From assembly GCA_030606485.1 (NCBI GenBank), contig JAUWGH010000008.1:1-64000 (forward strand): 64,000 nt of DNA. The letters are read 5' to 3'. The first letter of the stretch is position 1, and the number at the start of each line of letters is the position of its first letter. The notes beneath the pieces are model-generated. The model was not told where the DNA came from and searched no databases. It saw only the letters and a list, made by a program, of their open reading frames with translations. Positions 1-64,000 of this stretch are shown piece by piece. Both the position numbers and the translations under genes were made by a program. Source of the DNA: Promethearchaeota archaeon (lineage in GTDB: Archaea; Asgardarchaeota; Lokiarchaeia; Sigyniarchaeales; SOKP01).

Positions 1-303
1 TCCATCTAAGTTAATCACGGCAAGACCGCCATCAGTTCCCACAACAACAAATTGTTCTCCTTCTTCTGTAAATCTAACCAACCTTGGTTGCATGGTCGGT
101 CCTTCACCAATTAACCCCTGACCAAATTTCCATAAAATTGCATTGATATCTGAATTATTAGAGGGTGTCTTAGAATTAATAGGCGATTTTTTAATGCTTG
201 ATTTAGGTACAACCAGTTCAATAACTGGAACAATCAAAATAAAAACTATAACAAATAAAGTTAAAATTTTGTAATATTTCTTAAATTTTGTCTGTATTTT
301 CAA
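1..303 (-). CDS. Membrane-anchored beta-propeller (PQQ/WD-like) protein, N-terminal part
   Basis: This minus-strand gene is cut by the window edge, so only about 101 N-terminal residues are visible. I read a TTG start at 303..301, following an in-frame TGA at 318..316 and a purine-rich GAAGAGAA stretch. The protein opens with basic residues and one hydrophobic segment (about residues 14-33), then a Ser/Asn/Thr-rich linker. The visible end contains VVVGTDGGLAVINLDG, typical of a blade in PQQ-like or WD-like beta-propellers, where a strand ends in a GxDGxLxxxxxDG turn. It is probably a membrane-tethered propeller facing outside. The propeller assignment rests on one blade, and the specific function cannot be told. 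Confidence 0.6.
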   Translation of the reverse strand, partial: MKIQTKFKKYYKILTLFVIVFILIVPVIELVVPKSSIKKSPINSKTPSNNSDINAILWKFGQGLIGEGPTMQPRLVRFTEEGEQFVVVGTDGGLAVINLDG

Positions 304-1258
304 AGGATTTTCTCTTCAGATTAAAAATTTTGGATAAAATCAATAATAAATCGATTTCTCCATTAATGTCTAATTTATTACATAGAAAGACGTTTATTTA
401 AAAGTTTTTATCGTTTTAAAAATAGATCTCATAATACTTCAGATAATTCTTAGTCGTAAATAAAAATTATTCTATTTCAAATAATTCTTAACTTAAATAA
501 AACTAAATTCATTCAACAGAATATGTATTATTCGTTGTTTATTTTTGGTTACATTCCAAATATTTAAAATCGTGAGGGATAGTAATAATTATTGAAAATA
601 CATTAAAAAAAATTATCTTAAAAATTTGTATTTTTTATCTCAAATCATGAGAGAGAAAAAATTGAAAGAAAAATATTTCTTATAGGAATTTATTATTATA
701 AACATATTTGTTTTTAATCTAATTAATCCTAAATGTCTTATCCAAACTTATAGACTCGAGATATACAAAGGAGACGAATTTTTCTGGGAGGTAAAGTTAT
801 TAGACGAAAAAAAGTTAGAAGAAACTTCAGGTGCAAATTGGATGAGTTATTTAGATATGAATATCCAATTAGGCGCAAAAGAAAAAATAAGAATAAAAAG
901 TGTCGAAGACGACATTCTATCAGATTCTTGGCATATTAGAGTAAGATTATAATTTCAAATTCAATTTTAATATTGGAACATAAAATATTAAAAATAAACG
1001 TAGAACTAATTTGCTCTATCTATTTCAAACATCTCAAAATGATTTTATTCTTCGATAATCGATAATTTGTAAATATTCGATGTTAAATCCAATCCTATGA
1101 AATTCTAAGTAATTTAATCCTTGTATTTAAAATTTATACTCCAAACAGTATTTTCTCTTATTTTAAAAAGTGTAAAATTCACTTTAACGTATAACACGAG
1201 TCAATCATTTATTAGCGTTAAATAAACAAAGCCAATTATTATCAAAAAAGTCACAATA
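304..1258. other. Intergenic region of about 950 bp with one gene fragment
   Basis: Very AT-rich, with many stops in all frames. The only coding-like stretch is the fragment at 686-952, described separately. I see no RNA-like GC island, repeat array or mobile element. The right end carries the TATA element of the secreted-protein gene. Confidence 0.5.
686..952 (+). pseudogene. Fragment of an unrecognised protein, C-terminal part
   Basis: An open frame runs from after the TAG at 683-685 to a TAA at 950-952. From about 749 the translation is protein-like: a mixed charged/hydrophobic pattern with YKGDEFFWEV, SYLDMNIQLG and SWHIRVRL, as at the end of a beta-rich protein. No ATG, GTG or TTG precedes this part, and the first 20 codons look like non-coding AT-rich sequence. 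It is best read as the 3' remnant of a lost gene. A short gene with a rare start codon is possible. I do not recognise the family. Confidence 0.35.
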
Positions 1259-1270
1259 TTTATATATAAG
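1259..1270 (+). promoter_or_regulatory. TATA box of the secreted-protein gene
   Basis: TTTATATATAAG is a close match to the archaeal TATA element. Transcription would start near 1290-1295, leaving a short leader before the ATG at 1355. Confidence 0.5.
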
Positions 1271-1354
1271 CATATCTAATGGTAAAATGGAGCAAATTTG
1301 ACAAAAAAATAAAATAAATCTAATTAAAAATTATATAAAATGAGGGAAAGAGAA

Positions 1355-1873
1355 ATGAAAAAGAATATTCTTCTAACAATTGGATTAATAACACTAACCA
1401 TGATATGTTTCCAAGCTATGGGATTAGCCGCAGAAATAGAAAGTTTCCCCCCTGAATGGATCACAGCAGGTAGTTTTAGTGTATCAGAAGGAACTCACTC
1501 TGGTGGCGAATTAGAAGATACTTATACATACAATTTAGAATATCTCGAAATTAGATGCGATGGAGGTACGGATCCTCCCTTTGAGGCAGAAGTGGATTTT
1601 AATTTTGGTGGAGTTAAGTGCAGTAGAGTTAAAATATATGTAGCTACAGATCCGCCATATTGTGCGGGTAATCCATGTTCAGCTTATGTAAAATATTCAG
1701 GAGAGGGATGGACTTATTTAGGCGTTTTTAATCCATATTCTTGGAAAGAATTTAATCTAAATACTGCGAAATATACCAATCAAATAAGAATATATTTTTA
1801 TCGTAATGCTGGGATTGGATATCATTATCTTAAAGTAGATTATATTAGGTGCTACACTACTGGACAACCATAA
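1355..1873 (+). CDS. Small secreted protein with signal peptide
   Basis: A 172-residue protein. I prefer the ATG at 1355 over the one at 1340: a GAGGGA Shine-Dalgarno-like stretch lies about 8 nt before it, and the protein then begins directly with a standard signal peptide (MKKN, a hydrophobic core of about 17 residues, then a likely cleavage after GLAA). The mature part is beta-rich with aromatic and Gly residues and several Cys that could form disulfides outside the cell (RCDGG, VKCSRV, PYCAGNPCS, IRCY). It resembles a single jelly-roll or carbohydrate-binding-type sandwich, but that is only a shape impression. It is monocistronic, with its own TATA box. Function unknown. Confidence 0.7.
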   Translation: MKKNILLTIGLITLTMICFQAMGLAAEIESFPPEWITAGSFSVSEGTHSGGELEDTYTYNLEYLEIRCDGGTDPPFEAEVDFNFGGVKCSRVKIYVATDPPYCAGNPCSAYVKYSGEGWTYLGVFNPYSWKEFNLNTAKYTNQIRIYFYRNAGIGYHYLKVDYIRCYTTGQP

Positions 1874-2030
1874 AAAAGAAGATTTTCCTTAATTACCCCA
1901 ATTATTAAATCTTTATTTTTTTTTTCCTATAATAAATCTGCAATAATGCTTCCTAATTCGCAGAATTAGTTATTGGTTTTTTTTATTTAATTTAATACTA
2001 TTTATTATTATTATTAGATATATTTCCAGC

Positions 2031-2431
2031 ATGGCTAAGCTAATTCAAGCGAAAGATCCAATTAAATTAAGTTTAAGGAACAGTAACCCCCTCAGAGCTG
2101 AGATCGAATTCAGAAATCTAGATGATACCAAGATGGTTTTGATAAATTAATAAATCTAGAGGTTCTTTGGTTGAGATGAAACCAAATTACCGAAATTAAA
2201 GGTTTAGATAAACTAAAGAATTTAAAGAGATTATATATCAATTCAAACAAGATTTCGGAGATTAAAGGTCTCGGGTCTCTTACGAAATTAGAAGTTTTAA
2301 ACATAGGAGATAACTCAATTCCGGAAGAAGAATTCGACGAATTGGGAGGATTAAACGAATGGGGAGAAGCAATTAAAGCACAGAAATTTGAAAAGTATTG
2401 CAAGAATAAAAAGATATTTACTTATAATTAG
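2031..2431 (+). pseudogene. Broken leucine-rich-repeat protein gene
   Basis: The first segment (ATG at 2031, 39 codons to TAA 2148) and the second segment (from 2153) lie in different frames, and the second has an in-frame TGA at 2177-2179. The second frame clearly encodes LRR units: NLEVLWLR, stop, NQITEIKGLDKL, NLKRLYINSNKISEIKGLG, then SLTKLEVLNIGDNSI, and a C-terminal cap ending in TAG at 2429. Each unit has the LxxLxxLxLxxNxIxxIxGL pattern. With one frameshift repaired and the TGA restored to a sense codon this would be a short intracellular LRR protein of about 130 residues. LRR proteins of this type are common in Asgard archaea. Sequencing error is possible, but two separate lesions favour real decay. 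Confidence 0.75.
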
Positions 2432-2466
2432 TCAAGTGTTTTCAAAAGATTTTATTATAAATTTAT

Positions 2467-3069
2467 TTAAGAGATATTAAAATTTTCTATAGTTAAAAAA
2501 TCACTCAATTTGGTAAGAAAATTTGGTCCATCTCCAGGGTTAAATTTTATATTAGCAGGATCAATTTCGTTCAAATTAATATAAGAGAGATAATCATCGC
2601 CCTTAATAACAGCTATACCAAATTTGCGTAGGTTTGTTTTTTCTTCATATTCTACTAATTCTACTTTATCTTTCATGATGGATTTATATTTTTCTTCAGA
2701 GGCTTTATCTTTAAATTCATAAAAGAATACTAAAAGACTTTTAAAGCTTCCGCTAAATAAGTTCTGCCAAAAAATCATATGTTCGATATTTTTTCTATTA
2801 TCATCTATTGAACTTTGAGGTATTTTTGCATCAATCTCATACGCCTCATCGTCTTTTTCGTAGGGATTAGGATAGTCAAACCCAATTACATCAATGACAT
2901 ATTTTTTATCTACATCTAACGAATTGAACGCTATAAAATCAAAATTTTCTAAGTTTAAGCCCATAAATGGTTGTGGTTGAGTGCTATAATTTCTTATGTA
3001 GCAAATATCTGAACTTTTTAGTATCTTTTCAAATATATCAACATAAGTTGCTTTATTTTTTTCACTCAT
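2467..3069 (-). CDS. Putative nuclease-fold protein, HYExAFE-like layout
   Basis: About 200 residues. I favour the ATG at 3069 over an upstream TTG at 3084: a TATA-like stretch (AATATATTTAAG, near 3095-3106) places transcription close to 3070, a leaderless start. No signal peptide or membrane segment. The order FDFIAFN, YVIDVIGFDYP, FWQNLFSGSFKSLLVFFYEF and a late GIAVIKGDDYLSYI resembles the HYExAFE family, thought to have a restriction-endonuclease-like fold. In that family the second strand usually reads DVKG; here it is DVIG, so the catalytic Lys appears lost. The match is by layout only. It sits beside another nuclease-fold gene (3764-6271), which may mean shared work on DNA. Confidence 0.45.
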   Translation of the reverse strand: MSEKNKATYVDIFEKILKSSDICYIRNYSTQPQPFMGLNLENFDFIAFNSLDVDKKYVIDVIGFDYPNPYEKDDEAYEIDAKIPQSSIDDNRKNIEHMIFWQNLFSGSFKSLLVFFYEFKDKASEEKYKSIMKDKVELVEYEEKTNLRKFGIAVIKGDDYLSYINLNEIDPANIKFNPGDGPNFLTKLSDFLTIENFNIS

Positions 3070-3241
3070 AATTATTCTTATCAAATTTATCTCTTAAATA
3101 TATTGCATAATTAACTTTTTAAAATACCAAAATACTGTTAGGGACATAAAAGATTTTTATAAGAAAATATGAGTTTTTCAATAAGGAATTATTGATGAAG
3201 TAAAATTTAATTTTTGTTTCAGAAAGAATTCATATTTCCAA

Positions 3242-3592
3242 TTAAGTGGGTTTAAATGTAATTCCAAAAATTTCTTTTCCATCTAAATTTTCTGTTAATT
3301 TTTGAAATTTAGATGTTAATTTCATTCCAATCTTAAGATTCTCCGAGCTTATTATTTGTCCAATCGCTTTTAATCCATTGGAGTATTCTACAACACCAAT
3401 AGTGTAAGATTTTTTATCGCGGTATTCAGAAGGAGGTGCATTAAGAATTGTATAAGTTAATAACTTGCAATCCCCAGAAGATTTAACTGTATCAAACGTT
3501 GTATTTTTACATTGGATACACCGGAGATGGTCAGGATGTTGAAGTTTCCTACATTTTTTACATTTTTTCCAAACAATAGTTGTTTCACTCAT
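3242..3592 (-). CDS. DUF35 zinc-ribbon/OB-fold acyl-CoA-associated protein
   Basis: About 116 residues with the standard two-part layout. The N-terminal zinc ribbon has CKKCRK and CIQCKN, four Cys for one zinc. The OB-fold that follows has LLTYTILNAPPSEYRDKKSYTIGVVEY and a GMKLTSKF turn. Proteins of this family (COG1545) form complexes with archaeal thiolases and HMG-CoA synthase and are thought to help channel acetoacetyl-CoA. The likely partner is the thiolase at 6503-7666, same strand but separated by one large gene. I chose the ATG at 3592; a GTG three codons upstream is also possible. Confidence 0.8.
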   Translation of the reverse strand: MSETTIVWKKCKKCRKLQHPDHLRCIQCKNTTFDTVKSSGDCKLLTYTILNAPPSEYRDKKSYTIGVVEYSNGLKAIGQIISSENLKIGMKLTSKFQKLTENLDGKEIFGITFKPT

Positions 3593-3763
3593 AAATTTCA
3601 CATCTTAATATCTTCACTTCTTACTACTTCAAGAATCTCAAAATGTAAATATAAATTATTAAATAATAAGAAGAGGAGCTTTCTAATATTTAATATATTG
3701 AATATATTAAATTTATTAAGATTTTTCATGGAAAAAGAAACTTAATATTAGTATAAACTATCT

Positions 3764-6271
3764 TTAAGAATCATCAATACTTAAAAAAAATATTTTAAAT
3801 AAATCCAAATATTTCTCCCATTCTTTAGTTAATTGGGGATATTTTTGTTTTAAATAATCTAATAAATTAACAACAGAATATAAAATAAGAGGATCAAACT
3901 CCCAAGCATGGTATTTGTTAAAAGTAATACATTTAATTTTTAAATCTGAAATTTGCAACATATTCCTAAGAATTAATCCATAAAAAGCGACCTGAGGTAA
4001 AGTGCGTAAAAAATTTCTATCTTTTTTTTTTTCTTCATCTGGTTTATAATCACAAGCGTAAATAATTCCATCATAATAAAAAAGAAAATCAATATGCCCA
4101 CTAATATATCTAAATCCTACATTATAATATTCTACATTTTGCCAGACAAGAACTTCTGTAGCAATAAGGTTTTTATCCCTTTTTAAAAAAAATTTTTGTA
4201 ATTTCTCGTGATAAATGTTTCCTTGGTTGCTAAAATTTTCAGCAAAATCTTCAAAAAATGAGATTTTATAGTAATTTTCAGCAAAATTTATAAAATCAAT
4301 CAATTTCTTTCCTAAAAAAGAATTATCTCCTTTAATAATTAATTTATTCTTTTCTAATTTGTTTATAAATGAATTAATATCTCCTTTTTTAAGTGGTTTA
4401 TTCCGATTATGAGAAATTTTGAAATCGGAACAACAAGGATTAATAATTTTAAACATTTCTTTATCGAAAGACTTATTTTCTATAATATCAAATAGCTTAC
4501 CCAATCTCTTAGCTAAATCTTGATTGGATATTCTAAATAAATTATCATAATTGCATCTAAACAATAGACGATGCCATCGATAAGGTTCATTAGTAAAGCC
4601 CACTTTAAATTTAGTTTCAAAAATATCCTCTAAATCCTCAATTATTTCTTTAACATAGCTGCCATGAGAAAATAAAGTATCGAATTTTTCCGCTAAATAA
4701 TTATATCCTATTAATGTATCATATTTAGTTTGGATTTTAATAGTTCTAATTAACTCAATCATCAAATAGAAATACTTTTCAAACAAGTTATTTGTTTCTG
4801 GATTATTAATTAAATAAAATAATCTCCCAAATTTTCGAATATTTACATCTTTAATGTCTCTTATTTTTAATAATAACATATTATCAAAAAAATCATAAAA
4901 TTTTTCTAATACTTCAGAATTATTTATTAAAAAACAATTATTATCTAATATTTGATAAATTTCGCGATATAATTGTTTTAAAATATGAAATGGAATCTGA
5001 ATAGAATGTATATCATCATCAACTAATATTCTTGCGTTGCTTGTATACCATCTTTCATAGCCATCTTCTCCATAAGCCAATAAGAATTCATATTCATTAA
5101 ATAAATTCCTTAAAAATTGGATTATTCTCCGCGGTCCTAAAATGTTTTTATACTGTTCATTTATTTTAGTATAACTGCCATACATCTCAAAAAGTTTTAA
5201 AATATTATAAGCGAATTCTTTTGAGTAATCAATTATAGCTTTTTCGGTATAACCAATAACATCTGAAAGAGTAAGATTATATTTTTCGATCTCATTTATA
5301 ATACTATCTTTTTGAATATCCCATGAAATTGGCTCAATTTCTGAGATTATTCTATATATATCTTCCTTTTTTTGTATTATTATCAAGTTTTGTGTATAAT
5401 ATTTCATAGATTTCTTATCTAAAGTCTCATAAGTTAAAATATTAGAAGAAATATTAATAGATTCAAATAATTTTTGCAAACCATTCAGAAAATCTTCTGT
5501 ATTTTGAAATTTTATTGATAATCTACCATCAAATTTATCAAGATATTCTCTAAAACTTATATTATAAACAGATGCACTATTAATTATCCCTATTAAACAT
5601 GAATATATTAATTCATCATTTTCAAAAATCCAATTTGGTATCTCTCTTGTCCTTGAAGATATATTATCAATATACACTCCTAATGTTAAAATTTCATAAA
5701 CAATAACGGTTCTATTAATAGTAAAGTTCGATGTCTCTCCATTATCATTATAATTTACTATAAATCCATTGTCTTCTGATATGTTAAAGAGATCCAGTAA
5801 CAATTCTTTCAAATAATTAACATATCTAATATCTTTATGATACTTTTTATTGCAATAAATTACTAAAGAATAATGTGTACTTCTTGATTTCTTAATATAA
5901 ATAGAAGCTTGTCCCAATAAAATACCTACAAATTCAGCAACCTTTTGAGATTTTTGTAAATTATATAAAACTAAATCATTCCTTCCTAAAACTTTCAAAT
6001 GAGGAATCTTACGATTAGATAGTTTTTGTAATTTATCAAAATGTTCCAACGATATTGAACTTCCTCTATAAATTGCATTACTCAATTTTAAAGTATGAAT
6101 AGTATAGTTATTATAAGGATGAAGATTTTTAATTTTCTTAAAAATTTGCGCTAAAAACTCTTTTTTAACTATAACCTTTTCATTACTAAAATTGTATTGA
6201 TCCCTTAAAATGAATTTTCCATCGTTAAATAAAGCGTTTAGTTCCTTTTCATTCTCATATAGGAAATCCAT
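3764..6271 (-). CDS. Degenerate LAGLIDADG domain fused to a RecB/Cas4-like PD-(D/E)XK nuclease
   Basis: An 835-residue cytoplasmic protein. Residues about 55-90 resemble the small DNA-binding module before many archaeal LAGLIDADG enzymes (YRGSSISLEHFDKL). Residues about 111-275 follow the homing-endonuclease fold: EFVGILLGQASIY, a later IPNWIFENDELIY, then CLIGIINSASVY. The expected motifs are LLGDGSI and GLIDTDGSV, so both catalytic acids are missing. A long helical middle (about 300-670) is unrecognised. Residues about 684-770 carry a complete RecB-type nuclease: H688-E689, E706, GHID with D728, D741-Y-K743, and Q760...Y764. I infer a DNA-guided nuclease in which the old homing enzyme supplies binding and the RecB domain supplies cleavage. 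No CRISPR array or transposon is nearby. Confidence 0.75.
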   Translation of the reverse strand: MDFLYENEKELNALFNDGKFILRDQYNFSNEKVIVKKEFLAQIFKKIKNLHPYNNYTIHTLKLSNAIYRGSSISLEHFDKLQKLSNRKIPHLKVLGRNDLVLYNLQKSQKVAEFVGILLGQASIYIKKSRSTHYSLVIYCNKKYHKDIRYVNYLKELLLDLFNISEDNGFIVNYNDNGETSNFTINRTVIVYEILTLGVYIDNISSRTREIPNWIFENDELIYSCLIGIINSASVYNISFREYLDKFDGRLSIKFQNTEDFLNGLQKLFESINISSNILTYETLDKKSMKYYTQNLIIIQKKEDIYRIISEIEPISWDIQKDSIINEIEKYNLTLSDVIGYTEKAIIDYSKEFAYNILKLFEMYGSYTKINEQYKNILGPRRIIQFLRNLFNEYEFLLAYGEDGYERWYTSNARILVDDDIHSIQIPFHILKQLYREIYQILDNNCFLINNSEVLEKFYDFFDNMLLLKIRDIKDVNIRKFGRLFYLINNPETNNLFEKYFYLMIELIRTIKIQTKYDTLIGYNYLAEKFDTLFSHGSYVKEIIEDLEDIFETKFKVGFTNEPYRWHRLLFRCNYDNLFRISNQDLAKRLGKLFDIIENKSFDKEMFKIINPCCSDFKISHNRNKPLKKGDINSFINKLEKNKLIIKGDNSFLGKKLIDFINFAENYYKISFFEDFAENFSNQGNIYHEKLQKFFLKRDKNLIATEVLVWQNVEYYNVGFRYISGHIDFLFYYDGIIYACDYKPDEEKKKDRNFLRTLPQVAFYGLILRNMLQISDLKIKCITFNKYHAWEFDPLILYSVVNLLDYLKQKYPQLTKEWEKYLDLFKIFFLSIDDS

Positions 6272-6502
6272 TTTTAATTACTTCAAATTCATTTTGTTTT
6301 TATAATAATTTTAAAATGAAGGAAATAATAAAAACAAAAACTCTCAGAAAATATAGTATAAAATAATATTTACGAATTTTATCTATTTCATTTTTTTGAT
6401 TATTTAGTGTTAATTAAACTCATTAAAATCCTTTATATCAGTGGAAAGTAATTGTTAACTTCATATATTATGACAATTATTTCTAATTATTTTAATACAA
6501 AA

Positions 6503-7666
6503 TCACATTCTCTCTACTAATATTGAAAGTATATTATTCCCAAATCCCCCAAAATTACAAGTTATCCCAGTTTCCGCGCCTTCGATTTGTCTTTTCCCTG
6601 CTTCTCCCCTTAATTGCCATACTAATTCCACAACTTGAGCAACTCCTGTTGCTCCCAAAGGATGCCCTCTTGCTTTTAAACCACCTGAAGGGTTAATGGG
6701 AATTACTCCACCAATTTCCGTTAATCCCTCATACGCGGCTTTAGCGCCTTCACCTTTTTTGAAGAATCCCAAATCTTCACTCTGGATCGCTTCTAGTATA
6801 GTAAATGCATCATGGGCTTCACATACATCAATATCTTCAGGTGTTTTTTTAGCCATACTATAAGCTTGTTTTGAGCAGATTTGAAGTGCCTTCAAGACAG
6901 TTAGATCTTCACGTTCATAAACGATATGAGTATCTGTCGCCTGACCTACTCCTGTGATAAGGATAGGTGTATCACAAAACTTTTTTGCTATTTCAGCAGA
7001 ACATAAAACCATTGCAGCACCTCCATCTGAAATGGGGCAAATATCATATAATCGTAATGGATCCGCTATAATTGGAGAGGCTAATGCCTTTTCAAGAGTT
7101 ATTTCTTTTTGAAAGTGAGCATAAGGATTATTCATACCATTTTTGTGGTTTTTCACGGCAATACTTGTTATCCATTCTTTGGGGACATTATACTTTTCCA
7201 TATAAGTTCGAGTAAGCATTCCAGCCAAAGATGGGAGGGAGACTCCGTGAACCCTTTCAGCATTATGATGAGTTAATGTAGCAACTGCAGAGGTTATTAA
7301 ACCAGGCGTTGTAATATGGGTCATTTTTTCAGCTCCCACAACTAGGACCATATCACATGCTCCTGAAGTAATTGAATAAAATGCATTCTTAATTGCTGAT
7401 CCTCCAGATGCTGGTCCATTCTTAACGTGGTCAGCAGCTGCTGGAATTAAACCAATTCGGTCTACCACGGCACTTGCAATTGCGGTCATATGATTTAGTG
7501 TTTCTGCTAACATGCATGATACATAAACAGCATCAAAATCTTTATCGTTTGTATTTGAATTTTCAATTGCTTGTAATGAGGCATCACATAATAGATCTAA
7601 TAAATTTTTATCTTCCAACTTCCCAAATTTTGTATGTCCAACTCCTATTATCGCTACTTTATTCAT
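6503..7666 (-). CDS. SCP2-type thiolase (acetyl-CoA acetyltransferase family)
   Basis: About 387 residues, the usual length of archaeal thiolases. Residue numbers here count from an ATG two codons upstream, at 7672. The family is shown by EAHDAF (H287), NPSGGLKARGHPLGATG (H337) and a closing NFGGFGN. The enzyme would condense or cleave acetyl-CoA and acetoacetyl-CoA, at the head of the mevalonate route or in beta-oxidation-like chemistry, with a DUF35 partner such as 3242-3592. The odd point is the nucleophile site: family members read about ACASGG, but here it is GPASGG, with Pro87 in place of the reactive Cys. C372 lies near the second active-site loop. The protein may be a thiolase-fold enzyme of altered chemistry or a scaffold. 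Its promoter region is shared with the divergent zinc-ribbon gene. Confidence 0.85.
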   Translation of the reverse strand: MNKVAIIGVGHTKFGKLEDKNLLDLLCDASLQAIENSNTNDKDFDAVYVSCMLAETLNHMTAIASAVVDRIGLIPAAADHVKNGPASGGSAIKNAFYSITSGACDMVLVVGAEKMTHITTPGLITSAVATLTHHNAERVHGVSLPSLAGMLTRTYMEKYNVPKEWITSIAVKNHKNGMNNPYAHFQKEITLEKALASPIIADPLRLYDICPISDGGAAMVLCSAEIAKKFCDTPILITGVGQATDTHIVYEREDLTVLKALQICSKQAYSMAKKTPEDIDVCEAHDAFTILEAIQSEDLGFFKKGEGAKAAYEGLTEIGGVIPINPSGGLKARGHPLGATGVAQVVELVWQLRGEAGKRQIEGAETGITCNFGGFGNNILSILVERM

Positions 7667-7737
7667 AATCATGCATTTATTTTTTATTCAATTATTAATG
7701 ATAATATTTTGATTTATAAAAATTGGACTTAAGGATA

Positions 7738-7746
7738 TTTATATAC
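7738..7746 (+). promoter_or_regulatory. TATA box for a leaderless transcript
   Basis: TTTATATAC is centred about 27 bp before the GTG at 7769, so transcription would begin at or just before that codon. On the other strand, TTTTTATAAATC near 7710-7722 could serve the divergent thiolase gene. Confidence 0.5.
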
Positions 7747-7768
7747 TTAGTTTCTTCTTTTTTAATTG

Positions 7769-8096
7769 GTGATAAAAAATAGTTAATTTTTGCCAGTATT
7801 GTGGAAAAAAATTAGATATAAATATTAGATTCTGCCCCGATTGTGGGTGGGAAATAAAAGAAGATTCAAATCCAAATTTTCAAACACAGTCAGTTCAAGC
7901 ATCACAAGCTGCTGATCTCTCTAATCCATATGAGATTGATAATCCAAATCCCCCATCTCAGCCAACATCACCACCAGTATATTCAGGAGTACATGGGGGA
8001 GATGATGATGTTGGATTAGCCGTTGGTGCTGCATTATTATTTGGTCGAGGTCATAGAATTTATCGTAGGAGAAGAAGAAGATCCATCTTTTTTTAA
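7769..8096 (+). CDS. Small zinc-ribbon protein with basic C-terminal tail; start in a different frame
   Basis: The clear coding frame (about 105 residues, ending at TAA 8094-8096) begins with IVNFCQYCGKKL and RFCPDCGW, a classical double-CxxC zinc ribbon. A Pro/Ser/Gln/Asn-rich linker follows, then a Gly/Asp patch, a short hydrophobic stretch (VGLAVGAALLF) and a tail of arginines (RIYRRRRRRS). No ATG, GTG or TTG lies in this frame before the ribbon. The promoter-placed GTG at 7769 is one base out of phase, across a run of six A (7774-7779). Either one A is surplus through assembly error or mutation, or a rare start codon is used. Zinc ribbon plus linker plus membrane or basic tail is a common layout in Asgard proteins. 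Function unknown. Confidence 0.55.
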
Positions 8097-8206
8097 TTTT
8101 GATTTTTTTTGAAGATACTCTTTTTTTATTAATTTTTTTAAAAAGATTTTAAGTCTAAATTGTTTATTTCTTATTATTCGAAGAAGCCAATATTTTATGA
8201 ATTTTT

Positions 8207-11200
8207 ATGAAAAATCAAGGAGCCGAATCTAAAAAATCCACTTCAAAAACCAAAAAATTATCTAAATTTTTTAAAAAGATTCAAAATAAAATTTTAAGCA
8301 TTGATGAAAAAGCACTTTTAGAATTAGAAAGGATAAAAGCAATACCTTCCAAACCAATTTACAACTATTCAACTGAAAAAATTTCAATGGATTTAAATAC
8401 AAATGTTGAAGTGGGATTAAAACAGGACGAAATCAAAGAAAGAACTAAAGAATATGGTTTTAATGAGCTTCCAAAAATAAGAAAATCGATTTGGAAGGTA
8501 TATTTAGCGCCTATTTTTAATTTTTTAATTGTTATTTTGATTATTTCTGGAATAATTATTTTGATTTTGGGAGACCCAGCTTCTACATATATAACTTGGG
8601 GCGTAATTATAGCAAATTCATTAACTGCAATCATTCAGCAGTATAGAGCCCAAAAGGCGTTAGAGTCTTTGAAAAAAATCTCGGCATTAACTACAACTGT
8701 AATTCGAGATGGGACACAAATAGAAATAGAAACTCGAGAACTTGTTCCGGGTGATATAATAGTTATCAATCAAGGAGATAAAATTCCCGCAGATTCAAGA
8801 TTAATAGAAAGTATAAATTTATCAATCAATGAAGCACCATTAACTGGAGAAAGTGTTTCAATTGAAAAGAATGAAAATATTATCGAAAAAAAGGAGCTTC
8901 CCTTACAAAAACAGCTTAACATGGCATTTATGGGAACTTATGTTGCTACAGGAAGAGGGAAAGCAATAGTTGCCAGGACCGGAATAAGAACAGAAATTGG
9001 AAAAATCTCTCAAACCTTAAATGAGATGGGAAGTATAGAAGATATTCCATTAACAAGGAAAATGAATAATTTTGCTAAATGGTTAGTTATTATCGTATTT
9101 ATAAATCTCTCAATTTTGGTGATATATAAATTAAGCGTATTAGCACTACTTGATATTTTTACTTCTGAAAATATCAAAGGAGAATTAATTGCTGCAATAA
9201 TTAGATCTATGAATGTTATCCCTATAAATCTCCCTATTTTGACCACACTAGTTATGCTCACAGGAGTGCTTAATTTAGCAAAAACTGGTGTAATAATTCG
9301 AAACTTATCAGCAATAGAATCTATGGGTAGGATCTCAGTTATTTGTACAGATAAAACCGGAACAATCACAAAGAATGAAATGACTGTCATAAAATTTTGG
9401 TTTGACGATAAAATCTATGAAGTTTCGGGTGTTGGGTATGATAAAGAGGGAGAAATTAAAATTGATGGTCAACGAGCTAATTTTAATAAGAAAAATCATT
9501 TTGATTTTTTTATTACATCTATGGTTTTGAATAATATTTCTTCGATAATTGAAGAAGAGGTAAAAATAAAAGCAAAAAAAATGAAAACCAAAAGAATTAG
9601 ACGTGCTTTAGGGAGCCCGACGGAAGTTGCATTATTAGTATTGGCTGAAAAAGCTGGTTTTGATCTTAACAAATTAAAAGATGAATTTGAATATATTCAA
9701 GAATTTTCATTCGACTCTTCCGTTAAGAGAATGAGCACAATATATAAACCTAAAAGTAAGAAACAAAAAACATTTTATGCATTTGTAAAGGGTGCTTCTG
9801 AAATAATTGTGAAAAGATGCAATCAAATTGTATTGAATAAAAAAATTATATCATTAAATGATGATAAGCAATCAGAAATTTTGAATTCAATTAAGAAATA
9901 TGCAGAGAGTGGATATCGAACATTAAGTATTGCCTATAAAGAAATAGATAAACCTATAGCGAAAAATGAAAAATTTAATCGAGATGAAATTGAAATTAAT
10001 TTAGTGTTCTTAGGATTTGTAGTAATTTTAGATCCACCTCGTGAAGGAGTAATTGAGGCAGTTAAAAATTGTAAATCTGCAGGAATCGACGTGGTCATGA
10101 TCACAGGTGATCATCCAGCAACGGCCGAAGCAATAGCAAAAAATATTGACCTTTTTGATGAGGGTGATATCGTTGTTGAGGGAAAAAATATAGAGCTTTT
10201 ACCAATAGAAGATTTCAATAAAGTATCTGTTTTTGCGAGAGTGGTTCCATCTGATAAAGAAAAAATTATTAGTAGATACCAAGAACAAGATCGTATCGTA
10301 GCAATGACTGGAGATGGAATTAATGATTCTCTTGCACTTAAATTAGCTAATACTGGGATTGCAATGGGTATAACTGGGACTGATGTTGCAAAAGAAGTAT
10401 CTGATATGGTAATCTCTGATGACGATTTTATATCAATAGAAAAAGGAGTGAGAATTGGTCGTGGAATTTTTTCTAGAATTAGAGTAATAATATTTTTCTT
10501 CATTTGCATAAATATTGTGGAAGCGGTTTTCTTTTTTACTGCAGAATTTCTTCCTATTGAAGGATTTAAGTTGTTTAATAATTGGCAGCATATATATGTG
10601 TTTGCAATTGTCCATTCTTTCCCATCACTTGCTTTAGTAGTAGACAAAGTCCCAAAAGATATTATGAAAGAACCTCCAAAAAATGAGGAAGAAATATTAA
10701 ATAGGCAATTAATTATGTTATTAATTGTTCAAGCTGCTTTAATGGGTTTAGGATTTGCTTTATCATATTATTTAACGTTTTTTGGTGTAATACCTATAAA
10801 TGAGTTTAATTTGGATCCAAATCTGAGTTATATTTTGGCGCCCGAACTATATGGTTCAGATAGGTTAGTAATGCCAATGAGTTTAGCACACCAAAAAGCT
10901 AGAACTATGTGTATGACTGTATTATTTTTCTCTGAAACAACTTTTATTTGGAGTATACGACGTCCAAATAATTCATTCAAACAAAGTTTTGTCAATGAAT
11001 TCGACAAATATTTAATTAGTATGAGTATGTTTTGTGTTTTAATACACGTTTTATTTATAATATTTTCATATCCTGTCAATTATGCGATAAATGATGTTCT
11101 AGGTTTAAATTTTCAACTAAATTATATATTTTTAGGTCCAACAGATTGGATTTGGATCCTTGTTTTTGTTGCTCAAAGTGTTGTTGGAGTAGAACTTTTC

Positions 11201-11236
11201 AAATACTTTGCAAGAAAACGAAAAATATTTTTCTAA
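8207..11236 (+). CDS. P-type cation ATPase, first of a tandem pair
   Basis: A 1009-residue membrane pump with all cytoplasmic signatures: TGES (213-216), phosphorylated Asp382 in DKTGT, the MITGDHPAT hinge and GDGIND (702-707). The N-terminus is a Lys-rich extension of about 45 residues before the usual P2-type cation-ATPase N-domain. Ion-site helices are unusual. M4 reads IPINLP where Ca2+ pumps have PEGLP. M5 keeps N769 and E772 (ICINIVE), matching the Ca-pump N-xx-E. M6 has IVHSFP, with His803 where Ca pumps have the N-xx-TD acid. So three of the usual Ca ligands are absent and the substrate cannot be named. The next gene is a paralog 59 bp downstream, probably cotranscribed. Confidence 0.9.
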   Translation: MKNQGAESKKSTSKTKKLSKFFKKIQNKILSIDEKALLELERIKAIPSKPIYNYSTEKISMDLNTNVEVGLKQDEIKERTKEYGFNELPKIRKSIWKVYLAPIFNFLIVILIISGIIILILGDPASTYITWGVIIANSLTAIIQQYRAQKALESLKKISALTTTVIRDGTQIEIETRELVPGDIIVINQGDKIPADSRLIESINLSINEAPLTGESVSIEKNENIIEKKELPLQKQLNMAFMGTYVATGRGKAIVARTGIRTEIGKISQTLNEMGSIEDIPLTRKMNNFAKWLVIIVFINLSILVIYKLSVLALLDIFTSENIKGELIAAIIRSMNVIPINLPILTTLVMLTGVLNLAKTGVIIRNLSAIESMGRISVICTDKTGTITKNEMTVIKFWFDDKIYEVSGVGYDKEGEIKIDGQRANFNKKNHFDFFITSMVLNNISSIIEEEVKIKAKKMKTKRIRRALGSPTEVALLVLAEKAGFDLNKLKDEFEYIQEFSFDSSVKRMSTIYKPKSKKQKTFYAFVKGASEIIVKRCNQIVLNKKIISLNDDKQSEILNSIKKYAESGYRTLSIAYKEIDKPIAKNEKFNRDEIEINLVFLGFVVILDPPREGVIEAVKNCKSAGIDVVMITGDHPATAEAIAKNIDLFDEGDIVVEGKNIELLPIEDFNKVSVFARVVPSDKEKIISRYQEQDRIVAMTGDGINDSLALKLANTGIAMGITGTDVAKEVSDMVISDDDFISIEKGVRIGRGIFSRIRVIIFFFICINIVEAVFFFTAEFLPIEGFKLFNNWQHIYVFAIVHSFPSLALVVDKVPKDIMKEPPKNEEEILNRQLIMLLIVQAALMGLGFALSYYLTFFGVIPINEFNLDPNLSYILAPELYGSDRLVMPMSLAHQKARTMCMTVLFFSETTFIWSIRRPNNSFKQSFVNEFDKYLISMSMFCVLIHVLFIIFSYPVNYAINDVLGLNFQLNYIFLGPTDWIWILVFVAQSVVGVELFKYFARKRKIFF

Positions 11237-11295
11237 TCAAAATTTTTAAAGTTTATTTATTATGTTGGTAGTAAGATAAAAAAAGTGAAATTTTA

Positions 11296-14181
11296 ATGAA
11301 CGATATTTATTATAACAAATCTATTCAAGAAATTCGTGAAGTTTTTCAAACTAATGAAAATGCTGGATTAACTGAGATTGAGGCTAAGAAAAGGCTCGAA
11401 TTATATGGATTAAATGAGATTCCTAAAGTTAAGAAATCTATTTTTAAAGTATATTTAGCACCTCTTTTCAATTGGCTTATAGTAATATATTTAGTAGGTG
11501 CTTTAATCCTATTTTTAGCTGTTGTATTTTTAGAAGAAGGAAATCTAGGAATAGTTTATTTAACTTTAGGAATTGTCGGAATGAATTGTGTCGTAGCAAT
11601 TGTTCAGCAATTTCGTGCTACAAAGAAGCTTGAAGCATTAAGACAATTATCTGCACCTACCACTGTTGTTATGAGAGATAGTGAAAAGAAACAAATACCC
11701 ACAAATAATGTTGTTCCAGGCGATTTATTAGTTTTAAATCAAGGAGATAGAATTCCGGCAGATGCTAGGATTATTGAATCCTCAAATTTATTGGTTAATG
11801 AATCTAGTCTAACGGGGGAGAGTGAGCCAGTAAAAAAATTAGAGAAAGGAACAGCTCTTAGTGAGGAAAAAATTCCTATTTCAGAACGGAAAAATATGAT
11901 GTTCTACGGAACATTTATTGCAACAGGAAATGGTAAAGCAATAACAGTTAGGACTGGTGGCAATACTGAAATTGGTAAAATCTCACATTTAATGGAAGAA
12001 GCAGGAACAAGTGAAATTCCTATAAGAGAAAAGATGAATAACTTTGGAAAATGGCTAGGATTAGCAGTTTTGATATTCTGGTTCGGAACGTTTATGATTA
12101 AATGGATTGCGAGTGGATTTACAACTTTTGAAATAGTAGATAGTTTAAACTCGGCAATGGACATAATGCCTATTAACATACCTCTACTTACAACGATTGT
12201 ATTATTAACTGGAGTTTTATTTATGGCTCAAAAAGGAGTTGTAATTCGAAATCTTGCCTCAGTTGATAGCTTAGGGAGAGTAAGCGTTGTATGTTCAGAT
12301 AAGACTGGGACTTTAACTAAAAACCAAATGTGTGTGCAATATATTTGGGTAAATGGTTCAATATTTAAAATTTCTGGAAGTGGCTATAATCCAGAAGGAG
12401 ACATCATTTTGATGGACGATATAAAGAATCCTAAAATTATTAAAAATGTAGAAAAATATCCTCAGTTGAAACTATTGCTGATTTCAGGGTTTCTTAATAA
12501 TAATTCAGCTTTAGTTAAAAAAGAGATTAAAACTGCCACAAAAGGTCAAAAATTTATTAATAAATATGATATAATTGGCTCGCCAACTGAAGGAGCCCTT
12601 AATGTATTATATCAAAAATCCATACAAGATTATAATGTTGATGAAGAGTTTAAATTCGTAAGAGAATACCCATTTGATTCTTCAATAAAAAGAATGACTA
12701 AAATATATAAAAAAGAAAAAGAATTTTACTCATTTACGAAAGGGGCAACCGAAGTTTTGATTCCGCAATGTAAACGAGTTTTATATCATAATAAAGAAGT
12801 TGATCTATCTGAAGACTTGAAACAGGAGATTCTGAATAATGTTAATAAATATGCAAACATGGGATACAGGATATTGAGTCTATGTTATAAAAAAATAGAC
12901 ATCCTATCTGAAAATCTCGAGGAAAGTAGAGAAAATTGCGAAAAAGATATGATTTATATTGGATTTGTTACAATTTTAGATCCTCCAAGAGAAGGTGTAA
13001 AAGAATCTGTTGAATTATGCAACAATGCTGGAGTAGAAGTTATAATGATAACTGGAGATTCCTCAAATACTGCAAAAGCGATTGCATCTCAAATAGCAAT
13101 CTTATCTGAAGGAGAAGTAGTAATAGAAGGGAGTCAAATAAAATCAATTGAATCATTTGAAGAATTGAATAAAATAAGAGTCTTCGCCAGAGTATCTCCT
13201 GAACACAAACAAGATATTGTTGAAAAATATCAAGATCAGAAGAAAGTTGTTGCGATGACAGGAGATGGAGTTAATGACGCATTAGCTTTAAATATGGCAG
13301 ATGCAGGTATTGCAATGGGAATACAAGGAACTGATGTTGCGAAAGAAGCGTCTGATATGGTAATTTCTGATGATTCTTTCATTTCTATTGTTGAAGGAAT
13401 TCGAGAGGGCCGAGGAATTTTTACAAGAATTCGAACAATAGCATTTTTTTTCATATGTATAAATTTATTTGAAGGTATTTTTCAATTTATTTTATTTGCC
13501 ATTCTAGGAATGCCATATTTCCTAACGGAAGAATATTTCTTACAATGGATATTCTTGTCAATTACTATTCATACTTTCCCAGGTCTGGTTTTGACTTTCG
13601 ATACTACATCTAAAGACATAATGAAAGAGAAACCTCGTGATTCCGAAGAAATTTTAAATAAAAATGTTATTATATTACTTCTAATATTTGGTGGATTACT
13701 TGCGATTAGTATGGGAGTTGTTTATTCTATTTGTATTACAGGAATATATGGCGTTTTTCCATTGAATTATGAATTTAATATTCTAAATGCTGGTTATCTT
13801 TTCACAACTGAAACAATGTTTTTGACTCCAGGTATTGATTTAAACGTTACTAAGACACTTACTATGCTAATGACCACATTATTTTTCTCTGAAACAATTT
13901 TAGTTCTACAAATAAGACGCCCTAATAAATCTTTAATAAAAAGTATAAAAGAAGAAAGTAATAAAAGAATGTATTTAATTCTAGGCTTTCTATTTGCTGT
14001 ATTTCTATTATTAATGTATTTTCCCGGATTTCAAGTAGGCTTAGCACATATCGGGATTAATTTCATGTTTATGTATCTAACCGCATTAGATTGGCTAATT
14101 TGTTTCTTAATTTCATCAATAACAATTGTAGGTTTTGAACTAGTAAAGTATTACGCCCGAAAAAAAGAAATTTACTTATAA
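11296..14181 (+). CDS. P-type cation ATPase, second of a tandem pair
   Basis: A 961-residue paralog of the preceding pump without its Lys-rich N-terminal extension. It has TGES (about 173-176), phosphorylated Asp335 in DKTGTLT, the MITGDSSNT hinge and GDGVND (about 656-661). It shares the odd ion-site set: M4 MPINIP (292-296), M5 CINLFE (N723, E726) and M6 TIHTFP (His759). Conservation of PIN(L/I)P and the M6 His in both copies argues that these residues define the transported ion rather than reflect decay. The C-terminus ends in a basic motif, ELVKYYARKKEIYL, a decayed copy of which lies at 14979-15026. It may act with the first pump as a pair of related specificity, or as a heteromer; that is inference. 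Confidence 0.9.
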   Translation: MNDIYYNKSIQEIREVFQTNENAGLTEIEAKKRLELYGLNEIPKVKKSIFKVYLAPLFNWLIVIYLVGALILFLAVVFLEEGNLGIVYLTLGIVGMNCVVAIVQQFRATKKLEALRQLSAPTTVVMRDSEKKQIPTNNVVPGDLLVLNQGDRIPADARIIESSNLLVNESSLTGESEPVKKLEKGTALSEEKIPISERKNMMFYGTFIATGNGKAITVRTGGNTEIGKISHLMEEAGTSEIPIREKMNNFGKWLGLAVLIFWFGTFMIKWIASGFTTFEIVDSLNSAMDIMPINIPLLTTIVLLTGVLFMAQKGVVIRNLASVDSLGRVSVVCSDKTGTLTKNQMCVQYIWVNGSIFKISGSGYNPEGDIILMDDIKNPKIIKNVEKYPQLKLLLISGFLNNNSALVKKEIKTATKGQKFINKYDIIGSPTEGALNVLYQKSIQDYNVDEEFKFVREYPFDSSIKRMTKIYKKEKEFYSFTKGATEVLIPQCKRVLYHNKEVDLSEDLKQEILNNVNKYANMGYRILSLCYKKIDILSENLEESRENCEKDMIYIGFVTILDPPREGVKESVELCNNAGVEVIMITGDSSNTAKAIASQIAILSEGEVVIEGSQIKSIESFEELNKIRVFARVSPEHKQDIVEKYQDQKKVVAMTGDGVNDALALNMADAGIAMGIQGTDVAKEASDMVISDDSFISIVEGIREGRGIFTRIRTIAFFFICINLFEGIFQFILFAILGMPYFLTEEYFLQWIFLSITIHTFPGLVLTFDTTSKDIMKEKPRDSEEILNKNVIILLLIFGGLLAISMGVVYSICITGIYGVFPLNYEFNILNAGYLFTTETMFLTPGIDLNVTKTLTMLMTTLFFSETILVLQIRRPNKSLIKSIKEESNKRMYLILGFLFAVFLLLMYFPGFQVGLAHIGINFMFMYLTALDWLICFLISSITIVGFELVKYYARKKEIYL

Positions 14182-14228
14182 TTTCTATTTATTATAAAAA
14201 ATAATTGAAGAATTAAATACTGATTAAC

Positions 14229-14339
14229 ATGGGAAAAGTTCGTTTTCACGACTTTATTATAGTAATCTTTTTGTTTTGCTTTTCTATTCTTGGTTTGCTG
14301 TGGCTTTATGTTCAAATATATTATGGCTTAAAATTTTAA
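14229..14339 (+). CDS. 36-residue single-span membrane peptide
   Basis: ATG at 14229, TAA at 14337-14339. The translation is a short polar head (MGKVRFHDF), one hydrophobic helix of about 18 residues (IIVIFLFCFSILGLLWLY) and a short tail ending GLKF. It lies 47 bp after the second ATPase and 20 bp before the next membrane-protein gene, same strand. Its layout resembles tiny accessory subunits of P-type pumps such as KdpF or phospholamban-like regulators, so a role as ATPase regulator is attractive. This is inference from size and position only. The frame could also be open by chance, though its hydrophobic pattern is clean. Confidence 0.5.
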   Translation: MGKVRFHDFIIVIFLFCFSILGLLWLYVQIYYGLKF

Positions 14340-14359
14340 TTTGAATAAAAAAAGAAAAA

Positions 14360-14950
14360 ATGAAAGAATTAAATAAACTAACAGAAATTGAAAATCAAAG
14401 TTTTCCAGTAATATCAAATAAAGTTCTAAATAAAATTGTAAATTATTACGGCTTTGGATTTTTCTTTATCTTAATCTTAGTAGGGCTATTAGCTTTTTTT
14501 ACATCTAATTTTGAAGTCGTATTTAATACTACATTTTTATCATTATTGTTGATTTCTTTAACATTCTTAACTAAATTTGAAAATGCCTTTTTAAATTCTA
14601 TGCTTTCTTTATCATTTTGCTGGTTCCTATCAATGTGTACTTTACTTATACCTATAATAGATGATTTGATGTCATTTTTTAGAGATTTTCTATTACATTT
14701 TATTATTGCATTATTTCAGTTATTTTTAATAGTATCCTTAAAGATTAAATTTTCAAAACAAGCTTTATATTGGAGTAGTATTTTTTGGATGTGTTGGGTT
14801 TTTCTTTATGATGACTTATATCGAATGTATTTAATGTTAAATATTGATGCTCCAATAATTGCTGTTCAAATCTTTTTATTTTATTCATTATTTCTTTCAG
14901 TTTTTATATTTGTATTCATTAAAAAGAAGTTTAATTTACTTTTACCTTAA
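14360..14950 (+). CDS. Polytopic membrane protein of unknown function
   Basis: 196 residues with about five to six hydrophobic segments (about residues 30-50, 55-73, 78-98, 108-128, 135-152, 165-190) and a soluble N-terminus of about 25 residues. I recognise no family motif. It follows the two ATPases and the small membrane peptide on the same strand with short gaps, so it may belong to their transcription unit. Conserved-looking polar features inside the membrane part are few: a DDLMSFFRD loop and YDDLYRMY. The start ATG follows a purine-rich stretch. Confidence 0.65.
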   Translation: MKELNKLTEIENQSFPVISNKVLNKIVNYYGFGFFFILILVGLLAFFTSNFEVVFNTTFLSLLLISLTFLTKFENAFLNSMLSLSFCWFLSMCTLLIPIIDDLMSFFRDFLLHFIIALFQLFLIVSLKIKFSKQALYWSSIFWMCWVFLYDDLYRMYLMLNIDAPIIAVQIFLFYSLFLSVFIFVFIKKKFNLLLP

Positions 14951-14978
14951 AAAATTTTCGAAAAATTTAAGGTTTAAG

Positions 14979-15026
14979 TTTGAATTAGTAAAGTTTTGCA
15001 TCCGAAGAAAAGAAATTTTGTTTTAA
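14979..15026 (+). pseudogene. 3' tail of a lost third P-type ATPase
   Basis: The frame 14979-15026 encodes FELVKFCIRRKEILF and then TAA, nearly the same as the end of the second ATPase (FELVKYYARKKEIYL, TAA at 14179-14181) and like the first one (ELFKYFARKRKIFF). The similarity continues past the stop in both copies (TAATTTCTATTT). Nothing upstream in this frame looks like an ATPase. So only the last 15 codons and the trailer survive from a third tandem copy or a partial duplication. Confidence 0.7.
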
Positions 15027-15078
15027 TTTCTATTTTTAATAATAAATTTTTAATAGGTTTAGACAATTTTTAAGAAAT

Positions 15079-16125
15079 ATGAAGTTTGGATTTCATATTC
15101 CCGTACCAACGCCTAGAATCACCTATATGTTTGCGGGAACTAAAAAAGCTGAAGAATGTGGATTTGATTCTGTTTTTTATGCAGATCACACAGCTATGTT
15201 ACCGCCAGGACCAGGTATTTGCTTTGATGCTTTTAGTTTTTTATCGGCATTGGCAGTGATAACGAATAAGGTTTCTTTATGTACCGGAGTTTCTGATTGT
15301 CATCGTTTCCATCCTGCTCTAATGGCTCATAAAGTGGCTACCTTAGACCATATTAGCAATGGTAGAGCTATGTTTGGTATTGGAGCTGGTGAGGCGATGA
15401 ATATTGACATGTATGGAATGAATCGAAAAAGATCCTTAACTAAATTGAGAGAATATATAATTCTAATGAGAGATTTTTGGACTAAAAGAAAAGTTAATGC
15501 AAAAAGTGAATTCTGGGGAGAGATGAAAAAGGCTTATATTCAAATAAAACCGATTCAAAAAAGCCCACCAATTTACATCGCTGGAAATGGTCCGAAAACT
15601 CGCCAATTGACTGGAGAATTAGGAGATGGATGGTATCCACTTTATCAACCTCCTTGGGTATATAAAAAAAATCAAGAGAGAGTGGCTGATGCTGCAAAGA
15701 AAGCTGGTCGGGATCCTTTGGAGATTGATTATGTATATGATTGTTTTGTGGCAATCGATGATAAAAATCCGGAAAATGCAATTAAAAGGTGCGAATTCTT
15801 TAAGGTATCTTACTTACTCAATACTTCAATACTCAATGAAGCTTATCCAAATATAAATTTATCCAGTGATTTAACAATTCATAATTTTGATATGAGCAGT
15901 GAGGGTGCAATGGAGTTATTAAAATATTTAGACCAACTACCCAAAACTATTCTTCAAGATTTTAATTGCTTGGGCACAACAGATGATGTTATAGCAAGCA
16001 TAGAGAGATATAAAGAAGCCGGAGCAACACATTTGACAATTATGAATCGAGGGCCAGATGTGAACATAGTCTATGAAATCTTTAGAGACAAAATTATTCC
16101 CTATTTTAAAGATTTAGAAAAATAA
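15079..16125 (+). CDS. LLM-class F420-dependent oxidoreductase (Mer-like)
   Basis: 348 residues, a TIM-barrel flavin/F420 enzyme of the luciferase-like family. Visible signatures are the N-terminal strand MKFGFHIP, AEECGFDSVFYADH, the ATLDHISNGRAMFGIGAGE segment that shapes the F420 pocket, and IYIAGNGPKTRQLTGELGDGWYP. The family includes methylenetetrahydromethanopterin reductase (Mer) and F420-dependent alcohol or sugar-phosphate dehydrogenases. The substrate cannot be set from sequence alone. It lies upstream of hdrC and hdrB on the same strand (170 bp gap), so a C1 or F420-linked electron-transfer role is reasonable. A second family member lies at 41167-42291. Confidence 0.85.
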   Translation: MKFGFHIPVPTPRITYMFAGTKKAEECGFDSVFYADHTAMLPPGPGICFDAFSFLSALAVITNKVSLCTGVSDCHRFHPALMAHKVATLDHISNGRAMFGIGAGEAMNIDMYGMNRKRSLTKLREYIILMRDFWTKRKVNAKSEFWGEMKKAYIQIKPIQKSPPIYIAGNGPKTRQLTGELGDGWYPLYQPPWVYKKNQERVADAAKKAGRDPLEIDYVYDCFVAIDDKNPENAIKRCEFFKVSYLLNTSILNEAYPNINLSSDLTIHNFDMSSEGAMELLKYLDQLPKTILQDFNCLGTTDDVIASIERYKEAGATHLTIMNRGPDVNIVYEIFRDKIIPYFKDLEK

Positions 16126-16295
16126 TTCGTTTTTCTTTTTTTTGAATGAGTTGAAATAAGGACTTTAATTAAATCAAAATAAAAAATTTGTGAAAATATT
16201 TTATAAATTAAAATCAATTAAGTTTTTTATTGATTTTTAAATATAGAGAATTGAGATAATTTAAGATAGAGAAAATTTGGAAGAAATCATTAAAG

Positions 16296-16793
16296 ATGGC
16301 TACCAAAAACGAATCAAAAAATAATTGGGATTTTTTCAATCGAATAATTACAGATGTTGATGAAAACTGGAATATTATCCAATGTATTAGTTGTGGGAAG
16401 TGTGTTGGTGATTGTCCAGCGAGTAAAATCTCGGATTTTAATATTCGGAAAATAGTTGAAAAAGTTTTGATTGGAGATGAGTCAATTTTAAAAGAAGAAG
16501 ACATATGGTATTGCTTTTTATGTAACAAGTGTTCAAAAATTTGCCCCAAAGAGGGTATTAATATACCTTTATTTATCTTATCACTTAGAAATGAAGCTTT
16601 TAAAAAAGGATATAATATTCCTCAATTGAAGAAATATGTTAAAATGTGTAAAAGGTTTTTAGAAAATGGTACTGTAATGAAAGAATCTGATTTACCTACT
16701 GAAAGAATTGAAGAGATAAAAAAGATCTGTGAATTTGCGAGAATCAAATATCTTCATAAAGCAAGCAAAAAAAATATTGGAATTGAAGAGTAA
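16296..16793 (+). CDS. hdrC: Heterodisulfide reductase subunit C-like iron-sulfur protein
   Basis: 165 residues with two [4Fe-4S] ferredoxin motifs: C30-C33-C36-C40 (CISCGKCVGDCP) and C73-C76-C79-C83 (CFLCNKCSKICP). This is the HdrC layout, a small helical ferredoxin that passes electrons from the HdrA flavin to the HdrB catalytic clusters. The next gene, 23 bp downstream, is HdrB, so the pair forms a transcription unit. An HdrA-MvhD fusion lies 16 kb away. In methanogens the HdrABC/MvhADG complex couples H2 oxidation to ferredoxin and CoM-S-S-CoB reduction. The disulfide acceptor in this organism is unknown, since hdrC/hdrB-like pairs also serve other redox enzymes. Confidence 0.85.
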   Translation: MATKNESKNNWDFFNRIITDVDENWNIIQCISCGKCVGDCPASKISDFNIRKIVEKVLIGDESILKEEDIWYCFLCNKCSKICPKEGINIPLFILSLRNEAFKKGYNIPQLKKYVKMCKRFLENGTVMKESDLPTERIEEIKKICEFARIKYLHKASKKNIGIEE

Positions 16794-16816
16794 ATATTGG
16801 AGTTTCGATCAAAAAG

Positions 16817-17779
16817 ATGGAGGGTTATATTAAATCAGTTGTTTTGGATACAGATGAGATTTTACAAACTTATAATGATAATCCTTTAGATTTTTTTAAA
16901 GATAAGAAAATATGTTTATTTAAAGCATGTTTAGAATATTATTATCCCGGGATAAGAACTTGTTTAAAATCGATGTTAGAAGACTTTGATCTACAAGTTT
17001 CTACATCTTTGGAGCAATCTTGCTGTTCTGGAACTTTTCTCCAGAGAAATTTAATAACTAGAGCTCAGTTCGCCGCAATTAATGAGAGGAATATTGTATC
17101 TATAAATGAAATAGCAGATATATTGATTGTTTCTTGTAATGGTTGTTACCTTTCGTTATTAAGAGGACGTAAATTTTTAAATTCGAAAGATATAAGGGAA
17201 AAAACAACTAAAATTTTAAAAGAATTTAAAAAAGATATCTTATTCTCTCCAAAATTGAAAATAGTTCATATCTTAGATTTCCTACATTTAATTAGAGAAC
17301 AAATTGGAGAAAGATTAAAATATTCATTAAATGGGTTAAAATGTGCTGTACATTATGGATGTCATTATCTTAATTTATTATTAGATAAAAAAGATATCCA
17401 TAGTTTTATTGCCCCCAAAAATAAATTAGAAGATATTTTAACTATTTTGGGTGGTTCTATTATAGAGTATCAAGAACGAGATTCATGCTGCGGGTGGGGA
17501 GCATCTCAAAACGTAATACATCGAGACGAAGCACTTCAAATTACTTTTAATAAATTAAAAAGTGCAGAAAGTGCTGGAGCTGAATTATTAGTTACTAATT
17601 GCCCAACTTGTCTTTATTCTCTTAATAAATTCAGGGATGATATGAAAGATCTTTTCGGTGAGTCTCCACAAATACCAGCGGTTCATATAAATGAGTTAAT
17701 TGGAGTTCTTATGGAATATGAGTGCGATAAATATTGTATTGAGAGAATATTACCCCTTATTGAAGAATTAAAAATATAA
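16817..17779 (+). CDS. hdrB: Heterodisulfide reductase subunit B-like protein (two CCG domains)
   Basis: 320 residues, the typical HdrB length, with both cysteine-rich CCG repeats. First: C38, CC at 69-70, C107 and C110 (SCCSG, CNGC). Second: C182, CC at 224-225, C262 and C265 (CCGWG, CPTC). In methanogen HdrB these bind two noncubane [4Fe-4S] clusters that split the disulfide. The presence of all positions argues for an active enzyme. It follows hdrC by 23 bp and converges with the CooC-type gene. Related CCG proteins also act in lactate and glycolate oxidation, but the hdrC partner favours an Hdr-type role. Confidence 0.85.
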   Translation: MEGYIKSVVLDTDEILQTYNDNPLDFFKDKKICLFKACLEYYYPGIRTCLKSMLEDFDLQVSTSLEQSCCSGTFLQRNLITRAQFAAINERNIVSINEIADILIVSCNGCYLSLLRGRKFLNSKDIREKTTKILKEFKKDILFSPKLKIVHILDFLHLIREQIGERLKYSLNGLKCAVHYGCHYLNLLLDKKDIHSFIAPKNKLEDILTILGGSIIEYQERDSCCGWGASQNVIHRDEALQITFNKLKSAESAGAELLVTNCPTCLYSLNKFRDDMKDLFGESPQIPAVHINELIGVLMEYECDKYCIERILPLIEELKI

Positions 17780-17796
17780 CTTCTTTTCCCATTTAT

Positions 17797-18582
17797 CTAA
17801 ACAATTTGAGAGAAAATTTTATTAGCTTGTTGATACACAACATTATTTGATGGTAATTCAAGTAATGATTTACCGCTTAAATTGAACTTTTGAATTTCAC
17901 CATCATAGCTAAGGAATCCAAGCAATTTCATGTGATTCCCTAAATTTTTTTCAAAACTTTCTATGAATAGGTTTTTGTTTTTTCCATTAAATCGATTACC
18001 CAAGACCCATATATTTTTAAAGTCTAAACTAACTTCATCTTTCACTTCAAGAATTCTCTGTAAAGTGTGAAAACTCATTTTACTTGGGTCAGTAACTAAA
18101 ATCAAATCATCTACATCTATAGAAGTTTTTCTCGCGAAAAATTCTAAACCAGCTGGTGAGTCAATAATAGTAATTTTATAATTTTCAGCTAAAATCTTTA
18201 TCAAATGTTTTAAAATATTGTTAATAGAACAGTAGCATCCTTCCCCCTCAGATCTCCCTTGAATTATAAGGTCAAAATTATTAAATGTAATAATATGTCT
18301 AAATACTTCTTCCTCTACTAATGATTTTTCCGATAAATATGGAGGTATTTCTTTTCTTTCTAATTTTCTACCTAATTCTGTGATTACCCCAGCAATTGTA
18401 TCTCTAAAATTAGTTTGTTTATTTATTAGATCTGAGATATTAGCATCTGGATCTGCATCTATCACAAGGGTTTTTTGTTTCGGAAATTTAGAGATTAAAT
18501 ATTTTAAAAAAAGAATTGCGAGAGTTGATTTTCCAACACCACCCTTCCCTGCAAAACAAATTATTTTTTTATAAATTGCAAT
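17797..18582 (-). CDS. CooC-type MinD/ParA-family ATPase
   Basis: The reading frame holds a deviant Walker A motif (AGKGGVGKST, at about 18549-18520), which must lie inside the gene, so the start is well upstream of the GTG at 18465. Between the in-frame TAA at 18594..18592 and the P-loop there is no ATG, GTG or TTG. I place the start at the ATT 18582..18580, giving about 261 residues; another ATT at 18576 is possible. Further CooC signs are VIDADPDAN, GRSEGEGCYCSIN (the CxC that binds metal in CooC) and DSPAGLEFFARKT. CooC inserts nickel into carbon monoxide dehydrogenase. No CODH gene is in this window. It converges on hdrB. Confidence 0.75.
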   Translation of the reverse strand: MAIYKKIICFAGKGGVGKSTLAILFLKYLISKFPKQKTLVIDADPDANISDLINKQTNFRDTIAGVITELGRKLERKEIPPYLSEKSLVEEEVFRHIITFNNFDLIIQGRSEGEGCYCSINNILKHLIKILAENYKITIIDSPAGLEFFARKTSIDVDDLILVTDPSKMSFHTLQRILEVKDEVSLDFKNIWVLGNRFNGKNKNLFIESFEKNLGNHMKLLGFLSYDGEIQKFNLSGKSLLELPSNNVVYQQANKIFSQIV

Positions 18583-18658
18583 ACCCTTTTTTTATTCTAT
18601 AATTAAATCGAATAAAATCAAAGAATTAAATAATATAATTAAGCGTAAGTTAAAAAAT

Positions 18659-19054
18659 TTAAGTCTCTTTAATTGCATTTCTTGGACAAGAATCAAGGCA
18701 TATAAGGCAACCAATACATTTTTCCTTAGTAAATTCTAATTCATAGTTGTTAGTAAAATGTAATGCTCCAGTGGGGCATAATGATATGCAAGCACCGCAA
18801 TCAATACAAAGTTCATTATCTACACAAACTGTACTTTTTCGTTCTACAGAAATACCTTCACTTTTAAAAGCTTCATTAACTTGATTCAATTTTTCAGAAG
18901 GAACATCGATGATCAAAGTTATTCCTTTTGGTGTTGTAGAAAATTTAAGAATATCAAATGAAATATTCATTTTCACAACATCTTGTAAGATTTTTGCATA
19001 ATCCTTAATACTGTCAATTATTCTGACAGGTATATTAATATTTATAATAGTCAT
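18659..19054 (-). CDS. NIL-domain ferredoxin of the sulfide-to-homocysteine pathway (MA1822-like)
   Basis: 131 residues. An N-terminal NIL domain (about 1-75), a small ferredoxin-like fold also found in methionine ABC transporters, is followed by two [4Fe-4S] motifs: C83-C86-C89-C93 and C113-C116-C119-C123. In Methanosarcina acetivorans this protein (MA1822) works with the DUF39 protein MA1821 to turn aspartate semialdehyde and sulfide into homocysteine. Here its start overlaps the stop of the DUF39 gene by four bases, the mark of tight translational coupling. The extra C77 just before the first cluster may be structural. Its probable role is electron supply for thiol formation. Confidence 0.85.
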   Translation of the reverse strand: MTIININIPVRIIDSIKDYAKILQDVVKMNISFDILKFSTTPKGITLIIDVPSEKLNQVNEAFKSEGISVERKSTVCVDNELCIDCGACISLCPTGALHFTNNYELEFTKEKCIGCLICLDSCPRNAIKET

Positions 19055-20529
19055 TTTAGCAACAACTCCTCGGAAGTGATTAATCCAATTACTCTTTTAT
19101 TTTTATCTATTACTGGAAGTCCATTAATATTATTAACTCTCATCTTTCTCGCTGCAATATCAATGGGTTCATCATCTGTAGTCGTAATAACTTTTTTTGT
19201 AATGATTTCCGATAAGATTTCTTTATTTTCAGCAATAGCACGAGTAATATCAAAACTTGTAACAATTCCCTTTAAAATACCTTCATCATCAATTATGGCC
19301 ACATGATTTTCATTTTCTTCAATAATTTTTTTTGCAACTTTATTAATACTATCATTTAGATGGCATATTAGAGCTTGTTTTCTGAAATCTTTCACAAATT
19401 TTTGTGTTCTAACTTCCTTCATTGGTTTAAATGAGGTATCTCTTGGAAGCCTTTCAGCAGGTGGATTTAAGAAAAATTTACCTTTTTCAATCCAATTTTT
19501 TAATTCATTAGCAACTTTTCTTGCCATATAGAGAGATGAAAGTGAAGACACTTTAACCTTCTTACCCTTAATCTCGATGGTTCCGCTTTTCAATTCTTTA
19601 TAGTTAATCTCCCTTATTAAGGGTTTATCTCTTCTTGGAATACCATAATCAACAATCTCCGTTTTAATATCTTCATCTTTAATTGCAGTTTTTCTTGCAA
19701 TATTTTCATTTAATATTGGGATTGGAATTCCTAAACCAATGTAAATACTTGAACCATATTTTTCAAAATTAACTCCTTTCAGATATTCTGCGTTCATTTG
19801 CTTCAAATCGCCCTTTACAAATAATGATCCTAACCTTTTTATTGGATCATGCTGAGTTCCTTCCCCAATAACATATCCAATACCTCCACCTAAAAAAATT
19901 CTGGTTCCAATACCAATAGTTTCATAATCGGGATCATTACATAAAGGATTTAAACATCCTGCTCCTGAAAAGGTTGCATTTCCAAAATTTGGTAGAAGTT
20001 TTCCCATATATGTATATAAAGTACGATTTGTGCTATTTACTGCACAATCATACCTTTGATATGCATTCCTAGGATTTACCAAGATCGCTTGATTTATCTC
20101 GTCGATTGTAAAATAAGTGTCAACTTCTTCCTTTGGATAGCAATCAGTAGTATATGAAGTACCCCTTAAATGAATTGGTTTTCTACTTACTAAATCCTCG
20201 ATAACATGACCTCCACCGTATTCAAACGGTCTTTTGTCGTTCATGCGTGTTACCCCAATATAACAATCTACTGCAGCGTTCCCATGATAAGCATGTACTC
20301 CATTTAACCATAAATGTTCGAATTTAATTGGAGGATCTGAATGCCCAAAATTCAAGAAAGCTCCGCTGGAACACATCGCACCAAATGTTCCCGTTGTAAC
20401 TATATCGATTTCCTCTGCAGCTACTTCAATGCCTCTTTGTTCAACAATATTGATCATCTCCTCAGCAGTAACTACTACTGCTTCACCAGTTTCGATTTTT
20501 TTATTGATCTCTTCATAAGTTTTAATCAT
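19051..20529 (-). CDS. Aspartate-semialdehyde sulfurtransferase-like protein (DUF39 + two CBS; homocysteine synthesis)
   Basis: 492 residues. Residues about 1-370 form the DUF39/COG1900 domain, with conserved Cys at 53 (GAMCSSGAFLNFGHSD) and 130 (TTDCYPKEE), and Gly-rich RIFLGGGIGYVIGEGTQHDP. Residues about 385-492 are two CBS modules, which usually bind adenosyl ligands such as AdoMet. The M. acetivorans homolog MA1821 is required, with its NIL-ferredoxin partner, to assimilate sulfide into homocysteine. The partner gene overlaps by four bases downstream. CBS domains suggest feedback by AdoMet or a nucleotide. The ATG at 20529 follows GGTGATA. A decayed copy of the gene start lies at 21541-21654. 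Confidence 0.88.
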   Translation of the reverse strand: MIKTYEEINKKIETGEAVVVTAEEMINIVEQRGIEVAAEEIDIVTTGTFGAMCSSGAFLNFGHSDPPIKFEHLWLNGVHAYHGNAAVDCYIGVTRMNDKRPFEYGGGHVIEDLVSRKPIHLRGTSYTTDCYPKEEVDTYFTIDEINQAILVNPRNAYQRYDCAVNSTNRTLYTYMGKLLPNFGNATFSGAGCLNPLCNDPDYETIGIGTRIFLGGGIGYVIGEGTQHDPIKRLGSLFVKGDLKQMNAEYLKGVNFEKYGSSIYIGLGIPIPILNENIARKTAIKDEDIKTEIVDYGIPRRDKPLIREINYKELKSGTIEIKGKKVKVSSLSSLYMARKVANELKNWIEKGKFFLNPPAERLPRDTSFKPMKEVRTQKFVKDFRKQALICHLNDSINKVAKKIIEENENHVAIIDDEGILKGIVTSFDITRAIAENKEILSEIITKKVITTTDDEPIDIAARKMRVNNINGLPVIDKNKRVIGLITSEELLLK

Positions 20530-20640
20530 ATTATCACCTAATTTCTGTTATTAATGGGAATTGATATATCAATTTTACGATTATTATTTTTAAACTAGAA
20601 AAAAAGATTTCTTTTATAAAAATTAAATCTCAAATATAAT
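20431..20640 (-). repeat. DUF39 gene start and promoter, intact copy of a duplicated segment
   Basis: This segment holds the first 33 codons of the DUF39 gene, its leader, and a TATA-like element (TTTTATAAAAATT on the plus strand at 20612-20624). A clearly related copy lies at 21541-21760. The two share the coding start, the ATCACCT before the ATG, the middle stretch and the TATA block in the same order. Confidence 0.7.
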
Positions 20641-20793
20641 TATAATAACGAAAACATTAAATTTAATAACTATTAAATTGATTTACCTTCCTTACAAATA
20701 CTTTTTTCTAAAATACATTATTTATTTTTTATTGTCAAGATAAATACTTTTTAGAAATGAAATAGCAGCGATGAAATAAAAAATTAAAATAGT

Positions 20794-21063
20794 ATGAAAG
20801 AATTAGACGATTTGGACGAGTTTGATAGATCAGTTTTATTTGCTTGTTGCGACGCAAATAATTATAGTTTAAGCTCGCACGTACCAATTGAAGCAATTAT
20901 TAGAAGAATTAAAGGGATAAATTCAAAAATAATTAAAAAAGTTATTAAGATGTTAGTTTCCAACGGTTTTATTTTAAAACATCCAACAAGAAATCAAATG
21001 ACCTATCAACTCAGCAAAAAAGGATTAAATAATGGAAATAAAATAAAAAATAAAGTAAAATGA
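20794..21063 (+). CDS. Small winged-helix DNA-binding protein
   Basis: 89 residues, basic C-terminus. The order of elements fits a winged helix: an acidic first helix (LDDLDEFDRSVLFACCDAN), then a helix-turn-helix region (IEAIIRRIKGINSKIIKKVIKMLVSNGFI) and a wing ending in YQLSKKGL. It resembles MarR/PadR-type archaeal regulators without an effector domain. It is transcribed away from the DUF39 gene with about 260 bp between, so it is a candidate regulator of sulfur metabolism or of itself. No operator is evident. Family membership beyond winged helix is not clear. Confidence 0.6.
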   Translation: MKELDDLDEFDRSVLFACCDANNYSLSSHVPIEAIIRRIKGINSKIIKKVIKMLVSNGFILKHPTRNQMTYQLSKKGLNNGNKIKNKVK

Positions 21064-21168
21064 AGAATAGAGATGATTTTATCTAACCATACAGAATATT
21101 CTATTTCAGTAGAAAATTATATATATTGGATTTCCCTTACAATAAATAGAGATATTGAGTGAAAAAAA

Positions 21169-21453
21169 ATGCAAAATATTGCTAATCAAATTAGAAGGAA
21201 AAAAGCTTGGAAAAATAAAAAACGTATTTATGGGATCATTTGTAAAAATTCTGGTTTTACTAATTATAAATTGAGTAAAAAAATTGGTTGGACCACTGGA
21301 AAAGTCGATTATTACCTTAAACATTTACTTAAAGACGGATTGATAAAAAATGAAACTAGTATTGTTAATGGAAGGGTTCATAAGACATACTTCTCAAAGA
21401 CCGTAAAAGAATTTATTAATTGGGATGAAATGACGAATACCAAATTCGGATAA
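21169..21453 (+). CDS. Small winged-helix regulator
   Basis: 94 residues, very basic. A helix-turn-helix is plain: NYKLSKKIGWTTGKVDYYLKHLLKDGLI, followed by a wing (NETSIVNGRVHKTYF). This is the common archaeal ArsR/TrmB-like winged-helix core without an effector domain. A TATA-like TTATATATAT lies near 21117-21126. It is the second of three small regulators in a row on the plus strand, after 20794-21063 and before the XRE-CBS gene. Confidence 0.65.
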   Translation: MQNIANQIRRKKAWKNKKRIYGIICKNSGFTNYKLSKKIGWTTGKVDYYLKHLLKDGLIKNETSIVNGRVHKTYFSKTVKEFINWDEMTNTKFG

Positions 21454-21540
21454 AATGATAAAATATTAGCGTTTTATTTCATAGTTATAATGTTTTATCG
21501 AGTTGCATTTCATCTATTCTGAAGGATTTGTTCAACTTTA

Positions 21541-21654
21541 GAGAGCTACTTTAATGCCTTATTGTTCAACAATATTAATCATTTCTTCATCAGTAACTAT
21601 CACTGCGTCACTTTTTTCAATTTTTTTATTGATTTCTTCGTAAGTCTTTGTCAC
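21541..21654 (-). pseudogene. Decayed start of a second DUF39 (homocysteine synthesis) gene
   Basis: Reading from a GTG at 21654, the translation KTYEEINKKIEKSDAVIVTD EEMINIVEQ is nearly identical to the N-terminus of the intact DUF39 protein, then hits TAA (21561..21559) where the intact gene has Arg. A few further matching codons (GIKVA) follow before similarity stops near 21541. Upstream, the leader and TATA block are also copied (to about 21760). It is the left-over 5' end of a duplicated gene. The copied promoter now lies between this remnant and the divergent XRE-CBS gene. Confidence 0.8.
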
Positions 21655-21829
21655 ATAATCACCTTATAGTTAAAAGAAATTGAAGTTGGTATATTAATTT
21701 TGAAATTATCATTTTTAATTTAGATAAAAATATTTCTTTTATAAATATTAATCTGAAAATTATGCATAAGAGTTATAAATCAAAAATAAAAAATAGATTA
21801 TTGAGAGATAAAAAAAATTTAATTCTAAT

Positions 21830-22078
21830 ATGTGGCCTAATTTAAAAGAAATTAAAAATTTGAGAAAAAAACTAAAATTAAGCCAGAAAGAATTAGGGAT
21901 AGCATGCGGCATTTCTCAACCGATAATATCTAGAATTGAACAAGGCAAGTTAGATCCTCCATATAGTAAAGCGAAGAAAATTTTTGAGTATTTAGAAAGT
22001 TTAAAGCCTAATGGAAGAAAATCAGAAAAAAAAGCTAAGGATATTATGACTAAAGAGGTAATTTTTCTCAATTCATAA
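21830..22078 (+). CDS. XRE-type helix-turn-helix protein, N-terminal half of an XRE-CBS regulator
   Basis: 82 residues. The HTH is classical: LRKKLKLSQKELGIACGISQPIISRIEQGK. The end (KAKDIMTKEVIFLNS) is the start of a CBS domain, which then stops at TAA 22076-22078. The next frame-matched codons continue the CBS domain (22082-22384). Archaeal XRE-CBS regulators are normally one protein of about 180 residues with both parts, so this gene is split by one in-frame stop codon. It may be a nonsense mutation, a readthrough event, or two proteins that reassemble. It sits beside a duplicated DUF39 promoter. Confidence 0.65.
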   Translation: MWPNLKEIKNLRKKLKLSQKELGIACGISQPIISRIEQGKLDPPYSKAKKIFEYLESLKPNGRKSEKKAKDIMTKEVIFLNS

Positions 22079-22081
22079 TCA

Positions 22082-22384
22082 ATGGTTAAAGATGCAGTTG
22101 AGTTAATGAATCAAAATAAAATCTCACAACTGCCGATTATAGAGGGTAGCAATAATCTAGGTAGTATTACAGCGAAAAAGATTCAAAAACTTATAGCGGA
22201 TAATCCTGATATGATAAAAATAAATGTAATGCTTATAAAAGAACTTCCATTCCCAGAAATTCAAAAAGATTGGGATGTGAAAGAGATCTCTGATTTGCTT
22301 GTTAAATATAATGCAGTATCAGTAAAAGAATTCAATACTTTTATCGGTATTATTACTAACGCAGATTTTTTTAAAATTATATAA
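22082..22384 (+). CDS. CBS-domain protein, C-terminal half of the split XRE-CBS regulator
   Basis: 100 residues containing the rest of a two-CBS (Bateman) module: MVKDAVELMNQNKISQLPII, then GSITAKKIQKLI, and a second repeat ending in FIGIITNADFF. The ATG at 22082 is in the same frame as the preceding HTH protein, only one codon after its stop. CBS pairs bind adenosyl compounds, so the intact regulator would sense a metabolite such as AdoMet or ATP. Whether this half is translated on its own depends on re-initiation at the ATG next to the stop. Confidence 0.6.
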   Translation: MVKDAVELMNQNKISQLPIIEGSNNLGSITAKKIQKLIADNPDMIKINVMLIKELPFPEIQKDWDVKEISDLLVKYNAVSVKEFNTFIGIITNADFFKII

Positions 22385-22409
22385 GTTAGCAATAAATTTT
22401 TTTTATTTC

Positions 22410-24530
22410 TTATTTATCTCGATTTCTTATTGGTTTTTTTAATTTAAGTGGGGATTTGATTCTAAACCATCTATCAATGTTATAAAATTTTGTCTTAGGA
22501 ATTCTTATTCCGAATTTTGTTTGATATATTCGTTTCCAAATACCTATAAGAAAAGGTGTAAAAGCAGAAATGAGCATTAAATAGAGACCTATTCCAAAAG
22601 AAAACAGTCCAAAATTTCTGTATAAAGATGAAGGGTCATTAAAACATCCAAAATAACCTAAGGATAAATAAATTACATATAAGGGATAAATAATTTTAAA
22701 TAAGCTTGAAAGCATTGGTTTCTTTAAACTTAAATGAAAATATAGAATCCATGAAATAACGAATACCAATGTTAAATAAGGAGCAAGTTCTCCAACTTTA
22801 AGATCCCAAGTATATACATTATTATATAAATATTCATTTGTCCAAATTAATCCACTTGGATTAGATACGATCATTGGAAGCATTAATGAGATAAAAAAGA
22901 TCAATTCCGTTGCTCCCATAATGGAAAAGTATATAATAAAATATCTCTTACTTTTCTGTTGAATATTTACTTTTAATTCGATAAAATTTTTCTTGAGTTC
23001 AAATTGAGTACTTATATCTAATTCGCTAACATTTTTCTTGTATTCCCTCCAAATTATAAATCCAACAGGAAGAAAAATGAAACTGATAAGTAAAATGTAA
23101 AAGGGAATTGTTAGGTTGCTAATAATCAGTCCTGCTGTATAAATTCTCGAACTAAACCAAATGTTTTCTTCACCTTCTAAGTTAACAATAATATAATAAT
23201 CGATTTTCGAGCTAACAATTCCTGGCTCTAAAATCCCTGTCCAAATATTATTATCAAATTTTTTAAGATATAATTCTTCCCAAGAAGTTCCTATTATATC
23301 AACATATTTATAAACAACTTTAACTGATTCTATATTTTCATTAGTATCTAATTCTACTTGAATTGTTAAAATATCTCCTAATAAATCATATCCTTTTTTT
23401 GTGTCTTTAATATCAATTTTAAGTGGAGTTGGGCCATCATTTAAAATATAATTAATAAAATATTTTGTAGTATTTTCATAATGAGGAAATCCATGGTGTC
23501 CATTAGGATATATTTGAAGATAAGACTCGTTTTTTTGAACTGTGCTGTAAGTTTTATTAATGGAAGAATAATGGAACCATTCATCTGTTGTACCAACTTG
23601 CCACAAGATTGGTGGTAATATTTCCGACTTTAAATAATTGGTTGGATCAATTCTGAGAAGTAGATTTTCCCACAAAGAAACAGGAATATTGTCTGAGTTT
23701 TCTCCCAGAATCCAAAAAAGTAGTTTTGTGCGATCTGTTATAGTCTTTTCAAAATCACCTACGAAACAATAAGGTAATGCACCCCTAATACGTTCTCCAC
23801 AGATACTTGATAACCACATGGTATTTAATGCTCCATATGAAAAGCCAGTTACCATAATTTCAGAATTATTTACTAACGTAAGATTTTCTAATACTCTTAG
23901 TCCTTGGATTGCTCCACATAAAGTCAAATAACCATGAATTGATTTGTTATATTCTCCTGGAAAAAACATATTCTGGGGAGTAGGTTGCGCTCCTTCAGAT
24001 TCTCCATGTCCTGGATGAGAGTGGCACAAAACTATAAATCCCTCTTCTAAATAGGGAAGAGCTAATGGCCATTTGGAATTAAACGAGGCATTAGCATTTG
24101 CATCAATGCCATGCATACATAAACATCCTGGATTTTTACTTTTAATTTCTTTAGGATAAAGAAGGTATCCGCTAAGAGTTATAATTGATGGATTCGCTCC
24201 GACCCAATTTGGCGAATCAAATTGAATTTTTTGAGCGATAAATTCACTCTCTACTTTAGTATAGGAGTTAATATATTTTATAGTGGAATTTTTTCCAAGT
24301 ATGATATTTAAAGGTGTATTATTGACGCGCTTAATTTCACTCTCCCAAAATCTTAAAATATTAAAATCATTAGAATTAGAGGTCTTCATTGGTATAAAAT
24401 TATCTGGTTTATTAATATTCCCGATAGAGAGATAATAAAAAAAATTCAACCCAATTGAAAGAACGTAAATAAATATAATGGAATATAAAATTATAATGTT
24501 GATTTTTCTATTATTTCTTAAATCCATCAT
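22410..24530 (-). CDS. Membrane protein with an extracytoplasmic alpha/beta-hydrolase domain
   Basis: 706 residues. One N-terminal membrane helix (about 10-34), an alpha/beta hydrolase (about 85-365), a beta-rich domain (about 365-460), then several membrane helices in the last 240 residues. The catalytic set is visible: S231 in GFSYG, D315 in GTTDEW and H344/H345 in GHHGFP. CMHGIDANAN gives the oxyanion region. The Asn-rich hydrolase and its N-glycosylation-like sites suggest it faces outside. It resembles secreted dienelactone hydrolase or acyl-peptidase-like esterases fused to a membrane part. The substrate is unknown. It is divergent from the small membrane protein at 24701. Confidence 0.75.
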   Translation of the reverse strand: MMDLRNNRKINIIILYSIIFIYVLSIGLNFFYYLSIGNINKPDNFIPMKTSNSNDFNILRFWESEIKRVNNTPLNIILGKNSTIKYINSYTKVESEFIAQKIQFDSPNWVGANPSIITLSGYLLYPKEIKSKNPGCLCMHGIDANANASFNSKWPLALPYLEEGFIVLCHSHPGHGESEGAQPTPQNMFFPGEYNKSIHGYLTLCGAIQGLRVLENLTLVNNSEIMVTGFSYGALNTMWLSSICGERIRGALPYCFVGDFEKTITDRTKLLFWILGENSDNIPVSLWENLLLRIDPTNYLKSEILPPILWQVGTTDEWFHYSSINKTYSTVQKNESYLQIYPNGHHGFPHYENTTKYFINYILNDGPTPLKIDIKDTKKGYDLLGDILTIQVELDTNENIESVKVVYKYVDIIGTSWEELYLKKFDNNIWTGILEPGIVSSKIDYYIIVNLEGEENIWFSSRIYTAGLIISNLTIPFYILLISFIFLPVGFIIWREYKKNVSELDISTQFELKKNFIELKVNIQQKSKRYFIIYFSIMGATELIFFISLMLPMIVSNPSGLIWTNEYLYNNVYTWDLKVGELAPYLTLVFVISWILYFHLSLKKPMLSSLFKIIYPLYVIYLSLGYFGCFNDPSSLYRNFGLFSFGIGLYLMLISAFTPFLIGIWKRIYQTKFGIRIPKTKFYNIDRWFRIKSPLKLKKPIRNRDK

Positions 24531-24700
24531 TAATCAAATCTAGTTTATGAGAAAAAATGATAATTTTATGTATTAATTTTTAAAATTCTTCTCTATTTCA
24601 GAAAAAATGTAATCTTATTATTGAATTTTTATTTTCTTATATATTCTGCATATTTTATAGAATAACAGTATCAACATTTATTTTATTAATTAGTTCACTT

Positions 24701-25006
24701 ATGAGATCAGTTTCTAGTTCGGTTGTAATTTCAGTTCTAATTCTATTTCTCGGTTTTAATATGACTTTAGGTTTTATTATGATAGCTTTTCCATATATGG
24801 AGCCAATCTATATTTTAACATATCATAGTAGTTTGTATATACAAATTTTTGATTTTCCAGAGGTTAGATATTACGATTTGTCTTTTTTGTTCCTTATAAG
24901 AACATGGTTAACACCGACCCTAATAAGCGGAATTTCTGTTCAATTAATCTATATAGGATTTGATTTAACTCTTTCATATTTTATTTTTAATCTGCGTGAA
25001 TTGTGA
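24701..25006 (+). CDS. Small membrane protein, about three spans
   Basis: 101 residues. Hydrophobic stretches lie near residues 6-30, 35-52 and 72-97, with short polar loops (RYYDLSF, RTWLTP). No motif is recognised. It is divergent from the hydrolase gene 170 bp away and converges on the acyltransferase gene. Its length and hydrophobic profile suggest a real gene, but with no family match I hold it at moderate confidence. Confidence 0.45.
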   Translation: MRSVSSSVVISVLILFLGFNMTLGFIMIAFPYMEPIYILTYHSSLYIQIFDFPEVRYYDLSFLFLIRTWLTPTLISGISVQLIYIGFDLTLSYFIFNLREL

Positions 25007-25103
25007 TTAAAATTAAATCCTAACAATTCCCGTTAATAAAAAAAAATTAGATTGGCAATGAAAAAACTCAAAATCAAGAATAAAAAAAAATATTAAAAAT
25101 TTA

Positions 25104-26135
25104 TTATAATTTTACAATTTTACCTTTTTTATCGAGGAATATAGCGATTATAGTTATGAGAGCAATCATTAGTATGCCCACTAGCAAATCCATTTCATAT
25201 CCTATTATATCCGAAATCAAGAATTCAAGAAGGATAGCTATAATATAAATAAGGAAAGGGCTCTTTCCATAACTGTCTAAGACTATTATTGGTTTTTGCA
25301 ATTTTTTATCAATGCCAATAAATATAAATGAAAGTAAAATCGAAACTCCCATGCTTATTATGATATAAGTTAATGTAACTTGGCGTTTATTAGCGTACCA
25401 CTCTGGAATAAGTGATATTAATAAACCTCCTATGAAACAAATAACGCCTACAATAACATAAATTTGATATTTTTTCTTCTCAGTGTAATCTTCTTTTAAG
25501 ATTAATATTTCACCCAGACAAGTTGCATAGATCATAAGTACTGAGAATCCAAAAATAGTTCCTAAGATTCCCCCATGAACAGATGCAATTGCATATTCTC
25601 GCCATCCGAAGTATAACATAATTTGATAAAAAATTAATATTCCCGAAGCTATAATAGCTCGAATTCTAGGACTTAACCAAAGAAAAGGTAAAGCAATAAA
25701 ACCTACAAGTCCCAATGATGGAAGAACATCCCATACAACTATAATCATACCATCTTCTATTTTAATAAAACTCCCTTGATCAATAAGAATTACAAGCAAT
25801 CCGAGGGCCAATATAACACCATATCGTATAAAAATATGGCTAACTGCTTTTTTAACACCATCCCTCTCTTTTCGGTGGAAAAATGAAACCGGCATAAGTA
25901 ATCCCATAATGAATATAAAAGCAGGGGCGCCTACATCGTAAAAATTCATCATTGTTGTTGTTCTTTGGTTTTCAGGATGCGCAAGAAAAAATCGTGCTGC
26001 CTCACGAATAGCAATTGGAAGAAATTCGGTTACAACTAACAAGATCATTATAAACCCTCTTGCATGATCTATCCAATATAATCTTTTGGATGCTTTTTCT
26101 TTCAATTCTGATGCTACTTCTTTTGATTCTGACAT
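25104..26135 (-). CDS. Membrane acyltransferase of the HGSNAT/YeiB type
   Basis: 343 residues with about ten membrane helices. The N-terminal signature is RLYWIDHARGFIMILLVV, equivalent to the R(x)xSxDxxRG motif at the start of heparan-alpha-glucosaminide N-acetyltransferase and YeiB-like proteins, followed by DVGAPAFIFIMGL. A His is thought to carry the acetyl group across the membrane in HGSNAT; H24 in IDHARG is a candidate here. It would acetylate an envelope glycan or lipid. It lies in a run of minus-strand envelope genes with the GT87 glycosyltransferase and PAP2 phosphatase. Confidence 0.7.
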   Translation of the reverse strand: MSESKEVASELKEKASKRLYWIDHARGFIMILLVVTEFLPIAIREAARFFLAHPENQRTTTMMNFYDVGAPAFIFIMGLLMPVSFFHRKERDGVKKAVSHIFIRYGVILALGLLVILIDQGSFIKIEDGMIIVVWDVLPSLGLVGFIALPFLWLSPRIRAIIASGILIFYQIMLYFGWREYAIASVHGGILGTIFGFSVLMIYATCLGEILILKEDYTEKKKYQIYVIVGVICFIGGLLISLIPEWYANKRQVTLTYIIISMGVSILLSFIFIGIDKKLQKPIIVLDSYGKSPFLIYIIAILLEFLISDIIGYEMDLLVGILMIALITIIAIFLDKKGKIVKL

Positions 26136-26257
26136 ATTTATTCAGCAAAATTTTTTTTAATTAATTAATTCCTAATTTAAAATTTTTATATTTTAGATTA
26201 GTGTTAAAAACATATTTAAACTTTAGAAGTTCTATTTGGAAAATTTATTATTCGCAT

Positions 26258-27523
26258 TTAGGAGTAATTACTATCAAATGAGGCTTGTGTTTCTGCAGTT
26301 TCTAAAAAAGAAAATTTTAATAGACTGATATAAATAATTAATAGAAAAATAGAAGCCCATAAATTAAAAGGGAATATTTGATAAGTTAAGAAGAACAACC
26401 CAGACAACGGAACAACAAGTAACGCTAAAAGAAAATATCCAATTTTGAAATTCTTTATCAATCTTGTCACTTTTAAATTAACTCTAGAATTAATTGTTAT
26501 TAAGAAAATAGATAAGAATGGCGCTAAGCTTACAATATGATGATCCCAAGAATCAAAATAAACTAATAACATGATAATCATTCCCATAATTAAGCCCTCA
26601 TTAATACCAACATTAGAATTTTTTTTAAAAATGTAAATTAAGAAACCAGGAATAGCAACGATTAATACAATAATGATGGGAATAATAAATTTACTACTCT
26701 GGATTCCCATAATATAGAAAAGATTTAAAATAGCTCTTGTAATGCTAATAGAATTATTAATTCCTTCCTCCGTATATTCGCCAGAGAAATTAATATCTAT
26801 AAATCCTTGCCACAAAGTAGGATATAAAATAAAAAATAACACGGAAATTAATATTGGAATAATTACACCAAATAAGCGCAAACTCGATCGTTTGAAATCA
26901 ATTTTTAATTTCTTATTCTTCCTATTCCAATTGATGATAATTATAAAGGGAATAATGAAAATTGCTAAAGGTTTAATTGAAATACTTATTCCTATTAAAA
27001 TACCACCTAAAAACTCATAAATTAACGAATTCTTTAAAAAGAAATATAACGCCAGTAATAAGAAAACTGTGATAAGATTATTAATTTGACCTAAAGCATA
27101 ATTCATAAAATGCGGAAAACAGAGTAAATAAATTGTAATATACTTAATAGAACGTGAATTTAAATCATTTTTTTTTGAATTTAATCGATTTAATTGTATT
27201 TTTGCTGCATTAATATAGATTATATAGCAACATGCAAAATTTAAAAACAAACTAAAAATCTGAAATACAAAATAACCAATTTCTAAACCCATCATCGAAA
27301 ATGGTGTAAAAAAATAGGCAGAAATTGGAAAATATCTATATGGAAAGAGATAATTAGATTGATTATATAAATCATTAATATCTTCAATAATTATTTTACC
27401 TGCATTAAAATAGGTTAGAAAATCACACGTTTCAGAAAATCCAGCAAAATAGAATAACATAAGAGAAATTATCAAATAAACACAATGAGTTCCTATACCT
27501 ACAAATAAAAATCTTTTATCCAT
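26258..27523 (-). CDS. Glycosyltransferase family 87-type membrane mannosyltransferase
   Basis: 421 residues, about ten membrane helices. The GT-C/GT87 layout is visible: D34 in the first outer loop (ETCDFLTYFNAGK), then YRYFPISAYFFTPFSMMGLE, YALGQINNLITVFLLLALYF, and GGILIGISISIKPLAIFIIP. Enzymes of this family move mannose from polyprenyl-phosphate-mannose onto outside acceptors such as lipoglycans. The neighbours (acyltransferase, PAP2 phosphatase) fit an envelope-glycan or lipid-carrier pathway. The acceptor is unknown. The C-terminal tail is short and polar. Confidence 0.75.
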   Translation of the reverse strand: MDKRFLFVGIGTHCVYLIISLMLFYFAGFSETCDFLTYFNAGKIIIEDINDLYNQSNYLFPYRYFPISAYFFTPFSMMGLEIGYFVFQIFSLFLNFACCYIIYINAAKIQLNRLNSKKNDLNSRSIKYITIYLLCFPHFMNYALGQINNLITVFLLLALYFFLKNSLIYEFLGGILIGISISIKPLAIFIIPFIIIINWNRKNKKLKIDFKRSSLRLFGVIIPILISVLFFILYPTLWQGFIDINFSGEYTEEGINNSISITRAILNLFYIMGIQSSKFIIPIIIVLIVAIPGFLIYIFKKNSNVGINEGLIMGMIIMLLVYFDSWDHHIVSLAPFLSIFLITINSRVNLKVTRLIKNFKIGYFLLALLVVPLSGLFFLTYQIFPFNLWASIFLLIIYISLLKFSFLETAETQASFDSNYS

Positions 27524-27676
27524 TTTAATATATTATTAGCCCTAACCTTAATTTATTTTGTTTTTATTTTAATTAGAAATCTAAGGTTTTTTAAAAGTTC
27601 ATAAAATTAAATATTGTTTTTTAATAGAATTATTAAAAAAATTAAAAAATTAAAAAAAAAAGAGAATTTAATATTT

Positions 27677-28708
27677 TTATTCTACACTTTCAGCTTTTTC
27701 GACTTCTTCTACTTTTTCGACTTTTTCTCTCTTGCCGAGTTTTTCTTGAATTATTACCAAAAGCCATGGTATAAGTAAAGTAACTGCTAATGCTACTATT
27801 ACGTATTTAAAAAATTTCCAAATTTGAACATCTAAAGGTATTAGGCTTAAAACTAAATACAAAACAATAGTAATTACAAGCCCTATAGCTAAATTGATAA
27901 TTCTCTGTTTATTATCAAGGTCTTTCGGATTATAATGTATTTTTTCATTTTCAATTAAATAACCTACTGATAATCCGGTTAAAGCTCCGCAAGCCCTTCC
28001 ATAATCACCTAGACCCGTAGGAAAGATCAGCAACGCAACAATAAATAAAACTACAGGAATAGCTACAGCTAGTATTAGTTTTATTTTCAAATCAAATGTG
28101 TTTATTTTTTCAGTAACAAGTGGTTCTAAATTAATAAATAATAGCAAAAAGCTTATTCCAATTAATAATCCACCAACGATATCCTCAACATCATGAACTC
28201 CTATAATCTGCCTCGAAATTGCAACTAAATATATTACAACTAGAAAAATCCAAGGAATATATTTATACCACTTCTCTTGTGCATAATTCTTTTGAGTATG
28301 AAATGCGAGATATCCATATGTTGCCGTGGAGCCTTGCGCATGTCCCGATGGAAAACCATAGCCGTCAGCGTTGGCTCTAGCATTTGATGCAGGTCTAGGA
28401 TCCTTATATATATCTTTTAAAAACGAGTCCAAAAAACTCGATCCTAATAGAACAAGCATTAAATTCTTCGCAAATCGTTTATCATATATGAAAAATAAAG
28501 CTGCTCCGATTATAATATAAACTAAAGCATCTCCCAAATAAGTGATGGCAGTAAAAATATAATATACAACATCATTGTTAACTAAAGTATCACCAAACCA
28601 CGTGTTTAATCCAGCAACCATTAGCATTAATCCAACTAAAGCAATACCAAGCGTAATTTCGAGAATTAAAATATATGTTTTTTTAGATAAGATTTCTTCT
28701 TCACTCAA
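27677..28708 (-). CDS. PAP2-family membrane phosphatase
   Basis: 343 residues. The three phosphatase motifs are complete: K98-x6-R105-P (KDIYKDPRP), PSGH at 120-123 and SR-x5-H172-xxx-D176 (SRQIIGVHDVED). About seven or more membrane helices lie around them. The extra C-terminal half has four or five further helices and a short charged tail of Lys/Val/Glu repeats. The family cleaves lipid phosphates and diphosphates such as polyprenyl-PP, phosphatidate or glucose-6-phosphate. Next to a GT87 enzyme, recycling of a polyprenyl-phosphate carrier is the simplest role, by inference. It is divergent from the ICMT-like gene. Confidence 0.85.
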   Translation of the reverse strand: MSEEEILSKKTYILILEITLGIALVGLMLMVAGLNTWFGDTLVNNDVVYYIFTAITYLGDALVYIIIGAALFFIYDKRFAKNLMLVLLGSSFLDSFLKDIYKDPRPASNARANADGYGFPSGHAQGSTATYGYLAFHTQKNYAQEKWYKYIPWIFLVVIYLVAISRQIIGVHDVEDIVGGLLIGISFLLLFINLEPLVTEKINTFDLKIKLILAVAIPVVLFIVALLIFPTGLGDYGRACGALTGLSVGYLIENEKIHYNPKDLDNKQRIINLAIGLVITIVLYLVLSLIPLDVQIWKFFKYVIVALAVTLLIPWLLVIIQEKLGKREKVEKVEEVEKAESVE

Positions 28709-28953
28709 TGGTTTTTACCAATTTTTTTTTTATAAAATATATTGAAAATTAATAGTAATATTATTTTCATTTTATTATAATACTATTGTCAATTTAATTG
28801 ATTACCTACTAATAATCAAATGAAAAGTATATTGAATTTTTTGAATTTCTTTAAAAATTATAATAATAGAATTTTATATGATTCAATCGTTTTTGATTTT
28901 ATGGAGATAGAAATATATGTTATTAGATATTAGAAAAAGATTGGAGGTAAAAA

Positions 28954-29514
28954 ATGCTCATTTTTCCTTTGATTTGGATTATATTTCCAATTGTATTAAC
29001 TGTCATTCTTTTGAGTTCGTGGCTATTGGCAAGAATGAATAAATTGGAAAACAAGGTTTTGCGAAGTGGATTCATAATAGCAGGTGCCATTATCGGATTC
29101 TTTGCGTTTATTTTACCTTTTTTTGAACAACTGTGTTTTCAAGATATAATTTTAAATTATGTTATTGGAATACTCTTAACAGTGTTTGGTTTGATCGCAC
29201 GTGTGTATCCAATGATTTATCTCCGGAGGAAAGGCACTACTACAGCATTGAGCAAGGTGACAGAAATAATCGACACTGGGCCTTATGGAATAATTAGACA
29301 TCCTCAATATGCAGGAGGAATCCTCTTAATAATTGGATGGTGTCTTATCTGGGGATCGATCTTTTGTCTGTGTTTAGTCCCATTAATTGCTTTATTGACT
29401 GTTATACAAGCATTAATTGAAGAAAAGTATATTTTAGAAAAAAAGTTTGGTAATGCATATTTTGAATATAAAAAGAGAGTAGGTATGTTCATTCCAAAAA
29501 GAAGAAGACAATAG
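28954..29514 (+). CDS. Isoprenylcysteine carboxyl methyltransferase-like membrane methyltransferase
   Basis: 186 residues, about five membrane helices. The C-terminal half has the family core: IIDTGPYGIIRHPQYAGG for AdoMet binding, then IQALIEEKYILEKKFGNAYFEYKKRVGMFIP. Eukaryotic ICMT methylates prenylated C-terminal Cys; prokaryotic members methylate lipids or other hydrophobic substrates, and many are unassigned. The start ATG follows a good GGAGG (28943-28947). It stands alone on the plus strand. Confidence 0.8.
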   Translation: MLIFPLIWIIFPIVLTVILLSSWLLARMNKLENKVLRSGFIIAGAIIGFFAFILPFFEQLCFQDIILNYVIGILLTVFGLIARVYPMIYLRRKGTTTALSKVTEIIDTGPYGIIRHPQYAGGILLIIGWCLIWGSIFCLCLVPLIALLTVIQALIEEKYILEKKFGNAYFEYKKRVGMFIPKRRRQ

Positions 29515-29663
29515 AAATTAAATTATTTCCAATATAAAAACATCTAGTCTTTTCATAAATTTAATTTTGAATTAATCTAATGATCAAAAAAGGAAAATGT
29601 ATTTTTTGTTGTTGCCTAAAAATAATAAAAAACTCATAGATTATAATTAATAGGTTAAAAAGA

Positions 29664-29812
29664 AAACCGAAGGAATTCGGTATCTCTTTAAATTAAGTAT
29701 AAGGAGGAGATCCCGTGCAATGATTTCACGAGAAGAGGGCGAATTTTGGGCCTCATTCGCGAAATGCGTGAGTCTATCCAATGTTTTAAGTGCATTTATT
29801 TAAAAATGCTTA
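29664..29812 (+). ncRNA. Candidate structured non-coding RNA
   Basis: Within a 415-bp gene-free region lies a block clearly richer in G and C than its surroundings. It folds by eye into several stems: ACCGAA/TTCGGT with a GGAA (GNRA) loop at 29666-29681; CGTG/CACG at 29714-29730; GCGAAT/ATTCGC at 29739-29760; and GCATTT/AAATGC near 29792-29809, close to the 3' end. GAGG (29735-29738) can pair with CCTC (29751-29754) inside the third loop, giving an H-type pseudoknot. In AT-rich archaea GC islands like this often mark RNA genes. I could not match it to tRNA, RNase P, SRP or a known riboswitch. The strand is inferred from a TATA-like stretch near 29640. Confidence 0.5.
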
Positions 29813-29930
29813 AGATACTTAATTTCCTTCAGTATGAAATTGTTTTTTGAAGTAATTAAATTTTACAAAACATATTATTGTTCGTATCAATCGTAAGACA
29901 ATAATTTTACAATAAAATTTCATTGCTTAA

Positions 29931-32213
29931 TTAATTTAAATTCTCATTAACTGCATATGATTTATAAAACATCTTATATATGAGATTATCTGTTTTGTCA
30001 AATAAGGGTTTTAGAATTTGATGTAATTGTTTTTGAATTTCCCATTTCGAAATCGAATTATTCACATTAGAGGTATATTTTTTGCAAACTTCTTTTGATT
30101 TAAGAGTAGCAATTTTTCCGATTTCGCTTAGATTTTTATGAATTTTATTATTTTCATTGTATTTTTCTATTGGAAACTCTAATGCTTTTTTGAAAATATG
30201 GCGCGAACTTTTTCTAATTTTGATTTGCTCGGAAAATATGGGAGAATTTAAAATTGCTGTTAAGTAATGAGCTTCATTAATATTAGTTGTATCAAGAAAG
30301 CTCAGATCACCTGTAATAATACAGTCGCCAGTAATAACTGCTGCGTTTAACATTGAACCTGAATTGTTATATACTACTTTAATATGCGAAAATTGTCTTT
30401 TATTTAACAATTTATTCCATCGATTTAAGTTTTCCATTAAGGATTTATGTTTAGTAGTTTTTTTTTTATATTTCAAGTATTTTTGATTGATTAATTCGTA
30501 AAATAATGAACCATATTTTGATAAAGCTTTAGGGTCCCAAGTTAAATTATTTTTCTCAATGGGCAAGAAGACGCTGTAGGTATGAAAGATATTAAATTTT
30601 ACCAATTCAGTACTTTTTACACATTTAAAGATATATTTTTTTTCAATAATTTGATTTTGGTATTCTATCTTATTCCAAGGAGATTTTGCTTTTTTGAGAA
30701 TTTTTTTATCCAGGTTAATAAGAGCCAATGTGTTAGATTTCTTCTTAAATTTTATGAATATAAGATTTCGTGGATTTAGGTCAGCACCTTTATGAAACAA
30801 GTCAAAATAATGAGATTTGGCATATGGATACATTTTATTTTTAATTTCTTTTGGAATTAGCTTTTTCACATAAAATTTTCCGCTTTTTTCGACAACTGCA
30901 TAAGGGATATAGATAACTTCCTTCATTTTCACTATTTTAAAACTAGAATTTGATTTTTTAAAATCAAAATGTTCGACGGGTATTTCTCTTTGCTCAAGTT
31001 CTTCCCTACTTTTATTGTTATTTAGTTTATCTTTAATTGCAAATAAACAAATAAAATCTACATTAAAGATTTTTTTAGTAAATTTCCAGATTTTAATATT
31101 TCTAAACCCACGGAATGTTCTAAATCGGTCATTATGACTTCCTGTGATAATTCCGGATGTTATTACAAAAAATATTTTACCCTTATTTTTCAAGTAGAGA
31201 TTACTGCATTGATAAAAAAACACAGCAGATAAATCTAAATTCAGAATATTCTTAGGGGATGGTTTTATTTGTAAATTTTCGACTAGAACCTTTAATTTAT
31301 TTTGTTCTTTTAAAGATTCTAACGAGCCATATGTCAGCCAAGGCGGATTTCCGATTATTAAATCGAACTTATTTTCGATATTTTCCTCCAGAAATAATGA
31401 ATCACGCAATTCTATATTTATTTTACAATGTGGAATTAAATCCTTGATTAATAGGAAAATATTTATTTTGGAAATAAATACTGCAAATGGATTCAAATCG
31501 TATCCATAAATATTATTAATTGCTGAAATTTGATTCTTTAAGGGGGTATCTTTTGATATAATATATTTAATTAGCTCAATAATGAAAGTACCAGAACCAC
31601 AAGCTGGGTCTAATACTTTATCCCCAAAATCATAGGATTTGATAATCATTTTTCTGGCAAGATAAGAAGGAGTGTAGAACTCCCCCATTGAATGCCTTAA
31701 AGTAGCAGAAATCAATTCTTGATAAATATGATGGAATAAATCCTCTCTGAGGATTTTAATATTGAGAATTGAATTATAAATATTATGGAGATTTAAGACC
31801 AATTGCTTTATCATATCATTTATTTCTTTTGGGTTATTTTCTACATTTAAAAATATCCAATTACGTAGATTCCGTTCAAAATCACTGAAATCGTTAGCAA
31901 AATTATTCAATAAACCAAAAATATTTTTTAAATCAATAAGTTCAAATTCAATTTTGCTCAAAACAACTCGGATTAAAATTATTTTTATTAATAAGGTTAA
32001 ATAAGTGTGTGTAAGAAATAATTCTTTATTACAGTTCTTCTCACTATAAATTTTGATGAATATATTTTTCCATTCGTTAAATTCTTCATTGTTTTGAAGA
32101 TTATGTAATCCAAATAGAGAATCTAAGATTTGGTATGTATTTTTAAAAATATCTGAATGTATTCCAAATAAATGAGCGATTAATTCTCCAGAGAGAGCTC
32201 TTGTTTCAATCAA
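29931..32213 (-). CDS. Solitary N6-adenine DNA methyltransferase (Eco57I/type IIG-like)
   Basis: 760 residues. Methyltransferase motifs in gamma-type order: X GEFYTP (177-182), I DPACGSGTF (202-210) and IV NPPW (289-292). The first 165 residues are helical without a PD-(D/E)XK pattern, so unlike type IIG enzymes it seems to lack a nuclease. The C-terminal third (about 450-740) is likely the target-recognition region. With no restriction gene beside it, it may be a solitary methylase used for regulation or self-marking, or the surviving half of a system. The Mrr-like and LAGLIDADG-RecB proteins elsewhere in the window are not adjacent. Confidence 0.85.
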   Translation of the reverse strand: MIETRALSGELIAHLFGIHSDIFKNTYQILDSLFGLHNLQNNEEFNEWKNIFIKIYSEKNCNKELFLTHTYLTLLIKIILIRVVLSKIEFELIDLKNIFGLLNNFANDFSDFERNLRNWIFLNVENNPKEINDMIKQLVLNLHNIYNSILNIKILREDLFHHIYQELISATLRHSMGEFYTPSYLARKMIIKSYDFGDKVLDPACGSGTFIIELIKYIISKDTPLKNQISAINNIYGYDLNPFAVFISKINIFLLIKDLIPHCKINIELRDSLFLEENIENKFDLIIGNPPWLTYGSLESLKEQNKLKVLVENLQIKPSPKNILNLDLSAVFFYQCSNLYLKNKGKIFFVITSGIITGSHNDRFRTFRGFRNIKIWKFTKKIFNVDFICLFAIKDKLNNNKSREELEQREIPVEHFDFKKSNSSFKIVKMKEVIYIPYAVVEKSGKFYVKKLIPKEIKNKMYPYAKSHYFDLFHKGADLNPRNLIFIKFKKKSNTLALINLDKKILKKAKSPWNKIEYQNQIIEKKYIFKCVKSTELVKFNIFHTYSVFLPIEKNNLTWDPKALSKYGSLFYELINQKYLKYKKKTTKHKSLMENLNRWNKLLNKRQFSHIKVVYNNSGSMLNAAVITGDCIITGDLSFLDTTNINEAHYLTAILNSPIFSEQIKIRKSSRHIFKKALEFPIEKYNENNKIHKNLSEIGKIATLKSKEVCKKYTSNVNNSISKWEIQKQLHQILKPLFDKTDNLIYKMFYKSYAVNENLN

Positions 32214-32303
32214 TAAAAAATCCTTTGACTTTTAGTTTTTATATTAATTATTACTTTTTATTAAGATTTTTATTATTTTTTATTTTATTAATATATAATA
32301 ACA

Positions 32304-32888
32304 ATGCAGTTCAAACTATGCGAATCGGTAAAAAATGGATTTAAATTTGGTTGTCAGATATGCGGAAACTGTTGCAAAGGTAAGAAAAAAGGTTATATTT
32401 TTATTTACAAACCTGATTTAGAGAAACTATTTGAATATTTTAAATGTACAACTGAAGCGGAAAAATGTGAATTCGCAAAAAAGCATTTAGAGATTATTTC
32501 GCAAAAGTTTGTTTATAAAGATAATAATACAGATGTAAAGAAGAACTATTATTATGATACTCTTGTCTTTAAGTTAGTTGGAGAAAATGAAGAGTGTTGT
32601 TTTCTTGGAGAAAATAATATGTGTAAAATTTATTCAGTTCGGCCTTTTCAATGCATTTCATATCCAGTTTGGCGTATAATTCTTACCCTAAAGAAGAATT
32701 GGGATGAAAATTTAAAAAAATGTAAAGGAATTAATATCACTAATGGAGAATCTTACTCTCGAAAAAGGATTTTGGATATTTTAAAGAAAGAATTTCAATT
32801 AGAAAAGAAATTTTTCTTAGAGATGAAAGGCAATAATTTCAAAATAAAGGAAGTTTATTCATTTTTAAGAAATATCAATAAAGATTAG
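32304..32888 (+). CDS. YkgJ-family Cys-cluster protein
   Basis: 194 residues. The family pattern is CxxCxxCC near the N-terminus (C17, C20, C23, C24 in CQICGNCC) with a second Cys group in CCFLGENNMCKIYSVRPFQC. These proteins (PF03692, once called zinc/iron-chelating) bind a metal or an Fe-S cluster, and their reactions are mostly unknown. The gene is divergent from the methyltransferase across 90 bp and converges with carS. A second family member lies at 50241-51089. Confidence 0.8.
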   Translation: MQFKLCESVKNGFKFGCQICGNCCKGKKKGYIFIYKPDLEKLFEYFKCTTEAEKCEFAKKHLEIISQKFVYKDNNTDVKKNYYYDTLVFKLVGENEECCFLGENNMCKIYSVRPFQCISYPVWRIILTLKKNWDENLKKCKGINITNGESYSRKRILDILKKEFQLEKKFFLEMKGNNFKIKEVYSFLRNINKD

Positions 32889-32901
32889 ATTTAGATATTA
32901 T

Positions 32902-33600
32902 TTACCATGGAACTTTCTTTAAATCGAGATAATATGCAACAACATTTGAAAAAATTGCTACTAATGGTGTTGAGATAAAAATAAAAATTATAAAATACCA
33001 TGGTATGGGAAAAATCGGATACACCATAATAACTGAGAAAGCAATAAAATCTAATTGATCTATCAAAAAGATTTGTCCACCTCTTTCTTTTCCCATCCGT
33101 CTTTTTATAAAACTACCAATTAAATCTCCAATTGGTGCCCCTATACTCATAAGAAGAATTCTTAAGAGAAAATTATTAAATTTATCTCTAATTTCTACAA
33201 AAAAGAGTATATCCTCTTGACTAAAAAGCTTTAAAACAGTTGAGCTAAGTTCAAATCGATATATTGTAATGTCAGCAAGAGGAAAGTATATAAAAGAGGT
33301 AATCAAACAGATTAAGAAACTAAAAAATATTCCAATAATAATACCATTCCAAGTTTTTCCATCACCAAGAATTCTCTTGTTAGTGTTTTTATATACTCGA
33401 CCTCCATCAATAGGATAAAGTTTTACTGGAAATTTTCCAGCAAATGTCATACACGCATTACTGAGAAAAGCTGGTAATAAGCAGAAATATGTCAAACCAA
33501 GAAGAACTAACCAATCAAAAATTGAAAAAATAAATATGATTAAGCAGAAATGGGTTATAAAAAGAATTCCAAAAATAATTATATATCTTTTAAGCCACAT
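32902..33600 (-). CDS. carS: CDP-archaeol synthase
   Basis: 232 residues, five or so membrane helices, the normal CarS size. Signatures include YPIDGGRVYKNTNKRILGDGKTWNG, GAPIGDLIGSFIKRR and IFLIDQLDFI. CarS moves CMP from CTP to unsaturated archaeal phosphatidate (digeranylgeranylglyceryl phosphate), the activation step for polar head-group addition. It supports an archaeal ether-lipid membrane. The CDP-alcohol phosphatidyltransferase at 43979-44770 would act on its product. Confidence 0.9.
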   Translation of the reverse strand: MWLKRYIIIFGILFITHFCLIIFIFSIFDWLVLLGLTYFCLLPAFLSNACMTFAGKFPVKLYPIDGGRVYKNTNKRILGDGKTWNGIIIGIFFSFLICLITSFIYFPLADITIYRFELSSTVLKLFSQEDILFFVEIRDKFNNFLLRILLMSIGAPIGDLIGSFIKRRMGKERGGQIFLIDQLDFIAFSVIMVYPIFPIPWYFIIFIFISTPLVAIFSNVVAYYLDLKKVPW

Positions 33601-33818
33601 AAGATCTTCTTGCTTTAGATTCGGATCACTAAATATTTTTTCTAAAATAGAATCAAATCCTTTAAGTTATTGGAAGTTATATAAATTTTAATTAAGAATA
33701 CAATCTAGAAAGTTTATTAATTATTTTTAAAATTAAGTTAATAATATTTAACTATTATAGAAAATAAATTAAATGTTTTATTATTCAAATTATTGTTTAT
33801 AATTAGAAGGGGAAAAAT

Positions 33819-36173
33819 TTGAAAATCGGAGTTTTTATTTGTCATTGTGGTACTAATATTGGAGGAGTATTAGATATTAAAGGCATAATGGAACATTTTA
33901 AGAGATATCCTGATTTGAAAGTTTTTGAAGATAAATATTTATGCGCTGAATTGGGATTAAATTTGATTGCGGATGAAATAAAGGAAAATAAAATAGATAG
34001 AGTAGTAATTGCTGCTTGTTCTTTCAAATTACACGGAGAATTATTTCGCAATTCAATTGAAAAAACAGGAATCAATAGATATTTGATATCTTTTGCAAAT
34101 ATTCGGGAACAAAATTCATGGGTCCATGCAAATGAACCCAAAAGAGCTACACAAAAGGCTATAGACCAAATTGATATGGCGATTGAACGAGTAAAATTAT
34201 TAAAGCCATTAAAACGAAAAAAATCAAAGATTACACCTTCGGTTTTGATTATTGGGGGAGGTATTGCTGGAATTAAAGCGTCATTACAAATTGCTGATGC
34301 GGGATATAAAGTGTACCTTGTTGAAAAGGAGCCAACAATTGGAGGAAAAATGGCTTTATTTGATAAAACCTTCCCAACTCTAGATTGTAGCATATGTATT
34401 TTAGGACCTATAATGGTTGAGGTAAAAGATCATCCAAATATTGAATTATTAACTTATTCAGAAGTAGAAGAAGTATCTGGTTATATTGGAAGTTTTGAAA
34501 TAACTGTTGAAAAAAAACCTCGATTTATTTTTGAAGATAAATGCGTTGGTTGCTTTGAGATATGTAGAGAAGTTTGCCCAATTGATGTTGAAGATACTTT
34601 TTTCCCCAGAAAAGCAATAGATGTTTCATATCCACAGGCAATACCACTAATTCCAAATATATTAGAAGAATATTGTATAGGATGTAAAGCATGCGAAATA
34701 GCATGTGGAGAACGGGAAGCAATTAATTTTTCTCAGACTAAAGAAACAAAAAAATTTAAAGTTGGTGCAATTATTGTCGCAACGGGATATAAAACATTCG
34801 ATCCATCAATTTTGGGAGAATATAATTATACAAGATTTCCTGATATAATTACAGGATTGGAGATGGAAAGATTACTTAATACAGATGGGCCGACTAAGGG
34901 AGTGATTTTAAAACCTTCTGATAGTAGCATTCCAAAACATATTTCTTTTATATTATGTGTTGGCTCAAGAAATAAAAAACTAGGTCATGAATATTGTAGC
35001 CAAGTTTGTTGCAATTATTCTGTAAAACAAGCAATTTTGGCTAAAAAACAAATTAAAAATTTAGATATAGTAATATATTATACAGATATTAGAGCCATAG
35101 GAAAATTTTGTGAAGAGTTTTATAATAGAGCGAGAGAAGAATTTCAAGTTAGGTTTATCAAAAGTAATATTTCAACCATTATTAAGAGTGATACCACCAA
35201 TAAATTATTAATAAGAGGAGAGAATATTTTAGATGATCATTTATTTGAAAATCCTACAGATTTAGTAGTCTTAGCTGTCGGAATCGAACCAGCTGAAGGA
35301 ACGGAGGAATTGGCACAAATTTTAAATATTTCTACAGATACTTACGGATTTTTATTAGAAAGTCATCTCAAAGTTAGACCTTCAGATTCCTCAGTTAAAG
35401 GGATTTATATTGCAGGGGCAATTCAGTTTCCCAAGGATATTCCGAATAGTATTAGTCAAGCAGAATCTACTGCTTCTAAAACAATTTCTCTTTTAACTAA
35501 GGGAGAAATAGAATTAGATCCATTAGTTGTGCGATATAACCGTGATTTATGCGATTTATGTCGCTTATGTGAAAATGTCTGTGGATTTAATGCCATTGAG
35601 ATTAAGGGAGACAAACTCACTATTATTAACGCTAATTGCGTAGGTTGTGGAGCATGCGCAGCCATGTGCCCAAAAAATGCATTGACAGTTCCAGGATTTA
35701 CTAAAGAAGAAATCATAAAACAATTAAAAGTCATAACCGATAAAAAAAAAGAGTCACCTTTAATTGTGACATTTCTTTGTAATTGGTGTTCTTATCTTGG
35801 TGCAGACTTAGCAGGGACCAGTAAAATTCAATATCCAACCAATACTAGGCCAATTCATGTGATGTGTACCGCTATGATTGACCCCGCTTTAGTTTTTGAA
35901 GCTTTATTCAATGGTGCAGATGGTGTTTTAATAGCCGGTTGCCATCCCCAAGATTGCCATTATAAAACTGGATTCATTAAAGCAGAAAATAGATATGAAA
36001 GTATAATTTCAATGCTCGAAGAATTAAAAATAAATAATAATAGGGTTAAAATAATAAGTATTTCTGCAGGAGAAGGGCAGAAATTTGCTAATACAATTAG
36101 AGAATTTACTGAAACTCTCAAAACTTTAGGTCCGATATCTAAAGATCTTAAATATGTTAAAAAATATGAATAA
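33819..36173 (+). CDS. hdrA: HdrA-MvhD fusion (electron-bifurcating heterodisulfide reductase subunit A)
   Basis: 784 residues, longer than plain HdrA because an MvhD-type domain is joined at the end. In order: N-terminal Cys-rich part (ICHCG); FAD-binding GGGIAG at 146-151; DCSICILGPIM (190-200); ferredoxin motifs at C242-C253 and C286-C296; CVGSR with C380 and YCSQVCC (C393-C398), the classical HdrA cluster site; C578-C588 and C607-C617 ferredoxins; and from about 645 the MvhD-like part (CNWC 654-657, C683, AGCHPQDC 708-713). MvhD links HdrA to a hydrogenase or F420-dependent partner. The first ferredoxin motif has spacing C-x2-C-x3-C-x3-C. The TTG start follows AGAAGGGG. The next gene starts 5 bp after the stop. 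Confidence 0.92.
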   Translation: MKIGVFICHCGTNIGGVLDIKGIMEHFKRYPDLKVFEDKYLCAELGLNLIADEIKENKIDRVVIAACSFKLHGELFRNSIEKTGINRYLISFANIREQNSWVHANEPKRATQKAIDQIDMAIERVKLLKPLKRKKSKITPSVLIIGGGIAGIKASLQIADAGYKVYLVEKEPTIGGKMALFDKTFPTLDCSICILGPIMVEVKDHPNIELLTYSEVEEVSGYIGSFEITVEKKPRFIFEDKCVGCFEICREVCPIDVEDTFFPRKAIDVSYPQAIPLIPNILEEYCIGCKACEIACGEREAINFSQTKETKKFKVGAIIVATGYKTFDPSILGEYNYTRFPDIITGLEMERLLNTDGPTKGVILKPSDSSIPKHISFILCVGSRNKKLGHEYCSQVCCNYSVKQAILAKKQIKNLDIVIYYTDIRAIGKFCEEFYNRAREEFQVRFIKSNISTIIKSDTTNKLLIRGENILDDHLFENPTDLVVLAVGIEPAEGTEELAQILNISTDTYGFLLESHLKVRPSDSSVKGIYIAGAIQFPKDIPNSISQAESTASKTISLLTKGEIELDPLVVRYNRDLCDLCRLCENVCGFNAIEIKGDKLTIINANCVGCGACAAMCPKNALTVPGFTKEEIIKQLKVITDKKKESPLIVTFLCNWCSYLGADLAGTSKIQYPTNTRPIHVMCTAMIDPALVFEALFNGADGVLIAGCHPQDCHYKTGFIKAENRYESIISMLEELKINNNRVKIISISAGEGQKFANTIREFTETLKTLGPISKDLKYVKKYE

Positions 36174-36178
36174 AAATT

Positions 36179-37498
36179 ATGCAAAACAAATCTATTTCTT
36201 ATATAATAATAGCAAACCTTCTGTGGAGTTTCATCCCCATTGTTGTTTTAGATTTATTTGATGAAATTTCCGTTCTTATGGTTGTTTTTTTAAGATTTTT
36301 TGTGTCTGGAATTATTTTGTTAATTATTGCAATAATTCTGGTCCTAATTAATAATAAACTTACTTCAAATCCTCCAATTTCACTAAAAATACTATTCAAT
36401 TTTATCTTTTTTAAAAATAAAGAATTTTTTCGAATGAAAAACATTATATATTTTGCGATAGTTGGATTTTTTGGAATAATAATACATTTAGTTTCTTATT
36501 TTCTTGCATTAAAACTGACTACAATATCATTAGTAATGGTAGGATTTCCGATTAGTATAATTATTATAGCTTTTTATGAACATGGGGTTAAAACAGAAAA
36601 ATTGGATATTTTTAAAAGTTTGTATATCATAATTTTAATATTTTCAATAAGTTTGATTATTTTCGTTAAATTCCAAGAATCTATTTTATTTGGTACTGAA
36701 ATTTCATTCGATGGATTAATTTATATTGTTATATTTGGAATTAGTTTAACTTTTTACCAAGTAGCAGTAAATCGAGACTCATATTCTAAAAAGGAAGTAC
36801 TAGAAATAAATAAAAATAGATTTTATAAAATGCCTCGGCTCTTTATAAAGATTTCATTAACTTTTTTAACAGGAATTGGAATAATGATTCCTTCTATGCT
36901 AATTATTCAAATATTTCCCATTTTTCCTGCCTTAACACAGGAAATAAATCTATTTTTCAATCAATTTGTTGATATTAATTCAATTTTATTTCGCTGGGAA
37001 ATTATTTTTTTGATAATAGGTGCAACTATAATTCCTCATTTCTTAATCTTTTGGGCTTCTGTTAAGTGGAATCCTTTTAGTCTTACATTTCCTCAGTGGA
37101 ATTGTATCTTAACTATTATTGAACCTATTGGCGGACTATTTTTTGGAATTTTATTACTAAATGAATTTTTTCCTATAGAATTTTTTGTAATTGTATTATT
37201 TTTATTAATAATTGCAATAATGCTTAGATATATTCATGAAAAAACTAGTAAGATAAATGCTTATTTATTATTAAGCAGAAATGAGGTATCCTCAAAGAAG
37301 TTAGTTATTAAATTATTAAAAATTAATGGAATTTATGGTGTTGATTCATTAATTGGAACATATGATCTAAGGATTAACGTAAAAACAAATTCAATTTCAT
37401 CATTTCACCATTTAGTCAACAATAAACTTAGGAATTTAAACGGAATAAAAGAGATAAAAATACTTTTTATTAATAAAATCCATAAATTGAATATATAA
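36179..37498 (+). CDS. EamA/DMT transporter with a C-terminal RAM (Lrp/AsnC ligand-binding) domain
   Basis: 439 residues. Residues about 1-345 give ten membrane helices in the DMT/EamA pattern (two halves, each opening with a segment like IIANLLWSFIPI). Residues about 355-434 form a soluble tail: KLLKINGIYGVDSLIGTYDLRINVKT... then LRNLNGIKEIKILFI, a close match to the RAM domain that binds amino acids in Lrp/AsnC regulators. I know of no described transporter of this design, so this is an unusual fusion. It suggests transport controlled directly by the amino acid. It starts 5 bp after hdrA and is followed by a free RAM gene. Confidence 0.75.
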   Translation: MQNKSISYIIIANLLWSFIPIVVLDLFDEISVLMVVFLRFFVSGIILLIIAIILVLINNKLTSNPPISLKILFNFIFFKNKEFFRMKNIIYFAIVGFFGIIIHLVSYFLALKLTTISLVMVGFPISIIIIAFYEHGVKTEKLDIFKSLYIIILIFSISLIIFVKFQESILFGTEISFDGLIYIVIFGISLTFYQVAVNRDSYSKKEVLEINKNRFYKMPRLFIKISLTFLTGIGIMIPSMLIIQIFPIFPALTQEINLFFNQFVDINSILFRWEIIFLIIGATIIPHFLIFWASVKWNPFSLTFPQWNCILTIIEPIGGLFFGILLLNEFFPIEFFVIVLFLLIIAIMLRYIHEKTSKINAYLLLSRNEVSSKKLVIKLLKINGIYGVDSLIGTYDLRINVKTNSISSFHHLVNNKLRNLNGIKEIKILFINKIHKLNI

Positions 37499-37517
37499 TA
37501 AAATCTATAAAATAATC

Positions 37518-37763
37518 ATGACACTTACAGCACTTATTTTCTGTCAAATTGAACATAAATCCTTAATTAAAGTTGTTGAAAAATTTAAAGAAATTCCAAA
37601 AGTCCAAAAGGTTTTTTCATTAACTGGAGATTATGATGTATTAGCAGAATTAATTGTTGATTCTACGGAGGAATTATATGAGATTTTTGCTAATAAAATT
37701 GATTTAATTGACGGAATTATTGAGACTAACACTCATATGATTATGAGTTCATGGAAAAAATAA
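37518..37763 (+). CDS. Stand-alone RAM-domain protein (Lrp/AsnC C-terminal type)
   Basis: 81 residues covering exactly one RAM domain: TALIFCQIEHKSLIKVVEKF, IPKVQKVFSLTGDYDVLAEL and DLIDGIIETNTHMIMSSW. No DNA-binding helix-turn-helix is present. Such free RAM proteins (SraRAM type) form ring oligomers that bind amino acids and can modulate partner proteins. The gene begins 19 bp after the EamA-RAM gene, so a mixed ring with the transporter tail is a natural guess, not shown by sequence. Confidence 0.85.
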   Translation: MTLTALIFCQIEHKSLIKVVEKFKEIPKVQKVFSLTGDYDVLAELIVDSTEELYEIFANKIDLIDGIIETNTHMIMSSWKK

Positions 37764-37964
37764 AGGAAGTCCCTTTTAAAAGTGATTATTAACGCTTTTT
37801 TATTCTAAAACCTATGCTTAATATATTATTTATAAATATTATTTTTTCCTTTCTTTGCTAAGACATTCTCTCTCAGAAATTATAAAATAAACGAGAGAAA
37901 TTTTTGTTTTTATATTCGTTCTCATTAAATTAAAATTAAATTAGTTTTTAATTTTTAAAAAGAG

Positions 37965-38144
37965 ATGATAAATATACCAAAATTATTTTGTGAGATTTGT
38001 GGTTCAGAAATAAAGGTTCCAAAATGTTGTAATCAATCAATGATATTAAAGGAAGGTTATTTATTATGTTGTTGTTCAGAAGATTGTGGTCATCAACCCA
38101 TACCAAAATGCTGTGGACAAAATATGACATATAAAGATATATAG
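37965..38144 (+). CDS. 59-residue Cys-rich double zinc-motif protein
   Basis: ATG at 37965, TAG at 38142-38144. The protein is an internal duplication: FCEICGSEIKVPKCCNQSM, then CCCSEDCGHQPIPKCCGQNM. Each half has a C(x2-3)C pair, then Pro-Lys-Cys-Cys-x-Gln-x-Met. Eleven Cys in 59 residues point to zinc or Fe-S binding. It sits in the gap between the RAM gene and the NuoB-like gene, same strand, about 110 bp before the latter. I do not recognise a named family. Confidence 0.65.
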   Translation: MINIPKLFCEICGSEIKVPKCCNQSMILKEGYLLCCCSEDCGHQPIPKCCGQNMTYKDI

Positions 38145-38256
38145 AGTTTTATAATTCTATTTTCAATTAGAAGAGCTGAGTTATATTTAATAAAAATTAG
38201 GTATAATAATATTATATAAAAAATTATGTATTTTCAGAGACTTCTCATATTTTAAG

Positions 38257-38709
38257 ATGATTAATAACTTGATGTCCAAAAAATCATTGACAACTGGTAA
38301 AATAAAGTTACATATCTTAAATCTTGGTGAATGTTCAAAGTGTAGTTTAGCTCTTACTTCATTTTTACTTCATAAAAAAGAAAATGGGTTTAAAAATATT
38401 TCACAAACAAATAATCCTGAAGATTGTAATTGTTTAATAATTACAGGATGTTTATTGAAAATCCATAGAGAGAAATTATTAGAAACCTGGCAGAGTATTA
38501 AGAAAAATCATATTATAATATCTTTTGGAGATTGCGGAACTGAGAAGCAAAAGATATTTAATGTTGAAGGTCAAAATTTTAAAAATTTAACAATTGATTC
38601 AGAAGATCTATCAGAAATAATTCCGATAGATTATATTATAGAAGGCTGCCCACCCGACGAAGAAAATGTAAAAAAAATATTTCAAGAGATACTAGGACAA
38701 AAAGTTTAA
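38257..38709 (+). CDS. NuoB/hydrogenase small-subunit-like Fe-S protein, minimal form
   Basis: 150 residues. Features of the 20-kDa subunit family (NuoB, MvhG, FrhG, EchC) are present: an early paired Cys site (GECSKC), LIITGC, then SFGDCGT and the closing EGCPPDEENV. These four Cys positions would bind one [4Fe-4S] cluster. It is much shorter than MvhG or FrhG, so only the cluster core remains. It may replace a hydrogenase small subunit as electron donor to HdrA-MvhD in the same cluster. No large subunit is in the window. It converges with the vWA gene, 4 bp apart. Confidence 0.75.
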   Translation: MINNLMSKKSLTTGKIKLHILNLGECSKCSLALTSFLLHKKENGFKNISQTNNPEDCNCLIITGCLLKIHREKLLETWQSIKKNHIIISFGDCGTEKQKIFNVEGQNFKNLTIDSEDLSEIIPIDYIIEGCPPDEENVKKIFQEILGQKV

Positions 38710-38713
38710 GAAT

Positions 38714-40078
38714 CTAAACAGGAGCTCCACATGCCCTACAAGCCTTATCATTTCCTTTCATGGGCGCACCGCAAATTTTGCAAAAACTTAATGTAGGTTT
38801 TGTTTTTGGAGGTTTTAATTGAGTAATCGAAGTAATTTGAGAAGTTGTTGATCCAGCCGGAGACCAATATTTTGAGGGCTCTTTTTCTTTTTGCGGTTGT
38901 TGTTTTCCTTCAATTTCTATTTCAGGCCCAAAAAAACCTCCAGGTCTTATCTTTTTCTTAATAGTTGGTGGAGGTGGGGGAGAAGGTACCAAATCTTCAA
39001 AAGTTTTTGACTTTTCACCATTTATAATTATAAGATCAGCCTTATTATCATCTGAAATTTCTGTTTCGGAAGATATTGAGAGAAATTCTTCGGAACTTGA
39101 AGAAATCGGAGTTTTAACTGCTTTACCTCTTTTTTCCTCTAAAGTTTCAATATCTTCCTCAATAAGTTTTAATTGTTCAAGATTTTTTACTTTTTCGAGA
39201 ACCATATTTTCCTCTAATTTTAATAGAGTACCACAACCTGCGCATCTAAAAATATGGATAAAACCAATATTTTTAAGCCCGGAATATTGAGCAGCGCAAC
39301 ATTCATGATATGCAGTATTGCAATTAAAACATTTGTAAGGAGTATCATTTTTATCTAAACATATTGGACAAATGGGCATATTACATATTGTGCAAGTTAA
39401 TTCTTCTCCAGGTTCTGGAGAAAGTAAATCACTAGCCAATTTTTCATAAAATAGTTTATCTTCTGGTTGTATCTGTTTCTTAATTTCTCCAACAATAACA
39501 TTTTGAATTTCTTTATTTTTTGCAAGAACATTCATAATGTTCATAAAATAATCCCTAGAATCAGCATAAAACATCCCACCAGTAGTTTCCATTGTAATTA
39601 TTTTAAGTTTTACATCATCTGCATAAAATTTTTTATCTCCTACTCTTACGATATCTATGAAAGTTGGAAGAATCTTTACTTTACTTATAAGATCAAATAA
39701 GGTTGCTTGCATTTCTTCAGGGATTTCACTTGGACTATCTGTAATTACAATAATACGATAATTTGCAACACGTTTTTTTGCTTTTTTTAGAATTTCAGAT
39801 AAAGTTAGAAACATCCCATTCTCAAATAGGCTTGTTTTATTTCTATAATTCCAGTTTTCAGATAAAATATTAATTATCTCTCCGTAAGATGTTTTATCCA
39901 TTATTAACAATGGAATAGCATCTTCTTTAAATAACAGTAAATTAAATATTGTTAAAATATTGATTTGTTTCTTTTTTTCAATTAATTCTTTAATTCCTCT
40001 GAGGATTATCTTTTTTTTTAGGAAATCTGTTGTAATATCAATGAAAATGAATACATCTTCTTTCTGGAGTTCAATCAT
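38714..40078 (-). CDS. vWA-like protein with RING-like zinc module and C-terminal zinc ribbon
   Basis: 454 residues. Residues about 1-205 look like a von Willebrand A domain (VFIFIDITTDFL, RIIVITDSPSEIP); the metal site reads DITTD rather than DxSxS, so it may be altered. A Cys/His cluster follows: C229, C232, C237, C240, C250, C253, H258, C260, C261, C279, C282. Its spacing recalls a RING or the C4/RING region of TFIIH subunit p44 (Ssl1). Then a helical and Pro/Ser-rich linker, and a zinc ribbon at C433-C436-C447-C450. A vWA followed by such a zinc domain is the p44 order and also occurs in vWA-RING ubiquitin ligases. The assignment is by layout. Confidence 0.6.
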   Translation of the reverse strand: MIELQKEDVFIFIDITTDFLKKKIILRGIKELIEKKKQINILTIFNLLLFKEDAIPLLIMDKTSYGEIINILSENWNYRNKTSLFENGMFLTLSEILKKAKKRVANYRIIVITDSPSEIPEEMQATLFDLISKVKILPTFIDIVRVGDKKFYADDVKLKIITMETTGGMFYADSRDYFMNIMNVLAKNKEIQNVIVGEIKKQIQPEDKLFYEKLASDLLSPEPGEELTCTICNMPICPICLDKNDTPYKCFNCNTAYHECCAAQYSGLKNIGFIHIFRCAGCGTLLKLEENMVLEKVKNLEQLKLIEEDIETLEEKRGKAVKTPISSSSEEFLSISSETEISDDNKADLIIINGEKSKTFEDLVPSPPPPPTIKKKIRPGGFFGPEIEIEGKQQPQKEKEPSKYWSPAGSTTSQITSITQLKPPKTKPTLSFCKICGAPMKGNDKACRACGAPV

Positions 40079-40227
40079 GTTCTAGCCTAGTAAATATCTC
40101 ATACCAATTAAAAAAAATGTCTTATATTTTATAATAATACTTTTAATTAAAAAAAAAAATTAAGTTTTTTACAGAATTCTTTTAATAAATTTATTAAATC
40201 TTATTTATCTTCTCCTAAAAATTAAAT

Positions 40228-40980
40228 TTATTGCCTTTCTAATCCTTTTATTAAAAATCTTTTTACCCATTTAGGTAAAATAAAGCCAATATAAAATTCT
40301 ATCGAACTTGATATTAAAATTAATCTTGTAATGACTACGGTTATTGGAATTAATGAAATTGATGAGTCTAAAATCGCACCAATAGTGAATGAAAGAAATG
40401 CAACTATGAGAAATTTCCCTTTCAATTTAATTTCTTTGTCCTCTGACTTTAGTGATTCTCGAGCAAATAATAAGCCACTTATTAATAATATAACAATAGT
40501 AAATAACAATGTAAATGTGATAAAATCACCAAATTCTACATGAAATGGTCCTAGAAATGTTCCAACTAATGTAGAGTCAATAAAGAGTAATGTAAAAAAA
40601 ATTATTTCAAAAATTACAGTCCAAATAAGACATAATATGAGTATCAACTTTTGTCTTGCTTTATACAAAAAATCCGTAATTACTATTAACCAGCAAATAA
40701 TAAAAAGCGGCATAAAAACATTTCCTATAATGAGATAGGCTTCTTCTGTTAGAATAGAACTAAAACCTAAAATCATTATAAAATTAATTGAATCAGGAAT
40801 CCAAGGACTCGCTATTCCAATCCACGAAATACCGACAAGGATTAATTCTCTTCTCTTATATTCAAAATATTTAAATAAAATTCGTAATCCTACAAATATA
40901 GAAATAATGGCAAAAATCAAACTAAAACTTCCTTGAAATACTTCTAACAAATCAAGCGGGAGAGTATAGGGGACAATCAT
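40228..40980 (-). CDS. Seven-span membrane protein of unknown function
   Basis: 250 residues with about seven hydrophobic helices and a short basic tail (RFLIKGLERQ). The N-terminus is outside-like, with cytoplasmic loops carrying ILFKYFEYKRRE and ARESLKSEDKEIKLK. The layout is similar to sensor-type 7TM modules, but no ligand or signalling motif is visible. Divergent from nothing close; about 150 bp before the vWA gene and the same strand. Confidence 0.55.
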   Translation of the reverse strand: MIVPYTLPLDLLEVFQGSFSLIFAIISIFVGLRILFKYFEYKRRELILVGISWIGIASPWIPDSINFIMILGFSSILTEEAYLIIGNVFMPLFIICWLIVITDFLYKARQKLILILCLIWTVIFEIIFFTLLFIDSTLVGTFLGPFHVEFGDFITFTLLFTIVILLISGLLFARESLKSEDKEIKLKGKFLIVAFLSFTIGAILDSSISLIPITVVITRLILISSSIEFYIGFILPKWVKRFLIKGLERQ

Positions 40981-41166
40981 TTGTATTTAACCTCAATTCT
41001 TTACGATAATATAATTTACTTTAATCTAAATAATTTATATTTTCTCATTAGTATATATGTTAAATAATTTAAATTTATTTCTCAACCTTAACCTAAAATT
41101 TGCCTGTAGATAATATGAAAATACATGAGCGATTTAAATTAAAAAAAAAATATAAAATAAAATTCC

Positions 41167-42291
41167 CTATCCTTTAAAATAATTTAGCACCTTCTTTAAA
41201 CAGTTAAATGAAGTTTTAATTTTTTTAATGTCAGAAAAAATTGTAGCATTTTGGATTACAATATGTTTCAGGCCAACTTTAGCATACTCTTCGATTTTTC
41301 CAATAATTTCGTCTGGGGTACCAAATAGGAAGATATCTTCACACATTTTTTTTGGAATTTTCTCAATTGCCTCTAACGCTGTTTTTCGATCAATCCTAGT
41401 GGGTATAAAATCGAAAAGCCCTTTATAATTCTCACCTAGAGGGTGTGAAATACCATATTGTTCGAATTTTTCATGGGACATAACCAACCCAAGACATTTA
41501 ATTAACGGAGTTTCAAGCATCTTTAGACAACCCTCATGATCCTCATCTAAAATTGCGTAACACCATAATGCTGGAGTAATATTATCTGGATTTTTACCTA
41601 TCTTTTTTGCCGACGCCCGTATAATTTTTAGTCCTTTTTTATACGAATTGAGATCCAAATTTGCAGGTAACCATCCGTCTCCTAATCTTCCAGTTAATTC
41701 AAGCATTTTGGGTCCGTGTGCTCCAATCCATATTGGAGGATATTCCCCATCTTTATAGGGACCTATTGCAAGAATTGCATCTTTTAGTTTCCAGAACTTT
41801 CCATCGAAATCTACTTTTCCATCATTTTCCCAAAGAAGTTTGATAATCTTAATCGCCTCTTCCAACCTACTCACGGGTTTATTCCATTCAATACCGTATG
41901 GGATGACGTTTTCACCTTCACCAGCTCCGATACCAAGAATTATTCTACCTTTAGAGATATGATCTAAAGTTAAAAAAGATTGTGCGAGTACAGCAGGGTG
42001 TCTCCTAAAAGTTTCAGTTACAGATGTTCCCAATTTTAGTTTTTCAGTATTCCAGGCTGCAACAGCAATCGTAGTATAAGCTTCATAGAAGAAATGGGGT
42101 GTTTTTTGAAAAGATGCCACGTTAACTATATCTGGTGTAAAAATTGATTCGGGTATCCAACCCATCAAATGATCAGCCCACCATACAGAATCGTATCCTA
42201 TTTCATCGAGTCGCTTTACAGTCTTAATACCATTTTCAAAAGGCGGGAGAAATGTTCCCTCTGTTCCTATTTTTATATCATGAATATCCAT
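41167..42291 (-). CDS. LLM-class F420-dependent oxidoreductase, second copy
   Basis: 374 residues. Family signs: IGYDSVWWADHLMGWIPES, KLGTSVTETFRRHPAVLAQ, TLDHISKGRIILGIGAGEG and PIWIGAHGPKMLELTGRLGDGW. The WADH and GAGE segments surround the deazaflavin. It is closer in layout to F420-dependent glucose-6-phosphate dehydrogenase/Mer-type enzymes than to bacterial luciferase. It is a diverged paralog of 15079-16125. No pathway neighbour fixes the substrate. Confidence 0.85.
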   Translation of the reverse strand: MDIHDIKIGTEGTFLPPFENGIKTVKRLDEIGYDSVWWADHLMGWIPESIFTPDIVNVASFQKTPHFFYEAYTTIAVAAWNTEKLKLGTSVTETFRRHPAVLAQSFLTLDHISKGRIILGIGAGEGENVIPYGIEWNKPVSRLEEAIKIIKLLWENDGKVDFDGKFWKLKDAILAIGPYKDGEYPPIWIGAHGPKMLELTGRLGDGWLPANLDLNSYKKGLKIIRASAKKIGKNPDNITPALWCYAILDEDHEGCLKMLETPLIKCLGLVMSHEKFEQYGISHPLGENYKGLFDFIPTRIDRKTALEAIEKIPKKMCEDIFLFGTPDEIIGKIEEYAKVGLKHIVIQNATIFSDIKKIKTSFNCLKKVLNYFKG

Positions 42292-42469
42292 TTTAATCGC
42301 TACTTATAATACTTTCAAATTATGATTTCTTTTTTTATATAATATTCTAGAAAAATCTTGTAATTTATAAAATTTAAGAAACCTAACTTAAAACTACTCA
42401 TAAACAAAAAATATAAAAATCTAAATCAAATATTTATACAAAATAACCTTTTCTATATAGTGTTTATTA

Positions 42470-43963
42470 ATGAAGAATAATAATGATAAAGATTTTCTAA
42501 TTCAATTATTAAATGAAATAGAACTCTCGGATGGTAGTATTGACCTTTATTTAAAAATTATTGGAAGATCCCCGTTAACATGGGAAGAGATCGCCTTAAT
42601 TATGAATACTACGAAGAAAGAACTGAATAAAAGCTTAATCGAAGAATTATTAAATAAAGGATTGTGTATTTCTAACTCAGAATCTTCTGAAGAAGATTTA
42701 ATCTACTATTACGCTATACCCCCATATCCGGCATTTTTAACTTATTATGAAAAGTTTAATGCGAAATTAAATCAAATGTCAAATGATTTACCGGATAAAA
42801 TATCTAGCATTTTTCAAGAGATTAAAAAAGAGTCAGGTTTTTTACTAAATTTAAAAAATTATATTAAGAATTTTCAAGAAGCAAAAACCACAATTGTAGG
42901 AAATTTGAGTTTAATGAAAGCTGATTATGAAGATGGAGTTACCTTGATTCCTGAATTGAATCTATTATTAAATAATTCCGGAAAATTTTATGAGATGGTA
43001 GAGAATGTTTTTAATTTACATTATCAAAATTTTCTAAAGCAAGTGGAAAATATAAAACAAGAAATTATAGATAACCTCGAGGAATTTAATCTTAAAAAAA
43101 AAAAGGATGACATAAAAGCATTAATAGATAAAATTATTGATGAAAAAATTAAAGAACTTAATGAAAGCTACAACGAAAAATTACCTGAAATTTTTAGAAA
43201 AAATTCAGAGAGCTTACAACAAAATATAACTGAAATTTCTTCCCAAGTTGAGAAGATTGAAAATGAGATTCGAATGAGTTTATTTGATTTAATGTATGAG
43301 TATGAACAAACTATTAACGATCAAGAAAAAACTTTTAATATAGTTTTAAAAAAAGAAGAAGAAAAATTTACTATTTTTGATGAATCTCTTAGCCAAAAAA
43401 TATTTGAGTTATTAGCAAGTATTTTTAATTTCATATCTTCACCAATGCAATTAAATAATCAAGCATTTCAATTTCTACTTGAAAAAACAAAACAGATACC
43501 AATTAAAATCGTAGAAAAAATTGAAAAAATAGAAATTCCAGTTTCAACTCAAGAAATTCATGAAAAAAAAGAACCGGGAGGTGAAGAGATCGATAAAATT
43601 TCGTTGTTTATTGAAGAGAAGGAAAAACTTATTAAAGATCCTGATAAAAAGGAAGAAAAATTACCATTAAAATCTATTAAAGATGAAATTCTTAAAAGTG
43701 GAGTTCTAAAGGGAGAAATGACCGAGATTGGCTCTCGATTTTTCGAAATTTTAGAAGAATTAGATATTAAAAATGGAAATGAAATTTCAAAACATTTAGA
43801 AGAATTAAATGATTATATTCTTGAAAATAAAGGCTTCTCTGTAGTTTTAAATGATATACGCCGTTGGATTACAGATCTTAAAGGTAAAGGAAAACTTGAT
43901 GAAAATTTAAAAAAAATTTTAGTAAGTCGAATGAAATCTTGGATTGAAAGATTGGCAAAATAA
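42470..43963 (+). CDS. TrmB-like winged helix joined to a long coiled-coil protein
   Basis: 497 residues. The first ~90 read like a TrmB-type winged helix (LSDGSIDLYLKIIGRSPLTWEEIALIMNT, then LNKGLCI... YYYAIPPYPAFL). Residues about 95-320 are long heptad-rich helices (dimer coiled coil). A Glu/Lys linker follows, then a helical C-terminal domain (about 395-497). No sugar-binding TrmB domain is present, so this may be a chromatin or scaffold protein rather than a sugar regulator. A TATA-like ATTTATAC (42431-42438) sits about 35 bp upstream. It faces the phosphatidyltransferase gene. Confidence 0.6.
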   Translation: MKNNNDKDFLIQLLNEIELSDGSIDLYLKIIGRSPLTWEEIALIMNTTKKELNKSLIEELLNKGLCISNSESSEEDLIYYYAIPPYPAFLTYYEKFNAKLNQMSNDLPDKISSIFQEIKKESGFLLNLKNYIKNFQEAKTTIVGNLSLMKADYEDGVTLIPELNLLLNNSGKFYEMVENVFNLHYQNFLKQVENIKQEIIDNLEEFNLKKKKDDIKALIDKIIDEKIKELNESYNEKLPEIFRKNSESLQQNITEISSQVEKIENEIRMSLFDLMYEYEQTINDQEKTFNIVLKKEEEKFTIFDESLSQKIFELLASIFNFISSPMQLNNQAFQFLLEKTKQIPIKIVEKIEKIEIPVSTQEIHEKKEPGGEEIDKISLFIEEKEKLIKDPDKKEEKLPLKSIKDEILKSGVLKGEMTEIGSRFFEILEELDIKNGNEISKHLEELNDYILENKGFSVVLNDIRRWITDLKGKGKLDENLKKILVSRMKSWIERLAK

Positions 43964-43978
43964 GTTTTTTCATAAATA

Positions 43979-44770
43979 TTAGCTAGTTGAATTAAGTTCC
44001 TCTTTTAAATCCTTTCGTGAATTCAAATAATTTTTAAAACCGATGAAAATATAAAACCATCCCATTACAAAAGATACTATAAATAAACACAAGATAGGTA
44101 AAGCAGCAAACTGTTTTGGAAAAGTTAGTCCAATTATACCAATTACGATTGTGAGAATACCTCCGCTAATAAACACGTATTTTAAGTTTCCAGACTTTTT
44201 CTTTAACTCTTCACCATATATAATAAAAGTTGTAATATTTAAGTAGCCCAAAAATCCTAATAAAAATGGAAATAGTAATTGAACCCAAATTGAAATAAAA
44301 TTATTTTGATAAAAAGTTTGAATACTAAAATAATCAATATAATAAAAGACGGTAACTATTAATCCACTAAATGGTGTTACTATTCCAGTATATCCCTTAG
44401 CATCCATAATATTAAATCTTGCTAATCTAAGTAGGGCACCTAAAATGAAAATAATGACTGCTGGAATATAAAATATTAATTCAAAAGGTAAATCATTACA
44501 ATAACCAATAAAAATTAACATTGCAGGTACAACTCCAAAACAAAATAAATCATTTAATGAATCCATCTCTTTTCCAATTTTATTTACTTGGTTTAATTTC
44601 CTTGCCACATACCCGTCTAAAAGGTCAGTCCCCTGACAAATCATAATAAAAAAAAATGCCAATGATAGATCGTTAAGTAAAATTCCAACCATTAAGGCAA
44701 AAATTCCGCAAATTGTCCCTGAAAGAGTGATATAATCCTTTAATTTTAAAAGTCGAATAATGTTACTCAT
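43979..44770 (-). CDS. CDP-alcohol phosphatidyltransferase (archaetidylserine synthase-like)
   Basis: 263 residues, about seven membrane helices. The complete catalytic motif is present: D49, D52-G53, A56-R57, G66, D70, D74 (DLLDGYVAR-x8-G-x3-D-x3-D). The long C-terminal half (about 140-263) with extra helices fits the PssA/archaetidylserine-synthase branch rather than PgsA. It would condense CDP-archaeol, made by CarS (32902-33600), with serine or another alcohol. The head group is inferred. Confidence 0.85.
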   Translation of the reverse strand: MSNIIRLLKLKDYITLSGTICGIFALMVGILLNDLSLAFFFIMICQGTDLLDGYVARKLNQVNKIGKEMDSLNDLFCFGVVPAMLIFIGYCNDLPFELIFYIPAVIIFILGALLRLARFNIMDAKGYTGIVTPFSGLIVTVFYYIDYFSIQTFYQNNFISIWVQLLFPFLLGFLGYLNITTFIIYGEELKKKSGNLKYVFISGGILTIVIGIIGLTFPKQFAALPILCLFIVSFVMGWFYIFIGFKNYLNSRKDLKEELNSTS

Positions 44771-44908
44771 TGTAAAAAACCTATTATAATTTCTACTTAT
44801 TTATATAAATATCTTTTTAATTAACATAAAATATCTTTTAATAATTACTTTAGGTTTGAATAAATAGTTCTAGTAAAAAGGAAATTAAAAAAAAAGAATT
44901 TATTAAGA

Positions 44909-45592
44909 TTATTTATCATGCAAGACGTTATCTATTGATAAAACAAACCCCAACAAGATGCGTCTATCTGTTTTATTATTATGAATCCGTAAGGCGTATG
45001 TGTCCTTAAAATCAAACAGACCGCCCAAAAAAATATCACGCCATCGATCCGCTTTCTCTATCTCTGCAACTAATTCGCCAGTTTTAAAATTTGTAACTTT
45101 GTAAGACCAACCCATGAATTTTCCTTGGGCTTCATACCATTTTTCTCCATCTGGAGATTCTAAGAAAAATTTAGGGCGAAAAACACTCAAAATTGCTTTT
45201 TTGATTCTGGCGATCATATTTCCCTCTGGATCTTTTAAGTCTTGAGATCCTCTTGCACTAACAATCTTAGCATGAATTGTTGCCTGGATAGTTCCATCAA
45301 GTTCCATAAGCTCAACTTTTCTTCTAAGCGAAAATATTTTACGGTGCATCCTTCCAATAGGTTGCCCTTTTTCATCAAGAATATCGCCAGATCCCCAATC
45401 CCAGTATTTCTCTTTCAAGACATAGTAGTTTCGGTTAATGTCGAAGAGACCACCACTCGGTGCGGGTTTGGCAACACTTTCAGTTTGAGAAGGTACTGGT
45501 GCAGACTCATCAATTTTAGCACCGCATTTTTCACAAAACTTCTGACCAGGTTGTAAAGGATCACCACAACCCGGGCAAAATTTGGCTCCCAT
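44909..45592 (-). CDS. Zinc-ribbon protein with LURP-one/tubby-like (LOR) domain
   Basis: 227 residues. Zinc ribbon at the start (C6, C9, C20, C23: CPGCG, CEKCG), a Ser/Pro linker, then a LOR domain (about 50-225) with repeated strands: YVLKEKYWDWGSGDILDEKG, IGRMHRKIFS, FLESPDGEKWYEAQG, and GWSYKVTNFKTGELVAEIEK. LOR proteins share a fold with tubby and phospholipid scramblases and are frequent in plants; some bind membrane lipids. I chose the ATG at 45592; a TTG three codons upstream is possible. A TATA-like TTATATAAATC near 45652-45662 on the minus strand fits. Confidence 0.75.
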   Translation of the reverse strand: MGAKFCPGCGDPLQPGQKFCEKCGAKIDESAPVPSQTESVAKPAPSGGLFDINRNYYVLKEKYWDWGSGDILDEKGQPIGRMHRKIFSLRRKVELMELDGTIQATIHAKIVSARGSQDLKDPEGNMIARIKKAILSVFRPKFFLESPDGEKWYEAQGKFMGWSYKVTNFKTGELVAEIEKADRWRDIFLGGLFDFKDTYALRIHNNKTDRRILLGFVLSIDNVLHDK

Positions 45593-45947
45593 TTTATTCA
45601 AACCTTTTAATAATTGTATTAATTAATTCAATTTAATAACAATATGAGAATAAAGATTTATATAATTTTTGTTAAACTTGTTATAATTTATTTGATTAAA
45701 TTAATTTATTTTGTTTGCTAGACGAGAGTTTAATTGTTGTTATTGAAATTTTTCAATTAGATCATTATTATACTTTATTAATAATCTCAAACATAAAGAT
45801 GGATAAAAATATATATAGATATTATATGATTATATTAGTTTTTGTAAATTCATAGAAAATTAAAAATGAATATATTCAAATAAGAGAGCTTTTATTTAAT
45901 CGTCATAAAAAAATTTTTTTTATATAAGGCAAAAATAAAGAAGAATC
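45593..45947. other. Divergent promoter region, no gene seen
   Basis: About 350 bp of very AT-rich sequence between the divergent LOR and gelsolin-like genes, with TATA elements on both sides. No coding or RNA-like signal is evident. Confidence 0.5.
45919..45928 (+). promoter_or_regulatory. TATA box of the gelsolin-like gene, leaderless start
   Basis: TTTATATAAG lies about 24 bp before the ATG at 45948, the archaeal spacing between TATA and transcription start, so the transcript probably begins at the start codon. Confidence 0.55.
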
Positions 45948-47054
45948 ATGATTGAATACAATGAATTCATGGCTTTTGAATTATTGGATGATGGAACTAA
46001 AAATGAACTGGATACATCCCCTAAAGAATTAGGTTCAATTTTGAATCCTAACCAAGTATTTGTGATAGTGAGGGAAGATCTACGCCGTATTTTTATTTGG
46101 AAAGGCTCAAAATCTCCAGTTCGAAAGCGGTTTATTTCTTCACGAGTTGCCCAAGAACTCCAAAACGAGCTAATAAAATCAGCAGGATTTCATCGATGTA
46201 TAATAAAATCAATTGATCAAGGGGATGAATTAGTTGAGTTTTTGAATGCATTTGGTCTAGAATCGATGGAAGTAACTGAAAGATTACCAGATATGAGATA
46301 TATTAGAAATATTGAAAGGGATGGAATGGCTCAAGGCATAGTAATGGATGCAACTCCTGTTTCGAAAAAAATAGAAAGTAATGATTATTATTCCCCTGCT
46401 TTAGGTATTTTTGATGGGAATACAATGGAATCTGCTTTAGTATCTTCTGGTATTAAACCTCAAACTCCTAAAAAAGAAACTTTTAAACCTATTCCAATAA
46501 CTCCATCAAGTATAAGTCCTGGATATATTACTAGAAAACCATCTTTTTCTCAAGATCAAGTTAAAAAAATTTTAAATGAAATCTTAAAAAATGATATTCC
46601 AGATGGATATAAACGGCAAAATATCATAATGGGAAACTATTTATATGGAGTTGTCTCTAAGATGACCACAGTTCTTGGAAAGGAGGTTGAGGATACAGAA
46701 TGGGAAAGAATTAAAAAATTTCCCAATGAGGTAATTGAACTAGAAAACAATAAGATAAGGGCTTATATTGATGAAAAACGTGCTATAATAAAAGGGATTG
46801 AAGTGTTAACATTAGATAAAAAGACTCCAATAAGATCTAAAAAAATAGCAACCAGAACTCCAGTAAAAAAAACAATCACTAGAACACCGGCTAAAAAAAC
46901 AACTGCAAGAACCACATCTAAAAAGGCTATATCTAAGACATCGAGTAAAAAGAAAGACACTTTAGGAACAACTAAAGATAATCAAACTAAACCTAAAATG
47001 ATAAAAGTTGCTGGAAGGACACTTCCCAAAATTCCAAAAGCAGATGATGAATAA
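45948..47054 (+). CDS. Gelsolin-like domain protein with basic repeat tail
   Basis: 368 residues. Residues about 33-115 match a single gelsolin-like domain: VFVIVREDLRRIFIWKGSKSP (the core strand and WKG turn), FISSRVAQELQNELIKSAGF helix, then CIIKSIDQGDELVEFLNAF. The middle (about 120-290) is linker plus a helical part. The tail is basic and Thr/Lys-rich with repeats of TRTPVKK, TARTTSKK and SKTSSKK, resembling histone H1-type tails. Asgard gelsolin-like proteins are actin-binding eukaryotic-signature proteins. The single domain and tail suggest binding of filaments or nucleic acid; both are inference. It has a leaderless promoter. Confidence 0.75.
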   Translation: MIEYNEFMAFELLDDGTKNELDTSPKELGSILNPNQVFVIVREDLRRIFIWKGSKSPVRKRFISSRVAQELQNELIKSAGFHRCIIKSIDQGDELVEFLNAFGLESMEVTERLPDMRYIRNIERDGMAQGIVMDATPVSKKIESNDYYSPALGIFDGNTMESALVSSGIKPQTPKKETFKPIPITPSSISPGYITRKPSFSQDQVKKILNEILKNDIPDGYKRQNIIMGNYLYGVVSKMTTVLGKEVEDTEWERIKKFPNEVIELENNKIRAYIDEKRAIIKGIEVLTLDKKTPIRSKKIATRTPVKKTITRTPAKKTTARTTSKKAISKTSSKKKDTLGTTKDNQTKPKMIKVAGRTLPKIPKADDE

Positions 47055-47129
47055 GAAGTAATGAATTTGTGCTTTCTATAACTTTGTTTTAATAAATAAT
47101 TTTAAAAAAAAATATTTAAAATTACATTT

Positions 47130-49292
47130 TTAAGATAATTTCGCTTTCCATTCTTTGATTTTTTTGGTAATTTTGTCGTGAGATTCACCAACAATGGTTT
47201 TTTCTCCTAGATCTTTAAACTCTCTTGCAAGTTGTCCAATTTCATGAATAAAGGGGCCAACTCTCGCAATGTTAGCAATAAAGTCTCTCATTTTTTCAAT
47301 TATATTGGCAACATCCACTGATTTTAATCCAGGCGTAATTTTTTTCTCAAGATTAATAATTTCATCAAAAATTTGTGATTTAATTGAGAATGAAAGGTTT
47401 TCCGCAAATGAACCTATTGATGATTCAGGTGTACTACTTACTATTGGTTCAGTCTTTTCTTCAGGCTTAGAAATAGTGTCTTTTCTTCCTTCAACAATAA
47501 CTACTGGTTCATATCTTGGGTATTCACCGCTACCAGAACAGTGATATTTGATCTGCAATGCAGTATCTGCTTTAATCTCTGCAATTCTTACTACTAATTC
47601 AGATTCATTTTCAATCTTATTTAACTCATATTTCAATTCCATTGGAGAAAAGCTTATTAATTCAAAATTTACTGGAATTTTATCCTTAAATAGAATATTT
47701 TCCAATTCAACATTTCCTTGATTTTGGAGTCGAATACTCACAATAAATTCTCCCGTTACACTACCTGGTTTAATGCTTTTAAGAGTTTTGAACTTTCTAG
47801 CAATATATTTAATTCTTATCTCCGGTGTTTCACTTGGTGCAATAATATAAGGTTTTCCTTCAATTTCTGTGTTTAATTGAACAGTAATCGGAATTTGATA
47901 TGATTTATCAGGTTTTGGATTTCTAGCAATTATTGGATATGATATTTCTAAAGTACTATCTGATGATAAGTCATTTGCCATATTAAATAGTTCAATTTCT
48001 ATTCTATGAGATTTTGTTAAATCCTTATCATCTGGTGTAATTCTAAATACTTTAACATATTCATTACCGAAAATTCCTTTTAATTCTCCGCCAGTTTTTG
48101 CAAAGATTTTAATATTATTTAGGTCTGGAGGTTCAAAATCATCAGCTATTTCATCTGTAATCAGTACTTTATCGATTGGAGCAGATCCTTTATTAAAAAG
48201 AGTGTTAACAATTTCCATATCAGTATTTGCATAAGCTCCTACCTCATTTGGTTTAATATCTTTTGAAACTTCTGCCCGAAGTACGGGATAATATAATGGT
48301 TCTTTATATATAGTTCCCTCAACTCGTTTTATCGCTGTAAATAAAGTAGTAAATTCGAAAGTTGGTTCTAATTGAGGGACTTCTTTAGATTCAACAATGA
48401 AATCATAATCCCATGCTTGATCTCTGTTTAAAATCTTTCCGGGTGCTTGGGATACTACAATTTCTTTACCAGTAATAATATTATGTTCTACTCTTACATC
48501 ATTTAACTTTACTTGAAATTCAGATTCATTAATAAATTCAACATTACAATCCCATACCCCTGGTTTACTACCTTCATCCCTTGTTACTCCACTCATCGAA
48601 TCTGTTATTGCAACTATATCTGGATCAATCATTGTTAATATTCTATTGTTTACTAGATATGTAGCACTTATTGCTCCAAGTGGTTGCATTTCTACGGAAT
48701 TTGCTAATGCAATACAATTTACTATTAATTCAGCCGATTGACCAACTCCTAAAGAGTTTAATTCCCAAAATATTTTATTCGAACCTTCCTCTTCTTTCAT
48801 TGAAGCTGTTCCATTATTAGGTGGAACGATCTCAATATCTTTAAGTATAGGTGGAATCTCTTTAATAAGTTTAATATTGATAATATCTCCACTTATTTGA
48901 TTTGTTAAATGGATTTTTAACTGACATTTAGTGTCTTGAGCAAAAAAAAGCGTGTTATTTTCTCGATCTGAAAAATCTGATAAAGTATCGAATTTTTCAG
49001 CAATTGTTAAAAGAGGTTCTTTTATGTTAGAAATTGTATAATCGGAAGAAAAATCCTCTAACGGGTCTAGAGTATCTATTTTTATTTCACGTGCAGAAAA
49101 TGAAGTTTTTACCGTTTCTTTTAAATCACATGTAATATTCCACAATCGACTTTTATCTGACGGATTTTTTATAATAAATTTGCCGTTTCCACTTATTTCC
49201 TTCACATTTCCTAAATCATTAAGAACGACATTTTCTTTTTCGGTTATATCTATTACGATTAATAAATTCTTTTTTATTTCTATATCACTCAT
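47130..49292 (-). CDS. Large protein of beta-sandwich (DUF11/CARDB-like) repeats, no signal peptide
   Basis: 720 residues. Four or five immunoglobulin-like sandwich modules can be picked out, for instance from segments with NQGNVELENILFKDKIPVNFEL and NKGSAPIDKVLITDEIADDF, the usual DUF11 turn. Such domains normally sit on cell-surface proteins, but here there is no signal peptide and no membrane helix, so it seems to act in the cytoplasm. The last ~110 residues are helical. It converges with the gelsolin-like gene. A scaffold role is possible; none is shown. Confidence 0.6.
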   Translation of the reverse strand: MSDIEIKKNLLIVIDITEKENVVLNDLGNVKEISGNGKFIIKNPSDKSRLWNITCDLKETVKTSFSAREIKIDTLDPLEDFSSDYTISNIKEPLLTIAEKFDTLSDFSDRENNTLFFAQDTKCQLKIHLTNQISGDIINIKLIKEIPPILKDIEIVPPNNGTASMKEEEGSNKIFWELNSLGVGQSAELIVNCIALANSVEMQPLGAISATYLVNNRILTMIDPDIVAITDSMSGVTRDEGSKPGVWDCNVEFINESEFQVKLNDVRVEHNIITGKEIVVSQAPGKILNRDQAWDYDFIVESKEVPQLEPTFEFTTLFTAIKRVEGTIYKEPLYYPVLRAEVSKDIKPNEVGAYANTDMEIVNTLFNKGSAPIDKVLITDEIADDFEPPDLNNIKIFAKTGGELKGIFGNEYVKVFRITPDDKDLTKSHRIEIELFNMANDLSSDSTLEISYPIIARNPKPDKSYQIPITVQLNTEIEGKPYIIAPSETPEIRIKYIARKFKTLKSIKPGSVTGEFIVSIRLQNQGNVELENILFKDKIPVNFELISFSPMELKYELNKIENESELVVRIAEIKADTALQIKYHCSGSGEYPRYEPVVIVEGRKDTISKPEEKTEPIVSSTPESSIGSFAENLSFSIKSQIFDEIINLEKKITPGLKSVDVANIIEKMRDFIANIARVGPFIHEIGQLAREFKDLGEKTIVGESHDKITKKIKEWKAKLS

Positions 49293-49489
49293 TTATAATT
49301 ATACCTTAAAATTTTGATTAATTGGGGGGTAATGTATAATATTACTTATAGATTTAATATAAATTATATAATAAATAATTTATAGTAATTCTTATATGGT
49401 ATTTATACCTTTTAGGTGAAAAAGTGTTTTATCAGATAAAAGATTTTTTCGTCAATATATTATTCTAAATAATTATCGGGTATTAAAAA

Positions 49490-49918
49490 ATGATACTTGA
49501 AGAAACTAATGATATAAGCTTAATCCGTAAGGTAGATTGTATCAGACTCCCTGTATCAGACCTTGAGGATGGTCTTAAATTCTACCGAGATTCCCTCGGT
49601 CACCGACTCAAATGGCGAACAGAAAGTGCTGCAGGGCTTCAACTTCCTGAAAATGATGCGGAGTTAGTTATTCACACCGAACCTGAGGATCCCGAAACGG
49701 ATTTACTCGTAGACTCTGCTGAGGTGGCAGCTAAACGTTTTGTTGATGCAGGAGGGACGGTGGTAGTGGGTCCTTTCGATATTCAAATTGGTAAGTGTGT
49801 CATCGTTAAGGATCCATGGGACAATAAGTTAGTATTACTTGATATTAGCAAAGGTGCATTAATTACAGATTCGGAAGGAAATGTAATCGGCAACGAAGAC
49901 ATCATTGATCCAACATGA
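49490..49918 (+). CDS. Glyoxalase/VOC-family protein, compositionally distinct
   Basis: 142 residues with one VOC module pair: VDCIRLPVSDLEDGLKFYRDSLGHRLKWR, AELVIHTEPEDPETDLLVDSAEVAAKRF, then VGPFDIQIGKCVIVKDPWDNKLVLLDIS. Typical metal ligands are a His/Glu set; here H70-adjacent and E72-type acids are candidates, but the exact set is uncertain. Codon use is much richer in G and C than all neighbours (for example GGTCACCGACTCAAATGGCG), suggesting recent transfer. The family includes dioxygenases, glyoxalases and antibiotic-resistance proteins; substrate unknown. Confidence 0.75.
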   Translation: MILEETNDISLIRKVDCIRLPVSDLEDGLKFYRDSLGHRLKWRTESAAGLQLPENDAELVIHTEPEDPETDLLVDSAEVAAKRFVDAGGTVVVGPFDIQIGKCVIVKDPWDNKLVLLDISKGALITDSEGNVIGNEDIIDPT

Positions 49919-50240
49919 TGATAAAATAAAGTCAATAAATTTTTTTTTCAATTATTTATAGGAGGTATTTAATCAAACCTAAGAAAAGAGAATCTAAATC
50001 GTACAATTTGTGGTCAAACGGATGTCATTTTACCCAATCCTCTTTAATGGCTTTTATTTAATCTGAAAAAACTTTTATTCTAAAAAAAGGTATAAATACC
50101 CTTAAATAAAAATTTGAATTCTTAAATCCTTTTTAATATTAAAAAACAAAATAAATTTAATTCCGATACGTTTTGAATGATATTAGAAATTACTGCTATG
50201 TTTTTGCTTAATCCCCTTTTATTATAATAAATGAAAAAAT
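49919..50240. other. Intergenic region, no clear gene
   Basis: About 320 bp. A GGAGGT at 49961-49966 precedes a short open frame without a start codon that ends at 50059. It may be a leftover of a lost gene next to the foreign-looking VOC gene. Nothing else is seen. Confidence 0.35.
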
Positions 50241-51089
50241 TTGAAAGTAAATGATCTAAATACAGATGGAAATCAAAATATCCTTGAAAAGGATATATTA
50301 GAAATTATCAGGAATTACAATAAATTAATGATGGAGGGAATAACAGGTCCTGATTGTACAGACCCAAATATTTGCCATGGAGATTGCTGCTCTATATTTA
50401 TCGATGTCCCAAAAATATTAGCTGAAGAAATTATAAGACAAGGATTAGGTAAAGAAAAAGATTTTATAAGAGGAGATGTTTTTTCATTTCAAATACGGAT
50501 TGATGATAATACAGGAAAGTGCGCATTTTTTGATAAAAAGCTTAATGGATGTAAGCTCCATTCTACAGATCTTAAACCACCTCAGTGTTGGATTTACCCA
50601 ACCAATTTTGATAATTTTGAAAATAAAAATATTAAATGTAAAAGAGCAGATGGTTGGAGAATAATTTCGCCTGAAAAGGTCATAAAAGCCGAAACTTTAC
50701 TCCAAATGTATAGTAATTGGAGCCAAGCAGAATTTGTTATTGAATTGAAAAAAATAAAACACCGTTTAAAATTCAAATTCAATGAAAAATCTTTAAAAGA
50801 GAGACTTCAAGAAATAAAACCTTGTGAGTTTGCTGGATTCAAAGACTCATGGAATTATTTTGAGACACTTCAAGCAGAAGGATTTTCACTACAAATGAAA
50901 AAATATTGTGAAAAATTTAATCCAAGATGTCCTCTGCTTCCAGATAATTACTTTGATTGTAATAATATTTGTGAAGTAGTCGCAAATAATATAATAAAAT
51001 TCTTTAATAGTGTCTTAGATTCATATTTAGAAAAATTTGGATCTAATAATGGAGATTATCCATTAATGAAAATTAGCGATTTTTTTTAG
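50241..51089 (+). CDS. YkgJ-type Cys-cluster protein, longer form
   Basis: 282 residues. The N-terminal Cys group reads CTDPNICHGDCC; the second group lies in CAFFDKKLNGCKLHSTDLKPPQC. Both resemble the YkgJ pattern of 32304-32888 but spacing differs. The C-terminal half adds Cys at about 185, 219, 228, 238 and 242 (CEKFNPRCP, DCNNIC), giving further ligand sites. Start is TTG at 50241, since no ATG fits. The last ~40 residues are duplicated in the chimeric ORF 51275-51484. Confidence 0.7.
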   Translation: MKVNDLNTDGNQNILEKDILEIIRNYNKLMMEGITGPDCTDPNICHGDCCSIFIDVPKILAEEIIRQGLGKEKDFIRGDVFSFQIRIDDNTGKCAFFDKKLNGCKLHSTDLKPPQCWIYPTNFDNFENKNIKCKRADGWRIISPEKVIKAETLLQMYSNWSQAEFVIELKKIKHRLKFKFNEKSLKERLQEIKPCEFAGFKDSWNYFETLQAEGFSLQMKKYCEKFNPRCPLLPDNYFDCNNICEVVANNIIKFFNSVLDSYLEKFGSNNGDYPLMKISDFF

Positions 51090-51274
51090 GATTTTTATCA
51101 GGTGAATCTTTTTATATTCTTTTGTCGGCTTTATTTGATTTATTTATATAATTTAAATTAAAAAAGTAGTCGTAATCCCTGGATATCACAATGTATTTAA
51201 TATTCCACTGATCTAGATTTAGATACTTTCTAAATAATATATTGTAAAGAAGAAAATGTAAATATTGATGTAAG

Positions 51275-51484
51275 TTGGATATAAAAGAAAAAAATCTGAG
51301 AGAATTAGCAAAAATATTGTCTTATGGGAGATTTCGAGATACAGATATAGGAAAAATTGAATTCTCTAATAGATGTGAAGTCTTAGCAAATAATTTAGTA
51401 AAAGATTTTAATAATATTTTTGAAAAATATCTGAACAAAATTGATTCAAATAACAGAGATCATTCATTCGATAAGTTAGATTAA
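51275..51484 (+). CDS. Chimeric ORF: Mrr-like N-terminus joined to YkgJ-like C-terminus
   Basis: 69 residues, TTG start. The first 23 (DIKEKNLRELAKILSYGRFR) match the start of the Mrr-like protein at 51617 (DLVDKNLRELAKTLFSANYR). The last 38 (CEVLANNLVKDFNNIFEKYL, SNNRDHS) match the end of the YkgJ-type protein at 50241 (CEVVANNIIKFFNSVLDSYL, SNNGDYP). The upstream regions of this ORF and of 51617 also share CTAGATTTAGATAC (51211-51224 and 51558-51571). It therefore looks like a deletion scar between two tandem copies of a YkgJ/Mrr-like gene pair. Whether it makes a useful protein is unknown. Confidence 0.6.
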   Translation: MDIKEKNLRELAKILSYGRFRDTDIGKIEFSNRCEVLANNLVKDFNNIFEKYLNKIDSNNRDHSFDKLD

Positions 51485-51616
51485 TAAAAAATGGCAATCC
51501 GACAAAAATACATATACTGTGTAGATATTATATTATATTAAATATTTTTTAAAAATAGTCTAGATTTAGATACCATCTCAATATTACATTAAAAAATAAA
51601 AAAATGTGTATGTGAA

Positions 51617-51976
51617 TTGGATTTAGTAGATAAAAACCTGCGGGAATTAGCAAAAACATTGTTTTCTGCGAATTATCGATATGTAGATGAAGAACAAACA
51701 TTTCGAGGTAAATCAAAAAAAATTTGGAAATTTGATGCATTAATATTAGACAATGGAGGAAAATTTGGAGTCTTTATTCGAGATTGGAAACGAGAGATTT
51801 CAATAACTCAGATCCGTCAATTGCACAAAGCTTGCAAGGATGTTGAAGATATTGAGGGTGGAGTTATGATTTGTAGTAAATCTAGTGAATTTTCAGAAAA
51901 ATACGGAAAAAATAACGGCATACAGGTGTTAGACCGCGGGCAGATAATATCAAAATTGAGAATACAATTTTATTAA
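51617..51976 (+). CDS. Mrr-like restriction-endonuclease-fold protein
   Basis: 119 residues, TTG start (no other start fits). The PD-(D/E)XK-like core is visible: KFDALILD (first acid), GKFGVFIRDWKREISITQIRQL (second acid-x-Lys as DWK), then GGVMICSKSSEFSEKYGKNNGIQVLDRGQII, which is the Mrr-family ending. Mrr-type proteins cleave modified DNA in bacteria; archaeal relatives are often solitary. The small size leaves no room for a separate DNA-binding domain. A related N-terminus in the chimeric ORF shows there was once a second copy. Confidence 0.6.
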   Translation: MDLVDKNLRELAKTLFSANYRYVDEEQTFRGKSKKIWKFDALILDNGGKFGVFIRDWKREISITQIRQLHKACKDVEDIEGGVMICSKSSEFSEKYGKNNGIQVLDRGQIISKLRIQFY

Positions 51977-52093
51977 TTTTATATGATTCCTTTCAAAATA
52001 ATAATTTTTAGAAGGAAAAATCAACCTGTAAAATTTTAAATAATTGGATTTGTAGATATTATCTCCTAAAAATAAAAATAATTTAAAAAAAAA

Positions 52094-53236
52094 TTAAGAT
52101 TTTAATCTTGGAGGAGGGATATAAACAGTTCTTCTCCCTTCTATTAAGGATATTGCTGTTTCTGGGCAGAAATGAGCGCATACTCCGCATCCTATACAAT
52201 TGGACTCATTCACTTCAGCTATATTATCATCATTTAATGATATTGCACTAATGGGACACTTTTCTGTACATGTTCCACAACCTATGCATAGATCAGGATT
52301 TACACACGCTAAATAATTGGTTATATTAATTATAGGCAAAGCACCTTTCCTAAATTGATCAAAAGTTTCACAACAGCAAGTGCAACAGTTACAGATTGAA
52401 GTTTCATCTTTAGATATATCTGAATGTGGATGAAACGCTTTATGTACTAAACCATTTTCTTCAGCGTCCCTTAATATTTTTAATGCCTCATCTTTTGTAA
52501 CCATTCTAGCAAAACCTTGTTTAGTAGTAAATCTAGCTGACTTTCCAAAAGTGAAACAATTCTCTCGCGGTGCATTAATTTTGCACGAATCGCCCAATAA
52601 ATCTTTATGATGTCGGCAATAACAATATCCAACAGCAATATCATCAAATTTGTTAATAATTTCTTCAACATTCTGGGCAAGGAGAACTTCCTCTTTGGGC
52701 ACTTCTAATTCTTTATTAATTGATATTTGAATATCTTTTCCTTCAATATTTTTTTCTACTATTGGAATTGTGCGATCAACAGGAGGCATGGTCTGAAGAA
52801 AGGGTGTAATTGTATCATAGTTATCTTGAACGAACTCTTTATATTCATCAAATAATTTTTCAAATAAGATTGCAAATTTCTTTTCCTTTTCTGAGAACTC
52901 AAGCTTTTTCATAAAAGTATATTCAAAAACGCCAACGTTCAATAAAGGTAGTAATCTATAAACCACAATACCTTTAGAACTTGGTTGATCGAAAATTAAA
53001 CCCTTATTGGCTAAAGACTCGACTTTTTTTATTATTTCATTTTCATCCATTTTGCTACTCTTTTTTAATTGCTCCATAGTTTGAGAAACTTGTCGTTTAA
53101 AAGCAAAAATTAAATCCAATTCATTTTCATTAATTAATATCTTCAATATTTCAAGTAAAGTATCACTAATTGGAAAAGGAAGAAATCCAGCTTTCACAAT
53201 TATTCTTGCGGCTTTTTTATATTTTTCTTCTGACAT
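52094..53236 (-). CDS. Ferredoxin-type multi-cluster Fe-S protein with helical N-terminus
   Basis: 380 residues. The first ~130 are helical and resemble a winged-helix region (MDENEIIKKVESLANKGLIF). The middle holds unusual Cys sites: YCYCRHHKDLLGDSC, CFTFG and the run CNCCTCCC. The end has two standard [4Fe-4S] motifs, CIGCGTCTEKCP and CIGCGVCAHFCP. Proteins of this layout occur in anaerobes, including sulfate reducers, and are annotated simply as 4Fe-4S ferredoxins. The partner and reaction are unknown. The gene lies 205 bp downstream of alba on the same strand. Confidence 0.75.
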   Translation of the reverse strand: MSEEKYKKAARIIVKAGFLPFPISDTLLEILKILINENELDLIFAFKRQVSQTMEQLKKSSKMDENEIIKKVESLANKGLIFDQPSSKGIVVYRLLPLLNVGVFEYTFMKKLEFSEKEKKFAILFEKLFDEYKEFVQDNYDTITPFLQTMPPVDRTIPIVEKNIEGKDIQISINKELEVPKEEVLLAQNVEEIINKFDDIAVGYCYCRHHKDLLGDSCKINAPRENCFTFGKSARFTTKQGFARMVTKDEALKILRDAEENGLVHKAFHPHSDISKDETSICNCCTCCCETFDQFRKGALPIINITNYLACVNPDLCIGCGTCTEKCPISAISLNDDNIAEVNESNCIGCGVCAHFCPETAISLIEGRRTVYIPPPRLKS

Positions 53237-53440
53237 AATTTTTAAAATCCTTTTAAATCACTATTTTTTGAAATAATCTAAAGAATTTTAAAATTATTAT
53301 TTGTTAAAAATGCTTTAACTTATTTGAAAAAAAAGAGTTTCTAACACAAACTGATTCAATATAGATAACTGTTTTAATTGAAAATAAAAAAAAAAAGTAG
53401 ATAAGTATTGTCGATGTAACGACGTTTTCTAGTTTAGATT

Positions 53441-53728
53441 TTATTTTGGTGGTTTCAATGTAATTTCAATGGAACTTACATTATTTTTTTGCCCACCTTC
53501 ACCTTCTAATTCCTCTGTGCCCAAGATAATATCTCCGTATTCTGTTCCCTTTAAAAATCGGTTGCGAAGGATTTCGCATACATCTACAGCATGAGAAATT
53601 GCTCTACCTCGTGCCTTTACTGTGCATTCATCGCCTCTGTTAAGTACCATCATTGTCGCCATAACATAATTCATTGTGGGGCGTCTTCCAACAAATACAT
53701 TGTTCTGATTGGATTGATCATCTGCCAT
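53441..53728 (-). CDS. albA: Alba chromatin protein
   Basis: 95 residues, the normal Alba length. Core signatures: NVFVGRRPTMNYVMATM, VKARGRAISHAVDVCEILRNRFL and a closing NNVSSIEITL. Alba coats DNA and RNA as dimers in archaea, and Lys acetylation near the N-terminus tunes binding; here the usual N-terminal Lys region reads GRRP, with Arg in place of the modified Lys. The ATG follows a GAGAGGT leader. Two inverted repeats lie upstream. Confidence 0.95.
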   Translation of the reverse strand: MADDQSNQNNVFVGRRPTMNYVMATMMVLNRGDECTVKARGRAISHAVDVCEILRNRFLKGTEYGDIILGTEELEGEGGQKNNVSSIEITLKPPK

Positions 53729-53777
53729 TTTTAAAACCTCTCTTTAATTTATTTTTGTATTATTGTTTGATAGAAAT

Positions 53778-53836
53778 TCTGCGTATGCAGAGATTTTTAT
53801 GTTATTAATCAATTAATAATGTTCAAAAGAACATTA
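53778..53836. promoter_or_regulatory. Two inverted repeats upstream of alba
   Basis: TCTGC-GTAT-GCAGA (53778-53791) and TAATGTTC-AAAA-GAACATTA (53817-53836). The second is a perfect 8-bp palindrome next to a TATA-like GAATATAATG on the minus strand, so it could be an operator for alba, or a hairpin between the signal-peptidase and alba transcripts. Confidence 0.4.
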
Positions 53837-53918
53837 TATTCAAAAAAAGTATAATAGTTTTAAAATTTTTCTTTTAGAACCATATGTATATAAAATAATT
53901 CGAAAAAAATATAGGGTT

Positions 53919-54671
53919 CTATTCCTCAAATTCATCTTGAATTATAATTTTTTCAGAAGTTAATTGTCGTTCCTTACCTTTATTCTTTATGAGTATAGAT
54001 TCTTTTTCTTTCTCTTTCTCTTTTTCGGGGGTTACAATATCCCAAATGACAGAAATTATTAATAAAGTGCCAAGAATCCCTATTATTAGATAGAGAAATA
54101 TATTATTCTCTGATAAGAAAATATTAACATAACCAATAAATGGAACGCGACCAATAACAACTCCAAGTATCTTATCTTCTGGGACTGGATATTTATAATC
54201 AACTTGAAAATATCCATCAGGCGGGTCAATATTTGTATTTGTAGCATCATTATCTCCCTTAGTATAAAACATCCATTTTCCCGTAGAATCATCAAACCAT
54301 TTATTTACTATCCTATGAACTATTGGTTCATCTGGAACTTGACCATTTGGCCATCCATCCCATACCCCATGTGCATCATACACAATTATATCACCTTCTT
54401 TTCCCGTGATTGTTCCATTTACGATGTCTATGGGATTTTTTCCTTGCAAGATCAATAAATCGCCTCGATAAATTGCTGGATTCATGGAATCAGATACTAC
54501 TACTACAATTGGATGTTGAGTTTGAAGAATTGCTTGCATTAATAAAGTTATAATAAAAGGGCTTCCAAATCCAATTGCGATAATAAGAATTCCAATTGTT
54601 ATTTTTTTAGATAACTTTTTTTTCTTCAATTCTCCGTTTTCAGAGATGGAAGTTTTTTTATTATTTTCCAT
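53919..54671 (-). CDS. Signal peptidase I, ER/archaeal type
   Basis: 250 residues. A basic N-terminus and one membrane helix (about 22-48) are followed by the catalytic domain: S62 in SDSMNP, H119 in PIVHR (His in place of bacterial Lys, as in eukaryotic SEC11) and Asp140/Asp142 in KGDND. A second membrane helix (about 188-212) and a charged tail close it. It removes signal peptides of secreted proteins, for example of the protein at 1355-1873. Confidence 0.9.
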   Translation of the reverse strand: MENNKKTSISENGELKKKKLSKKITIGILIIAIGFGSPFIITLLMQAILQTQHPIVVVVSDSMNPAIYRGDLLILQGKNPIDIVNGTITGKEGDIIVYDAHGVWDGWPNGQVPDEPIVHRIVNKWFDDSTGKWMFYTKGDNDATNTNIDPPDGYFQVDYKYPVPEDKILGVVIGRVPFIGYVNIFLSENNIFLYLIIGILGTLLIISVIWDIVTPEKEKEKEKESILIKNKGKERQLTSEKIIIQDEFEE

Positions 54672-54763
54672 AATCTCAACAATTATTTCATTCTAAATAT
54701 ACTATAAATTTCTGGGATTTAAAGGATAACTTATGCAATTTTAATTTATCATAATAATTAGAA

Positions 54764-55939
54764 TTATTTCAATTTTATCTTATTCTTAGTTTTTTGAAAT
54801 TTATTTTTCTTTTTGATAATTATTAAAAAAACTCCTATTCCAACAATTAATACAAAAAAAATAACATAATATATAATATCTAAATTGATATTTCCATTAA
54901 TATCTTTCCATGGATAATTTCCTGAGTCATTTTCATATTCGGGGCTGTTTAAATAATGATTATAGATAAATTTTTCAACTGTTTTTCCTGTTATTTCAAG
55001 ACTTTCTTGTGAAATATGACTGATATTATCCGATGTTGTATGATGATAAGGCCAGAAACTTGATGGACTCCAAAAGTTGATAATTAAATCAGCGACTGGT
55101 ATTTCAAGTTCTTTAAAAGGTAAATGATCATCAGTTATTGCGCTAGATACCGGATTGGAAGGGAATGCATCTAAATATCCTAAAGATCTCCCAATTTCAA
55201 ATAATTCACCAAGTAATAGCATATTCGAATTCAATTCATTAATAAATTCTAAATTTGTTCCACCAACCATATCTAACAAAATCATTGCTTCAATTGATTG
55301 GGTTTCAGGATTATAATAATTAGTAATATTTTCAACAAGTCTTTTTGAGCCTTCACACCAATCCCAACCAGACATGGCTCCATTACCTTGGTCTTCAGCG
55401 TCAAATAACAAAATCCATATTGAACAATTTAGGGATTCTCTTTTTTCATAGAAGATTCTAATCAATTCCAAGAGTGTAGCAACTCCACTTGCTCCATCAT
55501 TTGCTCCCGGACATGGTTCATTTCTTTTATTTACTGTAGGATCTTTTTCAGAGATTGCTCTACTATCATAATGAGCCCCGAGAATTATTATGCGAGGGTT
55601 ATTGGGATTAATAGTTATAAGAAAATTCCGACAATTTATTGTATTTACACTAAAATTATGTTGAAAAATTGGAAGCGTGGGTGAAATAGCAGTCATATGT
55701 TCAATAAAATAATCTCCACAATTTTTGCTAGATTCAGTTCCTGGAATTCGAAATCCAAAATTAAGTTGGGTTTCAATTATATTATATGCATTTGTAGAAT
55801 TAAATTGAAAATAATTGTTGTTATTAAAAAAATAAATAGTTGTGGCTTGTGATTTTCCAATTTGGAGCAAAAAAAAAGAAGTTAGAATAGTTGAGAAACT
55901 TAAAAACCATATTAAATAGGTATGTTTATCATATGACAT
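54764..55939 (-). CDS. M28-family metalloenzyme, glutaminyl-cyclase-like, membrane-anchored
   Basis: About 391 residues. Numbers count from an ATG at 55975, which is also possible but would overlap the cobalamin gene; I prefer the ATG at 55939. One N-terminal membrane helix, an outside domain, then a C-terminal helix (about 368-392). Zinc sites: H135 and D137 in GAHYDSR, D160 in GANDGASG, E194-D195 in FDAEDQG. SSAITDDHLPFKELEIPV and a final H in WPYHHTTSD recall glutaminyl-peptide cyclotransferase more than plain aminopeptidases. It may cyclise N-terminal Gln or trim peptides outside the cell. Confidence 0.75.
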   Translation of the reverse strand: MSYDKHTYLIWFLSFSTILTSFFLLQIGKSQATTIYFFNNNNYFQFNSTNAYNIIETQLNFGFRIPGTESSKNCGDYFIEHMTAISPTLPIFQHNFSVNTINCRNFLITINPNNPRIIILGAHYDSRAISEKDPTVNKRNEPCPGANDGASGVATLLELIRIFYEKRESLNCSIWILLFDAEDQGNGAMSGWDWCEGSKRLVENITNYYNPETQSIEAMILLDMVGGTNLEFINELNSNMLLLGELFEIGRSLGYLDAFPSNPVSSAITDDHLPFKELEIPVADLIINFWSPSSFWPYHHTTSDNISHISQESLEITGKTVEKFIYNHYLNSPEYENDSGNYPWKDINGNINLDIIYYVIFFVLIVGIGVFLIIIKKKNKFQKTKNKIKLK

Positions 55940-55958
55940 TTTGTTATTTTTTATATTC

Positions 55959-56474
55959 TTAATATTCAATACCAAGGCGGGCTTGTATACCCTTAGTTGA
56001 GAAGTAATGTTTTATCATCTTCATTTCAGTAATAAGATCTGCTCTTTCCTTTATTTTGGGATGTATTTTTTGCCCACCGGTTAAAATTAATTCAACTTTT
56101 TCAGGTTTTTTTTCAATTAAATTCATTACGTCATCAATCTTGATTATATGCATTTCAAGAGCAACTCCAATTTCATCAAGTATCACGAGATCATATTTAT
56201 CACTCATAATAATTTCTTCTGCGTATTTTAGGGCTTTTTTACCTTCTTCGATATCAATTTTCTCTGGTTCCATTATTAAATCAATTCTTCCAAACTGGTG
56301 TATTTCAAAATTTTCAATTTCTTTGATAGCGTTTAATTCGCCATATTTCGTATTACCTTTCATAAATTGAATCATATTTACCTTAAATCCATGTCCTGAA
56401 GCACGTAAGCCAAGACCAAGCGCAGCAGTTGTTTTTCCTTTCCCTCTACCAAAATATAATTGAATTAAACCCAA
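55959..56474 (-). CDS. cobA: Cob(I)yrinic acid a,c-diamide adenosyltransferase (CobA/BtuR type)
   Basis: 171 residues, the family length. The nucleotide loop is GRGKGKTT at residues 9-16; further signs are IQFMKGN, YDLVILDEIGVALEM and LILTGGQKIHPKIKERADLITEM. The enzyme adds the adenosyl group from ATP to cob(I)yrinic acid in adenosylcobalamin synthesis or salvage. Its product could serve methylmalonyl-CoA mutase or adenosyl-dependent radical enzymes. The stop lies close to the M28 gene start. Confidence 0.9.
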   Translation of the reverse strand: MGLIQLYFGRGKGKTTAALGLGLRASGHGFKVNMIQFMKGNTKYGELNAIKEIENFEIHQFGRIDLIMEPEKIDIEEGKKALKYAEEIIMSDKYDLVILDEIGVALEMHIIKIDDVMNLIEKKPEKVELILTGGQKIHPKIKERADLITEMKMIKHYFSTKGIQARLGIEY

Positions 56475-57332
56475 TTTTAACCTTTTTTGAATAATTATCG
56501 ACTCCTTTTTTTAATAATTAGAATAAATGCAAGTTATAATAATGCAAAATTATCTGTACTTTAAAAATTTTCAATGAAATTATTAAAATTGTCTTATATT
56601 TCCAAATTAACTCTTTAAAAATTAAATAGAATTTTAAAAGAAATAGAAATAGGATTTTAATTTTTATATTTAAATAATATTAAAAATTTCAATAATAAAA
56701 ATCCGGAATGTAAGAAAGGATTGGAATGCAAGAGGAAAAAGGAATTATAAATTAATAATCAATTACCATTCAATATTAGCGGAGGAATAAATTATGGCAA
56801 AAAATCCATTATTTCCAATGCATTCCAATTTTTTTTTATAAAATTTCTTACATTATATCTATATCCCAATCTATATTTAAACTTTTCTCCAAAAAATATG
56901 AACGTTTGAAATGATTAGAGAATAAATTGTAATTATATTTCAAAATTAATTGAATTAAAATATAGTGTTTTTATATAAATTCAAATAAATAAAAGTAAAA
57001 GAGAAAATAATCCATAATTCTTAAGAAAAATAAAATTTTCTTTTAAAATTTACAACGACAAAAATTGAAATTTTTTTGAATTTTAAATTTGTTTTTATTT
57101 TGATTCATAATTTTCGATTTTTCGAGAAAATGGGTTGGTTTATTAACGCATTATTAATCCTTATTATTTTTCATAATTTAGAGGAAAATAAATTTTATAT
57201 GATTTATGAAGAGAATTTAAATTATTTCTAGAGAAAAAAGCAAATATTTTAGTTTTTTCTGTTATAGATATCTAATTTTTGATTTAACATTAATTTGGAA
57301 ATTAAAATAAAAAAAAATTAATTTAATTTAAG
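56475..57332. other. Gene-poor region of about 860 bp with an inverted-repeat element
   Basis: The inverted-repeat unit at 56707-56854 is the only structured item seen. The rest is extremely AT-rich with no open frame of note. Confidence 0.5.
56707..56854. repeat. Short element bounded by two-block inverted repeats
   Basis: The left end holds AATGTAAGAAA (56707-56717) and ATTGGAATGCA (56720-56730). The right end holds TGCATTCCAAT (56819-56829) and TTTCTTACATT (56844-56854), each the exact reverse complement of a left block and in mirrored order. The interior carries GCGGAGGAATAAATT and then an ATG at 56794 opening a 15-codon frame. It could be a MITE-like remnant or the DNA of a long hairpin RNA. 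No target-site duplication is obvious. Confidence 0.5.
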
Positions 57333-57875
57333 TTATGATATCCACTTCTTCTCTGAAGTCTTTTTGATGAATTTTAGAGAATATGCAAAGATTAAAACCA
57401 AGATTGTGAATGTTATAAAGCCAATTAGATAATACCAACGTCCAGAATATCCAGCTACTTCTACATACAAGTACCAGAAAATCCAGAATATTACTGCTCC
57501 CAACATTACAAATATTATATCCCAAATACTATTTAGTATAGAATCACGGCGATTTTCAAATTTTTTACCTGCATACCAGAAAATTGTATTTTCAAATAGT
57601 TCCCAAACAAAGGCAAATAATAATGTTAGAAGAAATACAACCCACAATTCAAAAAGAGGGGGAAATCCATAATATTGATAGATAGAATAACCCAGAGAAA
57701 TAATCAACCACGCCATTACACCCATTGCAACATGACCAATTGAATATGAATCTAAAGGGGATACACCTACCTGAGAGATATCTTGTGCAACTGGAGGTGC
57801 GGTTAAATCAGCATAACAAAAAGGACACTTATTTAAATCTTCACCTATTTCCGCATCACAATGAGGACATTTCAT
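57333..57875 (-). CDS. Zinc-ribbon membrane protein, VanZ/DUF2585-like
   Basis: 180 residues. N-terminal zinc ribbon (CPHCDAEIGEDLNKCPFC), a short linker, then four membrane helices. Conserved-looking polar residues in the membrane part: SIGHVAMG, FAFVWELFENTIFW, and RRDSILNSIWDIIFVMLG. The WELFEN and NSxWDIxxxxxG pair is typical of VanZ-like/DUF2585 proteins, whose function is not known. Zinc ribbon plus membrane helices is a recurring Asgard design. Confidence 0.65.
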   Translation of the reverse strand: MKCPHCDAEIGEDLNKCPFCYADLTAPPVAQDISQVGVSPLDSYSIGHVAMGVMAWLIISLGYSIYQYYGFPPLFELWVVFLLTLLFAFVWELFENTIFWYAGKKFENRRDSILNSIWDIIFVMLGAVIFWIFWYLYVEVAGYSGRWYYLIGFITFTILVLIFAYSLKFIKKTSEKKWIS

Positions 57876-57953
57876 AATTTAGAACTCAAATATTTTTTAT
57901 TGATATATTACTTTATTACGGGATTATTTAATTTAAATCATTGTTATTCAGTT

Positions 57954-58823
57954 TCATTGGTTCCAACCTATTCCAAACATTGAAAAGATCATCAATATTC
58001 CCGTAAAAAACGCTAAACAAGCAAGTATTTTCCGTATTATATTACCCTTAACTCGAGAGGTTAAATATACTCCAATTTGAGCACCAACAATTCCTCCTAA
58101 TGTCCCAAAAATTGGCCATAACCATGAACTTGTGTAAGAGCCCAATAAGAGATGAACAATTAATCCAAAAAATGGACTCACAATATTACCTAATTCACCT
58201 GTAGCAGCAGCTTTTTTTGGTTCTAAATCGAGAAGTATCATTGAAGTGGTATCAACAGTGCCACCACCTAAACCTACAAGCCCCGATATTAATCCGCCAG
58301 AAAATGAACTAAAAGAGGCAAAAGCAAAACTTTCAATACGAATTTTTTTTCCCTTAATTGTAGTTGTTGATTTTAATGTATCATTTGAATTCTTGGGCAA
58401 TATATTTATAGATTCATTGTTTTTAGAGATATGCTGAGTACTTACTTCAATTTCCTTTCTCCTAAAGAGCAAGATACTCAAAATCATTATTACTGAGCCA
58501 CAAAGACCAGCTAAAATATTGTTAGTTACTACTAAAGTTATAAGGCCCCCGATTATCACCCCTGGAACATCCCAAATACTATATAATAACGCTAATCGAT
58601 AATCAACCAATTTTAATTTCATATACCTGATTGACGCGCTTATTACTGTCCCAGTCATAAAGAATAGTGAGATAACAATAGAATCTTTAACAGGAAATCC
58701 AAAAATAAATATAAAAGTAGGCATAATTAGAATGCCACCACCTAGACCCACCATTGAAGCGATAGTTCCTATACCGAGACCAAAAAAAATCGCAAGAAAA
58801 GCAAATTCGTCCCCAAGTGGCAT
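57954..58823 (-). CDS. TauE/SafE-family permease
   Basis: 289 residues, about eight membrane helices in two halves, each opening with a Gly-rich segment: SMVGLGGGILIMPTF and SGLVGLGGGTVDTTS. This repeat is the mark of the TauE/SafE family, which exports sulfite, sulfoacetate or similar anions. A central cytoplasmic loop (about 130-170) is polar. A second member lies at 59802-60611 on the other strand, separated by a methyltransferase gene. The substrate is unknown; sulfur compounds are plausible given the sulfide-assimilating genes elsewhere. Confidence 0.85.
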   Translation of the reverse strand: MPLGDEFAFLAIFFGLGIGTIASMVGLGGGILIMPTFIFIFGFPVKDSIVISLFFMTGTVISASIRYMKLKLVDYRLALLYSIWDVPGVIIGGLITLVVTNNILAGLCGSVIMILSILLFRRKEIEVSTQHISKNNESINILPKNSNDTLKSTTTIKGKKIRIESFAFASFSSFSGGLISGLVGLGGGTVDTTSMILLDLEPKKAAATGELGNIVSPFFGLIVHLLLGSYTSSWLWPIFGTLGGIVGAQIGVYLTSRVKGNIIRKILACLAFFTGILMIFSMFGIGWNQ

Positions 58824-58941
58824 TATAACTGAATAAATTACTCAGAGTTAAAGAATTTTTGGATAAATTATTACTTTTAATTAAAAATTTTTAAAAAAAA
58901 TTAATATATCATTTTTCTATATTAATTGAGAGGAAATTTTT

Positions 58942-59745
58942 TTGATAAATAATGTGAAATATAAAGAATTTTATGAAGAACATAAAAATTTTTCATTGAG
59001 AACATTATCAGAATATTATCTATCTCCAGGCATAAGATGTAAATTCGATTTACTTCTTAAAAATTTGGGATCAGAAAGGAAATTTACTAATGCTTTAGAA
59101 ATTGGATGTTCTGGCGATTCATTTCTTTATTTTTATGAAAAGATTATTCATAAATCATTTTTAGATATAGCTATAACTCCCTTAAAACAATATATTCCAA
59201 AAATTAGAAAATTGCAGAATAAGCCTGAACATAAAATGCATCCAATTTGCGTTGATATGGTTCAGCTGCCATATCAAGCAAATCAATTTGATTTAATTAT
59301 TGCTTTAGATGTGCTTGAACATATAAAAAATGATAAATTAGCTGTAAAAGAAATTAGTAGGGTTGTAAAATCCAAAGGAATTGTAGTAATTACCGTACCT
59401 CACCGAAAAAAGTATTATACTCAACAAGATAAAATTATTGGTCATTATCGTAGATATGAAATAAGGGAATTGAAAGGTATGTTTGAAGTTAATGGCTTTA
59501 AAGAAATTAGAACTTTTGGAATTTACGGGCAATTGATGAAAATTTCTGAAATTCAAGCAGTAAATCCAGATAAAGTTGAAAAAAATTTAATTAAATTACG
59601 AACAAAATATGGCGATAATCCAGTTTTCAGAAGTTTTTGGAAAAAATTCGTTAAATTTTGCTCTATCTTAATGAAATTAGATGCTACCCATCGATCAATT
59701 AGGAGTGCTATGAATATTGCGATGATTTTTCAAAAAAAGATGTAA
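58942..59745 (+). CDS. Class I SAM-dependent methyltransferase
   Basis: 267 residues. AdoMet-binding motif I is ALEIGCSGDSFL and the later motif is LIIALDVLEHIKNDKLAVKEISRVVKSKGIVVITVP, as in type 11 methyltransferases. The C-terminal 80 residues are basic. The substrate is unknown; related proteins methylate quinones, glycans or lipids. TTG start at 58942 after GAGAGG. The two TauE/SafE permease genes flank it. Confidence 0.8.
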   Translation: MINNVKYKEFYEEHKNFSLRTLSEYYLSPGIRCKFDLLLKNLGSERKFTNALEIGCSGDSFLYFYEKIIHKSFLDIAITPLKQYIPKIRKLQNKPEHKMHPICVDMVQLPYQANQFDLIIALDVLEHIKNDKLAVKEISRVVKSKGIVVITVPHRKKYYTQQDKIIGHYRRYEIRELKGMFEVNGFKEIRTFGIYGQLMKISEIQAVNPDKVEKNLIKLRTKYGDNPVFRSFWKKFVKFCSILMKLDATHRSIRSAMNIAMIFQKKM

Positions 59746-59801
59746 GTGTGTTTTTTTTTAAGATTAAGAAACCATAAAAGAAAAGAATCACTTAACGAGT
59801 C

Positions 59802-60611
59802 ATGGACTATTATTGGTATACTATTCTCTTACTCTTTTTAATTGGAATTCTAATAGGCACAATTGCAGTTTTATCAGGGATGGGCGGAGGTGTAATATCT
59901 GTCCCATTGATGACTATACTTTTTATGGTGAGTGAAGATATCGCCATAGGAACCTCAACGCTAATTATTCTTATTTCCTCAGGTTTTGGATTTATTTTAC
60001 TCAAGAGACAAAAGAGGATAAACATAAAATTATGTTTAATATGTTCAATATTCTCTATTATCGGAAGTTTAATCTCTACGATTTTATTTATCATATATCC
60101 AATAGATAATTATCTATTGAGGTTGATTTTTGCGTGTGTAATGATATATGTATCAATTAATTTAATATTCAGAAAAGATCCAGCAAATAAAAATAAAAAC
60201 TCAAATGAAAGTGAAAATACAAGCGAGAGTTTTTCCCTAGAGTTTAAAAATCATAAAAATTTTTTTAAAAAAGGGATACCCTTATTTATTTTGGCAGGAT
60301 TTCTTGCAAATTTATTGGGAATTGGAGGAGGAATTGTTAATACACCAACTTTACATTATATATTTCAATTTCCAATTTATTATGCAACTGCAAATTCAAC
60401 AGGAATTATCTTTTTTACTGCAATTTATAATGTAATAGTTAAATCAATGTTGGGAAAGGTTGATTTCATCATGGGAATTCTAATGGGGTCGGGAGGTCTA
60501 ATTGGTGCATATTTTGGTGCAAAAATATCTCAAAAAATATCTCGTAAAAACCTTACAATAATATTAGCAATTGTCCTTTTAATGGGCTCAATAAGAATGT
60601 TTTTTCCTTAG
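59802..60611 (+). CDS. TauE/SafE-family permease, second copy
   Basis: 269 residues with the same two-half layout as 57954-58823: SGMGGGVISVPLMTI in the first half and LGIGGGIVNTPTLHY in the second. A polar Asn/Ser/Lys/Glu linker sits between. It follows the methyltransferase by 56 bp. The two permeases are clearly diverged, so they are not a recent duplication. Confidence 0.85.
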   Translation: MDYYWYTILLLFLIGILIGTIAVLSGMGGGVISVPLMTILFMVSEDIAIGTSTLIILISSGFGFILLKRQKRINIKLCLICSIFSIIGSLISTILFIIYPIDNYLLRLIFACVMIYVSINLIFRKDPANKNKNSNESENTSESFSLEFKNHKNFFKKGIPLFILAGFLANLLGIGGGIVNTPTLHYIFQFPIYYATANSTGIIFFTAIYNVIVKSMLGKVDFIMGILMGSGGLIGAYFGAKISQKISRKNLTIILAIVLLMGSIRMFFP

Positions 60612-60693
60612 GAATAGAGTTTTCTATATGAATACCATAAAGTACTAATAATATCATAGTTTAATTTCTAATTAAATATAAAAAGTGATTTAA

Positions 60694-61524
60694 ATGTCCC
60701 GCAGGATTGATTTATTAAGACTTGATTACACTTTTTCGGTCATTGTTCCCCTTCTTATCGCAATTTTTATCAATAATTACCTAATTTGGAACCATATCGA
60801 TATTATCGTAGGATTTGTAATGTTCGCAATTACGGGTAATACTTGGAATGATGTAGTGGATATGAGAGATCCCAATGAAATAGAGACACTTGAAAGAGTT
60901 GAGGGGTATCATTGGAAGGAAATATTTACAATAGGTTTGGTTACATTTGTTATGGGCTTGACATTATTATTAAGGACATGTTTTGAAAAATGGGTCAATG
61001 GAATCCTTCTCATCGTAATAATCACCTTGGTTTTATTATACTGTGTAAAATATAAATCAGTTCCAATATTGAATCACATCTTACTCGGAGCTTCTCACAT
61101 CATATTACCATATTTTATGATAAAAATAGACCATATTGGAATTCCCTTAACCGAACCCCTTATGGGTGATTTTGAATGGTTTTTAATGTTTGCATTCTTT
61201 ACTTTCGCAATAACAGGTCAATTTGTTCATGAGGCAATAGATGGGGATAGTATTACCAGATTTTCTTTAAAAACTCAACAGAAAATAATATGGGTTTCAT
61301 CAATTCTTACACTTATAATAGCAGTCTGTACATTCATTGTTTATCCAATAATCTACTTTTTACCATTTATTCTTTTCCCAATCGGAACTATGTATACATT
61401 TAGACGCCCTACAAAATCCACAAGGGGTGTAAAAGATGTCGGGATATTAATGGGAAATTTCCTTCTTGTTTATTTCATTACCCTAATTATTATGCAAATG
61501 AATGGATTTGTTATTCTTCCCTAA
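60694..61524 (+). CDS. UbiA-family prenyltransferase
   Basis: 276 residues, about eight membrane helices. The first Asp-rich motif reads N52-D53-VV-D56-MR-D59 and a second acidic group lies in HEAIDGDSITRFS. UbiA enzymes attach prenyl chains to aromatic rings or to lipid precursors; in archaea the best-known member is digeranylgeranylglyceryl phosphate synthase. The second motif is less standard than DxxxD, so the substrate is left open. It follows the permease by about 80 bp on the same strand. Confidence 0.75.
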   Translation: MSRRIDLLRLDYTFSVIVPLLIAIFINNYLIWNHIDIIVGFVMFAITGNTWNDVVDMRDPNEIETLERVEGYHWKEIFTIGLVTFVMGLTLLLRTCFEKWVNGILLIVIITLVLLYCVKYKSVPILNHILLGASHIILPYFMIKIDHIGIPLTEPLMGDFEWFLMFAFFTFAITGQFVHEAIDGDSITRFSLKTQQKIIWVSSILTLIIAVCTFIVYPIIYFLPFILFPIGTMYTFRRPTKSTRGVKDVGILMGNFLLVYFITLIIMQMNGFVILP

Positions 61525-61688
61525 AATCTATTAACAAGACAAATTAAATCCATTAAAAATAATTTAATTAAATTTATTACCAGAAAAGTGGTATTTTCTA
61601 ACAAATGTTTAAATATTCGAATTTTCATCATATGAATTCGACAGAAATAAAGACATATAAGTTAAAATAAAATGGTGTAAATTATAAA

Positions 61689-62525
61689 TTAGAATTCAAT
61701 CATACCTGATTTTTTTAATAATATTAAACCATCTAAAGTCCATATTGGTCTCCACCAAGGAAAGTTCTGATAGAATATTCTAAGACCACCATCGTCTTGA
61801 AGACCATTAAACCAATTATCTGCTTCATTTTCGATAAACTTTTTATCCACAATATCGAGAGCATAATACCAATGTCGACCAAATAATGGATAACGTTCTT
61901 TATTATTTTCAAAAATACTCGGGAGTTGGGAGATAATATGTTGTAGCATCTTTTTCTCCTCTTTATTTTCTCCTAAGTATTTCAGATATTTAAAAAAAAT
62001 GGAATATTCATAAAATGTAAATTCTTCAGGAAGAGAGCTGTTTGAATAAAAATCTTTAACTTTTTTAAAAAATTCAGCGTCTTTTAACCCCCACTTTTTA
62101 AGAAAGCTTGATAAAGCAAATATTCTTAGCTCATCAGGACCACTCCACCATTCTTGAAATGGATAATTATACATATTTTTAGGAGGATATCTAATATATC
62201 CTTCTTCATTCTGTTCTTTAATAATCCAGTTAAATAATTGATTTGTGATTTCATTATCTATATATTCCAAGAGATCAAGAATATACATTGCAGTTTCAGC
62301 ACCAATCGCAGTACTATCTGGACATAATAAATCTGGTTCAATTCCATTACCAAAGCCTCCATCCAAATTCTGATATGCCACTAAAGCCTTAATCACGTCA
62401 TCTTTATTTCCGTTTTCAAAAAAAAATGAAAATAATTTTCTTTCAAGAAGTCTTCCATTTTTAAAAATGAACTCTTTTATCTTTTTAATCTGTTTTTCAT
62501 CAATAGTTCTCATAAAAAACACCAT
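61689..62525 (-). CDS. Alpha/alpha-toroid (prenyltransferase/squalene-cyclase repeat-like) protein
   Basis: 278 residues. Repeating helix pairs with QN/QDDGG turns: AYQNLDGGFGNGIEPDLLCPDST, KEQNEEGYIRYPP, and NGLQDDGGLRIFYQNFPWWRP. This is the pattern of the alpha/alpha-toroid fold shared by terpene cyclases and protein prenyltransferases. The DxDD acid motif of squalene-hopene cyclases is not present, so it is probably not such a cyclase. ATG at 62525, or at 62513 giving MRTIDEK. Confidence 0.65.
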   Translation of the reverse strand: MVFFMRTIDEKQIKKIKEFIFKNGRLLERKLFSFFFENGNKDDVIKALVAYQNLDGGFGNGIEPDLLCPDSTAIGAETAMYILDLLEYIDNEITNQLFNWIIKEQNEEGYIRYPPKNMYNYPFQEWWSGPDELRIFALSSFLKKWGLKDAEFFKKVKDFYSNSSLPEEFTFYEYSIFFKYLKYLGENKEEKKMLQHIISQLPSIFENNKERYPLFGRHWYYALDIVDKKFIENEADNWFNGLQDDGGLRIFYQNFPWWRPIWTLDGLILLKKSGMIEF

Positions 62526-62832
62526 ATCAAATATGTAAAAAAATTAAAAGGGACTAATTAATTATTAATTTTTATTTACAATTCCAATTAAGTTTTTTTA
62601 CTTTTTTTTCTTATTTTTATTATAAAAAATTGGTATTTTTTCTGAGTATTTTCAATCATTAAATTTAGATTTTCGATAAAAAAAGAGATTAAAAGTTTTG
62701 TTTTTTGATCACAATTTAACGAAAAAAGATATACCAAGATTAGTGATAAATAAACAGAAAAAAATACCATAAAAATGGTAATTAAATACAATAATCTTTT
62801 TTAAAAATAATTTTATAATTATTATCATCAAA
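62526..62832. other. Intergenic region, no gene supported
   Basis: About 300 bp of homopolymer-rich AT sequence between divergent genes. An open frame on the minus strand (62588-62791) is hydrophobic by composition only, and I do not count it. Confidence 0.5.
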
Positions 62833-63870
62833 ATGAACTCAGAATTCATTAAAATAGGCAAATTTCAGAAGACAATAAATAATAGCATTACTCAATGTTT
62901 GACATGTGAACATCGATGTAAAATATCTGATGGAAATGTAGGTATATGTAGAACAAGAAAAAATATCAATGGTGAAATTTTCACCACCGTATATGGAAAG
63001 ATTTCATCCCTTTCTTATAACCCAATTGAAAAGAAACCATTTTTCCATTTTCATCCGGGAACCACTGCAATAACTATTGGAACCTTTAGTTGCAACTTTG
63101 ATTGTTTTTGGTGTCAAAATTGGGATATTTCAAAACAAAATCCTGACAATTTTAATTCAAAAAATCTCTTTATTTCTCCTGAGGAATTAATTAAATTAGC
63201 AAAATCACGATTAAGTGAAGGCACTTCAATTTCCTTTAATGAACCAACGTTATTATTTGAGTATTCTTTAGAAGTCTTTAAATTGGCTAAAAAAGAAGGT
63301 CTCTATAATACATATGTTACTAATGGATACATGACCGAAAAGGTTCTTAGATCACTTGCTGAAAATGGTTTAGACGCATTAAATATCGATATTAAGGGAA
63401 ATCAGGAATTTGTTAAGAAATATTGTAAAGTTGATGTTGAGAAAGTGTGGAGAAATGCAAAGTTAGCAAAAGATTTAGGAATGCATATAGAAATTACAAC
63501 ATTAGTTATTCCAGGGATGAATTCTGACCATAACACCTTCAAAGAGATTGCTGAAAGAATAAACAGAGATTTAGGTAATGAAACTCCTTGGCATATAAAT
63601 CGGTTCCTTCCTGCTTATAAATCACTCGAATATGGGGCAAGTAAAAAAACCCCATTGAAAGTGCTCGAAAGTGCATATGAAATAGGAAAAAAAGTCGGAT
63701 TAAATTATGTTTATGTTGGAAATGTTCCTAGTCATAAATATGAAAATACTTATTGTCCAAATTGCGGGAAAATGGTCATTAAAAGATATATATTTGATAT
63801 AAATAAGTTAAATTTAACGAAAGATGGAAAATGTGCTAATTGTAATTATGATCTAAAAATTAAATTATGA
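62833..63870 (+). CDS. amrS: Radical SAM enzyme of the AmmeMemoRadiSam (AmrS)/PFL-activase-like group
   Basis: 345 residues. The AdoMet [4Fe-4S] site is C87-x3-C91-x2-C94 (SCNFDCFWCQNWDIS). The N-terminal Cys group C22, C25, C29 (QCLTCEHRC, then GICRTR at C39) is the usual AmrS opening. Further signs: SFNEPTLLFEYSLEV, ALNIDIKG and WHINRFLPAYKS. A C-terminal zinc ribbon (YCPNCG, CANCNYDL) adds about 45 residues. AmrS is normally encoded near Memo and AMMECR1 partners; neither is in the window. Its substrate is not known; RNA or protein modification has been proposed. Confidence 0.88.
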   Translation: MNSEFIKIGKFQKTINNSITQCLTCEHRCKISDGNVGICRTRKNINGEIFTTVYGKISSLSYNPIEKKPFFHFHPGTTAITIGTFSCNFDCFWCQNWDISKQNPDNFNSKNLFISPEELIKLAKSRLSEGTSISFNEPTLLFEYSLEVFKLAKKEGLYNTYVTNGYMTEKVLRSLAENGLDALNIDIKGNQEFVKKYCKVDVEKVWRNAKLAKDLGMHIEITTLVIPGMNSDHNTFKEIAERINRDLGNETPWHINRFLPAYKSLEYGASKKTPLKVLESAYEIGKKVGLNYVYVGNVPSHKYENTYCPNCGKMVIKRYIFDINKLNLTKDGKCANCNYDLKIKL

Positions 63871-64000
63871 AAAATTAGAGAAAATTTAATTAACCCTTTT
63901 TGTGAATAAAGAATAGATTTATTTTAACGTAGGATGTAAGTCTCTATTTTTCTTAAATGAAAAGACTTAATTTAATATTACACATTTTCAGGTTTTTTTC

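Follow-up and report, generated by a model that had tools for sequence, protein, structure and literature searches.

One gene of the Lokiarchaeal DNA analysed here encodes a LAGLIDADG domain that has lost both of its catalytic acids, fused to an intact RecB/Cas4-like nuclease, and this gene is mobile. We consider it probable (roughly 70%) that the gene product acts as a free-standing homing endonuclease, with target recognition by the dead LAGLIDADG domain and cutting by the fused RecB/Cas4-like domain. That the LAGLIDADG part is now limited to DNA binding and directs the second nuclease, as the original prediction proposed, is the best inference from the data presented below.

Domain layout and the missing catalytic acids

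The gene lies in a window of 64,000 nucleotides (the whole stretch of DNA that was analysed) from the genome of a Lokiarchaeon, assembled into 13 contigs totalling 3.75 Mb, whose nearest named relatives are Candidatus Lokiarchaeota. On re-reading, the ORF at 3764–6271 on the minus strand was found to be intact, with the strand and the length of 835 residues given previously. The features of the region are collected in Table 1. By eye, the window also contains a pair of related P-type ATPase genes, side by side in tandem (8207–11236 and 11296–14181).

Table 1. Features of the fusion gene and its insertion site (positions in the window)
Feature	Positions	Strand	Content or basis
Fusion gene, 835 aa	3764–6271	−	N-terminal region, dead LAGLIDADG, helical middle, RecB/Cas4-like nuclease
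LAGLIDADG domain, residues 86–344, two repeats	5240–6016	−	Family profile 2e-83; model and Foldseek
Q121 codon, first catalytic Asp position of live relatives	5909–5911	−	Alignment
A233 codon, second catalytic Asp position of live relatives	5573–5575	−	Alignment
Helical middle region, residues 345–563	4583–5239	−	Alignment with live family members without the nuclease
RecB/Cas4-like PD-(D/E)XK domain, residues 564–823	3803–4582	−	H688, E706, D728, D741, K743, Q760, Y764
Insertion of ∼2.9 kb, missing from three congeners	3604–6508	.	Span counts one of two ATGTGA copies
ATGTGA, thiolase-side junction, includes thiolase stop TGA	6503–6508	−	Junction sequences
ATGTGA, DUF35-side junction, includes DUF35 GTG start	3598–3603	−	Junction sequences
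Thiolase, upstream neighbour cut off from its partner by the insertion	6503–7672	−	Pfam, congener comparison
DUF35/ChsH2-type zinc-ribbon OB protein, downstream partner of the thiolase	3242–3601	−	Pfam, congener comparison

Profiles built from the protein's own relatives delimited the LAGLIDADG domain (residues 86–344, 2e-83) and the nuclease (residues 564–823, 3e-91); as these profiles include the window protein itself, independent support for both domains comes from structure. Pfam gave no LAGLIDADG match in the 835-residue protein, and its PDDEXK_1 model scored 13.3 bits, below the cut-off of 22. Structure models were computed with five aligned sequences as input. The full-length model is of low confidence overall (pLDDT 52.5); one part of it matches I-DmoI and the other part matches MGME1, Cas4 SSO0001, RecE and RecB (E from 0.003 to 0.1). 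The model of residues 75–345 (pLDDT 72.9, pTM 0.76) contains two alpha-beta-beta-alpha-beta-beta-alpha repeats, and its best 50 Foldseek matches are all LAGLIDADG endonucleases, inteins or maturases, including I-OnuI (1e-7), the archaeal I-Tsp061I (TM 0.68) and the bI3 maturase. When the PDB was searched by sequence, the LAGLIDADG family profile found archaeal VMA inteins (E 4e-5); the nuclease profile found no match. The fold match on which the reading of the N-terminal half as LAGLIDADG had been made to depend was thus found, with the structure model and the Foldseek matches in agreement.

Residues 108–126 of the protein are SQKVAEFVGILLGQASIYI and residues 224–238 are SCLIGIINSASVYNI. In an alignment with live relatives, the positions of the catalytic aspartates are occupied by Q121 and A233, with the motifs reading LGQA and NSAS rather than the LGDG and DTDG of nuclease-free relatives. 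The predicted loss of both acids is therefore confirmed: the two-repeat fold of the LAGLIDADG class is present, the catalytic acid in each motif is not, and cutting by this active site would, judging from the sequence, not be expected. The LAGLIDADG domain has a net charge of −2, whereas that of each of the five other fusions described below is between +10 and +18; this does not favour DNA binding by the domain in the window protein. The middle region is also present in the live, nuclease-free members of the family with which it was aligned.

Across an alignment of 13 nuclease domains, H688, E706, D728, D741, Y742, K743, Q760 and Y764 are invariant, and the motifs of the class (H, E, GxxD, DxK and QxxxY) are all present. 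Of the active-site residues originally listed, only E689 is not conserved; H688, E706, D728, D741-Y-K743, Q760 and Y764 all stand. Together with the fold matches, this invariance upholds the description of the RecB/Cas4-like nuclease as intact.

Recurrence of the fusion and selection on the dead domain

Surveying 228 Asgard genomes, we obtained 44 distinct domains of the LAGLIDADG family, with live members in the same genomes as the fusion. Both acids are lost in all six domains fused to the nuclease, and both are kept in all 33 nuclease-free members that could be scored at both sites. The replacements at the two positions differ among the six fusions (Q/A, R/N, K/A and R/A). The Fisher p-value of 3e-7 for acid loss against fusion, calculated with kinship ignored, is a description rather than a test because the sequences are related. 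A scan of the genome contigs with the window protein alone found nothing; when the fused alignment served as the query, five named Lokiarchaeota loci were recovered. As six genomes carry both parts in one protein, the fusion is not an assembly join, an artefact of assembly or ORF calling is ruled out, and the possibility of separate genes joined by error, against which the prediction had been set, gives way to a fusion that is real and recurrent.

The LAGLIDADG tree groups all six fusions in a single clade, with support of 97/90 (94/72 without the motif columns). The association between acid loss and fusion therefore rests on few independent events. In the nuclease tree, the fusions fall in two places: five lie beside the loci L046 and L005, and the sixth, L100, lies among another set of long fusions. 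A single clade for all fusion nucleases is rejected (p-AU 0.002). Thus, either the fusion arose at least twice, with loss of the acids after each event, or a LAGLIDADG that was dead beforehand had its nuclease replaced. Both routes imply that a dead LAGLIDADG must be useful.

The dN/dS values of two pairs of relatives were 0.19 for the LAGLIDADG part and 0.18 for the nuclease (L037 and L045), and 0.23 and 0.29, respectively (L039 and L041). The low values for the LAGLIDADG part indicate that in both pairs the dead domain is maintained and is not decaying, and a pseudogene or decay is ruled out for these relatives. The term 'decayed', as originally applied, is therefore not appropriate, with purifying selection on the dead domain about as strong as on the nuclease. 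No close homologue of the window protein was found and dN/dS was therefore taken from relatives; by extrapolation, its own dead domain is probably also under purifying selection.

The insertion site and the exchange of modules

In three congeners (G001, G002 and G003), whose flanking sequences are 84–95% identical to the window, the thiolase stop codon overlaps or abuts the DUF35 start. The site is thus occupied in the host genome (G000) and empty in the congeners, giving the two alleles at one site that are expected of a homing element. ATGTGA is found at both junctions, so that the thiolase and DUF35 genes both keep their ends. The only long ORF in the insertion is the fusion gene.

Related genes show the same behaviour. 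A live LAGLIDADG paralogue in the host genome (L035:6045-7928, on G000:C1 at G000:C1:74086; motifs LGDG and DTDG) also lies in an insertion, flanked by a thiolase gene and an AAA-type ATPase gene, at a site that is empty in G001 and G003. Although both genes follow a thiolase, a common target was rejected as the thiolase ends and the insertion points differ. At L046:6214-8091, the same nuclease stands behind an unrelated, non-LAGLIDADG N-terminus, in an insertion that is again missing from three congeners.

Parts have also been exchanged between genes. L088:5481-9566 and L100:6053-10462 have ∼660 N-terminal residues in common at ∼80% identity (87% in the coding DNA), followed by a live LAGLIDADG in L088 and by the dead LAGLIDADG and nuclease in L100. 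A common N-terminus with unrelated C-terminal endonuclease parts points to a recent C-terminal exchange. A leader of ∼280 residues (MKAYTNVSRKTV...) opens the fusions L039 (L039:4279-5178) and L041 and has relatives at L175–L192; it is present in 19 of the 65 family genomes, at up to 8 copies in one genome. Elsewhere it precedes HNH_3 (L180 and L190) and live LAGLIDADG_3 (L186 and L188) domains, whose scores reach the Pfam cut-off, a sub-threshold GIY-YIG match in L177 (18.2 bits against a cut-off of 22.6) and intein-like homing-endonuclease domains. Such part-swapping is what would be expected of homing endonucleases, and the sharing of modules with ordinary homing endonucleases, taken with the absence of the insertion from congeners, is suggestive of a selfish homing element.

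Most Lokiarchaeal relatives carry about one standalone copy of the nuclease per genome, of ∼240 residues and without a LAGLIDADG domain; that of the host genome has 238 residues (L171:3939-4655, G000:C2:374944-375654) and is RecB/Cas4-like. The nuclease therefore has a function of its own. It is also joined to several unrelated N-termini, one of which has a helix-turn-helix match and possible zinc fingers. By eye, the helical N-termini of the long nuclease fusions L161–L168 (600–900 residues) resemble repeated cyclin-like (TFB-type) folds, for which Pfam gave no support in these N-termini. We regard it as an even bet that site-directed mobile nucleases of Lokiarchaeia form a natural modular class. 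In this class, one RecB/Cas4-like cutter, which most relatives also encode as a separate gene, would have acquired unrelated N-terminal modules on several occasions, at least two of them with a dead LAGLIDADG.

Alternative explanations, proposed mechanism and known systems

The standalone form of the nuclease raises the question of whether the nuclease is the active enzyme and locates its targets by itself (DNA ends, branched DNA or damaged DNA, as its RecB/Cas4 relatives do), with the dead LAGLIDADG serving only as a scaffold, dimerization or interaction domain. The net charge of −2 on the window protein's LAGLIDADG would also fit this. However, site-specific insertion requires site recognition, and the joining of the nuclease to other N-termini, including the one with the helix-turn-helix match, suggests that targeting is needed; we consider this explanation unlikely, although it is the strongest of the alternatives. 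Purifying selection on the dead domain would equally be seen in a domesticated host protein, such as a repair enzyme or a regulator (cf. WhiA), that is polymorphic by chance. Against this, the distribution is patchy (six fusions in 228 genomes), the gene is missing at the same locus in congeners and its modules are common to homing endonucleases, so that domestication appears improbable.

A similarly low probability is given to a defence (restriction-like) nuclease, or to a component of some larger mobile element, for example a transposon. PD-(D/E)XK domains are common in restriction, where enzymes such as PvuII belong to this group, and the standalone nuclease has a weak Cas4-like match in PADLOC. 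For the fusion itself, however, PADLOC gave no match to a known anti-phage defence model; no relatives were found in phages, plasmids or viral contigs; and the insertion, with its single long ORF, contains no methylase, no transposase and no convincing terminal inverted repeats, only the 6-bp repeat at its junctions. A transposon was rejected on the latter grounds. An intein was rejected since the insertion falls between genes and Pfam found no intein domain, and a group I intron with its maturase because Rfam found no intron RNA around the gene (no match in 3400–6700). The last two observations, insertion between genes rather than inside one and no Rfam match, also make it highly improbable that the LAGLIDADG is a maturase-like RNA-binding domain whose loss of acids reflects a shift to intron splicing, as in mitochondrial maturases. 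The LAGLIDADG model does match the bI3 maturase, and some LAGLIDADG maturases have no endonuclease activity (PMC3943268).

Under the preferred reading, a targeted homing endonuclease, the empty thiolase/DUF35 junction would contain a long site to which the dead LAGLIDADG binds, probably assisted by the middle region, and the fused nuclease would cut at the bound junction. Repair from an occupied copy would then place the gene between the operon genes with both frames intact, the outcome that is seen at the occupied site, and the insertion would split the site such that no further cutting occurs. The presence of a second nuclease would have left the acids of the LAGLIDADG domain free to go while the DNA-binding surface was still selected.

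If this is correct, it would be the first natural case known to us of a homing endonuclease without catalysis of its own being kept as the DNA reader of another nuclease; our search of the literature, which covered it in part, found no report of a natural equivalent. It would offer a testable path by which selfish nucleases change their cutting chemistry and keep their target, and genome engineering could draw on it for dead-meganuclease scaffolds that have already evolved. A concrete candidate target is provided by the site that is occupied here and empty in congeners, and the exchanges described above suggest that Asgard archaea contain many homing nucleases that trade parts and have so far been little described.

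WhiA is a host regulator of transcription with a helix-turn-helix and a LAGLIDADG-like domain that has no nuclease function. The fusion resembles it in the latter respect, but WhiA has no nuclease domain, whereas the fusion has one, together with a mobile gene. LAGLIDADG homing endonucleases (I-DmoI, I-Tsp061I, I-OnuI and the archaeal VMA inteins) have the same fold and ancestry as the fusion, which differs in the absence of both acids, cutting presumably being performed by another domain. PD-(D/E)XK is itself a listed homing endonuclease family (PMC3943268); the fusion is from the same catalytic superfamily, homing being proposed in its case, but its nuclease belongs to a RecB/Cas4-like subfamily and is attached to a dead LAGLIDADG. 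In the GIY-YIG, HNH and EDxHD homing endonucleases (I-TevI, I-HmuI and I-Bth0305I), the cutting domain is tethered to a separate DNA-binding region (PMC3943268), as is proposed for the fusion, where the binding region would be a former endonuclease. From what is related in PMC5751168, the closest analogue is an engineered one, catalytically inactive I-SceI fused to active restriction endonucleases (Fonfara et al. 2012). Both join a dead LAGLIDADG for recognition to an active nuclease of another fold; the engineered enzymes are man-made, whereas the Lokiarchaeal fusion is natural, mobile and RecB/Cas4-like, with a middle region between its parts, and would be the natural counterpart of a design that genome engineers built by hand.
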